The notes below the pieces were generated by a model. It was given only the letters and a program-made list of their open reading frames with translations. It was not told the DNA's origin and made no database searches. Positions 1-42,085 of a stretch of 42,085 nucleotides of DNA are shown one piece after another. Source of the stretch: a virus. A program made the translations under genes and the position numbers. The stretch's first letter is position 1. Each line of letters opens with the position of its first letter. The stretch lies in the IMG/VR virus record IMGVR_UViG_3300034523_000024, positions 1 through 42,085 of that record; one strand, given 5' to 3'.

Positions 1-22
1 CAGCAGCGATGATTTCAACCAT
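1..22 (-). CDS. Partial start of XhlA-like protein (repeat copy)
   Basis: The ATG at 20-22 and the next codons (MVEIIAA) duplicate the start of the complete gene at 41622-41870. The fragment exists only because the contig repeats its ends. On a circular map it is the same gene and should not be counted twice. Confidence 0.9.
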
Positions 23-31
23 GCAACCAGC

Positions 32-169
32 TTAGCGGCCCTGTCCGCGCAGAGGTTTCTTGCCGCGGCGGCGTGGTCTGCTGTGTTGACCCATGCCTTG
101 ACTGGTGGTCTTCGGTGGTCCGGGTTGATGCTCAATGCGAGCGGTGCCAGTCTTGCTGCGTACTGCCAT
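32..169 (-). CDS. Small basic protein, 45 residues (left repeat copy)
   Basis: This is a 45-residue open frame from ATG at 167-169 to TAA at 32-34. It is rich in Arg, Lys, Gly and Pro and contains a stretch reading TARIEHQPGPPKTT. I recall small proteins with a similar RIEH-PPKTT core in cyanophages, but no function is known to me. It sits between DUF7936-like and XhlA-like genes, in the stretch leading to lysis. The copy at 41880-42017 differs at two third-codon positions (Ile ATT/ATC, His CAT/CAC) and both changes are silent, which supports a real gene. Confidence 0.7.
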   Translation of the reverse strand: MAVRSKTGTARIEHQPGPPKTTSQGMGQHSRPRRRGKKPLRGQGR

Positions 170-187
170 GGCTGCTATGCTGGTGGT

Positions 188-206
188 CTAGTTTTTCGAG
201 AACTAG
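188..206. other. Small inverted repeat upstream of the 45-residue gene
   Basis: CTAGTT at 188-193 and AACTAG at 201-206 form a 6-bp stem with a 7-base loop. It lies about 20 bases upstream of the 45-residue gene on the minus strand. It could be a weak terminator-like or regulatory hairpin. There is no clear U-tract. The same element recurs at 42036-42054. Confidence 0.35.
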
Positions 207-234
207 GCGATACCGTAGCGGCAGGCTGCGGTGA

Positions 235-259
235 GGCCGGCACCGCGTGAGGACCGGCC
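235..259. other. GC-rich hairpin between DUF7936-like gene and the 45-residue gene
   Basis: GGCCGG at 235-240 pairs with CCGGCC at 254-259 around a 13-base loop, just downstream of the minus-strand gene that ends at 273. No U-tract follows in the minus direction, so it is not a standard intrinsic terminator. The contig's terminal repeat ends inside its left arm, so it may mark where assembly, or possibly packaging, stopped. Confidence 0.45.
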
Positions 260-272
260 ACCTGCCACCCTA

Positions 273-578
273 TTACCAAGGCACACCAGCAGCCTTACTC
301 GGACTGTGCTGTTCGTCGAGCTGGGCTTGCAGTGCCGCCTCGATCTCGGCAACCTTCTCATCGCCACCGAGAGCTTCCTTGACCCAGCCGATCACCAGCT
401 CTTCGGTCAGGTCGGCGTAGGGGATCAAGTTCTCGGGGCGCTCGAATCCGATAGATCCATACGCCGAACTGGCATACGTGCCATCGTTGGCGGCGATGGT
501 GTAGTGACAGACGAAAACGAAACCGTCTGCGGTCTCCCGCTCCAGATTCGCTACGCCCCAAGTAAAGGTGGTAGCCAT
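273..578 (-). CDS. DUF7936-like conserved cyanophage protein
   Basis: This is a 101-residue protein starting at the ATG at 576-578 (MATTFTWGVANLERET). An upstream start would add only six residues without support. The order is a TW-x-(I/V)-xxLER-T-DG start, a beta-rich middle with CHYTIAANDG and SSAYGSIGF, then an acidic helix (LTEELVIGWVKEAL) and a GVPW tail. I recall this layout from a family common in marine cyanophages and usually called a structural or unknown protein. It lies alone on the minus arm between an accessory nuclease block and the lysis genes, and a bulged hairpin sits just upstream at 611-635. Family is fairly sure, function is not. Confidence 0.75.
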   Translation of the reverse strand: MATTFTWGVANLERETADGFVFVCHYTIAANDGTYASSAYGSIGFERPENLIPYADLTEELVIGWVKEALGGDEKVAEIEAALQAQLDEQHSPSKAAGVPW

Positions 579-591
579 GAGAAAAAGGCTT

Positions 592-635
592 GACACTTGT
601 AGAGTAGTGTCCCCGGCGTGTTAGCGCACCCGGGG
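592..635. promoter_or_regulatory. Inverted repeat plus bulged hairpin upstream of DUF7936-like gene
   Basis: GACACT at 592-597 and AGTGTC at 606-611 form an inverted repeat with an 8-base spacer. Next to it, CCCCGG (611-616) pairs with CCGGGG (630-635), C617 is bulged, GTG (618-620) pairs with CAC (627-629), and the loop is TTAGCG. A very similar hairpin, with loop TTGACG, lies upstream of the minus gene that starts at 2887. Its place just before a minus-strand start suggests an operator, an mRNA structure or a processing site. Confidence 0.45.
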
Positions 636-661
636 GATGACCGCCCTACCTGCATAGGCCG

Positions 662-1171
662 ATGCCAAAGTTTAAGCCGCTGCCGACGCTGCAGCGCGTT
701 CAAGAGCTTTTGTCTTACGATCTCAAAACAGGAAAGCTTTATTGGAAGAAGTCTGTAGCGCGTTGGATAAAACCGGCAGATGAAGCCGGAACATACGGAA
801 AACATGCAATCTGCGTGACTATTGACAAAAGAAAATATATGGCGCACAGGATTATATGGCTGATGCAAACAGCGAAAGATCCCTCAGATTTGCTTGTTGA
901 TCACATTGACGGTGACCCACATAACAATCGCCTTGCTAATTTACGCTTGGCCACATCTAGGCAAAATCAGTGTAACCAAAAGACTAGAAGCGACAACACT
1001 TCGGGTTTGAAAGGTGTCTCTTGGTCGGAAGAACGTCAAAAATGGCAAACAGGCATACAAGTAAATGGCAAACGAATTGCCTTGGGTCGATTCAATACAA
1101 AAGAAGAAGCCTACGCTGCCTATTGCGAGGCTGCACGCAGGCTTCATGGTGAGTTTGCTCGGCTTGATTAG
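662..1171 (+). CDS. HNH homing endonuclease with AP2 DNA-binding domain
   Basis: This 169-residue protein has an N-terminal HNH region: AHRIIWLM at 61-68, the VDHIDGD core at 79-85 with D80-H81, then NNRLANLR at 88-95. An AP2-like DNA-binding domain follows at about 113-165 (SGLKGVSW, W128, the ALGRF-TKEEA strand and helix). Such HNH-AP2 enzymes are free-standing mobile nucleases in phages. It runs opposite to the surrounding minus arm and ends tail to tail with a second, diverged HNH-AP2 gene. The local sequence is visibly richer in A and T than its neighbours, which suggests later insertion. Confidence 0.9.
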   Translation: MPKFKPLPTLQRVQELLSYDLKTGKLYWKKSVARWIKPADEAGTYGKHAICVTIDKRKYMAHRIIWLMQTAKDPSDLLVDHIDGDPHNNRLANLRLATSRQNQCNQKTRSDNTSGLKGVSWSEERQKWQTGIQVNGKRIALGRFNTKEEAYAAYCEAARRLHGEFARLD

Positions 1172-1225
1172 AGAAGGTGGTTAGAAGGTCTGGCGATGTT
1201 ATCCGTGGCAAGCAAACTCGCCATG
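1145..1225. repeat. Inverted repeat at convergent ends of two HNH-AP2 genes
   Basis: The 15 bases at 1145-1159 match the reverse complement of 1211-1225 at 14 positions. They encode the shared C-terminal LHGEFA of the two convergent HNH-AP2 genes. The hairpin could act as a bidirectional terminator, and it is also a site for recombination between the two genes. Confidence 0.6.
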
Positions 1226-1699
1226 CAAAGATTCTCGAAGAACTCGCACTGCTGCCGCGCATTCGTCTTTGTCATCAAACGAACCGGCTTTATAAATCTT
1301 GTGTTCATGCCACAGTTGCCCGACCCATTTACGTGTTTGTTTGTGCCAACTCACGCCCTTGATACCCGAAGTGCTGTCCTTTCGGAGTTTAGCGTTTCGA
1401 GTGTTTATCACATGGCTAGCAGCGCGCAAGTTTTCAATGCGATTGTCTAGCGCGTCGTTATTGATGTGGTCTATAAGGTCCGCTGGCTCGTTGCCGTGCA
1501 TTACCCAAATTATGCGATGAACCAAATACCTTTTGTAATTAATTCCAACAGTTAAATACCCGGCGCTATTGACGCAACCCACTTTGGATCCGGCTTTGGC
1601 TTTGCCGCTTTTGGTGATTCGCCAGTACAAATCTCCATTTTTATATTCAAAAAGTTTATGCAGCTCTTCCGTCGGAGGTAGTGATGTTGCTACAGGCAT
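1199..1699 (-). CDS. Second HNH homing endonuclease with AP2 domain
   Basis: This is a 166-residue protein from the ATG at 1697-1699. A further in-frame TTG at 1735 would overlap the preceding gene and is less likely. The HNH core reads LVHRIIWVM, then LIDHINNDALDNRIENLR, followed by an AP2-like domain with SGIKGVSW, the RKWVGQLW strand and a C-terminal helix ending LHGEFACHG. It is a diverged paralogue of the nuclease at 662-1171 in the opposite direction, with 27 bases between their stops. Both are mobile nucleases; the DNA target is not visible. Confidence 0.88.
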   Translation of the reverse strand: MPVATSLPPTEELHKLFEYKNGDLYWRITKSGKAKAGSKVGCVNSAGYLTVGINYKRYLVHRIIWVMHGNEPADLIDHINNDALDNRIENLRAASHVINTRNAKLRKDSTSGIKGVSWHKQTRKWVGQLWHEHKIYKAGSFDDKDECAAAVRVLRESLHGEFACHG

Positions 1700-1713
1700 G
1701 GTATTGGAAGCGA

Positions 1714-1959
1714 CTAAAAGGGTTCGGGCTGCCAAGCTTTGACAAGCTCAGGTAGCCAGTACCGAACGCTTCTGATGGTTGCAAACATCAGCATTGCAGG
1801 TAGCGCAACTGGCACACCGAAAAGAATGAAAAGCCGCCTGACGTACAGGTTCCGCAGCCAAGGCTTGTAGATGGAACGTGGCTTGTGGACCTGCTTAAAC
1901 CCATCCATACAGTCGAGCCAAGGAGCGTCGTCTTTATCGGGAAGGTTGTGTTCAGTCAT
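1714..1959 (-). CDS. Small membrane protein of unknown function
   Basis: This 81-residue protein starts at the ATG at 1957-1959, whose bases overlap the stop of the gene before it. An adjacent in-frame ATG at 1960-1962 is equally possible. It has a charged N-terminal part (MTEHNLPDKDDAPWLD), then a basic stretch (KPWLRNLYVRR) leading into one hydrophobic segment (LFILFGVPVALPAMLMF) and a short tail. The charge pattern suggests a single-pass inner-membrane protein with its N-terminus inside. It is the last of a run of overlapping minus genes. I do not recognise the family. Confidence 0.6.
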   Translation of the reverse strand: MTEHNLPDKDDAPWLDCMDGFKQVHKPRSIYKPWLRNLYVRRLFILFGVPVALPAMLMFATIRSVRYWLPELVKAWQPEPF

Positions 1960-2179
1960 CATCTTCCTCCATTTCCTGAGTGATTCTTGAGTGCCAGTAC
2001 TGCCAGCGCACAAGCGCTGGGATCGCAGTTGGCTGAATTCCCATGTTTTCTAAAAGCAATTCAAACCATTCAGCGACGGCTTCGAGTGTTGCATCAACTT
2101 TTGGATGGCCAGGTGGGTAATCCAAAGCGTCTCCAATCATGCGTTGCAGCTTTGTGTAGTTGCGTTCCTCGTCAGTCAT
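1952..2179 (-). CDS. Hypothetical protein
   Basis: This is a 75-residue acidic protein. The ATG at 2177-2179 lies inside the stop region of the preceding gene, and an overlapping start like this indicates coupled translation. The sequence (MTDEERNYTKLQRMIGD, later AVAEWFELLLENMG and a C-terminal run of Glu/Asp) looks helical and soluble. I do not recognise it. Confidence 0.6.
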   Translation of the reverse strand: MTDEERNYTKLQRMIGDALDYPPGHPKVDATLEAVAEWFELLLENMGIQPTAIPALVRWQYWHSRITQEMEEDDD

Positions 2180-2690
2180 CGAGCTGCTCCAGTGCGCGAC
2201 GAATAATGCAAACTTCAACTGCGTTCAAGCCTGCTCCAGGACCGATATCGGCATCATTTAGGGCAGCAAGAGCCTGCTCCTTCAAGCTCGGCGGCTTGGG
2301 GCGGCGGGCAGCGCGTAGTTCATCAGAAAACTCAGGCTCAATCCAGTGCTTGGCTTTCAGCCACTCACAGCACGCCTCCAGCTCCTGGTCTGCGCCCCAT
2401 TGGGCGGCGCGCTGAGCAAGAAAGCCAAGTTCATCAAGATCGCCTGGTGCGTTGTGTATCCACTCACTACGCCACTGCTGCACCAGCTCTGACGGTGGGG
2501 TGATGACGGAACTCCTAATTTGGAGATTATTAGGAGATGATTTGGAGTTCAGTGCCCAGTCAATACAAAGCTTGGCAAACGTCTTGCAGTAGCCGGGGCG
2601 TCCACGCTTTTGACTGTCCTCTCTGGCTTGCTCGGAGAACTTTTTGAGCAGGTGCGGCGGTGGCACCTTGGAATAGTCTTCGTTTGTCAT
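2172..2690 (-). CDS. Cyanophage-type hypothetical protein with modular C-terminus
   Basis: This 172-residue protein has a basic N-terminal part (KKFSEQAREDSQKRGRPG). A middle module reads PPSELVQQW, then AAQWGADQELEACCEWL, followed by a short module (SLKEQALAALNDADIG, then IIRRALEQL). I recall the middle and last modules from many Synechococcus and Prochlorococcus phage hypotheticals, where they occur in mixed combinations. No catalytic motif is visible. It heads a three-gene overlapping group, 24 bases downstream of the small protein ending at 2714. Confidence 0.7.
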   Translation of the reverse strand: MTNEDYSKVPPPHLLKKFSEQAREDSQKRGRPGYCKTFAKLCIDWALNSKSSPNNLQIRSSVITPPSELVQQWRSEWIHNAPGDLDELGFLAQRAAQWGADQELEACCEWLKAKHWIEPEFSDELRAARRPKPPSLKEQALAALNDADIGPGAGLNAVEVCIIRRALEQLDD

Positions 2691-2713
2691 GGGTGATTAG
2701 TGGTAATGGTTAC

Positions 2714-2887
2714 TCAATTTGGCCAAGCTTCATCAGCTACGGCTCGTAGCTTCTCAATAAAGATTTCCAGCTCTTCGCGGCTCTGGAACTCTTGTGTGTA
2801 AAAACTGTCTTCGTCGTTGGACAGAAAGACCTTTCCGTCTTTAGCCCAAGGCGTGTGGGGCGTAACGCAGTACCATTTTGTGGTCAT
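2714..2887 (-). CDS. Small hypothetical protein
   Basis: This 57-residue protein starts at the ATG at 2885-2887, which has a clear GGAG ribosome-binding site a few bases upstream. That favours it over an upstream in-frame start at 2929. It begins MTTKWYCVTPHTPW and ends in an amphipathic helix (SREELEIFIEKLRAVADEAW). It follows a bulged hairpin at 2911-2937. The function is unknown to me. Confidence 0.65.
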   Translation of the reverse strand: MTTKWYCVTPHTPWAKDGKVFLSNDEDSFYTQEFQSREELEIFIEKLRAVADEAWPN

Positions 2888-2910
2888 GGTCTCCAGGGGA
2901 TCGTGGCCAA

Positions 2911-2937
2911 GGGCAGGGTGTTGACGCACCGCTGCCC
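2911..2937. promoter_or_regulatory. Bulged hairpin upstream of small gene
   Basis: GGGCAG (2911-2916) pairs with CTGCCC (2932-2937) and GGTG (2917-2920) with CACC (2927-2930). G2931 is bulged and the loop is TTGACG. The fold resembles the one at 611-635, and both lie about 25-35 bases before minus-strand starts. No U-tract is seen on either strand, so it is more likely a leader element or processing site than a terminator. Confidence 0.45.
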
Positions 2938-3014
2938 TACCACACTACCACGCAAATCAAGCCCAACTATCCGGAAATTCCAGACAGTTGAGCCAGACAG
3001 ACTTTTGAGTAGGG

Positions 3015-3524
3015 TTACTGGCCCTGGCTGAGGTTAGCTTTCATGTAGAGGTAGATCGCTTCCACCTCTTCTAGGCTTGCGTCATTCTTGAGGAAGTTGG
3101 CACGAGCTGAAATGACCTTGACATTGCCCTTCGTGTAGCCGCCTGCCGGATCAATGCGATCGAGCGTTGGTGCGTTCCAGTTGTCCTTCATCGAGACACG
3201 ACCTTTACCCACGGAAGCAAAAATCGGGATACCCAGAACTGGGCATATTTCTGGGATCTCAATATCCTCTACCGTCAGGTTACATTCCAAACCACGATCC
3301 TTAGCTCGATTGCGTGCGTTGTAAAGCAGCTTCCGCCGTGGATCAATGCGGATGTATTCCTGATTACGGCAGACCTTGCAGCGAGTTGAGCGCTTAATCC
3401 CATTGATGTCAGTACGCGCTTCACCTGCATTTGAATCAGGCCAGAAGGAATCAGGTGCAAGCGCTTGCTCGCACCCAGTACACCAAAGCAGCGTTGGATC
3501 AGGCGATTTTACGGATGCGGGCAT
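3015..3524 (-). CDS. HNH-like (His-Me finger) endonuclease with zinc ribbon
   Basis: This 169-residue protein has four cysteines in two CxxC pairs (C15/C18 and C49/C52), which probably hold zinc. A helical basic stretch follows (YNARNRAKDRGLECNLT). The C-terminal half reads CPVLGIPI, then PTLDRIDPAGGYTKGNV and ISARANFLKNDAS, the pattern of phage His-Me/HNH nucleases that recognise a DR-DP-GY-GN-AN signature. Its ATG overlaps the stop of the tail-fibre gene by one base, so it is probably translated by coupling to that gene. It is likely a mobile nuclease rather than a virion part. Confidence 0.8.
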   Translation of the reverse strand: MPASVKSPDPTLLWCTGCEQALAPDSFWPDSNAGEARTDINGIKRSTRCKVCRNQEYIRIDPRRKLLYNARNRAKDRGLECNLTVEDIEIPEICPVLGIPIFASVGKGRVSMKDNWNAPTLDRIDPAGGYTKGNVKVISARANFLKNDASLEEVEAIYLYMKANLSQGQ

Positions 3525-4765
3525 CAGGTGTAAACGATCTTCAGGTCGCCAGTGGAGGTGCGGTACACATCTCCGTCGACAAGGCCGCCAGTTTTGGCAG
3601 CAGCGTTATCAGCATAAACGGGAGCGTTAGAGAAATTGATTACACGCGTATTCTTGATACGCATCGCCTCGGTTGGTGATGACGCCCCATCCGCAGTAAC
3701 GGAGAACACTAAGCGGCCCGGCATGTCGTTACTACCAGGCGTACCGTCTACCTGGGCGAGTATCCATGCGGCTGACTGGTTAATGTCTACGCCATCATCT
3801 GCCGCAAAATAAATAGCCCCTACGGTATCGCCACTAGAAACAATAGAACCGTTTCTTGTTTTTGCAAGAACAATGGCAGGAGATTCGTCAGCACTATTTT
3901 TGTTTGTAACTGAAAGAAATGCACCCGCACCCGTTCCCTCAACCTGCAAAAGAGGTTGATACGACATGACGGTGCGCGCACTAGACGTGCCAACTAACAA
4001 CCTGCCGGAGCTGTCGATGCGGGCGCGTTCGCTGCCACCATTAAAAAACTGAGTATTAGAAGCAGAGATTTCTAAATTAACGTTTGCGGAAACGGCGTTA
4101 TTAACAGCGTTAAACTTAACGTTGCCAGTAGTATTACCATCTTGAACAAGCAACTTCGCGTCTGACGCAACTTTTACATCAAGGATTGCGCTAGGTGAAG
4201 TAGTGCCAATCCCTAGCGACCCTCCCGAAGTAAGAACAGCTTTAGCGGTTGAAGAGTTATTCGTGTAGAACTTAATCCCGCCGCCTGCGTCTGCGTAAAT
4301 TGCTGCGTCGTCAGACGATGTTCCGGTGACCCAACTATCTGCACAGAAGATCGCTTTCTGAACACCATTGCGATAAGCGCGGAATGCTCCGCCGCCAGTA
4401 GTAGCAGAGTTATCGGCGATCACACCTGCATAGGTGCTACCGCCTTTGACGTGAAGAATATCTCCAGCACTCGAAGTCCCCAAGCCTACTTTCCCGTCTG
4501 AAGTGATGCGCAGGCGTTCGGTGCCTGCAGTCACCACGCCAAACGCATCAGCGCCGGGGCTGTAAATGCCGGTGTTTGGATCCGACTCAAACGCAATCCC
4601 AGGCGCCGCAGCCGTGCCATCAGGCGCACCACGCAGCAGCTCTTCAATGGTGATGCGTTTGTTTTTATTGGCGGCTGATGCCTCGCTGATATCAACGATC
4701 GGCAGGTAGTCACCTGATGCAGGCGTCGTAAGCGCTGTCAGGTCAGAAATCTTACGGTCAGCCAT
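3524..4765 (-). CDS. Tail fibre protein
   Basis: This 413-residue protein opens with KISDLTAL and PASGDYLPIVDISE, a start I know from cyanophage fibre and collar proteins, where it probably attaches to the virion. The body has repeated beta modules of the type LRITSDGKVGLGTSS (near residue 90) and RARIDSSGRLLVGTSS (near 250). The end (GGLVDGDVYRTSTGDLKIVYT) is also typical of cyanophage fibres. It probably contacts the host surface. The region is less GC-rich than its neighbours, as is common for exchangeable fibres. It is last in the tail module and directly followed by an HNH gene. Confidence 0.85.
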   Translation of the reverse strand: MADRKISDLTALTTPASGDYLPIVDISEASAANKNKRITIEELLRGAPDGTAAAPGIAFESDPNTGIYSPGADAFGVVTAGTERLRITSDGKVGLGTSSAGDILHVKGGSTYAGVIADNSATTGGGAFRAYRNGVQKAIFCADSWVTGTSSDDAAIYADAGGGIKFYTNNSSTAKAVLTSGGSLGIGTTSPSAILDVKVASDAKLLVQDGNTTGNVKFNAVNNAVSANVNLEISASNTQFFNGGSERARIDSSGRLLVGTSSARTVMSYQPLLQVEGTGAGAFLSVTNKNSADESPAIVLAKTRNGSIVSSGDTVGAIYFAADDGVDINQSAAWILAQVDGTPGSNDMPGRLVFSVTADGASSPTEAMRIKNTRVINFSNAPVYADNAAAKTGGLVDGDVYRTSTGDLKIVYT

Positions 4766-4790
4766 TGGTGTTCAGTATCGTGCCTTTAGT

Positions 4791-5567
4791 TTAAGACCAG
4801 CCGCCTACATTGGTATTTGCACCTGCTGCACCGATTGGCCGCAGCTTGATGTAGGAGCCTGCATTGGTGGTGAATACAGGCGTTGGACTACTGAATGTCA
4901 CCTGCGGCGTGAAGGTAGTGGCAGAGTTGACGGAGATGGTGCCTTTGGCTTGGATGTTGAAGTAGTCGTAGGGGACGTTGCTAACTGTTAATTGCGTTGC
5001 TGCAGTTGTTGATAGGAAGCCCATTGCGTCTGGCGTCGCTCCGATAGTGCTACCTGGATCCTCGTCCCATGTCACAATGTATTGGTAGTGGAAGTTATTA
5101 GGCGCGTTGCTGCAAGCGAAGCCAATGCTGACACTTACATTTGTGGCATTTGGATCACACTTCAACATCGCCACCATCTCAAACTCATAGACAGTGCTCG
5201 CCAGCAGACTACAGCCAACGCCGAAGATGCTCTGCGCGCTGGTGCTACCAATCAGCGGCAGGTCAGCATTCAACCGGAACAGATGTGATGGCGCAAGCCC
5301 GAGAAATGGGTAGGTGGCATTGCCAACCGTCACCCAGCCATCATTGGCGCCATTGCGCATGTACAACGTCGCCGGTGCGTCCGTATCAACCCACCACATG
5401 TAGGCGTAAGCATCGGTGTCAGCCGTGACACCCGGTGCAGTAGCTAGGCTGTTGTTGGTGGCAAGCGCCATCAGCGCTTCGTTCAAATCACTGCGGAACG
5501 ATGCGCCAGCTTGGTTGCCGATGACAAAGCTGTTCTCAGTAGCTACTGCAGGTGTGTGCTGTGACAT
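4791..5567 (-). CDS. Minor tail / fibre-associated structural protein
   Basis: This 258-residue protein has an N-terminal module reading SFRSDLNEALMALATNNS followed by AYMWWVDTDAPATLYMRNGANDGW. I recall that pattern in many phage structural proteins near fibres. The rest is beta-rich, without catalytic motifs. Its start overlaps the stop of the J-like protein by one base and it precedes the tail fibre, so it probably sits at the tail tip. Confidence 0.72.
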   Translation of the reverse strand: MSQHTPAVATENSFVIGNQAGASFRSDLNEALMALATNNSLATAPGVTADTDAYAYMWWVDTDAPATLYMRNGANDGWVTVGNATYPFLGLAPSHLFRLNADLPLIGSTSAQSIFGVGCSLLASTVYEFEMVAMLKCDPNATNVSVSIGFACSNAPNNFHYQYIVTWDEDPGSTIGATPDAMGFLSTTAATQLTVSNVPYDYFNIQAKGTISVNSATTFTPQVTFSSPTPVFTTNAGSYIKLRPIGAAGANTNVGGWS

Positions 5568-8500
5568 CAGATGATCTCCTTGCCGTAACCCACGGCGGTG
5601 TACTGAAAGTCTCGCACGGCTGGTTTGTCGTTCTTGTCGTGGATCACAAGATCAACGCCGGTGCGTGTCAGTGTATCCAGTGTAAAGTAATCGCCTGATT
5701 CTGCGTTGAAGATCGTGATACCCATCGTTGGCGCTTGGTAGAACGGATCTACAAAGGCAATGAAAAATGGCCCAGCAGCGGTGCCAGTGCCAGTGCCTGG
5801 TCCAGTTGCGGTGAACTTGGTGCCGACGTTGTTGTTTGCCGCGCCGATCAATGTGAAGTCAGTCGTACCAACGGTGACGATGGTGTAGTCATGGCCGATG
5901 ACGAACGATCCGGCGACCACTTCAGTGTCGTGAACATCAGACTGCTCAGTGCGTTGCTGCATTTCAACCGTTACCGCGGCATTGGTGATCACTGGCGTCT
6001 GTGTTTCATCCGTAGTGCTAGCAACCACGCGGAACTGAAATGCCCTGCCGCGCACTGTGGCATTAGCGAAGTCGCGCCAATCGCTCCAGTCTGGGTCGCC
6101 TGTGGGATCATCCGTGGTTGTGCGCACCTCCATCGCAGCATTAACGCGGTCGCCTAGATCGTCGATCGTGCTCCATGTGTCGATCAATGCGTCCTTGGTA
6201 TCCCACAATGCACCAGGGATGTAGCTGCTGACCGTTAGTGTCCGCCGCAGGTTGATGTCATACACCTGCGATAGATCCAATGCGGTTGGATTCAGCAGAT
6301 AGCTGCCAGTCTCAACTGAACCGCCGACGTTATCAATCGACTCCAACCCATCCCAGTTACCATCTTGCGCCATGTCATCAACCCATATGTCATTGGTCAG
6401 TGAGACACCATTTAGCGCAGGATCGTAGTAGGTGTTATCAAATGATCCAGTGAATGGCGGATGCGTGATGGTTTGCACCGCCAACCGTGGCAACGGTTCT
6501 GGTAGGTCAACAATGATTGATGCTGCTGCGGTAGAGCGGTTGCCGGTGTCATCTTCAAACTTGATTAGGTAGGTGCCCTCCAGCAATGGCACCTGCTTCT
6601 GCGTTTGACCGCCAGCAGCAGCGGCAACGATCTCTTGCGCGTTTTCCCAGACTGCACCTGATAGCGTTGCTTGGTGCCTGATGAGCACCTTGCCATTAAG
6701 GATTACGTCTAGCTCAGTGCTGCGGTTCCAGCTAATGACTGCACTGGCTTGATCAATGGCGACCAAGCTGAGCCCTGTTGGTGTTGCAGGTGCAGCGGTC
6801 TTACCGACTGCTTCGATTTGCGTTGTAGCAGCAGTTGGCGACAGCCTTAGGTTGTCAGGGTTGACGCTGTACACCTCAATGTCATAGGTGCCAGCAAGCG
6901 CAACATCAATGCCGTAGGCAAGTGTCTGTTGATCGACTTCTGTCCAGTTGCCATCATCAATCCGCCAGCGGACGCGGTAAACGTCAACGCCATCCACCGC
7001 TGGCCATGACACATCAATCTGCGCTAGCACAATGCCATTGCTTGCAAAGATGCGCTCCGTTGCTTCAACGTATGTTGGCGCTTCGTAGACAATGTTCAGG
7101 TTTGTGATGTCACGCTGCTGCAGCGGTACGTCACGCTCGATGTAGTCGTACTTGCTGCTGTTGTAGGCAACTGCGCTGATCGTATAGAGAGCCTCATCCT
7201 GCTCGGCAATGCTGACCACACGCCAAGTGGATGCCTCTAGGTCTGCGGTTTGATACACCCAGATGCTGTTTGCATTTGGTGCGCTGCTGTATGCGCTGCT
7301 GACCGTGATTACATTGCCAACGATGCTGCTAACGGTTTTTGATTCAACCGTGCCATCAGACAGGATTACAGATAGCGTTGGGCTAGTGCCAAGCGCAAGA
7401 TCACCGGCATCATCAACGGTGATCGCAGTGGTGGTGGCGGATGCAATGCGACCACCGCGGCGCTGCTGGCTGCGGGTTGGATCTGCGATCTCAATGATCT
7501 GCCCAGGCTGCACGATCACGCCAGCATCAAGCGATACCGTAAATGACACCACCTGCGTCTCGTAGCGGTTGGAGTACAGCAACCATTCACCAAGGCGATG
7601 CGCTTGCCCGCGACTGGTGCAGGCAAAGGCTTGGATTTCAGCCTTCTGCACGCCATAGCGCTGAATGCCATCTAGATCCTCGACGACCTCCTGCGCAATG
7701 TCGCGTGTCTCCATGTTGAAATAAGAGACGACAGCAACAGTTGGCCGTCCTTTTAGGTTGCTGTTTTGATAGGCAAAGCCATCCTCGGTGATATTCGCCA
7801 GTGTGAATAAATGCGCGATTGAATCCGGTGCATCTTGCGCAATACTTAGCGAGCCCTCCGACCAAAAGGGCATGGCACGAAACACCGAGCACAGATCATT
7901 AACTAGCTTGTAGGCATCCTCGGATGACTGGATGTTGACATTGCAAGAGAAGCGCGGCTCTTGCCCGCCAAAGCCATCGGGTACTGTGGCACCGCAATAT
8001 TGGCTGGCGCTGAAGAATGACCACTTATCAAGCTGCGCTGGTTGGATGTGATCACCAAACCCATAGCGCGATGATGTCAGCAGGTCCCATAGGATCCATG
8101 CCGGATCGCTGCACCATTCCTTGGTGGCCTTGAAATTACCGCCCCATGCGCCGCTGTAAGACAGCGCACCAGTGTATTGGTTGACGGTGGCATTGTCTGG
8201 TATTGCAATCTTGATGCCACGCACGCGATAGCTGCGTGATGGGATGTTACCGATCTGCCTTGCGTCTAGCCTGATGCCAACCAATGCTGCATTGGGATAG
8301 CGCAGCCTGCCGTAGATGATCTTGGTGTATGACGACCACTCAAAGCGATTGCGCAGTGATGCTTTGGTTGAATCTGCAGTGACTCGCGCCACCTTGATGT
8401 CAACCGGAAATGCGCCATCAATCTCGATTTGATAATCGCGGTTGTAGGGATCTAGCGTCTTGCCATTGATCGTGTCATCAATGATTGTCTCGTACGATCC

Positions 8501-8887
8501 ACCGCTGTAACGCCGTGCAATTTGCACACGCACCTTGGCGCCTTTGCTGCCATTGCTGGAGAACAGCACCGGGAAACGTAATGTGACGCGCACTGCGTCA
8601 ACGTTGTTATCCGTGATCGTGCGAATGACTGGATTGTCCTTTTCGACGGTTGCGCCAACCGTTCGCTCTTCATCAATCGACTGATCGCCGAACTTAATCG
8701 GTGCTTGATCTTTGGTGCCTACTGCAGTCGCGTCGATTGTGACATTTTGAAAGTTGCGTCGTCCGCTGCTGTCACGCAATGGTGTGTTGTCGAAAAAGAT
8801 GGACTGCTCGCCATCCACCAAGCCTTCAATTTCACCTTCGCTGATCAGGTCGATAATCTGCGTGTATTGCGTGGATTGCAGCGCCAT
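5567..8887 (-). CDS. Lambda gpJ-like tail tip / host-specificity protein
   Basis: This 1106-residue protein is close in length to lambda J (1132). The N-terminus (TQIIDLISEGEIEGLVDG) and the WGGNFKATKEWCSDPAWILWDLL block are typical of the tip attachment protein family. Two fibronectin type III-like modules lie near residues 600-690 and 695-790. Near 995-1035 is a glycine/threonine-rich module (YTIVTVGTTDFTLIG) that recurs in many phage structural proteins. It follows K and I as in lambda. It should form the central tip fibre and set host range. Confidence 0.92.
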   Translation of the reverse strand: MALQSTQYTQIIDLISEGEIEGLVDGEQSIFFDNTPLRDSSGRRNFQNVTIDATAVGTKDQAPIKFGDQSIDEERTVGATVEKDNPVIRTITDNNVDAVRVTLRFPVLFSSNGSKGAKVRVQIARRYSGGSYETIIDDTINGKTLDPYNRDYQIEIDGAFPVDIKVARVTADSTKASLRNRFEWSSYTKIIYGRLRYPNAALVGIRLDARQIGNIPSRSYRVRGIKIAIPDNATVNQYTGALSYSGAWGGNFKATKEWCSDPAWILWDLLTSSRYGFGDHIQPAQLDKWSFFSASQYCGATVPDGFGGQEPRFSCNVNIQSSEDAYKLVNDLCSVFRAMPFWSEGSLSIAQDAPDSIAHLFTLANITEDGFAYQNSNLKGRPTVAVVSYFNMETRDIAQEVVEDLDGIQRYGVQKAEIQAFACTSRGQAHRLGEWLLYSNRYETQVVSFTVSLDAGVIVQPGQIIEIADPTRSQQRRGGRIASATTTAITVDDAGDLALGTSPTLSVILSDGTVESKTVSSIVGNVITVSSAYSSAPNANSIWVYQTADLEASTWRVVSIAEQDEALYTISAVAYNSSKYDYIERDVPLQQRDITNLNIVYEAPTYVEATERIFASNGIVLAQIDVSWPAVDGVDVYRVRWRIDDGNWTEVDQQTLAYGIDVALAGTYDIEVYSVNPDNLRLSPTAATTQIEAVGKTAAPATPTGLSLVAIDQASAVISWNRSTELDVILNGKVLIRHQATLSGAVWENAQEIVAAAAGGQTQKQVPLLEGTYLIKFEDDTGNRSTAAASIIVDLPEPLPRLAVQTITHPPFTGSFDNTYYDPALNGVSLTNDIWVDDMAQDGNWDGLESIDNVGGSVETGSYLLNPTALDLSQVYDINLRRTLTVSSYIPGALWDTKDALIDTWSTIDDLGDRVNAAMEVRTTTDDPTGDPDWSDWRDFANATVRGRAFQFRVVASTTDETQTPVITNAAVTVEMQQRTEQSDVHDTEVVAGSFVIGHDYTIVTVGTTDFTLIGAANNNVGTKFTATGPGTGTGTAAGPFFIAFVDPFYQAPTMGITIFNAESGDYFTLDTLTRTGVDLVIHDKNDKPAVRDFQYTAVGYGKEII

Positions 8888-9525
8888 CAGCCTTTTACCT
8901 GCACTGTATCGAGTCCGGAGCTGATTACTACCGATCCGGTAATTATTTCACCGTAGACCACTGGAACGGGCACACCAGCACGCGCCGTATTCTGCACACC
9001 GTTGAAGCTGAAGTTAGCGCGTGGATCTTTGGATTGCGCAATCGGCAGTGGTGATGCAGCAACACCTACTTGCGGTGCTGGCTGCGTAAGCGCAGATGAT
9101 GCGTAGGCAAGACCTGCGCCAACAGCGCCGAGGGTGATGATCCGCCCGATGTCACCGCCAATGATGGTGCCAAGTATGGCGCCGCCAAGCGCAACCAAGC
9201 CGCCAGTTATCAGGTTGCTGCTGCTGCTGCTTGCTCGCTTTTGATTGCGACGATCAATATCCTCTTGCGTTCTAGCAATCTCACCCGAAAACACCGGCAC
9301 AATGCGCAGCTCTTGCGCACCGAGCGGATCATTCAGTTGCTCATAGCCGGTCAGCCTGTAGTCACCGATATAGATTGCATACCACTGGTTCAAGATGTGC
9401 TGCTTCACTTGCGGGTAGTTTGCCGCTAGGAATCGAAACGCCTCTACTGGTGTATTGATTGCTGCCTTGAACACCCGTTGGCCGATGCACTTAGCTAGCT
9501 GCCCATACACTCGGATGGTATTCAT
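8887..9525 (-). CDS. Lambda gpI-like tail assembly protein
   Basis: This 212-residue protein starts at the ATG at 9523-9525; an upstream frame start adds nine unsupported residues. An N-terminal ubiquitin-like part (MNTIRVYGQLAKCIG) leads to a glycine-rich hydrophobic segment (GGLVALGGAILGTIIGG) that could insert in membrane. The C-terminal stretch NFSFNGVQNTARAGVPVPVVYG is typical of the tail assembly protein I family. It overlaps the K-like gene and directly precedes J, as in lambda. It probably helps tip assembly or DNA entry. Confidence 0.88.
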   Translation of the reverse strand: MNTIRVYGQLAKCIGQRVFKAAINTPVEAFRFLAANYPQVKQHILNQWYAIYIGDYRLTGYEQLNDPLGAQELRIVPVFSGEIARTQEDIDRRNQKRASSSSSNLITGGLVALGGAILGTIIGGDIGRIITLGAVGAGLAYASSALTQPAPQVGVAASPLPIAQSKDPRANFSFNGVQNTARAGVPVPVVYGEIITGSVVISSGLDTVQVKG

Positions 9526-9841
9526 CGGACCATTGCTCGGTGCGTGGATCAATGATAAACCAGCTCAATCCGCTGAGTTGTATCCCTCTAATGTCCAGTC
9601 TAGATGGCTCGATACTGCCGCCCGGATGGCTGTGGATAATCGCCAGTACGGTGCCTGAATCCTCTGCTGCTGCGTAGTCCAGTGGATCCATGGCAAACTC
9701 CTCGCCACTGTTTGCCATGTTGCGGCATGGCCAATAGATCACGGCATCTGGCGCAAGCTTTACCAGCAGCCCGCATGACTCGTTGGGATCTTGCTGTTTT
9801 GCGTGCTGCATTGCAGCATCACGCCAGGTAAGTGCTGACAC
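9491..9841 (-). CDS. Lambda gpK-like JAMM metalloprotease domain protein
   Basis: This 116-residue protein uses the GTG at 9839-9841, which has GGAGG upstream at 9850-9854; a TTG at 9856 is a weaker choice. It carries a complete JAMM zinc site: E21 before SCGLL, H70 and H72 in HSHP, S80 and D83 in the spaced SRLD. Lambda K joins a JAMM domain to an NlpC/P60 hydrolase domain. Here only the JAMM part exists, so a wall-cutting half is absent or encoded elsewhere. It begins inside the 3' end of the L-like gene. Confidence 0.85.
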   Translation of the reverse strand: MSALTWRDAAMQHAKQQDPNESCGLLVKLAPDAVIYWPCRNMANSGEEFAMDPLDYAAAEDSGTVLAIIHSHPGGSIEPSRLDIRGIQLSGLSWFIIDPRTEQWSDEYHPSVWAAS

Positions 9842-11300
9842 CAGGGAAGCCTCCAAAGTTCAAGATGCCGTCAGTACGGAAGACGTAGTTTCGATCTGGT
9901 GTTGTGAACGTATACAAGGTGCTTGGCTGCGACTGCACTTCATAGAAGCTGTAAGTGCCTTCGCTGCCGTTGACTTTACCTTCAAATGAAATATAGATAC
10001 GCTTCAACCCGCTGCTGTTGCTAATGATGCTACCAACCCTAGCTGCATCTGCCTCGGTGATGGTAGGGCCAATAACATACAACCCGGATACGATATCTGT
10101 TCTATCTGGCACCACGAGCATTCTGCTGGTTGGATCTAGATCACGTGGATTGGCTGCGAAACCAAACTCTTGTACCTTTAGATAGGAGTTTGACTTGGTA
10201 GTGATTAAGGTTGCGATGTTCAACCATGGCACAGGCTGACTGAGCGTTACCGTCGTGCCGCTGATCTCCGCAATGGTCGTGCCGGTTTGGATGTTTGATC
10301 CGGTCACAATCATGCCAACAGCCAAGTCCGCCGCTGATGCCACCGTGAGCGCTGTCCTGCTGGTGTTTAGGGTTGCGAGCTTTACAGCACTGCTTGAAGC
10401 GGTGGCACTATCGCTCATCGTTACGGTATTGCCGCTGATGCTGGATACTGTCGTACCAGATGGTATGCCAAAGCCTTTGACCGGCAGCCCTGCTGCAACT
10501 GATGTGCCGTCAACCAGTACAAGCTGATTGCTGCCGCTGGTGATACTGCCGATCCTCGTGATCTGACCAAACCTGCGCTCGCAACTGCTCAGTCGCTTGC
10601 CGCATACATCTTCGGCAAGTGTTGTCACTGGATTGTCGTCAACGTCAAAGTACTGCGTGCCGTTGTACTGGCAGGTTTCAGGATCGCGGTACACCCAAGG
10701 ACAGTAGGTGCTGACGCATTCACGCTTCGGTGCGCGCACACCACTTAGGTCGAAGACTGATGCAAGCTCAAATTGCACGACATCACGATTCTCGAGTGCA
10801 GTGCGGTCAATGTAGAACACCTGACGCGGAAACTCAGCCGTAGGATCTGGGCTGTATGGGCTGACTCCACCAGGGAAGTTATCGGCGTCGATGTACCGCG
10901 CCAGTGTGCGGATGCGCGTGACCTTGGCGCCTTCAATGCCACGCGGCAGACTAAGGATCAACCCAGTGATCGTGCCGAGCAGGTTACTCATCGTGAGCGT
11001 TGGACGCGGCAGCGTGCCATTGCCGCTCATCTCAAAGCCTTCAGCTTGAACAGGAAACCACGAGTAGGTGTTGCCGTTCCACACCAGCCCGCCGGTTTCC
11101 TGTGAGATGGTGTCGCCGTTTTCGTACAGCAACAGCGTGCTGTTCTCAGCCTGCAAGGCACCGCCAGTTTGCAGGCTGATTCCTGCATGGAAGCGGTACA
11201 CATCCGCTACGCCATGCTGCGCAACATTAAGCTCTAGCTCAAACAGCTCAATGAGTGCGCCAGGGTTGATCTCTTGTAGTGCCGCAAATGGGACTGCCAT
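9819..11300 (-). CDS. Lambda gpL-like minor tail protein with large inserted domain
   Basis: This 493-residue protein is about twice the length of lambda L (232). Residues 1-245 match the family and carry C195, C200, C210, C233 and C240; lambda L binds an iron-sulfur cluster through such cysteines. The family's end motif FGGFPG appears only at 482-487. Between CERRFG (240-245) and that motif sit about 235 extra residues. They include Ig-like Val/Thr/Ser repeats of the pattern VSSISGNTVTMS and IAEISGTTVTLS. The insert could decorate the tail tip. Position between M and K supports the call. Confidence 0.85.
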   Translation of the reverse strand: MAVPFAALQEINPGALIELFELELNVAQHGVADVYRFHAGISLQTGGALQAENSTLLLYENGDTISQETGGLVWNGNTYSWFPVQAEGFEMSGNGTLPRPTLTMSNLLGTITGLILSLPRGIEGAKVTRIRTLARYIDADNFPGGVSPYSPDPTAEFPRQVFYIDRTALENRDVVQFELASVFDLSGVRAPKRECVSTYCPWVYRDPETCQYNGTQYFDVDDNPVTTLAEDVCGKRLSSCERRFGQITRIGSITSGSNQLVLVDGTSVAAGLPVKGFGIPSGTTVSSISGNTVTMSDSATASSSAVKLATLNTSRTALTVASAADLAVGMIVTGSNIQTGTTIAEISGTTVTLSQPVPWLNIATLITTKSNSYLKVQEFGFAANPRDLDPTSRMLVVPDRTDIVSGLYVIGPTITEADAARVGSIISNSSGLKRIYISFEGKVNGSEGTYSFYEVQSQPSTLYTFTTPDRNYVFRTDGILNFGGFPGVSTYLA

Positions 11301-11641
11301 TATGGTTCAAATACCTGCACGAATGTTGCACTGACCGTAGCGCGATTGTTGTACGGTATGGACTTGCTCCACTCATAGCACACCCACTTGTAACTGCTTG
11401 CCTCGCCCGGTGGTGTCCAGTCGAAGCTATCGCTATCTGCAGCGCGTGCATCTAGGAAGGCTTCAATCGTATCGGCATCAGTCTCGGAAACGTTAAACGT
11501 CAGCGTCCATATCTTTGGGTTTTGATTCAATCCAACGGTCAACCGGTGCTGATAGCCATCACCAAACTGCACAACACGCACGCGTGGTGCGCTGCCCTTT
11601 TGTGCGCCATATGTTGGTGTGATCGCAGGAAATGTTGCCAT
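11300..11641 (-). CDS. Lambda gpM-like minor tail protein
   Basis: This 113-residue protein matches the phage minor tail protein M family in length and motifs: FGDGYQHR near residue 26, WTLTFNVSE near 45, and a FDWTPPGE loop followed by KWVCYEWSK. Its ends overlap the tape measure stop and the L-like start by one base each, so the three are co-translated. It joins the tail tip to the tube in lambda. Confidence 0.9.
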   Translation of the reverse strand: MATFPAITPTYGAQKGSAPRVRVVQFGDGYQHRLTVGLNQNPKIWTLTFNVSETDADTIEAFLDARAADSDSFDWTPPGEASSYKWVCYEWSKSIPYNNRATVSATFVQVFEP

Positions 11642-13767
11642 TACGCAAGGATGCCTCCGGGTCGCTTTTGTTTCACCAATTCTGACTGCACAGCGGCTGC
11701 AATCACGCGGCCCAATGCAGCGCCAGATCCTGCATCACCTTGCACGCTGCTGCCGCTGGCGTCCACGTTGACTACCACGTTGGTGGCGCCAAAGGTACCG
11801 GATGGCGCAATGCCGCCGCTGCGTCCTGGCGTGAACAGCTCCGGACCACGTTCGCCGACGAGGTAGCTGCGACCGCTAGAGACGCTACCGCCCATGGCAC
11901 GCTTGCCGCCAAGACCAACCATGCCGAGCAGTCCGCCGCCAGTACCGGATCCGGTCATGCTGCCGAATAGCGCAAGGTTGACGGCAACATCAATCAGCTT
12001 GGCTGAGATGCTGCGCAACACTTGCGAGGCGACATCACCGAGGCTCTTGGTGCCATCAATAGCGCCTTGGATGGCATCAACAACGCCATCCTTAATGGTG
12101 CTGCCGATGTCGGTGTAGAGCTGCTTCATCTGGTCAGCAGCAGCGATCTGCTTCTTCAGTGCTTCAATGCCTTGCAGCTTGGCTTTGACATCAGCTTCTG
12201 ATAGGCCTTTGGTGTCCTTCATCAGGTCGCGCAACTGCTGCTGCAGGATCACTTCAGCTTCGTTGCCATTCAGCTTGGCACGCAGCAACGCTTCTTCATC
12301 CATCAATGTTTGCAGCTTGTCTTGCCCTGCTTTGATTAGCTCTTGGTCTTTTTTTGCTTGCTCCTCTTGCAGCTTGAACAGGTCTTCATCAAGACGCAAT
12401 GCACGCTCTTTTGCCTTGTAGCGCAACTCAGCGATCTGGTTTGCTTTTGCTTGCGCTGGCAGATCTTTATTGGCAAGGATCTCAGTACCTTGTGCGCTGA
12501 TTGCTAGTAGATCCTTCTGCGCCTCGCGTGCTAGTACCAGTTGTTTGTTGTTGTTCTTGCGTGCAGTCAGTAGCCGTTGTTGAATAATGAACTCTTGCTG
12601 CGCAACACCAAGCGAGCGACTGCTTAACGCAATCTGCTGCGCCGCGCGCTCTGCTTCACGCTTGCGCTTTTCTTCCTCGCGCTTTGCTTTTGCTGCTGCG
12701 CCTTTATCCTCCTCAGCAAGCAGCGCCGGTGGTTTGGTCGTTGCAGCGGGCGCAGTTACAGTTGGCTTTACTTGGCCGGTACGCAAGCCAAATGCTTCTA
12801 TCAGATCTCTCTCGCGTTGCGCCTTCAGTTCTTGAAATTGACGATTGCGCTCAAATGGATCTCGTATTCTACGTCGATTAACTATGTCTTCCGCTTCGCG
12901 TTCCGCTTGGCGCAGTATTTGCTGGCGTTGACTTTGGTTCAAGCCAAATGCTTTGGCTCGTGCGCCAGTGTTCAACAAGTTATTGATCGTATTGATTGCA
13001 AATATCGCCTCATTCAAGACCGATTTAATTGCAGGCGTTAGGCTCGTGCCAATCACGCGAGCAATAGTCTCAACCCCATCCGTCAAGGTGCTGAACTTGC
13101 CTGCCAGCGTGTCGCTTTGAGCGATGGCGCCATTGGCGTATTTGCCGCCCTTTTCTGTTAGGCGAACGATGGCAACCTCAACAGCTTCTGCGCTGATGCG
13201 ACCCTTGCTCAGTGCCTTACTGAACTCCTCGCCGGTGAGTCCATACATCTTGCGCAGCTCATCCTGCAGCGCAACGCCACGCTCTTGGAACTGCAGCAGC
13301 TCTTCGCCTTGCAGCCTGCCCTTAGCGATGACTTGACCGTAGGCAAGCGACAACTCGCCAAGGTTGGCGCCAGTGGCGCCGGCTACGTCACCCAGTCGCC
13401 TGGTGGTTTCAACCACCTTTTCAGCGCTGACGCCAAACGCCGTCAACCGCTTGGCAGTTTCAATCAGCTCTGTACTGGTAAATGGCGTTACCGCACCGAT
13501 CGCCTGCAGTTCAGAGATGATCTGCTTTGCCTTATCAACGCTGCCCGTCAGTGTTTGAATACTGCGGGTTTGTGTTTCAAGCTCTGCGGTCTTGACAACA
13601 ACAAACCGTATTGCAGCCGCTGCAGATAATGCAACACCAAGGCTTGCGACGGCGCCGCGCAATGCGTTGATGCCTGCTGTTGCTGTTTTTGACGCGCCGT
13701 TGATCTGCTGCAAGTTGCGCACAGCAGACTGACTGTTTACCTGTACGTCAACAACAGCAACAGCCAC
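11641..13767 (-). CDS. Tail tape measure protein
   Basis: This 708-residue protein starts at a GTG (13765-13767) behind a strong GGGAGG ribosome-binding site. It has a short hydrophobic segment near 35-55, then the tape measure N-terminal domain (AVTPFTSTELIETAKRL, then FQERGVALQDELRKMYG). A long Lys/Glu/Gln-rich coiled coil spans about 280-560, and a glycine-rich end (GGSVSSGRSYLVGERGPELF) is typical of tape measures. With the lambda ratio of about 0.15 nm per residue the tail would be near 105 nm (inference). It follows the G/GT chaperones as in lambda. Confidence 0.95.
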   Translation of the reverse strand: MAVAVVDVQVNSQSAVRNLQQINGASKTATAGINALRGAVASLGVALSAAAAIRFVVVKTAELETQTRSIQTLTGSVDKAKQIISELQAIGAVTPFTSTELIETAKRLTAFGVSAEKVVETTRRLGDVAGATGANLGELSLAYGQVIAKGRLQGEELLQFQERGVALQDELRKMYGLTGEEFSKALSKGRISAEAVEVAIVRLTEKGGKYANGAIAQSDTLAGKFSTLTDGVETIARVIGTSLTPAIKSVLNEAIFAINTINNLLNTGARAKAFGLNQSQRQQILRQAEREAEDIVNRRRIRDPFERNRQFQELKAQRERDLIEAFGLRTGQVKPTVTAPAATTKPPALLAEEDKGAAAKAKREEEKRKREAERAAQQIALSSRSLGVAQQEFIIQQRLLTARKNNNKQLVLAREAQKDLLAISAQGTEILANKDLPAQAKANQIAELRYKAKERALRLDEDLFKLQEEQAKKDQELIKAGQDKLQTLMDEEALLRAKLNGNEAEVILQQQLRDLMKDTKGLSEADVKAKLQGIEALKKQIAAADQMKQLYTDIGSTIKDGVVDAIQGAIDGTKSLGDVASQVLRSISAKLIDVAVNLALFGSMTGSGTGGGLLGMVGLGGKRAMGGSVSSGRSYLVGERGPELFTPGRSGGIAPSGTFGATNVVVNVDASGSSVQGDAGSGAALGRVIAAAVQSELVKQKRPGGILA

Positions 13768-13792
13768 GGCAGCACCTCCCTATGCAACCAGT

Positions 13793-14325
13793 CTACCGCC
13801 GTGACTTAGCGCGATCCATTGCTTCCTTCTCGCGCTTGCCTTTCACTTCATAGTAGGCAGCAAAGTGAACAAACTCAGCATCAGTCAGCTCAGTGCGTAA
13901 CCGGCTGACTGTCATGCCAAGTTCCGTGGCAAGGAAGAACTCAAAGAACAACCATGAGTCTTCCTCTAGGCTTTTTTTGCTTCCTCGAGGCTAGGTTCAC
14001 CGCCAAGGCCAAACAAGAACAGCTCAAGCTCGTTCAGCACACGTTCAGGCAGCTCACGTTGCAGCTTGGCTGCATCAGCCGGTGCAAACGCCTTGGTGCC
14101 GTCCTCAAGCTCTGCCACCTGGCACAGCACCTGCGTGCTGATGTCGAGCGCCTCGTCACCACCAGCAAGCACCATCGCCTTCTTGCGATCAGCGCGGGTT
14201 ACGGGTTTGAAGTACAGATCCATCACCACAGTGCCGTCGTCTTTGGTGACTTCAAACTTGCGGCGTTGGTTGAGATCAAAAGCGCCCGTGAGTAGATCAA
14301 CCGGGCGCTGATTTGCAGCAGGCAT
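13793..14325 (-). CDS. Tail assembly chaperone GT, made by -1 frameshift
   Basis: The G frame slips back one base at the seven-A run (minus strand, 13972-13978) and continues 59 codons to TAG at 13793-13795, giving about 177 residues. The extension reads SLEEDSWLFFEFFLATELG, then an RTELTDAEFVHFAAYYEV block and a basic REKEAMDRAKSRR tail. This is the usual T part of lambda GT, which binds the tape measure. It has no start of its own and would be missed by simple gene calling. It ends 25 bases before the tape measure start. Confidence 0.88.
13966..14325 (-). CDS. Tail assembly chaperone G
   Basis: This 119-residue protein is the unshifted product, from ATG at 14323-14325 to TAG at 13966-13968. 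Its C-terminus EEAKKA is encoded across the slippery A-run. The position between the tail tube and tape measure genes, the size (lambda G is 140) and the shifted frame downstream identify it. It should coat the tape measure together with GT while the tail tube grows. Its start overlaps the stop of the tail tube gene by one base. Confidence 0.88.
   Translation of the reverse strand: MPAANQRPVDLLTGAFDLNQRRKFEVTKDDGTVVMDLYFKPVTRADRKKAMVLAGGDEALDISTQVLCQVAELEDGTKAFAPADAAKLQRELPERVLNELELFLFGLGGEPSLEEAKKA
13972..13978 (-). promoter_or_regulatory. Programmed -1 frameshift slippery site
   Basis: On the minus strand the frame reads GCA AAA AAA GCC TAG. This contains the heptamer A AAA AAA, at which both tRNAs can re-pair after a one-base slip. 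The shifted frame continues AGC CTA GAG into the conserved T extension, while the zero frame stops two codons later. Confidence 0.85.
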
Positions 14326-14744
14326 CAGATGGAAAGCGTGAGTGTTCCGGACGTCACGAACGAGACTGTAACAATCTCGATCTCGCCAACGGTAGCACTG
14401 TATTCAGTGCTAGTCACGACCACATTACCTGTGATCTTTTTGCCGCCGGTTTCATCAAGGTACAACTCAACAAAGGCATCAGCTTCGTCGGTTGCTTGGT
14501 TGACGTCTTTGATCAGGTCCAGCTTGTCGCCAGATCCCGGCGCGTCATACATCAACTCGATGGTGCCGCTGCCGCTGATCAGTCCACCTACGTTGGCGCG
14601 ATAGGTGCCGCCATGGGCAGTAGTGTCCAGCGACTCCTTCTCAACGGTCATGCTCCACGACCGCACAGCAGCGATCTCAGATACGCCGCCGCTGCCTGCC
14701 TTATCAAAGAAGACAGTGCCTTGTTGCCCGCGATAAAAAGCCAT
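14325..14744 (-). CDS. Tail tube protein, copy 2
   Basis: This 139-residue protein has the tail tube pattern: MAFYRGQQG start, WSMTVEKESLDTTAHGGTYR, NVGGLISGSGTIELMYD, then VELYLDE and a VTSTEYSATVGEIE end. It is a tandem paralogue of the gene just upstream (14747-15163), at about 60 percent identity by eye and with collinear motifs. It directly precedes G. Either copy could be the main tube subunit (lambda V equivalent); the other may form a special ring. Confidence 0.88.
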   Translation of the reverse strand: MAFYRGQQGTVFFDKAGSGGVSEIAAVRSWSMTVEKESLDTTAHGGTYRANVGGLISGSGTIELMYDAPGSGDKLDLIKDVNQATDEADAFVELYLDETGGKKITGNVVVTSTEYSATVGEIEIVTVSFVTSGTLTLSI

Positions 14745-14746
14745 GA

Positions 14747-15163
14747 TCAGATGTCCATAGTGATGGCGCCGTTGGTCACGAAGCTGACCGTGATCACTTC
14801 GATTTCGCCAACGGTGGCAGAGTATTCGGCAGAGGTTACGACACCATCAAAGCTAATTTTCTTGGTGCCGCTTGTATCAAGGTACAGCTCAAACAACGCA
14901 GCACCGGCATCATTGGCGGTGTTGACGTATTCGATGAACACATTAGTTTCATCGGCGCTGCTGGCGGTGTACATCAGCTCGCAGGTGCCAGAGCCGCTGA
15001 TCAAGCCGCCGACATTACCACGGTAGGTATCACCCAGTGCGGTGGTATCGAGTGATTCCTTCTCAACAGTCAACGACCACGCACGAGTGCTGGCGATTGT
15101 TGCTGCAGTGGAACCAGCATCATCAAACTTGACGCTGCCTTGCTGCCCTCGGTAAAAAGCCAT
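14747..15163 (-). CDS. Tail tube protein, copy 1
   Basis: This 138-residue protein has the same start (MAFYRGQQG), the same SLDTTALGDTYRGNVGG and ISGSGTCELMYT blocks and the same TSAEYSATVGEIE end as the following gene. The middle (residues 65-105) differs most. Two bases separate the two genes, which fits an old tandem duplication followed by divergence. It follows the tail terminator as lambda V follows U. Confidence 0.88.
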   Translation of the reverse strand: MAFYRGQQGSVKFDDAGSTAATIASTRAWSLTVEKESLDTTALGDTYRGNVGGLISGSGTCELMYTASSADETNVFIEYVNTANDAGAALFELYLDTSGTKKISFDGVVTSAEYSATVGEIEVITVSFVTNGAITMDI

Positions 15164-15165
15164 GG

Positions 15166-15591
15166 CTAGAGATCCTCGAAGGTTTCAAAGGTCATTCTGA
15201 CCTGAGTTTGGAAGTAACCCTCAGGAGCTGGCGCAGCCACCACCTCTGGGCCAGTAGGCGGGTCAAAATGAACACCGCTGATTACTACCCTATTGTAAAG
15301 GTCACGGATGCGTTTGCCGATCGTGTAATTAGCGCCAGGCCCTGCGCCTTTAGCGGTGAAGATGTTAACCAACACCAAACCGATCACGCTGTTGCTGCTG
15401 CCGGTAGTGCCGCCCATCGTGAGGTAGTTGTTATTGCCGAAGCTGACCAAGCACTGCACCCATGAGCTGTTTGGTGTTGGCGTGTACGGCATGTTATGGA
15501 ACACGACCGGGATGGCAGGTGACAATGCCAGCTCTGTTGCAAGCCTGCCTTCGATCGTGGCTCGTACAGTATTGAGATTCAGCGCAGCCAT
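15166..15591 (-). CDS. Tail terminator protein (gpU-like / DUF4128)
   Basis: This 141-residue protein has a short N-terminal helix (LNTVRATIEGRLATEL), a central beta sheet (SSWVQCLVSFGNN) and a C-terminal YFQTQVRMTFETFED strand. That is the pattern of the DUF4128 tail terminator-like family. Position between the gp10/Z-like protein and the tail tube gene matches lambda U, which caps the finished tube. Its start overlaps the previous stop by one base. Confidence 0.82.
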   Translation of the reverse strand: MAALNLNTVRATIEGRLATELALSPAIPVVFHNMPYTPTPNSSWVQCLVSFGNNNYLTMGGTTGSSNSVIGLVLVNIFTAKGAGPGANYTIGKRIRDLYNRVVISGVHFDPPTGPEVVAAPAPEGYFQTQVRMTFETFEDL

Positions 15592-16031
15592 CAGTCTTCC
15601 CTCCCGAGCTGATCAGCACGTTGCCGCGCCCAGTTGGTCATTTCACGAGCGATCACATCCGGATAGCCCTTTTCGATTTGATTGTTCTTTGACCGCCAGC
15701 GGCCACCCCATGACTCTGGCAAGTTGGTGCCATAGATCACCGGCTCGGTGTATGGCAAGTTGTTGTGGATGTGGTAAACGTTACCGGCGCGTTCCACTTG
15801 GTAGTCAAGCCTGCGCGGTGGTTGGATTGCAGGCACGCTGCTTTGCGGTCCTGGATCGTAGCCAGGTGTGCCCTGCTCGCTGATTGACCATGCCAACCGC
15901 AGCCTGCCGGTATCAACCGGGCTGCCTTGCTTCAGCAGCACATCAGTTTGAAATACCACCTCACGCAGCAGGCGTTCGTATTTCTGCTCTGCGTATTGCC
16001 CAAACTGCGATAGCTCAATGCGGCGTGCCAT
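15591..16031 (-). CDS. HK97 gp10 / lambda Z-like neck or tail completion protein
   Basis: This 146-residue protein starts at the ATG at 16029-16031 (MARRIELSQFGQYAE). The TTG two codons earlier lies within the previous stop region and is less likely. Recognisable parts are a helical N-terminus, the SPVDTGRLRLAWSIS motif common to gp10-like minor tail proteins, and HNNLPYTEPVIYGTN. It probably acts in head-tail or tail-end completion. It sits between the connector and the tail terminator. Confidence 0.82.
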   Translation of the reverse strand: MARRIELSQFGQYAEQKYERLLREVVFQTDVLLKQGSPVDTGRLRLAWSISEQGTPGYDPGPQSSVPAIQPPRRLDYQVERAGNVYHIHNNLPYTEPVIYGTNLPESWGGRWRSKNNQIEKGYPDVIAREMTNWARQRADQLGRED

Positions 16032-16033
16032 GA

Positions 16034-16390
16034 TCAAGCCCTCAAGATCAACGCGTAAGTGATTGCGGTGTTGTCCTGCTCAATGGTTTCTACGCTGATT
16101 ACCTGATGGCTGATGCCGCTGATCACCACACGATCTGCAGTCGTTGGTGCATTGGTCGCATCCGCCGCCGCGATCGTTAGCTTCTTGTCGCCAGCTTGCA
16201 CTAGCTCGTTCACCTCGCGTAGGTTCACGTTCTCCAGTACACCAGGCACGATCGTGTCGGCTGTGGTTTCAACGATTGCGCCAGTGCTGGTGTTGTAGCT
16301 GCCGGGTGTTACGCGGCGGATGGTGACCGTACCGCCAAACTTAGCCATCAGCTTGCTGGCTACCTTACGCAGCGGATTTGCAAGCGTCAT
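16034..16390 (-). CDS. Head-tail connector / stopper protein
   Basis: This 118-residue protein is helical at the start (ANPLRKVASKLMAKFGG). A beta barrel follows: TVTIRRVTPGSYN, TIVPGVLENVN, then RVVISGISHQVISVETIEQ. This resembles the head closure (stopper) proteins that plug the portal after packaging. The ATG overlaps the preceding stop. The position between the small connector proteins and the gp10-like gene fits. Confidence 0.75.
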   Translation of the reverse strand: MTLANPLRKVASKLMAKFGGTVTIRRVTPGSYNTSTGAIVETTADTIVPGVLENVNLREVNELVQAGDKKLTIAAADATNAPTTADRVVISGISHQVISVETIEQDNTAITYALILRA

Positions 16391-16599
16391 GCGGCACCTT
16401 CCAGCTTGATCTTGTCGTTGTCTTCATACAGCAGTAGATCGTTGTCTTCTGCTGCCATGAACTCAAGCGTTACCGTATCAATGACCGGTGCTAGGCGGAA
16501 CTGCCCATCAAGCCCAATCATCAAGCGGTTGTTGCCCCAAAGCTGCAGCAGATCGACGCCCTGCAGGATGGTGCCTTTAGCAACGTCGATCCGTGTCAT
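16387..16599 (-). CDS. Small hypothetical protein in connector module
   Basis: This 70-residue protein reads MTRIDVAKGTILQGVDLLQLWG, then a VTLEFMAAEDNDLLLYEDND acidic end. It overlaps the stopper gene by four bases (ATGA), which indicates coupled translation. I do not recognise the family. Its place in the head-tail junction block suggests a virion or assembly role, but nothing in the sequence proves this. Confidence 0.6.
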   Translation of the reverse strand: MTRIDVAKGTILQGVDLLQLWGNNRLMIGLDGQFRLAPVIDTVTLEFMAAEDNDLLLYEDNDKIKLEGAA

Positions 16600-16602
16600 G
16601 AC

Positions 16603-16809
16603 TCAGCTCTTGGTAACGGTCAGCAGGTTGTCGTTGGCGTCGTAGGTCATGGTGAGCGTCGCCACCAGCTTGCCGCCTGATCCGCCGCGGTAGTACTCAA
16701 CAGTAGTCAGGTTGCCGCTGCCGTCGTAGGTGTTGCTGATGTAGTCATGCAGCGGGATCTCAAGACCTTCGCGCGGTACTGCGTCGCCACCACCAAGGAA
16801 GATGCTCAT
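16603..16809 (-). CDS. Small beta-rich hypothetical protein
   Basis: This 68-residue protein contains two YD-repeat-like turns (TYDGSGNLTTVEYY and TYDANDNLLTVTKS), so it probably folds as a small beta hairpin stack. Its ATG overlaps the stop of the connector gene upstream. I recall similar short proteins near head-tail junction genes of phages, without known function. Confidence 0.62.
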   Translation of the reverse strand: MSIFLGGGDAVPREGLEIPLHDYISNTYDGSGNLTTVEYYRGGSGGKLVATLTMTYDANDNLLTVTKS

Positions 16810-17369
16810 GACCGTCGGATTGCAATGTTGCCTGGTCCACTGATTCTAAGCCCGGTTAGGTATCGCTCCATCAACGGCGGCACCTTGTCAACACCAGACT
16901 GCGGGCTGTTTTGGTTGACGCTAACGCTGATCGGTCCGATCGTGATGCTGTTGTAATCCTCAAGCCCGTTCAGTCCTAGCCCGTCCTTGTTGTTGTTGAG
17001 GTACACCGCAAGCACAGCTTGCGCTTGCTTGATCTGCGTTGGGATCTCAGTGTCGGTGTAGTAGTCGGTTGTGATCCGAAACGGGAAGCCAACCGCATAG
17101 GTATTGATGTAGGTATCAGGCTTGCGCACACCAGTACGCGGCCACTGCAATGCCTGCGTATCAGTTGCGCGTGCACCTAGGTAGCGTTCGCGGTCCAACC
17201 GTTGCGTTGCGGTATAGAGCGCACGGTTCTTTTGATCGGTGGTTGCTGATGCCCATGCGGTAACATCATCATCCTCAACCAAACCATCAATGATCGCCTG
17301 CGCATCCGCCAGCGTCAGATAGCTGTTGGCGTTTGCGCCGCCCACTGTGGCGTCGATTGTTATTGCCAT
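16806..17369 (-). CDS. Head-tail connector (adaptor / DnaT-like family)
   Basis: This 187-residue protein begins ITIDATVGGANANSYLTLADA, the start of a family annotated as DnaT-like or head-tail adaptor. Helices with RALYTATQRLDRERYLG and IPTQIKQAQAVLAVYL follow. In tailed phages this family sits right after the capsid and fills the adaptor role below the portal. The name DnaT-like reflects fold similarity; I see no evidence for a replication role. Confidence 0.75.
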   Translation of the reverse strand: MAITIDATVGGANANSYLTLADAQAIIDGLVEDDDVTAWASATTDQKNRALYTATQRLDRERYLGARATDTQALQWPRTGVRKPDTYINTYAVGFPFRITTDYYTDTEIPTQIKQAQAVLAVYLNNNKDGLGLNGLEDYNSITIGPISVSVNQNSPQSGVDKVPPLMERYLTGLRISGPGNIAIRRS

Positions 17370-17475
17370 CGGTTTGTACCTCTGGTGTCAGTGTAGGCTC
17401 TGCCATAGAAATAGAGGCTGCCTCCGTAGAAGCAGCCTCCCGTTCACGCAGTCGCCGAAAGGCGTACATGCCCAT
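17287..17475 (-). CDS. Possible small protein overlapping the adaptor gene
   Basis: A 62-residue frame begins at the ATG at 17473-17475, whose last base is shared with the stop of the decoration protein gene (TGATG). The first part reads MGMYAFRRLREREAAS. The last 27 or so codons overlap the start of the adaptor gene in another frame. The coupled start favours a real product, perhaps shorter than shown; the basic, low-complexity end argues for caution. Confidence 0.4.
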   Translation of the reverse strand: MGMYAFRRLREREAASTEAASISMAEPTLTPEVQTDGNNNRRHSGRRKRQQLSDAGGCAGDH

Positions 17476-17876
17476 CAGGCACGCTTCAGCAGCACGGTGA
17501 CGATCACACCAGCCAGGTTGGTGGTGGTACCGGTCACATCAAGGCTGAGGCGGTTGCCAGCCTCAAGGGTGAGGTTGGCGGTGGTGTCAGTCAACGCAGG
17601 GGCTTGCTCGGTGAGAGCAGTGCCTTTCAGGTTGATCTTGGTGCTACCGAGCAGGTCATCACCAGCAGTAGCGGCTTCAGTGCCTTGGCAACGACGAATG
17701 GTGCCGGTAACAGCACCTGCGTCATCGCCAGCTACGGCGTGCACTTCGCGGATACCCACGACGGTGCACTTAACCGGAGCAGTCCAGAACTGCACATCAG
17801 CAATGGACGATGCACCGTAATAGGTAGCAGTCAGATACTGCTCGGTGCTCAGTTCAAACTGGGAAGGTTGCGCCAT
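17475..17876 (-). CDS. Putative capsid decoration protein
   Basis: This 133-residue protein is beta-rich with VKCTVVGIREVHAVAGDD, TGTIRRCQGTE and a C-terminal RLSLDVTGTTTNLAGV stretch. It directly follows the major capsid gene by 11 bases, the usual place for decoration or capsid-stabilising proteins such as lambda D. No membrane or catalytic motif is seen. The call depends more on position and fold impression than on a definite signature. Confidence 0.6.
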   Translation of the reverse strand: MAQPSQFELSTEQYLTATYYGASSIADVQFWTAPVKCTVVGIREVHAVAGDDAGAVTGTIRRCQGTEAATAGDDLLGSTKINLKGTALTEQAPALTDTTANLTLEAGNRLSLDVTGTTTNLAGVIVTVLLKRA

Positions 17877-17887
17877 GGTTAGTTACC

Positions 17888-18910
17888 TCAGTAGTTAGAA
17901 GTGACAGTGGCACGCACGATACCAATGTTCTTGGTTTCAAACACCTTCGTCCAGTTGCCAACAGTGGCAAGCTGCGCTTGGGTTGGGTTGGTGGTGGTCA
18001 CCGCCCAACGTGCACCGACCGGGTGGTAGGTGTAGTGCAGGTCGATCGACATGGCATCGCTCTTGGCGAGGATGTCACGGTCGGTTTCAGTGCGCATCGC
18101 CATCTGTTCACCGCTGGCAATAGCGCCTTGGGTGAAGAAGTAGATGGGATAGTCGGTGCTGGTAGGTGCGACATCATCACTGACGATCACACGCAGACCC
18201 ATGTAGGTCGGCACTGTGGGGTTTCCATAGGCTGCAGCGATGCTGCCGCCAAAGGCATCAGGCATTGCGGTATCAGCAGTAGCGCGAGCGTCGCTAGCCG
18301 ACACGTAATCAATCGCTTTGCGTTCTACCAGGTCGAAATACACATCGCTGTGCATTGCAACGGCAGTCAGCTTGTCGCCTTGATCACCCAGCTTGGCGCG
18401 TGCCTTGCTGACGGTACGAGGGGACAGGATGGCGCGGGTGTCGCCAGCCTCGGAATCAACCGCAAGCGGGAAGAATGCCGAGTTGGAATCGTTGGCAGTC
18501 AGGCTGCCGAACACGCCTTCAAGGCACTTCAGCAGATCCTTCTGGCGTTGGTTGGCCACATAGTCGGCCACCTTGCTAGCGATAGCAGCCATCGGGTCAG
18601 CGCCGGATGCCATAGCAGCGAGATCACGCACTTCAAATGCGCGACCGCGGTGCAGGATCACACCGGTTTGCTTGGCGGCTTCGATCTTGCCAGGGGTCAG
18701 GCTGGTGCTATCGGTCAGCACCTCGAAGTCACCAGAGAGGTTTGCCTTGAAAAATGGCACATTAATGAAGTCGCCACCCTCTGACGCATTCAGCTCCGCC
18801 ATGGGCTGCACCACACCGCTAGCCAGGAAGGCATCGCGCTGGGTGGTGGCCTCAATGACGTAAGGCGTAAATACTTCAGGGATGATGATGTCAGAGCGAA
18901 GAGTCGCCAT
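17888..18910 (-). CDS. Major capsid protein (HK97 fold, Gp13-like)
   Basis: This 340-residue protein starts with RSDIIIPEVFTPYVIEATTQ, a signature of the Gp13-like capsid family. It continues with FINVPFFKANLSGDFEVL, the RGRAFEVRDLAA region, and a C-terminal HYTYHPVGARWAVTTTNPTQAQL block. It follows the scaffold gene and precedes decoration and connector genes. It should form the icosahedral shell. The length is normal for the family, with no sign of a fused protease. Confidence 0.92.
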   Translation of the reverse strand: MATLRSDIIIPEVFTPYVIEATTQRDAFLASGVVQPMAELNASEGGDFINVPFFKANLSGDFEVLTDSTSLTPGKIEAAKQTGVILHRGRAFEVRDLAAMASGADPMAAIASKVADYVANQRQKDLLKCLEGVFGSLTANDSNSAFFPLAVDSEAGDTRAILSPRTVSKARAKLGDQGDKLTAVAMHSDVYFDLVERKAIDYVSASDARATADTAMPDAFGGSIAAAYGNPTVPTYMGLRVIVSDDVAPTSTDYPIYFFTQGAIASGEQMAMRTETDRDILAKSDAMSIDLHYTYHPVGARWAVTTTNPTQAQLATVGNWTKVFETKNIGIVRATVTSNY

Positions 18911-18941
18911 GATGGATCACCAGGAATGGATTACAGATGTG

Positions 18942-18972
18942 GGCGCAGCCCTAGGCTCAATGCGGCGCAGCC
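18942..18972. repeat. Short direct repeat in scaffold-capsid gap
   Basis: GGCGCAGCC occurs at 18942-18950 and again at 18964-18972, in the 84-base gap between the scaffold stop and the major capsid start. No clear terminator or promoter is visible in this gap. The repeat could be a regulator or RNA structure element that raises capsid expression. Confidence 0.35.
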
Positions 18973-18994
18973 ATCACGAGCAGACACGTAAATA

Positions 18995-19669
18995 CTAACG
19001 GTTTGCGTTGGCTTTCATCCGCTCGTATAGATCACGATCGGTTTTGTACAGCCGTGCCTGTTCGGTGAGGTTAAAAGTATCGCGGTTGAATGGATTGGTC
19101 ATGCCGGCTGGCACGCTGCTGCTGGCACCACCAGTCGGTGCACCACTGCCTTGCGGCTTGGGTTGCTTCTGCATCCATGCCGGTAGCGTCTTCGCCCATT
19201 CCTGCACGGGCGTGCGCTGGTAGCCATCCACCACCACGACGGTGCCATCAGCTTCACGTTCGATTGATTCAGGCTTGAGCTTCGTCTTAAGCACCATGTC
19301 TGGGTCGTGGACGATCTCAGCCAATGCCGTCACTGCTGGTGTGACAAGCTCCAGCTCGCGGACGCGTGATTCAAGTTCTGTGATGCGCTGGTCCTTCTGC
19401 GCCGTCGCCTCACGGAACTGCTGCTCCAAAGCCTGCCTGGCTTCGGTGTACTTGCCTTGTGATTCAAGCTGCTGCTGTTCGTAGTTGCGCTTGAACTCAA
19501 GTAGCTCTTCAACATTGACACCATCCGGCGCCTTGGACTTCTTCGCTGCTCGCAGTTCAGCGATCAGCTCTTGATTCTTGCGTTCAAGTGCCTCAACACT
19601 GCGCTGCAGTGCTTCGGTATTGCCGCCCTCAGTAGTCGCAGACTCTGGGGCTTGTTGCTCTTCAGACAT
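18995..19669 (-). CDS. Capsid scaffolding protein
   Basis: This 224-residue protein has a long coiled coil at about 15-110 (ALQRSVEALERKNQELIAEL, then QALEQQFREATAQKDQ). A linker with proline and glycine follows, then a short C-terminal basic helix (TEQARLYKTDRDLYERMKA) of the kind that binds the capsid protein. Composition, length and position right before the major capsid gene fit a scaffold. No protease motif is seen in this gene or near it, so the scaffold may be expelled whole. Confidence 0.85.
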   Translation of the reverse strand: MSEEQQAPESATTEGGNTEALQRSVEALERKNQELIAELRAAKKSKAPDGVNVEELLEFKRNYEQQQLESQGKYTEARQALEQQFREATAQKDQRITELESRVRELELVTPAVTALAEIVHDPDMVLKTKLKPESIEREADGTVVVVDGYQRTPVQEWAKTLPAWMQKQPKPQGSGAPTGGASSSVPAGMTNPFNRDTFNLTEQARLYKTDRDLYERMKANANR

Positions 19670-19701
19670 GGATAAGCCGCAGGCTTAAGTGCAATCCAAG
19701 G

Positions 19702-19974
19702 CTACCACTTCTCCTTGTCGGCCCAATAAGCCGCAGACATTTTGCCTTTGGCTATGTTTTTCGCATGGCGTGCTTTGAACGATTCGCGGCGTGCCTTTGC
19801 TGCTTTTGACTCATCGGGCTTGGATGGGCTGCCGCTTACGCCTTGCTGGCCGAAACGAATCAGCTTCACTTTGTCACCTTCCTTGGCGAGCACCGCATGG
19901 GATTTGTTCGGATGCTTTGGCGTCCGCTTGGGTTTGTTGTAACCCTCAAATTGCTCGCCGCGGTATGTGATCAC
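19702..19974 (-). CDS. Small basic conserved phage protein
   Basis: This 90-residue protein has a GTG start (19972-19974) that overlaps the stop of the previous tiny gene (GTGA). It contains TPKHPNKSHAV, VKLIRFGQQGVSGSP and SFKARHAKNIAKGKMSAAYW, a pattern I know from many marine phages in the head gene block. The role is unknown. Its strong positive charge would suit nucleic acid binding or packaging with DNA. Confidence 0.75.
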   Translation of the reverse strand: MITYRGEQFEGYNKPKRTPKHPNKSHAVLAKEGDKVKLIRFGQQGVSGSPSKPDESKAAKARRESFKARHAKNIAKGKMSAAYWADKEKW

Positions 19975-20120
19975 TTCTTCTTCGCCGTCTTAGCAGCAGC
20001 CTTGAATGCAGCAGCAGTTGGCCTGCCGGCTTCACCTTTGCGTGCCATGCGCTCTTTAGCACCTGCCTTGATGCGCTTGCGCTTGGCGTTGATGTTGGCG
20101 TAGAGACCAGGCTTAGCCAT
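19971..20120 (-). CDS. Tiny basic protein, 49 residues
   Basis: This frame runs from ATG (20118-20120) to TGA (19971-19973). It reads KPGLYANINAKRKRIKAG, then GRPTAAAFKAAAKTAKKK. A very similar GLYANI-AKRKRI core is known to me from many phage head modules. One-base and four-base overlaps with the genes on both sides show tight coupling. The high lysine content suggests a DNA-binding or capsid-internal role (inference). Confidence 0.75.
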   Translation of the reverse strand: MAKPGLYANINAKRKRIKAGAKERMARKGEAGRPTAAAFKAAAKTAKKK

Positions 20121-20260
20121 TACTTAGCCCTCTTCTTGCGTGACTTGCCGGCTTTTGCGAGCGCGATTGCTACGGCTTGCTTTTGTGGTTTGCCCTTTTT
20201 CATCTCGCTTTTGATGTTGGCTGATATCACAGCCTGCGATTTGCCCCGCTTCAGTGGCAT
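20120..20260 (-). CDS. Tiny basic protein with KGKPQKQAVAIAL motif, 46 residues
   Basis: This frame runs from ATG (20258-20260) to TAA (20120-20122). It reads MPLKRGKSQAVISANIKSEM, then KKGKPQKQAVAIALAKAGKS. This is a well-known short phage protein type with a conserved KG-PQKQAVAIAL core. It overlaps the 3' part of the 20124-20432 frame in another reading frame. The stop shares one base with the next ATG (TAATG). The motif match makes this frame certain to be coding; its function is unknown. Confidence 0.8.
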   Translation of the reverse strand: MPLKRGKSQAVISANIKSEMKKGKPQKQAVAIALAKAGKSRKKRAK

Positions 20261-20432
20261 AACGCCAGTCCTCAACTACAGGCAGTTTACTGAGGCTAGC
20301 TGTTGCCCAATAGTGGCTGCCATCTTCGCGTTGGCACAAAACTGCTGGCATCCACGCCTCGCCAATCAGCACCTCAACCGGATCGCTGATCAACAGGCCA
20401 TTGCGTTGATGCAGTGTGTTAGGCAGCTCCAT
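20124..20432 (-). CDS. Hypothetical protein overlapping the KGKPQKQ gene
   Basis: This 102-residue frame starts inside the end of the Mu F-like gene. Residues 1-67 look like a folded protein (VEVLIGEAWMPAVLCQREDG, then HYWATASLSKLPVVEDWRYA). The last 35 residues come from DNA that also encodes the conserved KGKPQKQ protein in another frame, so they are probably poorly constrained. The frame is probably real, but its true end in relatives may be earlier. Confidence 0.55.
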   Translation of the reverse strand: MELPNTLHQRNGLLISDPVEVLIGEAWMPAVLCQREDGSHYWATASLSKLPVVEDWRYATEAGQIAGCDISQHQKRDEKGQTTKASRSNRARKSRQVTQEEG

Positions 20433-21609
20433 ATCGCGCTTGTAGCTGTTCCAAGGTTAGCTCTGAGCCATCATCACGCACGAGCTTTGCTATTGCATCC
20501 TTGGCGCCATGCTTCTCTGATAACTTTCGGAAGTACTTAGCCTTCTCTGCGCCTAACGCCTTGGCTTGTGTTGCTAGGTCTTGCTTGATCAACCATTCGC
20601 CGTAGGTGGTGTTACCTGGCACCATGCCGCCTGCTGCTGCACGCTTACCTACTGGCAGCGGCGGTGCATTTGGTGGTAAGTCAAGGACTGGCACTGTGGT
20701 GCTGCGGCACTGGAAATGCTGCGGCGGTATTGGTCCTTTGCCGTATTCAAACTCTCGACCATCCAATGCACGGCAAATGCTGCTGGTGCGGGTATCCAGT
20801 GTTGCCAGATACCGATACTTCTTGGTGATGTCTTGGTTTGCTTCATAGACCTGCTGGCTAGCAGCATTGGCAACTTGGTTGATGCTAGTGCGCACCAAGG
20901 CAGACACTTGGTTGTTTGCAACGGCTGTTGCTTGGCCACCTGCCGCTACAAGCTGCTTGACGGTTTTGGCGGTTTCACCAAACTCAAGGTTTCCGATCAG
21001 GCGTTTTGCAATGGCTGGTGTCGGCTCACCGGTCAGCAGGCCTTGCCGCACCACCTGCGAAAACCGCTCAGCTTGATCCACTGCAATGCCGCGGAATGCC
21101 TTGGTGACCACTTCGCCATTGGGCAGCGTGATCGTGGCACCACGTGCTGCGGTCAGGCTGAACGTTTGCGGTGCGCCCTGCACTGCAGCAAACAGATCAT
21201 CGCTCAATGCCACCACATTGATCTGCGTTGGATCAGTGGTGACCACCGACTGCGCAAATTGCGGGCTGATCTCAACGGTGTTAACAATGCTGCGCTGACC
21301 GGCTGGCAGTGCAAGCCGTAGCTGCTCGGTGACAAACTCCGATTGCAATTCTGCAATGCCTTGCAGTTCAGTTGCTGTGATCTCAGTGCTGTCGCCTGCC
21401 CATGTAGCAAGGCTGTCCTTGAGTTGCGCCAAGATCGCACGCAGCCTAGCCGCCTTGACCGGTGCTGCTAGCTCATCAATGCTGCGTAGCTGATTGACTG
21501 CATCAATGATGATGTCGTTGTAGGCATTGATCAGCCGTCGTGCAACGCTATTGCTGTAGCGGTTCAGATCAATGGCATTACGAAATAGCGCCTCAGGTAC
21601 GTCGCTCAT
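20419..21609 (-). CDS. Mu gpF-like minor head (head morphogenesis) protein
   Basis: This 396-residue protein is helical for the first 220 residues. The Mu F-like core follows: RTSINQVANAASQQVYEAN, then YRYLATLDTRTSSICRALDG and PPQHFQCRSTTVPV, with the conserved cysteines and histidine. The end is charged and helical. This family sits next to the portal and is probably injected or placed at the portal vertex. It follows the portal and a small gene here, as usual. Confidence 0.9.
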   Translation of the reverse strand: MSDVPEALFRNAIDLNRYSNSVARRLINAYNDIIIDAVNQLRSIDELAAPVKAARLRAILAQLKDSLATWAGDSTEITATELQGIAELQSEFVTEQLRLALPAGQRSIVNTVEISPQFAQSVVTTDPTQINVVALSDDLFAAVQGAPQTFSLTAARGATITLPNGEVVTKAFRGIAVDQAERFSQVVRQGLLTGEPTPAIAKRLIGNLEFGETAKTVKQLVAAGGQATAVANNQVSALVRTSINQVANAASQQVYEANQDITKKYRYLATLDTRTSSICRALDGREFEYGKGPIPPQHFQCRSTTVPVLDLPPNAPPLPVGKRAAAGGMVPGNTTYGEWLIKQDLATQAKALGAEKAKYFRKLSEKHGAKDAIAKLVRDDGSELTLEQLQARYGAA

Positions 21610-21926
21610 TGGTAGATACCAAGATCCTCTGGGCTGTATCCGCTGCGGATGCTGACATTAGCGCCTTGGCGCAATGCACTGCCAACCAATGATTGAAATG
21701 CCTCGAACCCATTATCGCCATCTTCCATCAATGTGACCTGATCGACCTCATGCGCCTTGCCGTCTTTGTACCAAGTAACGCGGACGATGGCAAGGATCTC
21801 AGGCGGCAGCAGTGATACGTGATAATCCAGCTCTTGCTTTCGCGGTCGCTTGGGTTCGATCATGATCATGATGTCAACGAGCCGATCAGTGATCCAATCA
21901 AGCACGCGGTAGATCAAGTCCCGCAT
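21606..21926 (-). CDS. Hypothetical protein between portal and Mu F-like gene
   Basis: This 106-residue protein is taken from the ATG at 21924-21926 (MRDLIYRVLDWITDRLVD), which overlaps the portal end by 29 bases. A later ATG at 21869 would begin just after the portal stop and give 87 residues. It has an amphipathic N-terminal helix, a basic EPKRPRKQELDYHVSLLP stretch and an acidic QVTLMEDGDNGFEAFQSLVG part. I do not recognise the family. Confidence 0.6.
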   Translation of the reverse strand: MRDLIYRVLDWITDRLVDIMIMIEPKRPRKQELDYHVSLLPPEILAIVRVTWYKDGKAHEVDQVTLMEDGDNGFEAFQSLVGSALRQGANVSIRSGYSPEDLGIYQ

Positions 21927-23271
21927 TGGCCGTAGCCTCAAGCTCTGCATCTACGTTAAAGTCGTCGCCCAGTACTTCACCCTCCGCCAGCTCGGTAAGC
22001 AGCGTCTCTTGCGTGATGGTGCCAGCGGTGTAAAGCTGCAGCAGGGATTGGATGTCCGCAGGTTCAAGGCGTGCACCAAGGAAGTCACGGTTGACGTATG
22101 CGCTGCCCGGTGCGGTGTTGTTGCCGATGTAATCAGCATGAAACTGCAGGCAGTTGTCGATCATGTCCTGCACATTCTGAGCGATCACCATCATCGTGCT
22201 GTCGCCTTGGCTGCGATCAATGCGTTTTGCCTCGGCAGTTTCTGCTGATAGCTTCTGGCCAAGCACTGCTGATAGCCCTAACTCATTGATTTGCAATGCA
22301 AGCTGCTCAAGCCTGCGGAACTGATAATCAAAGCTGCGGCCTTCAGGTTCGATGTATTCAGCCCTGCCATCAGCGGGAAATGCAATCGCCTCGCCAGGTC
22401 CAGCGCTTACTTCCTCCGCAGATGTCGGGAAGCCATAGAAGGCAAGCATCGGCACTGCAGATATGTGCAACTGGTTATCGAGGTCAGATTGCACTTGGTA
22501 TGCCTTCAGGTTCAGCTCGGCAATATCCTCCAACGGCGGACGTGATTCCATAAAGCCATGCCGCTGCGCATAGGCAACACTGAATGGAATCTTGCTGAGG
22601 CTTGTGCGGCCTTCATCCACGATCTTGTATTCACCGTCATCATTGCGTTGATGGAGCTGGTATTCACCAGGCATCAACACACGGATCTGCTCAACTGCTT
22701 TTTCGCCGAAGTCGCCATCGGGCACTGTGACCATCTCAGCTAGCCGCAGTTGGGTCAACACCTGCTGCCCTTCTTGCTGCTCAGTGCGCCAGCCAAGGAT
22801 CTGCCGTGGTGTGTAGGTCACCCAGTAGGGTCTACCCCCAGCAGCAGGTGCATCCACCAGTACACCAACGTGGCCATAACGCACCATCTTGCGGGTGGTC
22901 TCATAGGTCCAGACATTAAGGTCATTGCCTTGCAAATCAACATCAAACAACTGCTCACGGATGACGTCTGCCGTGTCATCCAGCCGCACAGGCTTGCGGG
23001 TCAACATGCCAGCCAGCATCCGCTCAAGCCGCATGTAATACGGCGGGCAGACTGATCGCGCTAGACGGTTGTCATAGGACTCATCAAGCTCCCTCGGCTC
23101 TTGCGGCAGATACCGGCGATGCTTCTTTCGCATCCCGTAAGTGCCTTGCAGTAGGTCTTCAATCAATCCCCAGTGTGGTTCCATCGCATACCACGCCGTA
23201 TTGGGATCGCTGACTTTAGAAACGGTGCGCTGCGCCGTTGGCCGATCGTATGCGTTAAAGCCGGTGTACAT
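21898..23271 (-). CDS. Portal protein (DUF4055 type)
   Basis: This 457-residue protein has the DUF4055 layout: a start with KKHRRYLPQEPRELDESYDN, then RLERMLAGMLTRKPV, a core with GHVGVLVDAPA and PYWVTYTPRQILGW, and a helical end with LQLYTAGTITQETLLTEL. The family works as a portal, the ring through which DNA enters and leaves the head. It lies downstream of terminase and cyAbrB and upstream of Mu F-like protein. Its length is typical. Confidence 0.88.
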   Translation of the reverse strand: MYTGFNAYDRPTAQRTVSKVSDPNTAWYAMEPHWGLIEDLLQGTYGMRKKHRRYLPQEPRELDESYDNRLARSVCPPYYMRLERMLAGMLTRKPVRLDDTADVIREQLFDVDLQGNDLNVWTYETTRKMVRYGHVGVLVDAPAAGGRPYWVTYTPRQILGWRTEQQEGQQVLTQLRLAEMVTVPDGDFGEKAVEQIRVLMPGEYQLHQRNDDGEYKIVDEGRTSLSKIPFSVAYAQRHGFMESRPPLEDIAELNLKAYQVQSDLDNQLHISAVPMLAFYGFPTSAEEVSAGPGEAIAFPADGRAEYIEPEGRSFDYQFRRLEQLALQINELGLSAVLGQKLSAETAEAKRIDRSQGDSTMMVIAQNVQDMIDNCLQFHADYIGNNTAPGSAYVNRDFLGARLEPADIQSLLQLYTAGTITQETLLTELAEGEVLGDDFNVDAELEATANAGLDLPRA

Positions 23272-23296
23272 TGCAGCGCGCCTAATCGGTAACAGT

Positions 23297-23617
23297 TTAA
23301 GCCGCAGTCAGCGTGATGCTATTGCGGCCAAGCTTGATGTCAAACTCAGCGCCAGGTTCGTAGCCCATTTCACGCAGGTAGCCATCACCGATCTGCAGCT
23401 TGCCGTTGAATTGCACCTTAGCCTTGTAGGTCAAGCCGCGGCCACGCTTGGCAGTCTTGCTGCCTAGGTCAACGCCTTTGGCTTCCAGCAGCGCTTCATA
23501 GAACTGCGTGAATGCCACTCGATCCTTGATCACGTAGCCGCAAGCGCGCACCAATTCGGACTTAGGCGCATTGCCCAGTTCCTTGACCTTGGCCAGTAGT
23601 TCAGCGCCTTTCAGCAT
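23297..23617 (-). CDS. Cyanobacterial AbrB-like (cyAbrB) transcription regulator
   Basis: This 106-residue protein uses the ATG at 23615-23617; a TTG eight codons upstream is less likely. The first part (LKGAELLAKVKELG, SELVRACGYV, FYEALLEAKGVDLG) matches the domain found in cyanobacterial AbrB proteins. The C-terminal part (VQFNGKLQIGDGYLREMG, then EFDIKLGRNSITL) matches their swapped-hairpin DNA-binding fold. In cyanobacteria cyAbrB1/2 regulate nitrogen and carbon genes. A phage copy between terminase and portal could reset host transcription or act on phage DNA. Confidence 0.88.
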   Translation of the reverse strand: MLKGAELLAKVKELGNAPKSELVRACGYVIKDRVAFTQFYEALLEAKGVDLGSKTAKRGRGLTYKAKVQFNGKLQIGDGYLREMGYEPGAEFDIKLGRNSITLTAA

Positions 23618-23641
23618 GGGTAGAGCAAATGCAAAGCGCAA

Positions 23642-24991
23642 TCAATATAGTCTGATTCCAGTGCTGCGGCCGGCACCAGCGTGTAGTGGGTTAAACTCGC
23701 GCCACACCAGATAGCCCAACGCATCATTCATGTGATCGTGGCCGGCGTCTTTGTCAGGTTCGCCCTTGTCGGTGTAGCACTGCAACTCAAGGCATTCGAT
23801 CAGCCGCTTGCATTGCTGGTGGATGGTCAGCCTGACTTGACCCTTGCCGTTCTCCAGCAAAGCTTGAACAGCAGCCACGCGATCGCGGACGGGAGGATTG
23901 GCACGTGGTGACTGGTTCGACATGCCATAGGACTCAAGGATCTGGATGTCGGTCTGGCTTGCATTGGTACTGCGGTTGCCGCCGCTGGCGTCTGGATAGA
24001 CGTAGATACGACGATGCGGGTAACGCGCCTGGATCTCTTGCGCCAATGCGTCGGTGTCATGCGCGCCGCTGATCTCATCAATCACTAGCAGCTTGTCGCC
24101 CATCCGGATGCCGATGATGGCGGACATGTTGCCAACGTTGAAGTCAACGCCGATACGCAGCGGTTCACGATCGAGGTACGGCATGTCACTAACCACATGC
24201 TTGGCGCGATCAAACCTGTCGTAAACGGTGCCGGTGGTGAGGTTGACGAACTCGCCGTCGAGGTAGGCGCGCAGCAGGTTGGGGTCGTAGTTGGCCTGCA
24301 ACCGCTCGATGAAGTCCGGCGGCAGGTGTGGATTATCCACTGACCGCATCTTGATGAGCTTGCGATCGGCGCGATCTTGCGCTTCCTCACTGCCAAAGGT
24401 GTTCCACATCCATCGGAAGCCTTCGGGTGTGCTGGCTGCACCAAATTGGCGGACATTACCGGCACGCAAGCGGCCAAGGATCTTTGGGAATGCCTTGTTG
24501 GCAATGGATGGCGTTACGGTGTCGATCTCATCCGCCAATACCCATGCCAGGTTCAAGCCGATGATGCGGCTCCAGTTCTCGAAGCTGCGGCACAGAATCT
24601 TGGTATCACCACCCGGCAGGTGCAGCATGTATTCCGGCAGCGGGCTTGCGCGAAAGGTGTACGGGATCTCGTAGTGCTCAAGGAACTGCTCAAAGTCGTT
24701 CTGCCAGATGTCACGGATCAATGGTCCTGTCGGCTCCATCACTGCACCGATGAAGCCTTGATTGGCCGCGGCCAGCATCACCGCCTTTGCGCATAGCGCA
24801 CGCGTCTTACCAGCGCCATAACCAGCCGAGATGCCGATGATCTCCGTGGTGACATCATTCACAAAAGCAAGCTGGCCAGGGTGCAAGTCAGCGCGGATAC
24901 GTTGCAGCAGGTCGCCGGTGTCCTGCTGCGTGGCAACGTCCATAAACCCAAGCAAGCTGCCGGGTTCGCAGATGCCGGCGAGCAGACTCAT
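23642..24991 (-). CDS. terL: Terminase large subunit
   Basis: This 449-residue protein has a Walker A motif AGYGAGKT (56-63) and Walker B VLADEID (151-157). The nuclease domain has three acidic sites: D283 in GVDFNVG, D334 in VYPDASGG and D423 in HDHMNDALGY. It cuts and pumps phage DNA through the portal. Its ATG overlaps the small subunit stop (ATGA). The type of terminase, and with it the packaging mode, cannot be told reliably by eye; this matters for the end repeats. Confidence 0.95.
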   Translation of the reverse strand: MSLLAGICEPGSLLGFMDVATQQDTGDLLQRIRADLHPGQLAFVNDVTTEIIGISAGYGAGKTRALCAKAVMLAAANQGFIGAVMEPTGPLIRDIWQNDFEQFLEHYEIPYTFRASPLPEYMLHLPGGDTKILCRSFENWSRIIGLNLAWVLADEIDTVTPSIANKAFPKILGRLRAGNVRQFGAASTPEGFRWMWNTFGSEEAQDRADRKLIKMRSVDNPHLPPDFIERLQANYDPNLLRAYLDGEFVNLTTGTVYDRFDRAKHVVSDMPYLDREPLRIGVDFNVGNMSAIIGIRMGDKLLVIDEISGAHDTDALAQEIQARYPHRRIYVYPDASGGNRSTNASQTDIQILESYGMSNQSPRANPPVRDRVAAVQALLENGKGQVRLTIHQQCKRLIECLELQCYTDKGEPDKDAGHDHMNDALGYLVWREFNPLHAGAGRSTGIRLY

Positions 24992-25311
24992 GACATGTCA
25001 AACCGCAACAGCTTGGCTTGGTCTTCAAGCGCTTTGATGGCGATGCTGAGATTGCCTTTGCCGCGTGCTTCGCGTTCGTAGTCCTGCAGCCTGGCTAGCG
25101 CTGCTTGCAGCCATTGCGGACGCTCAAGTTCCGAATCGAGGGCAATCAGCTTGCGCGCTTCCGCCATGTAATCACGGACTTGACGCTCGCTAACTCCCCA
25201 CAACTCGGAACCGTGTTGAACGATTTGATGGTGACTGTAAGCACGCAAGATGAGGTCATAAACCACGTTGACGCGGTTCTGGATCTCGTCTTTGGTGCTT
25301 TTTTTCGCCAC
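24988..25311 (-). CDS. terS: Terminase small subunit
   Basis: This 107-residue protein starts at a GTG (25309-25311). It has an N-terminal helix-turn-helix (VYDLILRAYSHHQIVQHG, then GVSERQVRDYMAEARKL) and a helical second half that probably forms the oligomer ring. Size and four-base overlap with the large subunit support the call. It should recognise the packaging site on concatemers. Confidence 0.85.
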   Translation of the reverse strand: MAKKSTKDEIQNRVNVVYDLILRAYSHHQIVQHGSELWGVSERQVRDYMAEARKLIALDSELERPQWLQAALARLQDYEREARGKGNLSIAIKALEDQAKLLRFDMS

Positions 25312-25315
25312 CCGA

Positions 25316-26359
25316 TTAGCCCTTAATTTGCACAGGCATTACAAGATACGTTACACCATCCACGCCGCTTGGTGTCAGCACCACGGGTGTGGTTGCTGTA
25401 TTGGCGTGCAGCGTGATGGCTTCAGCGGGCTTGAATGCCTTGATGCCATCCAGCAGGTAGTGCACGTTGAATGCCCAGATGCCGTGGGCGTCACCGTCGA
25501 TACCTAGCTGCTCCTTGCCGTTGTTGGCATCAGCTTCAGCGGTGATGACCATGTAGCCATCAGCAGCGGTGAGCTTGACGATGGAGTTATGCGCATCGGC
25601 AATGATGGCGACACGCTCAAGCGCGCGTGTGAGGCGATGCCGGTTGACGGTGAGCGTGTGCTTGAAGGCATCAGGCACAAGCTTGGCCACGTCTGGGTAG
25701 GAGCCATCCAAGATGCGGCTGTAGATGGTGATGCCATCACCGGCGTCGATCACAGCTTGACCTTTGGCGACAGCGATGGTGGCGACACGATCCTGCAGTA
25801 GGCGCATGGTACTGGCTGGTAGTACCACGTTCAGGTCAGCCGGCAGATCAATGGCATACCGCATGAGGCGATGGCCATCTGTGGCTTCCATGTGACCACT
25901 GCCGAGGTGAATGCCTTGCAAAAGAAGCTGCTTAGCGGCATCGGTGCTGGCGCAGGCCATGCAGGCACGGATACCGGCAGATAGGTGCAGTTCGCTGCTG
26001 GTGGCGTCCACAACGGGCAGCGAGGGGTAATCCGCAGCATCCTGCGCTGCAAGCCCGTAGGAGCCCGCGGAAGCGGTCAGAGCGCCATCTGCGAGCGTCA
26101 GCGCCTCATCGCCCTCAAAGCGGCTCACAAGGCCAGCCAGCAGCCGATACGGCAGCGCTACCGCGCCATCGGTCTCCACTGCGGCTGGGATGGTGACGGT
26201 GATGCCGAGATCGAGGTTGAAGCCGGTCACGGTCATCGTGCCGCCAGTGGCTTGGATCAGGCAGCAGTCAAGGATCGGGTGCGAGCTGCGCACACCAACA
26301 GCAGGCGCAATGGTGCGCAATGCGTGGTCGAGATCAGCTTGGCAGGTGATGGCTTTCAT
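25316..26359 (-). CDS. dnaN: DNA polymerase III beta sliding clamp
   Basis: This 347-residue protein has the three-domain DnaN layout. Features are IAPAVGVRSSHPILDCCLI near the start, LQGIHLGSGHMEATDGHRL in the middle (matching the VLLG-TDGHRL block of bacterial clamps), ILDGSYPDVAKLVP, and the closing YLVMPVQIK, close to the VMPMRL end of bacterial clamps. It would form a dimer ring on DNA. No DNA polymerase is found in the window, so it should tether a host polymerase or other clamp-binding proteins. Confidence 0.92.
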   Translation of the reverse strand: MKAITCQADLDHALRTIAPAVGVRSSHPILDCCLIQATGGTMTVTGFNLDLGITVTIPAAVETDGAVALPYRLLAGLVSRFEGDEALTLADGALTASAGSYGLAAQDAADYPSLPVVDATSSELHLSAGIRACMACASTDAAKQLLLQGIHLGSGHMEATDGHRLMRYAIDLPADLNVVLPASTMRLLQDRVATIAVAKGQAVIDAGDGITIYSRILDGSYPDVAKLVPDAFKHTLTVNRHRLTRALERVAIIADAHNSIVKLTAADGYMVITAEADANNGKEQLGIDGDAHGIWAFNVHYLLDGIKAFKPAEAITLHANTATTPVVLTPSGVDGVTYLVMPVQIKG

Positions 26360-26565
26360 TTGACGGTGGCTGCGATAACGAGGCTGTCGATGATGCGTTT
26401 GTAATCAGCGGCGAAGCTATCCACGAGATCCATGGGTAACGGCACGCCGTCATCGGCGGCGTTATCGGCGATGGCTGCAGCGTACGCGACGGCTTGGGTC
26501 ATGGCGTCATGCAGCCGGTTGATCACTGGCTGTTGTTTGGCTGGGATGTGAATGAGCGATGACAT
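26356..26565 (-). CDS. Small hypothetical protein upstream of the clamp
   Basis: This 69-residue protein starts at the ATG at 26563-26565 (MSSLIHIPAKQQPVINRL). The frame extends further upstream but that part overlaps the RHH-like gene. The rest is helical (AVAYAAAIADNAADDGVP, then SFAADYKRIIDSLVIAA). Its stop overlaps the clamp start (ATGA). I do not recognise it; the coupling suggests a role with the clamp or in replication. Confidence 0.6.
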   Translation of the reverse strand: MSSLIHIPAKQQPVINRLHDAMTQAVAYAAAIADNAADDGVPLPMDLVDSFAADYKRIIDSLVIAATVK

Positions 26566-26788
26566 ATGCGACGAGAGTTTCAACATGGCGGCGGCTGAGG
26601 TCACCGCGCATGAATGCGCAGGCGTCCGCCACCAGTGCATGGTAAGCCGCCGTGGTCAATCCTGCAACACCACCACCACCAAGCGCACGCTGCCGGATCA
26701 GGTGCGCACGGGGGATGCCATGCGCTGCTGCTTCCGTGTTCAACCGCGCCAGGTCGTCAGCGGTGACATTGATCTTGATTTCGGGCAT
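26507..26788 (-). CDS. Ribbon-helix-helix-like DNA-binding protein
   Basis: This 93-residue protein starts at the ATG at 26786-26788; an upstream in-frame start at 26875 would run into the repeat cluster and is less likely. It has a short strand (PEIKINVT), helix (ADDLARLNTEAAAHG), turn and helix (IPRAHLIRQRAL), as in RHH repressors. A second helical part follows. It is the first gene downstream of the minus promoter and the 9-bp repeats at 26831-27038, so it is a good candidate for an autoregulator that binds them (inference). Confidence 0.65.
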   Translation of the reverse strand: MPEIKINVTADDLARLNTEAAAHGIPRAHLIRQRALGGGGVAGLTTAAYHALVADACAFMRGDLSRRHVETLVAYVIAHSHPSQTTASDQPAA

Positions 26789-27080
26789 TTGGATTTGGTG
26801 GCTGGTGGCGAATCGTAGCCGTGGCGCGGTTTCTGACGGTTCTGACGGTCTCTTACGGTGAGCGTAAGACTCCAAAACCCAGTTGCCGCAAGGGGTTTGC
26901 CCCCCTTCTTACGTTTCTAACGGTAAAAAAGGTATATACGTATAGAGAGAAGCCTCGTACCTGTGCAACCTTGCTCTTTGCCTCTCTTATAGGGGATATG
27001 TTTCCAGAAACCGTCAGAAACGTCAGAAACGTCAGAACCCGCGTCACCACTGGGCTGGCGGGTCTTACGCCTTCTTACGG
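26789..27080. promoter_or_regulatory. Structured regulatory region or candidate origin
   Basis: This 292-base gap lies between the primase stop and the RHH-like gene. It has 9-base direct repeats of TTCTGACGG at 26831-26839 and 26840-26848, and related TTCTAACGG (26915-26923) and TTCTTACGG (27072-27080). In the opposite direction CGTCAGAAA stands at 27012-27020 and 27021-27029, with CGTCAGAAC at 27030-27038. Hairpins are CTTACG/CGTAAG (26852-26868) and AAGGGG/CCCCTT (26890-26907), and TATACGTATA is at 26935-26944. The repeats could be operators for the RHH-like protein or iterons of a replication origin. Confidence 0.65.
26939..26968 (-). promoter_or_regulatory. Putative minus-strand promoter before clamp and packaging genes
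   Basis: On the minus strand TTGCAC (26968-26963) and TATACG (26944-26939) are spaced by 18 bases, close to sigma-70 elements. The 9-mer TTGCACAGG (26968-26960) also occurs at the plus promoter at 29758-29766. Transcription would start near 26932, midway between the two repeat clusters, with a leader of about 145 bases that includes both hairpins. Confidence 0.55.
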
Positions 27081-29579
27081 TTAGGCGCTTTGGATCGGGA
27101 TTTTGACCGCTCGACCGCTCAAGCCAGTGCCGCGGAAGTAAACGGTGCCGGCTTTGGCTGCGCCAGGCAATCGGGCCAGCACGGTGGACCAGCAGTTAGC
27201 CCATGCGGTGTCGCGGAGCATGGTGGCGATGGCTTCAGCGGTGTTGGAGATAAACACGTGGCCATCATCTGCCTTGATTCCATTTCTACCTAAAACCGCT
27301 TGCGCAATGGTGGATGTAATATCTGCATCAGCGGCATGATGCGTCGCAATATCTACCAGCTCGCCAATAGTCCTAGTGACCACCTTATCCGCTTCCACGC
27401 GGATTTGCTGCTGCAAGATACGCTGCAGGCATCGTTTTTCGTCCGGCACCTCTGTGGTTTGAGAGTAAGATTCCCATTCGTTTTGATCAATCAAGGCGAA
27501 CGCTTGATCGCGTGTCGGCACCTCGCGCGACTGCAAAGACCATGCTCCAGCTAGCAAGGTGCCGTATTGATCACCGAGCCGCTGGCTATCGAAAGCCTCT
27601 GCCGCCGCACGGGTAAAGACCCTAACCGACTGGCGAATAACAGGAATCAGGGATATGGTTCGCGCCTGCAATCGTTGCCCGACTTGATCAGTCACGTAGC
27701 GGTCAAGATCACGGTCTAGCGCTTCCCAGTGATCCAACCTTGCTTGCTTGGCGAACTCATTTGGATTGCGCAAGGTAAGCTGCGCAAATCGTGATTTATC
27801 GGCGCCTTGTTTCAGCGCAGTAGCAATGCTGCTCATCAGAAACATTGATCGGATGGTGTAGCGCTGTGCATCGCCTTCGGCGCTGCCCTTAATGGTTTGC
27901 GCTCGTGACTCACTACTGGCCACACGTGCTAGTGACAGCACGGCTTGCATCCGCTGCTGATCTGGGCGCTCGTTGGACTCCGCCTCGTCAAACACCACCG
28001 GCAATGCATCGGCCCGTAGGGTCTGCCGTAGGCCAGCTTCACTGGTGTTGCCGGCCACGTGAAGGGCAAGGTCGCCGAGCAACGGGGCGATGTAGCGATC
28101 AAGGATGGCGGATTTGCCGGATCCGGCGCCTGCTGTGAGCCAGATATGCGGCCGCCAGTCAAGAGCACCGCAGATCGGCGCAAGCGCTGCCCATCCAGCA
28201 ATAAGCAGCCCAGACGCTGGCACCTCCCATTTGAACCGCCCCGCCAGCTCCAGCAGCAGATACGCATCTTGATCGGAAAGTGGCACTGCCTTGCCGGGAC
28301 CGCGCAAGCTGCCAAGCCGCTGGTACAGGTATCGGCTGCCTGTAATGCCGGAGGATATGGGCACCTCTTGATTAGTCAATACAAGCCGATCACCTAGGTG
28401 CAATACGGATTGCTTCTGATCCCACCATGCGCCACGGCCACGGATGCGATCTGGTGAGTAGATGCCAGCAGCAGCTTGACGTTCAAACAGGCTGCTGGCC
28501 GCTGCAGTCCAGTTAGCACCGGTCTTGGATGGGTAAAGCGACTCCCAATAAGCGAGCGGCGCAATGGCGCAGAGATTGGTGCCGGTATGCGCTGAGCGCG
28601 ACAGCCTGGTTACCTGCCCAGTGCTGTGTGGCTGGTAATAGAAGGCGTCATGGTCAAAACCAAGGCACGTGAAGTAGTCATTGCCATTCGGCAGTGGATC
28701 CGGCTCAATGACTGGCTCCGGTTCAGGCTCTGGTGCCAGTTCCGGCAATTCAATCGGTGCGGAGCGGTTGTGCTTGAGATATGCAGCGGCCGCAGCCGCG
28801 CTCCAGTCGGCATCAGCCAGATCCCACCCTTCTGGCACGTCTGCTGGCGGATGGACGACGCGTACTTGATCGGCGCCAGCCTTCAAAAGCCGGATCGCCA
28901 GTTTTGCCATGGCTTCACGGCCTACGGCATCGGCGTCAGGCCATAGAACGCAACGCTTGCCGGCCAACGGTGACCAATCGGCTTTGTCGATGGCTTTGCA
29001 GCCGCTGGGCCATGTGACAACCACGGCTGATGGATAGAGAAGTGCTGCTGCATCAGCGGTTTTTTCGCCTTCAACCACCAGTACCGGTGCATTGGGCTTA
29101 AGCGCTAACTGGCGCTTGCCATACAGCGGACGTGGCGCCGGCGGCGCTTTCCACTTCCATGCGGAGCCATCCCACCACAAAGGCAGGATGTCTTTACCAC
29201 CATCTGGCTTGTCTTTGCGGACAACGTAAAACGTGCTGCTGTATTGCCAGAACTGCTTGCCGTGCGGCAATGGCGGATTTGGTATCGGCTTGGCAACGCC
29301 TAGATGCTGTTCGATGCGCTGGCACGCTTCGATATAGCTCAATCGCTGATGACGCATGAATAGATCCATGCCGGTGCCGCCACCACCTGTTTGATCCTTG
29401 CCGCCGCATTTGTTGCAGTACCAAGAGCCGGAGCCGTCCTGATCATCAAAGCGGTAGCGATCCTTGCCGCCGCATAGCGGGCAGGGCTGGTGCTTGTCGG
29501 ATAACTGGTCTGGCGTCAAGCCACAAAAATGCGCCAGCAGGTCAGGCCACCTGCCGCGTGCTGCGTCGAGGATGCTCAT
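27081..29579 (-). CDS. Primase-helicase (zinc ribbon, Toprim, P-loop helicase)
   Basis: This 832-residue protein begins with a zinc ribbon (C33, C36, C55, C58; CPLCGGKDRYRF, WYCNKCGG). A Toprim domain follows (VLVVEGEK with E170; VLWPDADA with D215 and D217). A Pro/Glu linker (about 279-296) leads to an ATPase with AGAGSGKS at 483-490 and VVFDEAES at 529-535. It should make primers and unwind DNA at the fork. It follows a small RHH gene with an ATGA overlap. It has no polymerase domain. Confidence 0.9.
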   Translation of the reverse strand: MSILDAARGRWPDLLAHFCGLTPDQLSDKHQPCPLCGGKDRYRFDDQDGSGSWYCNKCGGKDQTGGGGTGMDLFMRHQRLSYIEACQRIEQHLGVAKPIPNPPLPHGKQFWQYSSTFYVVRKDKPDGGKDILPLWWDGSAWKWKAPPAPRPLYGKRQLALKPNAPVLVVEGEKTADAAALLYPSAVVVTWPSGCKAIDKADWSPLAGKRCVLWPDADAVGREAMAKLAIRLLKAGADQVRVVHPPADVPEGWDLADADWSAAAAAAYLKHNRSAPIELPELAPEPEPEPVIEPDPLPNGNDYFTCLGFDHDAFYYQPHSTGQVTRLSRSAHTGTNLCAIAPLAYWESLYPSKTGANWTAAASSLFERQAAAGIYSPDRIRGRGAWWDQKQSVLHLGDRLVLTNQEVPISSGITGSRYLYQRLGSLRGPGKAVPLSDQDAYLLLELAGRFKWEVPASGLLIAGWAALAPICGALDWRPHIWLTAGAGSGKSAILDRYIAPLLGDLALHVAGNTSEAGLRQTLRADALPVVFDEAESNERPDQQRMQAVLSLARVASSESRAQTIKGSAEGDAQRYTIRSMFLMSSIATALKQGADKSRFAQLTLRNPNEFAKQARLDHWEALDRDLDRYVTDQVGQRLQARTISLIPVIRQSVRVFTRAAAEAFDSQRLGDQYGTLLAGAWSLQSREVPTRDQAFALIDQNEWESYSQTTEVPDEKRCLQRILQQQIRVEADKVVTRTIGELVDIATHHAADADITSTIAQAVLGRNGIKADDGHVFISNTAEAIATMLRDTAWANCWSTVLARLPGAAKAGTVYFRGTGLSGRAVKIPIQSA

Positions 29580-29740
29580 CGCTTGGATTCCGGCAGGATG
29601 CCATCACGGTGGAAACGCATGGCCTCGTCAACCACAAGCCTCAACGCAGCTGAACGGGAAAGGCCAGCAGCGCAGCGACTGTCCAGCCAGGCAAGCTGCT
29701 CAACGGTGAACTGGACCGATAGCGGGTGGGCAAGCTCCAT
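29576..29740 (-). CDS. Small ribbon-helix-helix protein, 54 residues
   Basis: This frame runs from ATG at 29738-29740 to TGA at 29576-29578. It shows an RHH layout: strand HPLSVQFT, helix VEQLAWLDSRCAAG, then LSRSAALRLVVDEAM. It is the first gene of the minus arm, with a stop that overlaps the primase start (ATGA). The 35-bp palindrome at 29758-29792 lies 17 bases upstream, so this protein is a strong candidate for the regulator of the divergent promoters. Confidence 0.75.
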   Translation of the reverse strand: MELAHPLSVQFTVEQLAWLDSRCAAGLSRSAALRLVVDEAMRFHRDGILPESKR

Positions 29741-29757
29741 GATTTTTAGCGGTTAGC

Positions 29758-29792
29758 TTGCACAGGCTAGCGGTCGGTGCTAGCGTTTGCAA
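29758..29792. promoter_or_regulatory. Imperfect palindrome with mirrored divergent promoters
   Basis: These 35 bases pair with their own reverse complement at 13 of 17 positions. On the plus strand TTGCAC (29758-29763) and TAGCGT (29781-29786) are 17 bases apart. On the minus strand TTGCAA (29792-29787) and TAGCCT (29769-29764) are also 17 bases apart. The two promoters overlap fully, so only one could be occupied at a time. GCTAGC occurs in each arm (29766-29771, 29779-29784). A TGGAGG ribosome-binding site at 29798-29803 serves the plus gene. Confidence 0.65.
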
Positions 29793-29814
29793 GCCAGTGG
29801 AGGCATTCGCGCTC

Positions 29815-31401
29815 ATGAATCAAAAGCAAAAACCACTTTGGATGGCAATGCAGTATGCCGGCCTGAATGCTCCAGGTACGCCTCGCGATGCCATCGCGGC
29901 TCAGATTCTGGCAGTCAGGGACTGGCTAGAAGATGGGATCCCGTCACAGCTCTACAACTTGCTGACGGCGCAATCACTAGAGGCTGAGCAGACTCAGCTG
30001 CCCGCAGCGGCTACCAGGCCAGCAATCCTGCGGCTTACATCCGATCAGCAGGCGGCGATCGAGGGGATTCTTGAAGACATCAGGAAGCCCAATGCAACTC
30101 CTGTGCTTTGCGGCTATGCCGGCACTGGTAAAACGGTCACGACGGCAGCCTTGGTATCGCGACTGGCTGACTTGGGTAAACGGGTGGTAGTCGCCACGCC
30201 AACGCACAAGGCGCGGTCGCAGGTTGAACGCGCCTTGGACAACTGCGGCGCCCACGGATTTGAAGCTGTCACAGTAGCCCGCTTGCTAGGGCTGAAGCAG
30301 GTTCGCGACCGCGACACTGGCAAGGAAATGTTTAGGCCAGATCCAAGCGGCAAAAACATGCTCAACAAAAAAGATGAATGGGATGACGAGGAAAAAGAAA
30401 TGATTAAATTGCGTCAAATTGACATTGTTATTGTTGATGAAACATCAATGCTCAGCAGCGAGCTTTACGACTTGTTATTGCAAGAGCTGCAAAGTCGCCC
30501 AGTGGTTTTTGTTGGCGATGATCGCCAATTACTGCCAGTCGGCGAAGATCAAGCCTGCAGGGCATTTACCGAGGGCAGTTCTCTCTATCGATTGACCGAG
30601 GTGCTGCGGCATGATGGCGCGATTTTGAATTTAGCCACCGCCACCAGGCTAATGCCGGTCGGCAGAGCTCGATTCGCGACAGCCGAAGGCGGAGGCTCTC
30701 TAGTGGTCGGCCACCGCAGCCGAGAGCAGTGGGGCGCTGCCCTGCTGGAGATGGCGGCGTCAGAGGAAGCTATGAGCAATCCCGATTTCTGCCGGGCACT
30801 GGCCTACACCAACAAAGCAGTAGATGAGATGAACTTGCGCATTCATCGGCGTCGTTATGGGATGAACGCGCCGCAGTTTGTCGAAGGCATGACCTGCGTG
30901 ACCGTGGATGCCATTCCGGATCCGCTGGGAACAGGTTTGCTCCTAAACAGCACGGTCGATGTGCTGATCGAAGAGGCCAAGCGCGGCCAGTACCAGTTTA
31001 CGGATGCTGGCGACCTGCCGACTGATGAGCCGTGGGATACCTGGGAGCTCACGGTCACTGGAGATTTCTATATGGCGAAGACGTTTCGCGTCATCGCCAA
31101 GGAGCATGAACAGCGCTGGAAAGAATCATTAAAGAACATCGCCAATGAGGCAGCGGCTTCCGTAGGCAAAGAACGATCTGAGCTATGGAGCTTGTATTTT
31201 CGTCGCAAAGATTGCGTCGGCAAGCTTCAGCCCGCCAGCGCCCTGACGATCCATAAGTCCCAAGGCAGCACGTTTCGGCATGTGTTCCTGCACTGGAGCA
31301 TTGATGGCTGGGGTTCGGCGCCTACCGCACAGCAGAATCAACTTGCTTACGTTGGCATCACCAGGGCCGCCGAAAGCCTGCACGTGGTGGCAGACCGATG
31401 A
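29815..31401 (+). CDS. SF1 helicase, RecD/Dda-like
   Basis: This 528-residue protein starts at the ATG at 29815 behind TGGAGG; an upstream frame start would lie in the promoter. It has Walker A GYAGTGKT (100-107), motif Ia VVVATPTHKAR, Walker B IVIVDETSM (DE at 208-209), motif III VVFVGDDRQLLPVG, and the late motifs TIHKSQGSTF and LAYVGITRA. This is the pattern of Dda/RecD 5'-3' helicases. It opens the plus arm and probably assists fork start or recombination. Confidence 0.92.
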   Translation: MNQKQKPLWMAMQYAGLNAPGTPRDAIAAQILAVRDWLEDGIPSQLYNLLTAQSLEAEQTQLPAAATRPAILRLTSDQQAAIEGILEDIRKPNATPVLCGYAGTGKTVTTAALVSRLADLGKRVVVATPTHKARSQVERALDNCGAHGFEAVTVARLLGLKQVRDRDTGKEMFRPDPSGKNMLNKKDEWDDEEKEMIKLRQIDIVIVDETSMLSSELYDLLLQELQSRPVVFVGDDRQLLPVGEDQACRAFTEGSSLYRLTEVLRHDGAILNLATATRLMPVGRARFATAEGGGSLVVGHRSREQWGAALLEMAASEEAMSNPDFCRALAYTNKAVDEMNLRIHRRRYGMNAPQFVEGMTCVTVDAIPDPLGTGLLLNSTVDVLIEEAKRGQYQFTDAGDLPTDEPWDTWELTVTGDFYMAKTFRVIAKEHEQRWKESLKNIANEAAASVGKERSELWSLYFRRKDCVGKLQPASALTIHKSQGSTFRHVFLHWSIDGWGSAPTAQQNQLAYVGITRAAESLHVVADR

Positions 31402-31649
31402 CTTGGACCCTATCCATTCGCAAGTTGCTGCAACTGCGGCAGCTGCATGGTGACCAGAAGGTGCTTGACCTGCTTGAGCTGTCGATGGCTGGCCCTGAAG
31501 GCATGGTGTCAACACAGGCGTTGATCGAGCGCTGGCAGGTGACGCAATCGGCCGTCAGCCGGCGCATCACCAGCCTGCAGGCCGTAGGCCTGGTGGATGT
31601 TACCGCAGGCGGCGGCAGCTATCGCGTGCATTGGACGTTGTTGCGATGA
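31398..31649 (+). CDS. Winged-helix DNA-binding protein (MarR-like)
   Basis: This 83-residue protein is helical at the start (SIRKLLQLRQLHGDQKVLDLL). It has a helix-turn-helix (STQALIERWQVTQSAVSRRI) followed by a wing (GLVDVTAGGGSYRVHW). Its ATG overlaps the helicase stop and its stop overlaps the next start, so it is made with both helicases. It could regulate the arm or guide the helicases; the target is not visible. Confidence 0.75.
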   Translation: MTWTLSIRKLLQLRQLHGDQKVLDLLELSMAGPEGMVSTQALIERWQVTQSAVSRRITSLQAVGLVDVTAGGGSYRVHWTLLR

Positions 31650-33022
31650 CGATCAACCTCCGCCCCTACCAGCAACAGCTGATCACCGACATCCGCCTCC
31701 AGTACCAGCTAGGGCGCCGCAGCGTCCTGGCGGTGCTTAGCACCGGCGCTGGCAAGACCGTGTGCTTCAGCCACATCGCCCAATCCGCTGCCCGCAAAGG
31801 CAACCGCACGTGCATCCTTGTGCACCGGCAGGAACTGCTGGACCAAGCCAGCCGCAGCCTCAGCGGTATGGGCGTTACCCATGGCTGCATCCGTGCAGGC
31901 CGCAGCATGGACCTGAGCCATGCGGTGCAGGTTGCCAGCGTGCAGACCTTGGCCCGACGGTTGCACCTGCTGCCGCGTGATTTCTTCCAGCTTCTCGTGG
32001 TCGATGAAGCGCACCACACCACGGCCGGCACATGGGCCAAGGTGATCGAGCACTTTGCAACTGCCAAGCTGCTGGGTGTGACGGCAACACCGATCCGCTC
32101 AGACGGTCGCGGCCTAGGCGAGCACTATCAGGCAATGGTGCAAGGCCCAACGGCGCAGCAGCTCACAGATGCCGGATTCCTTGCTGCTGCCAAGGTATTG
32201 GCACCGCCTGGATTCGACTCAACTGGCCTGCGCAAGCGGATGGGTGATTTCGATCCGCGCGAGGCTGAGCAGCGCGTTGGCACGATCATGGGCGACTGCC
32301 TTGGTCACTACCGCAAACACCTGCCAGGGCAAACGGCGATTGCGTTCTGCTGCAGCGTGGCGCACGCGGAGGCTGTGGCTGACCTGTTCCAGCGCAATGG
32401 CATTGCCGCGGCCAGTATTGACGGCAGCATGGACACCGCCACCAGGCGCCAGCTACTGAGCGACCTCGGCGCTGGCAGGCTGAAAGTGCTCACCAGTTGC
32501 GCATTGATCGGCGAAGGCGTGGATGTACCAAGTGTTGGTGGCTGCATCTTGCTGCGACCTACCGCGAGCGTGGCGCTGCACCTGCAGATGATTGGCAGAT
32601 GCCTGCGCCCGCAGCCTGGTAAGCACGCCGTGGTGTTGGATCATGTGGGCAACACCCTGCGGCTTGGCCACCACCTTGAACCGCGCGACTGGACGCTTGA
32701 TGGGCTGCGCAAACGCGACCGCGAGAAGGCGCCATCAGTCAAGGTGTGCCCGCAGTGCTTCGCCACCAGCGCCAGTGCAGTGCAGACCTGCCGCGAATGC
32801 GGTCATGTGTTTGCACCGCAAGAGCGGCGGGAGTTGCAACAGGTGGATGGCGAGCTGGTGGAGATGGCGGCACGCGCCAAGCGACGCGAGCAAGGCGGCG
32901 CTCAGACGCTGCAGCAGTTGATTGCACTGGGTCAGCAGCGTGGCTACAAAAACCCCGTGGCATGGGCTAAGCATGTGCTGGCCGCACGCCAGACCAAGGG
33001 GCAGTGGAGCAAAGTCAAGTGA
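31646..33022 (+). CDS. SF2 DEAH-box helicase
   Basis: This 458-residue protein starts at the ATG at 31646, inside the previous stop (ATGA). It has LRPYQQQLI, Walker A STGAGKT (32-38), DEAH in LLVVDEAHH (120-123) and GVTATP. The second RecA domain carries IDGSM, LIGEGVDVPSV and QMIGRCLRP. A zinc knuckle (CPQC, then CREC) lies near 375-393. It resembles T5 D10-type and RecG/UvrB-like branch migration helicases of phages. It is probably used in recombination-dependent replication. Confidence 0.9.
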   Translation: MTINLRPYQQQLITDIRLQYQLGRRSVLAVLSTGAGKTVCFSHIAQSAARKGNRTCILVHRQELLDQASRSLSGMGVTHGCIRAGRSMDLSHAVQVASVQTLARRLHLLPRDFFQLLVVDEAHHTTAGTWAKVIEHFATAKLLGVTATPIRSDGRGLGEHYQAMVQGPTAQQLTDAGFLAAAKVLAPPGFDSTGLRKRMGDFDPREAEQRVGTIMGDCLGHYRKHLPGQTAIAFCCSVAHAEAVADLFQRNGIAAASIDGSMDTATRRQLLSDLGAGRLKVLTSCALIGEGVDVPSVGGCILLRPTASVALHLQMIGRCLRPQPGKHAVVLDHVGNTLRLGHHLEPRDWTLDGLRKRDREKAPSVKVCPQCFATSASAVQTCRECGHVFAPQERRELQQVDGELVEMAARAKRREQGGAQTLQQLIALGQQRGYKNPVAWAKHVLAARQTKGQWSKVK

Positions 33023-33432
33023 GCAAGTTTTGCATTGACCTTGAAGGCATGATGCTGCCCGATGCCATAGCGGCAGTAGTTGAGGCTTGGTATGAGGCGC
33101 AGAATGTAGATAATTTGATCGAGCAAGAACATGCCCTGTATCAACCGGGTGATCCAATAGAGGTAAGAGATTCCGCATCGCCAGGATCTGCATGGAAACG
33201 CGGATGGGTATTTTACAAAACTTGCAATGCCAAAGTAGGCATATGCTGGGCTGATAAGTGGAACTACGAATTGGGCAAACCGCATTACATTGCAAGCGGC
33301 GGAGGCCGTACCGGCGATGTATTTACCAATCCGACCGTATCGGGGTGCAGGTTAAAGCAGCCTCACAACATTAGAAAAGTGGTTCTTCAACCTTGGGAAA
33401 AACATCAAACACAGGCTGCCAATGCCATCTGA
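33019..33432 (+). CDS. Hypothetical protein
   Basis: This 137-residue protein uses the GTG at 33019-33021, which overlaps the helicase stop (GTGA). It begins SKFCIDLEGMMLPDAIAAVVEAWYE. The rest is mixed (ALYQPGDPIEVRDSA, GWVFYKTCNAKVGICWAD). It overlaps the VRR-NUC gene by 11 bases. The DNA is less GC-rich than both neighbours, which suggests a separate origin. I do not recognise it. Confidence 0.6.
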   Translation: MSKFCIDLEGMMLPDAIAAVVEAWYEAQNVDNLIEQEHALYQPGDPIEVRDSASPGSAWKRGWVFYKTCNAKVGICWADKWNYELGKPHYIASGGGRTGDVFTNPTVSGCRLKQPHNIRKVVLQPWEKHQTQAANAI

Positions 33433-33778
33433 GCAATCTATCCAGCAACACATCAGGCTTGCTTGCAGTCGCGGCCCAGTGCGGCTGTTCCGCAACAACA
33501 CCGGCACGCTGCGTGACCAGCACGGCAGACCGGTGCAGTTTGGGCTGTGCAAAGGCAGCGCTGACCTGATCGGCTGGCGCACGATCACCATCACGCCGGA
33601 GATGGTTGGCCAGCAAGTGGCGGTGTTCGCCAGCATCGAGGTAAAGACCGCAACCGGCAAGCTGCGCCCTGAGCAGCAGCAGTGGCTAGATGCCGTCCAG
33701 TCGGCTGGTGGCATTGCAGGCGTGGCGCGCAGCGTCGAGGATGCCGAGCGGTTGACCATGGTTGCACATGATGTATAG
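33422..33778 (+). CDS. VRR-NUC domain nuclease
   Basis: This 118-residue protein has the VRR-NUC pattern: a first helix with E4 and QQHI, then LCKGSADLIGW with D48, the ASIEVKTA strand with E73 and K75, and RPEQQQWLDAVQSAGG. These form a PD-(D/E)XK site; the family is linked to Holliday junction cutting. It lies next to two helicases. Its last codons also contain a promoter-like element at 33752-33779, so coding and regulatory signals overlap. Confidence 0.88.
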   Translation: MPSEQSIQQHIRLACSRGPVRLFRNNTGTLRDQHGRPVQFGLCKGSADLIGWRTITITPEMVGQQVAVFASIEVKTATGKLRPEQQQWLDAVQSAGGIAGVARSVEDAERLTMVAHDV

Positions 33779-33779
33779 T
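33752..33779 (+). promoter_or_regulatory. Promoter-like element, copy 1
   Basis: TTGACC (33752-33757) and TATAGT (33774-33779) are separated by 16 bases. The element and its spacer recur at 34239-34266 with few changes (GTTGACCATGGTTGC, then CATG-TGTA). It would transcribe the RlpA-like gene after a leader of about 130 bases. The leader (33780-33917) has no gene; AGTGGA (33777-33782) can pair with TCCACT (33799-33804). Confidence 0.6.
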
Positions 33780-33917
33780 GGATTCACGAGGGGAGCGGTC
33801 CACTCGCAAAACTCAACCGCCGCGGAACCGGGCACACGACGCGACACCACGAGCCCAACACGCCCTGAGTAAGGCTGCACCGCCGGTTGGCCCGGCACCC
33901 AAATCAAACCAAGCATC

Positions 33918-34232
33918 ATGCGTGCATTGATCACTGCAGCACTGCTGCTGCTGTCACCAGCGCAAGCCCGGCAGGTAACGGCAACTGTTTACGACGGCTG
34001 GTATCACGGTCGCCAAACTGCGTGCGGCGGCACCTACCAGCACTGGGGCATCAGCGCAGCGCATCCGTGGCTGCCATGCGGCACACGCGTCACGGTGCAC
34101 CATCGCGGTCGCACGCTGACGGTGCCAGTGACTGACCGCTGCGACTGCGGCTCACTGGATCTAAGCGCCGGCGCTGCGCATCGCCTCGGCGTACCGCTTG
34201 ATGGCATCGCCACTGTGTCGATCCGTTACTGA
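33918..34232 (+). CDS. Secreted RlpA-like double-psi beta-barrel protein
   Basis: This 104-residue protein has a signal peptide (MRALITAALLLLSPAQA, cut near residue 18) and then one RlpA-like domain: ATVYDGWYHGRQTACGG, CGTRVTVHHRGRTLTVPVTD with D73, and LDLSAGAAHRLGVPLDG with D81. RlpA proteins act on peptidoglycan in the periplasm. It sits among early genes with its own promoter-like element, away from the lysis block. It may alter the wall early, help release or block superinfection (inference). No lipobox cysteine is seen. Confidence 0.82.
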   Translation: MRALITAALLLLSPAQARQVTATVYDGWYHGRQTACGGTYQHWGISAAHPWLPCGTRVTVHHRGRTLTVPVTDRCDCGSLDLSAGAAHRLGVPLDGIATVSIRY

Positions 34233-34238
34233 GCTGGG

Positions 34239-34266
34239 TTGACCATGGTTGCGCATGGTGTAGGAT
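34239..34266 (+). promoter_or_regulatory. Promoter-like element, copy 2
   Basis: TTGACC (34239-34244) and TAGGAT (34261-34266) are 16 bases apart. The sequence matches the element at 33752-33779 in the -35, most of the spacer and the start of the -10. It stands just after the RlpA-like stop and about 40 bases before the next ATG, so it would drive the following small genes. Confidence 0.6.
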
Positions 34267-34308
34267 ACGGGGACAGGAGGCGAGAGCTTCCACCCCAACC
34301 CGAGAGAC

Positions 34309-34515
34309 ATGACTCACTCACTCACCACCAACCAATACGGCTATCCCGTTCGCTGGGATTTCACGGTTATTGACAACGGCAAGCGCGTCAACGTGCGCCA
34401 CAGCCGCTGGTATGCAAGCACCGGCTGGGTTTGCGTTGCTGATCACTTCATGAGTGTTCGCCATGCCCGCGAGACTTACGCAGCTCGCTTGGCTGACGGC
34501 TTGACTGCCGCCTAA
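34309..34515 (+). CDS. Small hypothetical protein
   Basis: This 68-residue protein has NQYGYPVRWDFTVIDNGKR, then RHSRWYASTGWVCVADHF and a C-terminal helix (SVRHARETYAARLADG). It looks like a small alpha-beta fold rich in aromatic residues. It directly follows promoter copy 2. I do not recognise the family. Confidence 0.65.
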   Translation: MTHSLTTNQYGYPVRWDFTVIDNGKRVNVRHSRWYASTGWVCVADHFMSVRHARETYAARLADGLTAA

Positions 34516-34575
34516 CCCCTACGCGGCCCGCCGGAGCCGCACCCAATCCGGCAACCATCCATTGCGACCCCAACC

Positions 34576-34770
34576 ATGATTGCAACCACACTGCTGATCA
34601 TCTGGAAACTGCTACTACCACTGCTGGTAGTAGTCGCCGTGATCGACTGGATCACTGCCTCCGACGACCGCCGCATCCGCGTACTGCGCCGCACTGGCCT
34701 GAGCCAGAAGCGCATTGCCGGCCGCCTCAACCTGTCCACCTATCGCGTCCGTAAGGCGCTGATGGCATGA
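34576..34770 (+). CDS. Membrane-anchored helix-turn-helix protein
   Basis: This 64-residue protein has one membrane segment (TLLIIWKLLLPLLVVVAVI) and then, without a long linker, a helix-turn-helix (RRTGLSQKRIAGRLNLSTYR, then VRKALMA). I recall similar tiny proteins from cyanophages. It could link DNA to the membrane or sense the envelope. A 60-base gap before it holds only a weak GC-rich stem (GCGGC/GCCGC). Its stop overlaps the next ATG. Confidence 0.7.
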   Translation: MIATTLLIIWKLLLPLLVVVAVIDWITASDDRRIRVLRRTGLSQKRIAGRLNLSTYRVRKALMA

Positions 34771-34892
34771 ACAATCTGAACCGTTTTGCCGTGCTGGCGA
34801 TCATCTTCGGCGTCTGGGCAATGGCCTATGACACCGGCCGCCAGCAGCCAGCACACAGCCATCACGCCTGCCAACAGCAACTGAAGCCATGA
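34767..34892 (+). CDS. Tiny membrane protein, 41 residues
   Basis: This frame runs from ATG at 34767-34769 (overlapping the previous stop) to TGA at 34890-34892. It has one hydrophobic segment (FAVLAIIFGVWAMAY) and a short polar tail with histidines and one cysteine (HSHHACQQQLKP). It is linked by overlaps on both sides. A single-pass peptide; function unknown. Confidence 0.6.
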   Translation: MNNLNRFAVLAIIFGVWAMAYDTGRQQPAHSHHACQQQLKP

Positions 34893-35089
34893 CTGAATCC
34901 GACATCTACTGGACATTTGCCACCGCCTATCAGCACGGCGGTGGTTTCTTCCAAGCCCTAGCCGCTGCTGGACTCAAGGCTGACCCCGGCAACAAGCGCC
35001 GCCTACTGGATGCGTTTCCCGAGCTGGTCGCTACTTACGGCACCGCCAGCCGGATGCACCGGCAGCTGCGCAGTGGAGCAGCGGTATGA
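34889..35089 (+). CDS. Small conserved hypothetical protein
   Basis: This 66-residue protein reads MTESDIYWTFATAYQHGGGF, then FQALAAAGLKADPGNKRRLL and DAFPELVATYG. I know a similar AYQHGG-F-QAL-AGL-ADPGN pattern from other phages. It is soluble and helical. Overlaps of four bases on both sides put it in one operon. The function is unknown. Confidence 0.7.
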   Translation: MTESDIYWTFATAYQHGGGFFQALAAAGLKADPGNKRRLLDAFPELVATYGTASRMHRQLRSGAAV

Positions 35090-35460
35090 CCAGCAAAACT
35101 TGGATCACTGATCGCAGCCCTGGGACTGAAGACCTTGATAGCGATGGCAGGATTCAAATACCCGTTGATCCTGCTGATCCTTACAGCAAAGGCACGGCCG
35201 TATCTGTGAGCTGCTGGAGCGAGGGACTGCCATGGCGTAAAACTCACAAAGGAGCCGCAAAGCAAAAGCAAGCCAGCATTGGCAGGTCTTGCTCTACCTG
35301 CTGCTACTGGAAGAAATGGGCAAAGCCCGGCGGCGAATGCCGCCGCAATGCACCGCAATCTGTAATGATTCACGCCGACATAGACGACACAGAGCACATC
35401 GCATACTGGCCAGGCACTGATGACGCCGACTGGTGCGGCGAATGGGAGGCGCGCCAATGA
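35086..35460 (+). CDS. Zinc-binding hypothetical protein
   Basis: This 124-residue protein has a C-terminal cysteine module: CSTCCYW, GECRRNAPQ and WCGEWE. Similar small modules with C-x2-C-YW and GECRRNAP occur in many phages. The N-terminal half is polar without motifs. The cysteines probably bind one zinc ion. It overlaps the exonuclease gene by four bases (ATGA). Confidence 0.7.
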   Translation: MTSKTWITDRSPGTEDLDSDGRIQIPVDPADPYSKGTAVSVSCWSEGLPWRKTHKGAAKQKQASIGRSCSTCCYWKKWAKPGGECRRNAPQSVMIHADIDDTEHIAYWPGTDDADWCGEWEARQ

Positions 35461-36251
35461 CGCTATCCAATGAGCAGTACCACGCTGACCCCGCCGTCAG
35501 CGTTTCGCACCTGCACGCAGTGGCCAAGTCGCCCTACCACTACTGGAGCCGCTACCTCGACCCCAAGCGCAGCGCACCCGAGCCGACTGCTGCTATGCGG
35601 CTTGGCTCGCTGGTGCATTGCGCAGTGCTGGAACCGGAGGAGCTTGGCAAGCGCTATGGCGTCTGCGCGCCACGCAATACCAAGGCAGGCAAGGAGCAAG
35701 CGGAGCGCATGGCAGCCGCTGGCATTGAAGCCGTCACCGGCAGCGATATGGAGCTGGCGCTAGCAATGGCCGACGCTGTCCATAGCCACCAAGCTGCTGC
35801 AGAGCTGCTGCGCAATGGCCAAGCTGAGCAGTCCTTCTGGTGGGATGACTCCGCTACTGGGCTGCGGTGCAAGTGCCGCCCTGACTGGTACGACGGCACG
35901 ACGGTGGTTGACCTCAAGACCACCACGGATGCCAGCCCTGCCGGCTTTGCCCGTAGCGTGGCCACCTTCCGCTACCATGTGCAAGCGAGCCACTACCTAG
36001 CCGGCTTGCATGGCGCTGAGCGGTTTGTGTTCATTGCTGTTGAGAAGACTGCGCCGTATGCGGTTGCGGTTTACGAGCTTGACGCCGCGGCCATGGCTGC
36101 TGGCGGTGAGCTACGGCAACGCGACATGCGAGTGATTGCCGACTGCCAAGCCACCAAGGAATGGCCTGGCTATGGCGATGACTGCCAAACGCTCAGCCTG
36201 CCTTCATGGGCATTAACTGCCAACCCAACTATCACCTCTGATGACTTCTAG
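35457..36251 (+). CDS. RecE-like PD-(D/E)XK exonuclease (DUF3799)
   Basis: This 264-residue protein starts at the ATG at 35457, inside the previous stop. It begins with SNEQYHADPAVSVSHLHAV and AMRLGSLVHCAVLEP, as in the RecE C-terminal family. The active site is CRPDWYDG (D143) and VVDLKTTTDA (D152, K154). It should chew one strand from double-strand ends to make 3' overhangs for the adjacent RecT-like protein. The two genes overlap by 11 bases. Confidence 0.9.
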   Translation: MTLSNEQYHADPAVSVSHLHAVAKSPYHYWSRYLDPKRSAPEPTAAMRLGSLVHCAVLEPEELGKRYGVCAPRNTKAGKEQAERMAAAGIEAVTGSDMELALAMADAVHSHQAAAELLRNGQAEQSFWWDDSATGLRCKCRPDWYDGTTVVDLKTTTDASPAGFARSVATFRYHVQASHYLAGLHGAERFVFIAVEKTAPYAVAVYELDAAAMAAGGELRQRDMRVIADCQATKEWPGYGDDCQTLSLPSWALTANPTITSDDF

Positions 36252-37008
36252 TATCACCCTCTGGACCCCAGAGCAAACGCAGCTCATTTCAACCACCATT
36301 GCGCCTGGTTGCAGCAATGACGAGCTGCGGCTCTTTGCCTATGCCTGCCAGCGCACAGGGCTTGACCCGTTCAGCAAGCAGATCTACGCGATCAAGCGTG
36401 GCGGCAAGATGACCATCCAAGCCGGCATTGACGGCTTGCGTGCTATTGCCGAGCGCACCGGCCAGCTTGATGGCTCGGAAACCTACTGGTGTGGTGATGA
36501 TGGCCAGTGGACTGACGTATGGCTTGGCAGCAAGCCACCTGCTGCAGCCAAGACCATCATCCACCGCAAGGGCAGCCAGCATCCGTTTATCGGTGTCGCG
36601 CGGTTTGCTGACTACAACGCCGGTCAAGGCTTGTGGTCCAAGATGGGCGCCGCGATGATCGCCAAATGCAGCGAAGCGTTGGCACTGCGCAAGGCGTTTC
36701 CTGCTGACCTCAGCGGCGTGTACAGCACTGATGAGATGCAGCAAGCTGATACCACTGTGGAACCGGTAACGGTGACCACTGCTGCACCTGCACCTGCACT
36801 GCCCGCGGGCGATGCCAAGCTGTTCCAAGCCGGTAAGGCTGCGATCGCCAAGGCTGACACGCTGGACAAGCTGCAAGAGGTCGTAGCACGCATGGAGAAG
36901 CGCAAGCCTGACCTGAGCGATGAGCAAAACCAGCAGCTTATGGAGCTTGCTCTAGCCAAAGAGGCTGAGCTAGCACCTGCTGATGAGGATCCTTTTGCCG
37001 ATGACTGA
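36241..37008 (+). CDS. RecT/Bet-like single-strand annealing protein
   Basis: This 255-residue protein has the Bet family core: LRLFAYACQRTGLDPFSKQI, MTIQAGIDGLRAIAERTGQL, then KTIIHRKGSQHPF and GLWSKMGAAMIAKCSEALAL. After residue 180 come an Ala/Pro linker, a helical domain and an acidic end (DEDPFADD) that resembles the tip of SSB proteins and may bind partners. It works with the exonuclease upstream and the SSB downstream in recombination. Confidence 0.92.
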   Translation: MTSSITLWTPEQTQLISTTIAPGCSNDELRLFAYACQRTGLDPFSKQIYAIKRGGKMTIQAGIDGLRAIAERTGQLDGSETYWCGDDGQWTDVWLGSKPPAAAKTIIHRKGSQHPFIGVARFADYNAGQGLWSKMGAAMIAKCSEALALRKAFPADLSGVYSTDEMQQADTTVEPVTVTTAAPAPALPAGDAKLFQAGKAAIAKADTLDKLQEVVARMEKRKPDLSDEQNQQLMELALAKEAELAPADEDPFADD

Positions 37009-37210
37009 ACCGTATCTCACTACTGATGAACTGGCTGCACGTTGGGGGCTGAAGCCAGCAGCCATCAAAAACCAACGTGCGCGTGGCATTGGTCCTGCCT
37101 ATGTCACTGCACCACGTATTGGTCTGCCAGCCGGCACGCCACGCGTGCGTTATCCCCTTGCTCAGGTCTTGGCTTTTGAGGAAGCCAATGGCATCACACC
37201 ACTGAATTGA
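37001..37210 (+). CDS. Small MerR/excisionase-like helix-turn-helix protein
   Basis: This 69-residue protein starts at the ATG at 37001, which overlaps the RecT end. It has the pattern YLTTDELAARWGLKPAAIKN, then a wing with VRYPLAQVLAFEEANG, as in helix-turn-helix 17 and excisionase-like proteins. With no integrase in the window, an architectural or regulatory role is more likely than excision. Confidence 0.75.
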   Translation: MTEPYLTTDELAARWGLKPAAIKNQRARGIGPAYVTAPRIGLPAGTPRVRYPLAQVLAFEEANGITPLN

Positions 37211-37211
37211 A

Positions 37212-37559
37212 ATGAGTCTCTACGCAACCGGCATCGTGCGCATCATCTCGGATCCGCAACTGCGTGCCTTTGAATCCGGCACCATGGTTACTAACTTCGC
37301 TGGTGGCATCCAGGAAGGCAAAGACAAAGATGGCAACTGGATCAATAACGCCATCGACTGCGAGGTATGGGGTAAGTCGGCTGAGCTGATTGTTGACAAG
37401 CTCGGCAAAGGCGACAGCATCCTCGTGACGGGTGCCGTGCGCCGCCAGGAATGGAACGACAAGGAGACTGGCGCTAAGCGCAGCAAGCATGTGCTCAGCA
37501 TCCAGCGGTTTGAGTTCATGCCACGCACTAGCACCACTAGCGAGGAACCTGTGTTCTGA
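37212..37559 (+). CDS. ssb: Single-stranded DNA-binding protein
   Basis: This 115-residue protein has an OB-fold with MSLYATGIVRIISDPQLRAF, TMVTNFAGGIQEGKDKDG, AIDCEVWGKSAELIVDKLG and KGDSILVTGAVRRQEW. This is the bacterial SSB pattern. The usual acidic DDDIPF tip is missing and the end is short (SEEPVF). It covers single strands during replication and recombination. The stop shares a base with the next ATG. Confidence 0.88.
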   Translation: MSLYATGIVRIISDPQLRAFESGTMVTNFAGGIQEGKDKDGNWINNAIDCEVWGKSAELIVDKLGKGDSILVTGAVRRQEWNDKETGAKRSKHVLSIQRFEFMPRTSTTSEEPVF

Positions 37560-37714
37560 TGAATCAAGCCGCCCTTGATGCTGTATTCAAGGAGTGGTGG
37601 GAGGCGTCCTATGGGCGCCCGCCCGGCACCCATGCAGTGATGACTCACGTGGCATTTGCCGCGCATATCCTTGAACTCTTGGAGCTGATGCAAGATGATC
37701 AACCACAAAACTGA
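37559..37714 (+). CDS. Tiny conserved protein, 51 residues
   Basis: This frame runs from ATG at 37559-37561 to TGA at 37712-37714. It reads AALDAVFKEWWEASYGRPPG, then THAVMTHVAFAAHILELLEL. I know a similar EWW-ASYGRPPGTHAVMTH core from cyanophages. It is helical; function unknown. It overlaps the SSB stop by one base and the next gene by 20 bases. Confidence 0.7.
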   Translation: MNQAALDAVFKEWWEASYGRPPGTHAVMTHVAFAAHILELLELMQDDQPQN

Positions 37715-37850
37715 GCAGCGCCGCGACGATTATCTGCAGTGGCTGTATGAGCAAAGTGGCCGCACCTGCAGCACCTACACCGGTCTGTACCAGCAGCGCA
37801 TTGCTGAGCTGATTAAGCGCGACATGGCTGAGGCATTAGGTGATGAGTGA
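37695..37850 (+). CDS. Tiny conserved protein, 51 residues
   Basis: This frame runs from ATG at 37695-37697 to TGA at 37848-37850. It reads RRDDYLQWLYEQSGRTCSTY, then TGLYQQRIAELIKRDMAEAL. A YLQWLYE-SGRTC-TYTGLY pattern is familiar from cyanophage genomes. It lies between two genes that overlap it on both sides. Function is unknown. Confidence 0.7.
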   Translation: MINHKTEQRRDDYLQWLYEQSGRTCSTYTGLYQQRIAELIKRDMAEALGDE

Positions 37851-38064
37851 TCTAGTCAACCATCCACCGCACTACAAGCACGGTGACATCGAGTGCATCC
37901 ATGCCATCAAGGCAGCGCTTGGTGATGATGGCTTCCGCGCTTACTGCAAAGGCAACGTCATCAAATACCTATGGCGCGCTGAGCACAAGGGCAATGCTGA
38001 CCAAGATTACGGCAAAGCTGATTGGTACATGCGTCGTTTGCTGCTGCACCATGAGCAAGCGTGA
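37843..38064 (+). CDS. DUF3310 family protein
   Basis: This 73-residue protein starts at the ATG at 37843. It has VNHPPHYKHGDIECIHAIKA, GNVIKYLWRAEHKG and DYGKADWYMRRLL. These are the DUF3310 signatures (HPPHY at the start, KYLWR-KG-DY-KA-WYL). In T7-like phages the family has been called a nucleotide kinase-like protein, but it lacks a P-loop here, so I keep the family name only. Confidence 0.88.
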   Translation: MSDLVNHPPHYKHGDIECIHAIKAALGDDGFRAYCKGNVIKYLWRAEHKGNADQDYGKADWYMRRLLLHHEQA

Positions 38065-38386
38065 ACGCCTGCACTTAAGCCCCTATCAATCGATCGAGAC
38101 ATACAGAGATTGGAACGGGCGACTTTTTATTGCCCGTTCCAGTAACTGCTCGATGGTATTCCGTGATGCCAAGGCGCTGCGTAAGTGGCTGAACCTTCCG
38201 CTCAAGACGCCCAGCCGTGAAGCATTCGACAGCTGGATTGCCTCACTTGAAGCAGCCGATGCGCAGCGCAAAGGCGCTCAGCCTTCAACAAGAGAGGAGC
38301 TGCTCGCCACCGGCTTCGGGCCAGAGGTGTTCAGCGGTGAGCTTGATGAATCGGACCCGCAGCACCAGACTCGCACCGTGATTTGA
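38051..38386 (+). CDS. Hypothetical protein
   Basis: This 111-residue protein starts at the ATG at 38051, overlapping the DUF3310 end by 14 bases. It reads MSKRERLHLSPYQSIETYRD, then FRDAKALRKWLNLPLKTPSR and an acidic C-terminal stretch with EELLATGFGPEVFSGELDES. The frame is open far upstream, but that part lies within the DUF3310 gene. I do not recognise it. Confidence 0.6.
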   Translation: MSKRERLHLSPYQSIETYRDWNGRLFIARSSNCSMVFRDAKALRKWLNLPLKTPSREAFDSWIASLEAADAQRKGAQPSTREELLATGFGPEVFSGELDESDPQHQTRTVI

Positions 38387-38407
38387 GTTCTACCAACCAC
38401 CCATCCA

Positions 38408-38932
38408 ATGACCATCCTCTGCGACTACGAGATTAAAGCGCTGTGCACCGATGGCATGGTGCCTAACTATGACGAGGCATTGATCAATCCCGCCAGCCTT
38501 GACCTACGGCTTGGTGACACGATCATGATTGAATCGGTTGAAAGCCTAGACATGCGACCGCTTAGCATTGCGGATCGCACGGCAGACAATCCTTACGAGC
38601 TGAAGCCTGGACAGTTCATCCTTGCGCAGACCATCGAGCTGTTCAACATGCCGGAGAACATTGCTGGATTGTTCTTCCTCAAATCAAGTCGCGCACGTGA
38701 AGGCTATGAGAACCTGCACGCTGGTTATGCCGATCCAGGTTGGAACGGCAGCGTGCTCACATTGGAGCTGAAGAACAGCCGCCAGCTCTTGCCATTGCCG
38801 TTGTGGCCTGGCTTGAAGATCGGTCAGATGGTGTTCTTCCGCATGAGCCAGCAGCCTGTGACCAGCTATAGCATCACCGGCCACTACAACTCAGACCTCA
38901 CGACGACGGCCTCTAAGCAGTTCCTCTGCTAG
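38408..38932 (+). CDS. dcd: dCTP deaminase
   Basis: This 174-residue protein has the dCTP deaminase/dUTPase fold: INPASLDLRLGD, YELKPGQFILAQTIE, LKSSRAREGYENL, GYADPGWNGSVLTLELKN and WPGLKIGQMVFF. E120 sits where the catalytic Glu of Dcd is found (VLEFYN in E. coli). It makes dUTP from dCTP, feeding dTMP synthesis. I see no thymidylate synthase or dUTPase in the window, so the next steps would use host enzymes. Confidence 0.88.
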   Translation: MTILCDYEIKALCTDGMVPNYDEALINPASLDLRLGDTIMIESVESLDMRPLSIADRTADNPYELKPGQFILAQTIELFNMPENIAGLFFLKSSRAREGYENLHAGYADPGWNGSVLTLELKNSRQLLPLPLWPGLKIGQMVFFRMSQQPVTSYSITGHYNSDLTTTASKQFLC

Positions 38933-39127
38933 GTCTAGGTGCCATTGCTCCACACTAGCCGGTGGCGCTGCTGCAGCCTCTTGCACTAGCCAGTGGATTT
39001 GCGACCGCTGGCTAGCTTCTTGCTCTGCCAGCAGCAGTGCATACTCCAACAGCCCAGCCCAATCCGCTGCAGCATGTAACGCACGCAACTGCGCGGCATT
39101 GGCAGCTCCGTGAAATTGTGCTTCCAT
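38891..39127 (-). CDS. Hypothetical protein on the opposite strand
   Basis: This 78-residue frame uses the ATG at 39125-39127; earlier in-frame starts would enter the sigma factor gene. It is helical and rich in Ala, Glu and Leu (AAQLRALHAAADWAGLLEYA, then LLLAEQEASQRSQIHWLVQE). It overlaps the end of the dCTP deaminase gene by 42 bases on the other strand. It fills a gap with no plus-strand gene, which supports it. I do not recognise it. Confidence 0.5.
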   Translation of the reverse strand: MEAQFHGAANAAQLRALHAAADWAGLLEYALLLAEQEASQRSQIHWLVQEAAAAPPASVEQWHLDLAEELLRGRRREV

Positions 39128-39149
39128 TGTATGTACTAACGGATTCATC

Positions 39150-40076
39150 ATGTCTGACGCCATTGGAGACTACCTGAACAATATCGCGCGTTATCCACTG
39201 CTAACGCCGCAACAAGAGATACAACTTGGCAGACGCGTTGCAAGATGGAAAGAACTTAAGGATCTTGATAGAACCTTAACCACGCAAGAGCGGCGTGAGC
39301 TTCGCAGTGGCGAGCGTGCACGTCAGCGGTTTATGCAATCCAACCTGCAGCTTGTTGTGCATGTTGCACGCAAATACAGCAAGCGCAATACGCAGACGCT
39401 TGACATGATGGATTTGATTCAAGAAGGCAACATCGGCCTAGCGCGTGCAGTTGAGTTGTTTGATTACTCGCGCGGCTACAAGTTCAGCACCTACGCCTAC
39501 TGGTGGATTCGTCAAGCGATTGGCCGCGCATTGGTGCAATACGACCCAATCATCAGGCTGCCGCTTGGCGTGCACGAGATGCTGACCAAACTCAACAGGA
39601 CCGCGCAGCAATTTGCACAAGAGCATGGACGCACAGCAACCATCAGCGAACTTGCCGCGGTGCTTGAAGTGGAGCCAGTAGTTATATCTGACACATTGAA
39701 ACAAACGTATCGAGTAACGAGCCTCGATAAACCAGCGCAAGAGGATTCATCTAGCATCTTGGATCTGATCGCAGATCACAGGCAATATGACGTTGAATAT
39801 GACTGGCAGGTTGAGGTTATCCGTGACTATTGCGAAGAGTATCTAGATGACCGCACGCGTGAAATCATCTACGCACGCAACAGCCGCAACCCTGTGCCAT
39901 GGAATGACCTTGAAAAGCGATTGGGCATTTCACGCGGTCATATGTGCCAGCTTCAGTTGCGTGGCATCAACCGCCTTCGTATGCTGATAGGCAACCCACT
40001 GGCAGGCACACCACTTGGGTCCAACGATAAAGAAAGTCGGCAATCTATGGAGAGTTTGCCTAGCTGGGATGTGTAA
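39150..40076 (+). CDS. Sigma-70 family sigma factor, cyanobacterial group 2-like
   Basis: This 308-residue protein holds region 1.2 (DAIGDYLNNIARYPLLTPQQ, residues 3-22), region 2 (NLQLVVHVARKYSKR, LDMMDLIQEGNIGLARAVE, YKFSTYAYWWIRQAI at 110-124), region 3 (GRTATISELAAVLEV) and region 4 (about 219-281). Regions 1.2 to 2.4 resemble cyanobacterial housekeeping-type sigmas. Region 4.2 (WNDLEKRLGISRGHMCQLQL) lacks the usual ER-RQIE recognition helix, so -35 preference may differ. It is the last gene of the plus arm. It probably directs host RNA polymerase to phage promoters. Confidence 0.9.
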   Translation: MSDAIGDYLNNIARYPLLTPQQEIQLGRRVARWKELKDLDRTLTTQERRELRSGERARQRFMQSNLQLVVHVARKYSKRNTQTLDMMDLIQEGNIGLARAVELFDYSRGYKFSTYAYWWIRQAIGRALVQYDPIIRLPLGVHEMLTKLNRTAQQFAQEHGRTATISELAAVLEVEPVVISDTLKQTYRVTSLDKPAQEDSSSILDLIADHRQYDVEYDWQVEVIRDYCEEYLDDRTREIIYARNSRNPVPWNDLEKRLGISRGHMCQLQLRGINRLRMLIGNPLAGTPLGSNDKESRQSMESLPSWDV

Positions 40077-40099
40077 AGATCACCGGCAAGAATGGCAGG

Positions 40100-40417
40100 C
40101 TAAGGTGTTCTACCATCAGATGCTTGAATCCAGCGCAGCACAGCAAGCTCACGATCAAGCAGATAGCAATCCTGCCGATTAAACCAGTCGCGCCATTCCT
40201 CGCTGCCCTTACGGCGATTGCATGGGCGACAGGCTGGCACTAGGTTTGTTGTTACCGTACCGCCGCCTTTATGGCGTGGTTTGACGTGATCTAACGTGTC
40301 TGCCAGCTCACCGCAGTAAGCGCATTGATGTTGCCATGCTTCAAATATCTGCTGTCTGAACTTATGTTTTGCGCTGCGTTTTGGGACGAGGTTAGTACCA
40401 TCAATGCAATGATCCAC
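40100..40417 (-). CDS. HNH endonuclease
   Basis: This 105-residue protein starts at a GTG (40415-40417). It has the standard HNH core with two zinc pairs: CAYCGELADTLDHVKPRHKG and TNLVPACRPCNRRKGS (H54 region, N near 69). It is the last gene of the minus arm, 23 bases from the end of the convergent sigma gene. Stand-alone HNH enzymes can be mobile nucleases or assist packaging; being far from terminase, a mobile role is more likely. Confidence 0.85.
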   Translation of the reverse strand: MDHCIDGTNLVPKRSAKHKFRQQIFEAWQHQCAYCGELADTLDHVKPRHKGGGTVTTNLVPACRPCNRRKGSEEWRDWFNRQDCYLLDRELAVLRWIQASDGRTP

Positions 40418-40426
40418 GCAATGGAA

Positions 40427-41485
40427 TCAGTAGTCCCATCGTAGGCGTGGCCTACCGCGTCTCAAGCCAAGATGCACAAAGCCCTTCGGTGCGCCATAGC
40501 CCAATGAGTATGGCCAGTTTGCATCACACCATTCCTGCACGTGGTTGATATTAACCTCACGAATGTAGAAATCAACAGCACCTACATCAGGCGCATCGTA
40601 TAGATGCTCGCTGCCACTGGCGCCGCCTACTGCTGCATTGATGGCGCGCGGACGGTAGCCGCTGGTGATCACCACAGGCTTGCCGCCAAACTTGACGCGT
40701 ACGCGCTCAAGGAATGCCGCAAGCTCTGCTGCAGTGTCGAGCTGGTATTGATGATCGAAGCGTCGCGCCTCTTGAAACAATGCAAACTCACCAATCTGAA
40801 TATGCGGCGTGATGCGTGCGGTGAATGGGCTACTCGGTGATAGCTTGGCTGGCTCTTGCTGCTGCTCACCAGCCCATAGCCTGCCTTCTGCGCGACGGCG
40901 GCGGAGCAGGCCAGCCTCAACTGGTGTGCCTGGATTGCGATACAGCTCCATTGCGGCGGGCACTGCTGCCCAGTCACGTTCGCGCAGGCACCGGCTGATG
41001 GTTTCAAAACCAGCGGAGCCATAGAAGCCGGCGCCAAGGTTGTAGGCAAATGACAGCAGCGCGCATTGCTTATTGCCGCTCATGTCAATCCAGTGCGGCA
41101 CTGATGCACGCAGCTTGGCGGCAATGCGTTCAACCTCAAGCTCCAGTAGCTCTTGCGCGTCGATTACGGTGATCTTGTCGCCGCGTTGCACCTTGCGGCC
41201 ATCTGGGTAGCGCGTGGCGCCGTAGCCAATGGTTGCTACATCCCAGCCGTGCAATGGGTCTGGGTATGCGCTGAGGTGCACGCCCTCAAACTCTTTAATG
41301 AGCTTTATGGCTGGTTCATAATTATGCAGCTTGCCGCCAGCCTGCCAAGTCTTATACCAAGGCTGATCCCTATTAAAGACTTGCGGTGCAACCTTTAATA
41401 GCTCAGCTTCAAGCTCGGACACTGCCGCCATTTGATGCGGTGTGCCGTGCTTGTAGTACTTGAATAGATCGGTCAGCTTGATCAT
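40427..41485 (-). CDS. Two-domain endolysin (GH24 lysozyme plus M15 peptidase)
   Basis: This 352-residue protein has a lysozyme domain at about 55-205 with IKEFEGVHLSAYPDP (E67 probable catalytic) and DVATIGYGAT, then LLSFAYNLG and RRRAEGRLW. A linker leads to an M15-type domain at about 230-352: VVITSGYRPRAINAAVGG, SEHLYD with H294, D305 and FVHLG with H338 as probable zinc ligands. It should cut both glycan and peptide bonds. No signal peptide is seen, so a holin is needed. It overlaps the holin-like gene by four bases. Confidence 0.88.
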   Translation of the reverse strand: MIKLTDLFKYYKHGTPHQMAAVSELEAELLKVAPQVFNRDQPWYKTWQAGGKLHNYEPAIKLIKEFEGVHLSAYPDPLHGWDVATIGYGATRYPDGRKVQRGDKITVIDAQELLELEVERIAAKLRASVPHWIDMSGNKQCALLSFAYNLGAGFYGSAGFETISRCLRERDWAAVPAAMELYRNPGTPVEAGLLRRRRAEGRLWAGEQQQEPAKLSPSSPFTARITPHIQIGEFALFQEARRFDHQYQLDTAAELAAFLERVRVKFGGKPVVITSGYRPRAINAAVGGASGSEHLYDAPDVGAVDFYIREVNINHVQEWCDANWPYSLGYGAPKGFVHLGLRRGRPRLRWDY

Positions 41486-41619
41486 TTGCGTGGCTTTATG
41501 GTTTTCAGCACTTGGAAGACAAGCTGAATGATGCCATTGCTTTTCAGTGGCGACAGCGCGATCAACTCAGACGCTGCGGCAACAATGATCCAAAAGGCAG
41601 GATGTTGAAGGAAGTCCAT
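41482..41619 (-). CDS. Holin-like small membrane protein, 45 residues
   Basis: This frame runs from ATG at 41617-41619 to TGA at 41482-41484, overlapping the endolysin ATG. It has one hydrophobic segment near the start (HPAFWIIVAAASELIALSP), a short second apolar stretch (IIQLVFQVLKTI) and a basic end (KPRK). Similar small proteins lie next to lysis genes in cyanophages. Position and form suggest a holin or holin partner; this is an inference. Confidence 0.65.
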   Translation of the reverse strand: MDFLQHPAFWIIVAAASELIALSPLKSNGIIQLVFQVLKTIKPRK

Positions 41620-41621
41620 GG

Positions 41622-41870
41622 CTAGGTATGTGGCCTTGCCTCTAGCTTAGATACCCTTTGCTCAACAGTATTCAGCCGCGTGAATGTTTCCTTGCGGTCT
41701 TCTTTGATGTCAGTGTGCAGCACTTCAAGCTGCGTGGCAATGTGCTCTACGGCGCTTGTGAGCCGAATCACTGCATCGCGCGCTTCATCATTGCGACGGC
41801 TGAACCCAGCTGCACCCATCGCAGCCACGCTGATGGACGCTCCAGCAACAGCAGCGATGATTTCAACCAT
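41622..41870 (-). CDS. XhlA-like membrane protein with coiled coil
   Basis: This 82-residue protein has an N-terminal membrane segment (IIAAVAGASISVAAMGAAGF). A coiled coil follows (RLTSAVEHIATQLEVLHTDI, then KEDRKETFTRLNTVEQRVSK). The order is the reverse of XhlA, whose membrane segment is C-terminal. Many cyanophages have this type before their lysis genes. It probably acts as a lysis accessory or spanin-like protein. Its first 22 bases recur at the left end of the window. Confidence 0.68.
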   Translation of the reverse strand: MVEIIAAVAGASISVAAMGAAGFSRRNDEARDAVIRLTSAVEHIATQLEVLHTDIKEDRKETFTRLNTVEQRVSKLEARPHT

Positions 41871-42085
41871 GCAACCAGCTTAGCGGCCCTGTCCGCGCAG
41901 AGGTTTCTTGCCGCGGCGGCGTGGTCTGCTGTGTTGACCCATGCCTTGACTGGTGGTCTTCGGTGGTCCGGGTTGGTGCTCGATGCGAGCGGTGCCAGTC
42001 TTGCTGCGTACTGCCATGGCTGCTATGCTGGTGGTCTAGTTTTTCGAGAACTAGGCGATACCGTAGCGGCAGGCTGCGGTGAGGC
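41849..42085. repeat. Terminal direct repeat, right copy
   Basis: This copy matches 1-237 except for G at 41976 and G at 41982. Both changes are silent in the 45-residue gene on the minus strand. Here the XhlA-like gene is complete, while sequence after base 237 continues only at the left end. Joining the two gives one continuous minus arm from tail genes to lysis genes. Confidence 0.95.
41880..42017 (-). CDS. Small basic protein, 45 residues (right repeat copy)
   Basis: This is the second copy of the gene at 32-169 and encodes the identical protein. It lies 9 bases upstream of the XhlA-like gene in the same direction, so it belongs to the lysis-side end of the minus arm. If the genome is circular the two copies are one gene. 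Confidence 0.7.
   Translation of the reverse strand: MAVRSKTGTARIEHQPGPPKTTSQGMGQHSRPRRRGKKPLRGQGR

Follow-up and report, generated by a model that had tools for sequence, protein, structure and literature searches.

Two opposing promoters and a putative RHH operator predicted within one palindrome between the divergent arms of a viral genome

Background

Arc of phage P22 is an RHH-fold protein some 53 residues long that acts in the immI region together with Mnt; inside a promoter it binds inverted half-sites with a separation of about 11 bp, and we know of no mirrored-promoter layout for it. In tetA/tetR of Tn10 the divergent promoters overlap, and an autorepressor encoded on one side acts over both; this repressor, TetR, is of the helix-turn-helix kind, responds to a small-molecule inducer and has its operators as a tandem pair (PMC4788846). 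The bidirectional promoters of E. coli described by Warman et al. share their -10 element, the starts lying mostly 18, 10 or 23 bp apart, and polymerase binds their pseudo-symmetric sequence in two exclusive orientations (PMC12825309). On plasmid pLS20 the divergent promoters Pr and Pc overlap, one of them serving the regulator, whose operator overlaps as well; the regulator Rco acts on its own promoter as activator as well as repressor, and forms a DNA loop between two operators (PMC4207663).

In the present study we analysed a viral stretch of 42,085 nucleotides, here called the window, in which a mirrored element lies between two divergent gene arms. No description of this element was found in the literature searched, where subscription journals were sparsely covered.

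Results

The palindrome and its boxes

The gap of 74 bp between the gene of an RHH-like protein, followed by a primase gene, and a divergent gene for a Dda-like helicase holds a 39-bp imperfect palindrome (29756-29794) in which 14 of 16 arm pairs match around a centre of 7 nt. None of 2000 dinucleotide shuffles of the gap gave an equally good palindrome. The initial annotation had described a 35-bp palindrome with 13 of 17 pairs; the imperfect symmetry was found as described, but we counted 12 of 17 pairs in that stretch (29758-29792, TTGCACAGGCTAGCGGTCGGTGCTAGCGTTTGCAA) and the extent is 39 bp.

It had further read a -35/-10 pair with 17-base spacing on each strand, and these boxes (TTGNNN-N17-TANNNT) were found where it had placed them. 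The rightward promoter has its -35 TTGCAC at 29758-29763 and its -10 TAGCGT at 29781-29786 (plus strand), and the leftward promoter has its -35 TTGCAA at 29787-29792 and its -10 TAGCCT at 29764-29769 (minus strand). Each -10 abuts the -35 of the other strand, and the boxes of both strands interleave throughout 29758-29792. One such mirrored set of box pairs occurs in the real window, as against 4 in total across 100 shuffled windows. A strict E. coli sigma-70 consensus scan gave no promoter at the palindrome, since boxes of the TTGC/TANNNT form fall outside its strict limits. Judged by E. coli rules the hexamers are weak and become convincing only through their conservation, hence the case for promoters rests on relatives.

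Genes flanking the element

Leftward from the element run the gene of the 54-residue RHH-like protein, a predicted repressor (29576-29740, minus strand), and the primase gene (27081-29579, minus strand; PHROG DNA primase, E 8e-140; Pfam Zn_Ribbon_Prim), which overlaps the end of the former. Rightward lies the Dda-like helicase gene (29815-31401, plus strand; PHROG Dda-like helicase, E 8e-71; Pfam AAA_30), most likely starting at the ATG at 29815 behind the ribosome-binding site GGAGG (29799-29803, plus strand). Replication functions are found on both arms, and the leftward arm goes on into packaging and virion genes.

Some further features of the window were noted. An 83-residue ORF 3' of the helicase gene (31398-31649, plus strand) weakly matches a family of phage transcriptional regulators (phrog_2440, E 0.001), and the final gene of the rightward arm (39150-40076, plus strand) has a match to phrog_351 (E 2e-61), a family of phage RNA polymerase sigma factors, and may turn on later genes. 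Two near-identical promoter-like 26-mers, GGTTGACCATGGTTGC[AG]CATG[AG]TGTA, are intergenic in the rightward arm (33750-33775 and 34237-34262, both plus strand). The two ends of the window, 1-237 and 41849-42085, carry the same 237-bp sequence apart from 2 mismatches; the window therefore probably represents one complete genome unit of about 41,848 bp, either terminally redundant or assembled in circularly permuted form.

The label RHH is used tentatively, from a motif, a weak match to Pfam RHH_1 and a two-helix model. RHH_1 was matched weakly by 3 of 19 relatives of the 54-residue protein (best E 0.016), while the protein itself gave no match in Pfam, PHROG or NCBIfam; a profile search of PDB sequences returned no RHH protein, and no homology to P22 Arc was detected. 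The predicted monomer has an extended N-terminus and helices at residues 13-21 and 29-45, and the PDB matches of its fold include NikR, ParD and a MazE-type antitoxin, none of them significant.

Conservation of the promoter pair in relatives

Relatives were collected by protein-guided scans of viral contigs (22 helicase loci and three overlapping sets of 80 primase loci), by a DNA framework scan of viral contigs (62 stretches) and from bacterial genomes (26 loci). As the bacterial loci are mostly from Cyanobium, Synechococcus and Vulcanococcus, they suggest picocyanobacteria as the hosts of these viruses. Comparison of the DNA with annotated phages matched only Synechococcus phage S-H1 (MK105819.1) and short fragments. 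S-H1 has the same mirrored element at 14891-14927, adjoined by an unannotated RHH gene of 50 residues (14943-15095 of MK105819.1, corresponding to 2343-2495 of our locus L323).

Since a requirement for outer palindromy missed relatives with a 16-bp spacer, elements were found through similarity of the RHH protein and the upstream DNA was read afterwards, which avoids selecting for the feature itself. This gave 68 distinct elements with a TA-N11-TA core, of which one start-codon artefact was left out (n = 67). At one locus (L068) an apparent failure was due to a mis-called start codon, and the element is there. It should be noted that the counts are not independent, the element sequences sharing kinship.

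The final T of the -10 box (T6) is kept in 67/67 elements in the RHH direction and in 66/67 in the opposite direction. A TTG at a spacer of 16-18 is kept in 58/67 and 63/67 respectively, the opposite spacer being nearly always 17, and all four boxes are present in 56/67; in several relatives the leftward -35 reads TTGACA. Among the first 60 elements both T6 positions are kept in 60/60 and the centre is unconserved, with an opposite spacer of 17 (18 in a single case) and an RHH-direction spacer of 16 or 17. The RHH start lies about 16-18 bp beyond the RHH-side TTG complement of the palindrome. The framework scan gave 52 distinct contexts, of which 40 adjoin an RHH gene, every one of these 40 with both -10 boxes. 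When all loci are taken together, this element accounts for 134 of 161 distinct mirrored pairs. Two further mirrored elements (3241-3277 of L105 and 6493-6529 of L147) have larger ORFs on both sides, and additional genes seem to intervene between them and an RHH gene.

The relatives strongly support both promoters as real. The suggestion of two nested, mutually exclusive promoters agrees with these interleaved and conserved box pairs, and the alignment of relatives, which the initial annotation had proposed as a check, finds both pairs kept.

A predicted operator that covaries with the RHH protein

Across the centre of the palindrome, at 29768-29782, lies a predicted RHH operator, TAGC-N7-GCTA, which overlaps both -10 boxes. 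Its flanks vary with residue 10 of the RHH protein. With Arg at this position (strand xPxxVRLT), the left TA step is preceded by G and the right one followed by C in 38/38 elements; with Gln, Leu or Thr, the G/C flanks occur in 0/29. Because of the kinship among the sequences, the p-value of this association should not be read at face value. The two flanks also covary mutually (0.82 complementary, 0.39 expected), while no covariation across the centre was seen at the -10 interiors or other variable positions beyond the half-site flank. The RHH protein of S-H1 is a mosaic, with an Arg-type strand and a helix region resembling the Gln type; because its operator has G/C, the flanking base follows the strand residue.

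A third half-site, GCTA, lies at 29747-29750 on the minus strand, at a distance of 21 bp from the closer half of the operator. Such an extra GCTA, displaced by 20-21 bp in the direction of the RHH gene, recurs in 23/29 elements of the Gln/Leu/Thr type, to which the window belongs, and in 0/38 of the Arg type. The sequence GCTAGC itself shows no enrichment in the window, and the sole other TAGC-N7-GCTA there, at 11864 inside the tape-measure gene, was rejected as a second operator, being at chance level. On the evidence of the relatives, control by the neighbouring RHH protein, as the initial annotation had supposed, is likely.

Natural variants

In three relatives (L033, L060 and L261, the last on the same contig as L053) the pair has come apart into two one-way promoters, and each covers a TA-N11-TA operator of its own. 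Here the opposite-gene promoter keeps TTG and T6 and has lost the -35 and T6 of the RHH direction (TACCGA, TACGGC, TACTGG). The three loci may represent a single event, with one type of opposite gene apparently common to all. As the promoters are separate in these relatives, overlap is not indispensable.

The promoter module persists while the gene opposite complete elements changes; 17 unrelated families are represented, with helicases, HNH nucleases, DNA methylases, a PAPS-reductase-like and a PLD-like protein among them, and this gene is divergent in every case with enough sequence. An RHH subfamily of RRTITL type has a one-way promoter without the mirror, and in several of its members the upstream ORF is co-directional. 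More distant relatives, Cyanobium genomes among them, keep the divergent helicase and primase arms without the mirror, and in these the RHH gene and the whole control region differ too. Loss of symmetry with both arms kept, which had been named beforehand as a finding that would speak against a switch, hence does exist at greater distance, but with the regulator exchanged as well. In bacterial genomes (loci L160-L184; Cyanobium, Synechococcus, Vulcanococcus) a related primase and another type of RHH protein face away from a DEAD-box-like helicase; each strand there has TAGGCT boxes, but the TTG mirror is absent.

Discussion

The boxes, their conservation, the covariation of protein and operator and the divergent layout are seen directly in the DNA. 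On these we build a reading that we consider probable, namely a nested divergent promoter with a built-in operator, through which the RHH product represses both directions. The element would hold a single RNA polymerase at any moment, facing either arm. Predicted starts are at about 29757 for the leftward transcript (RHH and primase) and about 29793 for the rightward one (helicase), approximately 36 bp apart. The 54-residue RHH protein, whose gene comes first in the leftward transcript, probably occupies TAGC-N7-GCTA in the form of paired dimers, and since the half-sites overlap both -10 boxes the bound protein would cover both and should silence both directions. As an autoregulated, shared early promoter, the element would then fire on entry and be throttled as RHH accumulates. 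Promoter activity, binding, two-way repression and timing are what we infer here from sequence.

It is unlikely that only the promoter of RHH and primase is real, the palindrome being the RHH operator and the opposite promoter a by-product of its symmetry. A symmetric operator over a single promoter would indeed yield mirrored boxes, and the conserved T6 positions are symmetric. Against this, the opposite spacer stays at 17 while the RHH-side spacer is 16 or 17, and where the outer symmetry is broken both TTGs are kept. Symmetry imposed by the operator also fits poorly with the lack of cross-centre covariation at variable positions beyond the half-site flank, and the split loci retain the operator while losing only the boxes of the unused direction. 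A divergent gene stands on the opposite side wherever there is enough sequence.

We regard it as quite unlikely that the element is a decision switch, as first proposed, in which the phage is committed to one of its arms through binding of RHH or through exclusion of polymerase. The nested boxes would rule out simultaneous polymerases, and a comparable plasmid switch is known (PMC4207663). A decision between the arms would require RHH to favour one direction, for which the only asymmetry is the third half-site on the RHH side, which could act in the window's subfamily. The operator instead overlaps both -10 boxes, the opposite gene has changed among 17 families, three split relatives manage without overlap, and replication functions lie on both arms; the proposal of a switch between the arms was therefore not supported. 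Further, bidirectional promoters of E. coli that are weak show no competition at the basal level (PMC12825309), and for this reason exclusion may matter little until firing is strong.

That the site is a replication origin or the recognition site of another protein, though palindromic and placed between replication genes, is very unlikely, and an origin was rejected, since the site keeps a fixed position relative to the RHH start, its half-sites change together with residues of the RHH protein, there is no GC-skew turning point at the site and the conserved positions are those of a sigma-70-type promoter.

Returning to the nested promoter under RHH control, we speculate, with considerable doubt, that the nested layout itself has been selected: one polymerase slot time-shared by two arms, together with RHH feedback, might form a portable socket for changing early genes, either by holding the two transcripts at a set ratio or by causing individual infections to differ in the arm that fires first.

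A likely early control point of a large family of picocyanobacterial viruses has here been identified from sequence alone, with a regulator small enough to have escaped annotation. The covariation of protein and DNA offers a recognition code open to direct testing, and the isolate S-H1 makes the system experimentally accessible. The changing opposite genes mark an acquisition site at which helicase, nuclease and methylase genes come under ready-made control. The element is also a conserved natural case for asking what mutually exclusive promoters are good for.

Compared with the known systems, the RHH-like protein resembles P22 Arc by analogy, as a small phage protein of putative RHH type with predicted inverted half-sites inside a promoter. 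With Pr/Pc of pLS20 (PMC4207663) the element shares, as predicted, overlapping divergent promoters, one of them for the regulator, and an overlapping operator of that regulator; a second operator for looping of the pLS20 kind was not found within the window, the copy at 11864 being at chance level. The promoters of Warman et al. (PMC12825309) share with it the pseudo-symmetric sequence and the two exclusive orientations of polymerase predicted here, whereas here each direction has a private -10 and -35, the two -10 boxes being separate (29764-29769 and 29781-29786). Because the former share a -10, with starts mostly 18, 10 or 23 bp apart as against a predicted 36 bp or so here, we see the element as a variant of the known kinds of divergent promoter. 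As in tetA/tetR (PMC4788846), divergent core elements overlap, as read from the boxes, and the regulator is encoded by one of the two transcripts, by analogy as a putative autorepressor over both; in contrast to that system the regulator here is a putative RHH protein of 54 residues, smaller than TetR, with one symmetric operator, the boxes are fully nested and the opposite gene changes. Of the described systems, tetA/tetR comes nearest in its logic, pLS20 Pr/Pc as a switch, and the promoters of Warman et al. by their symmetry.
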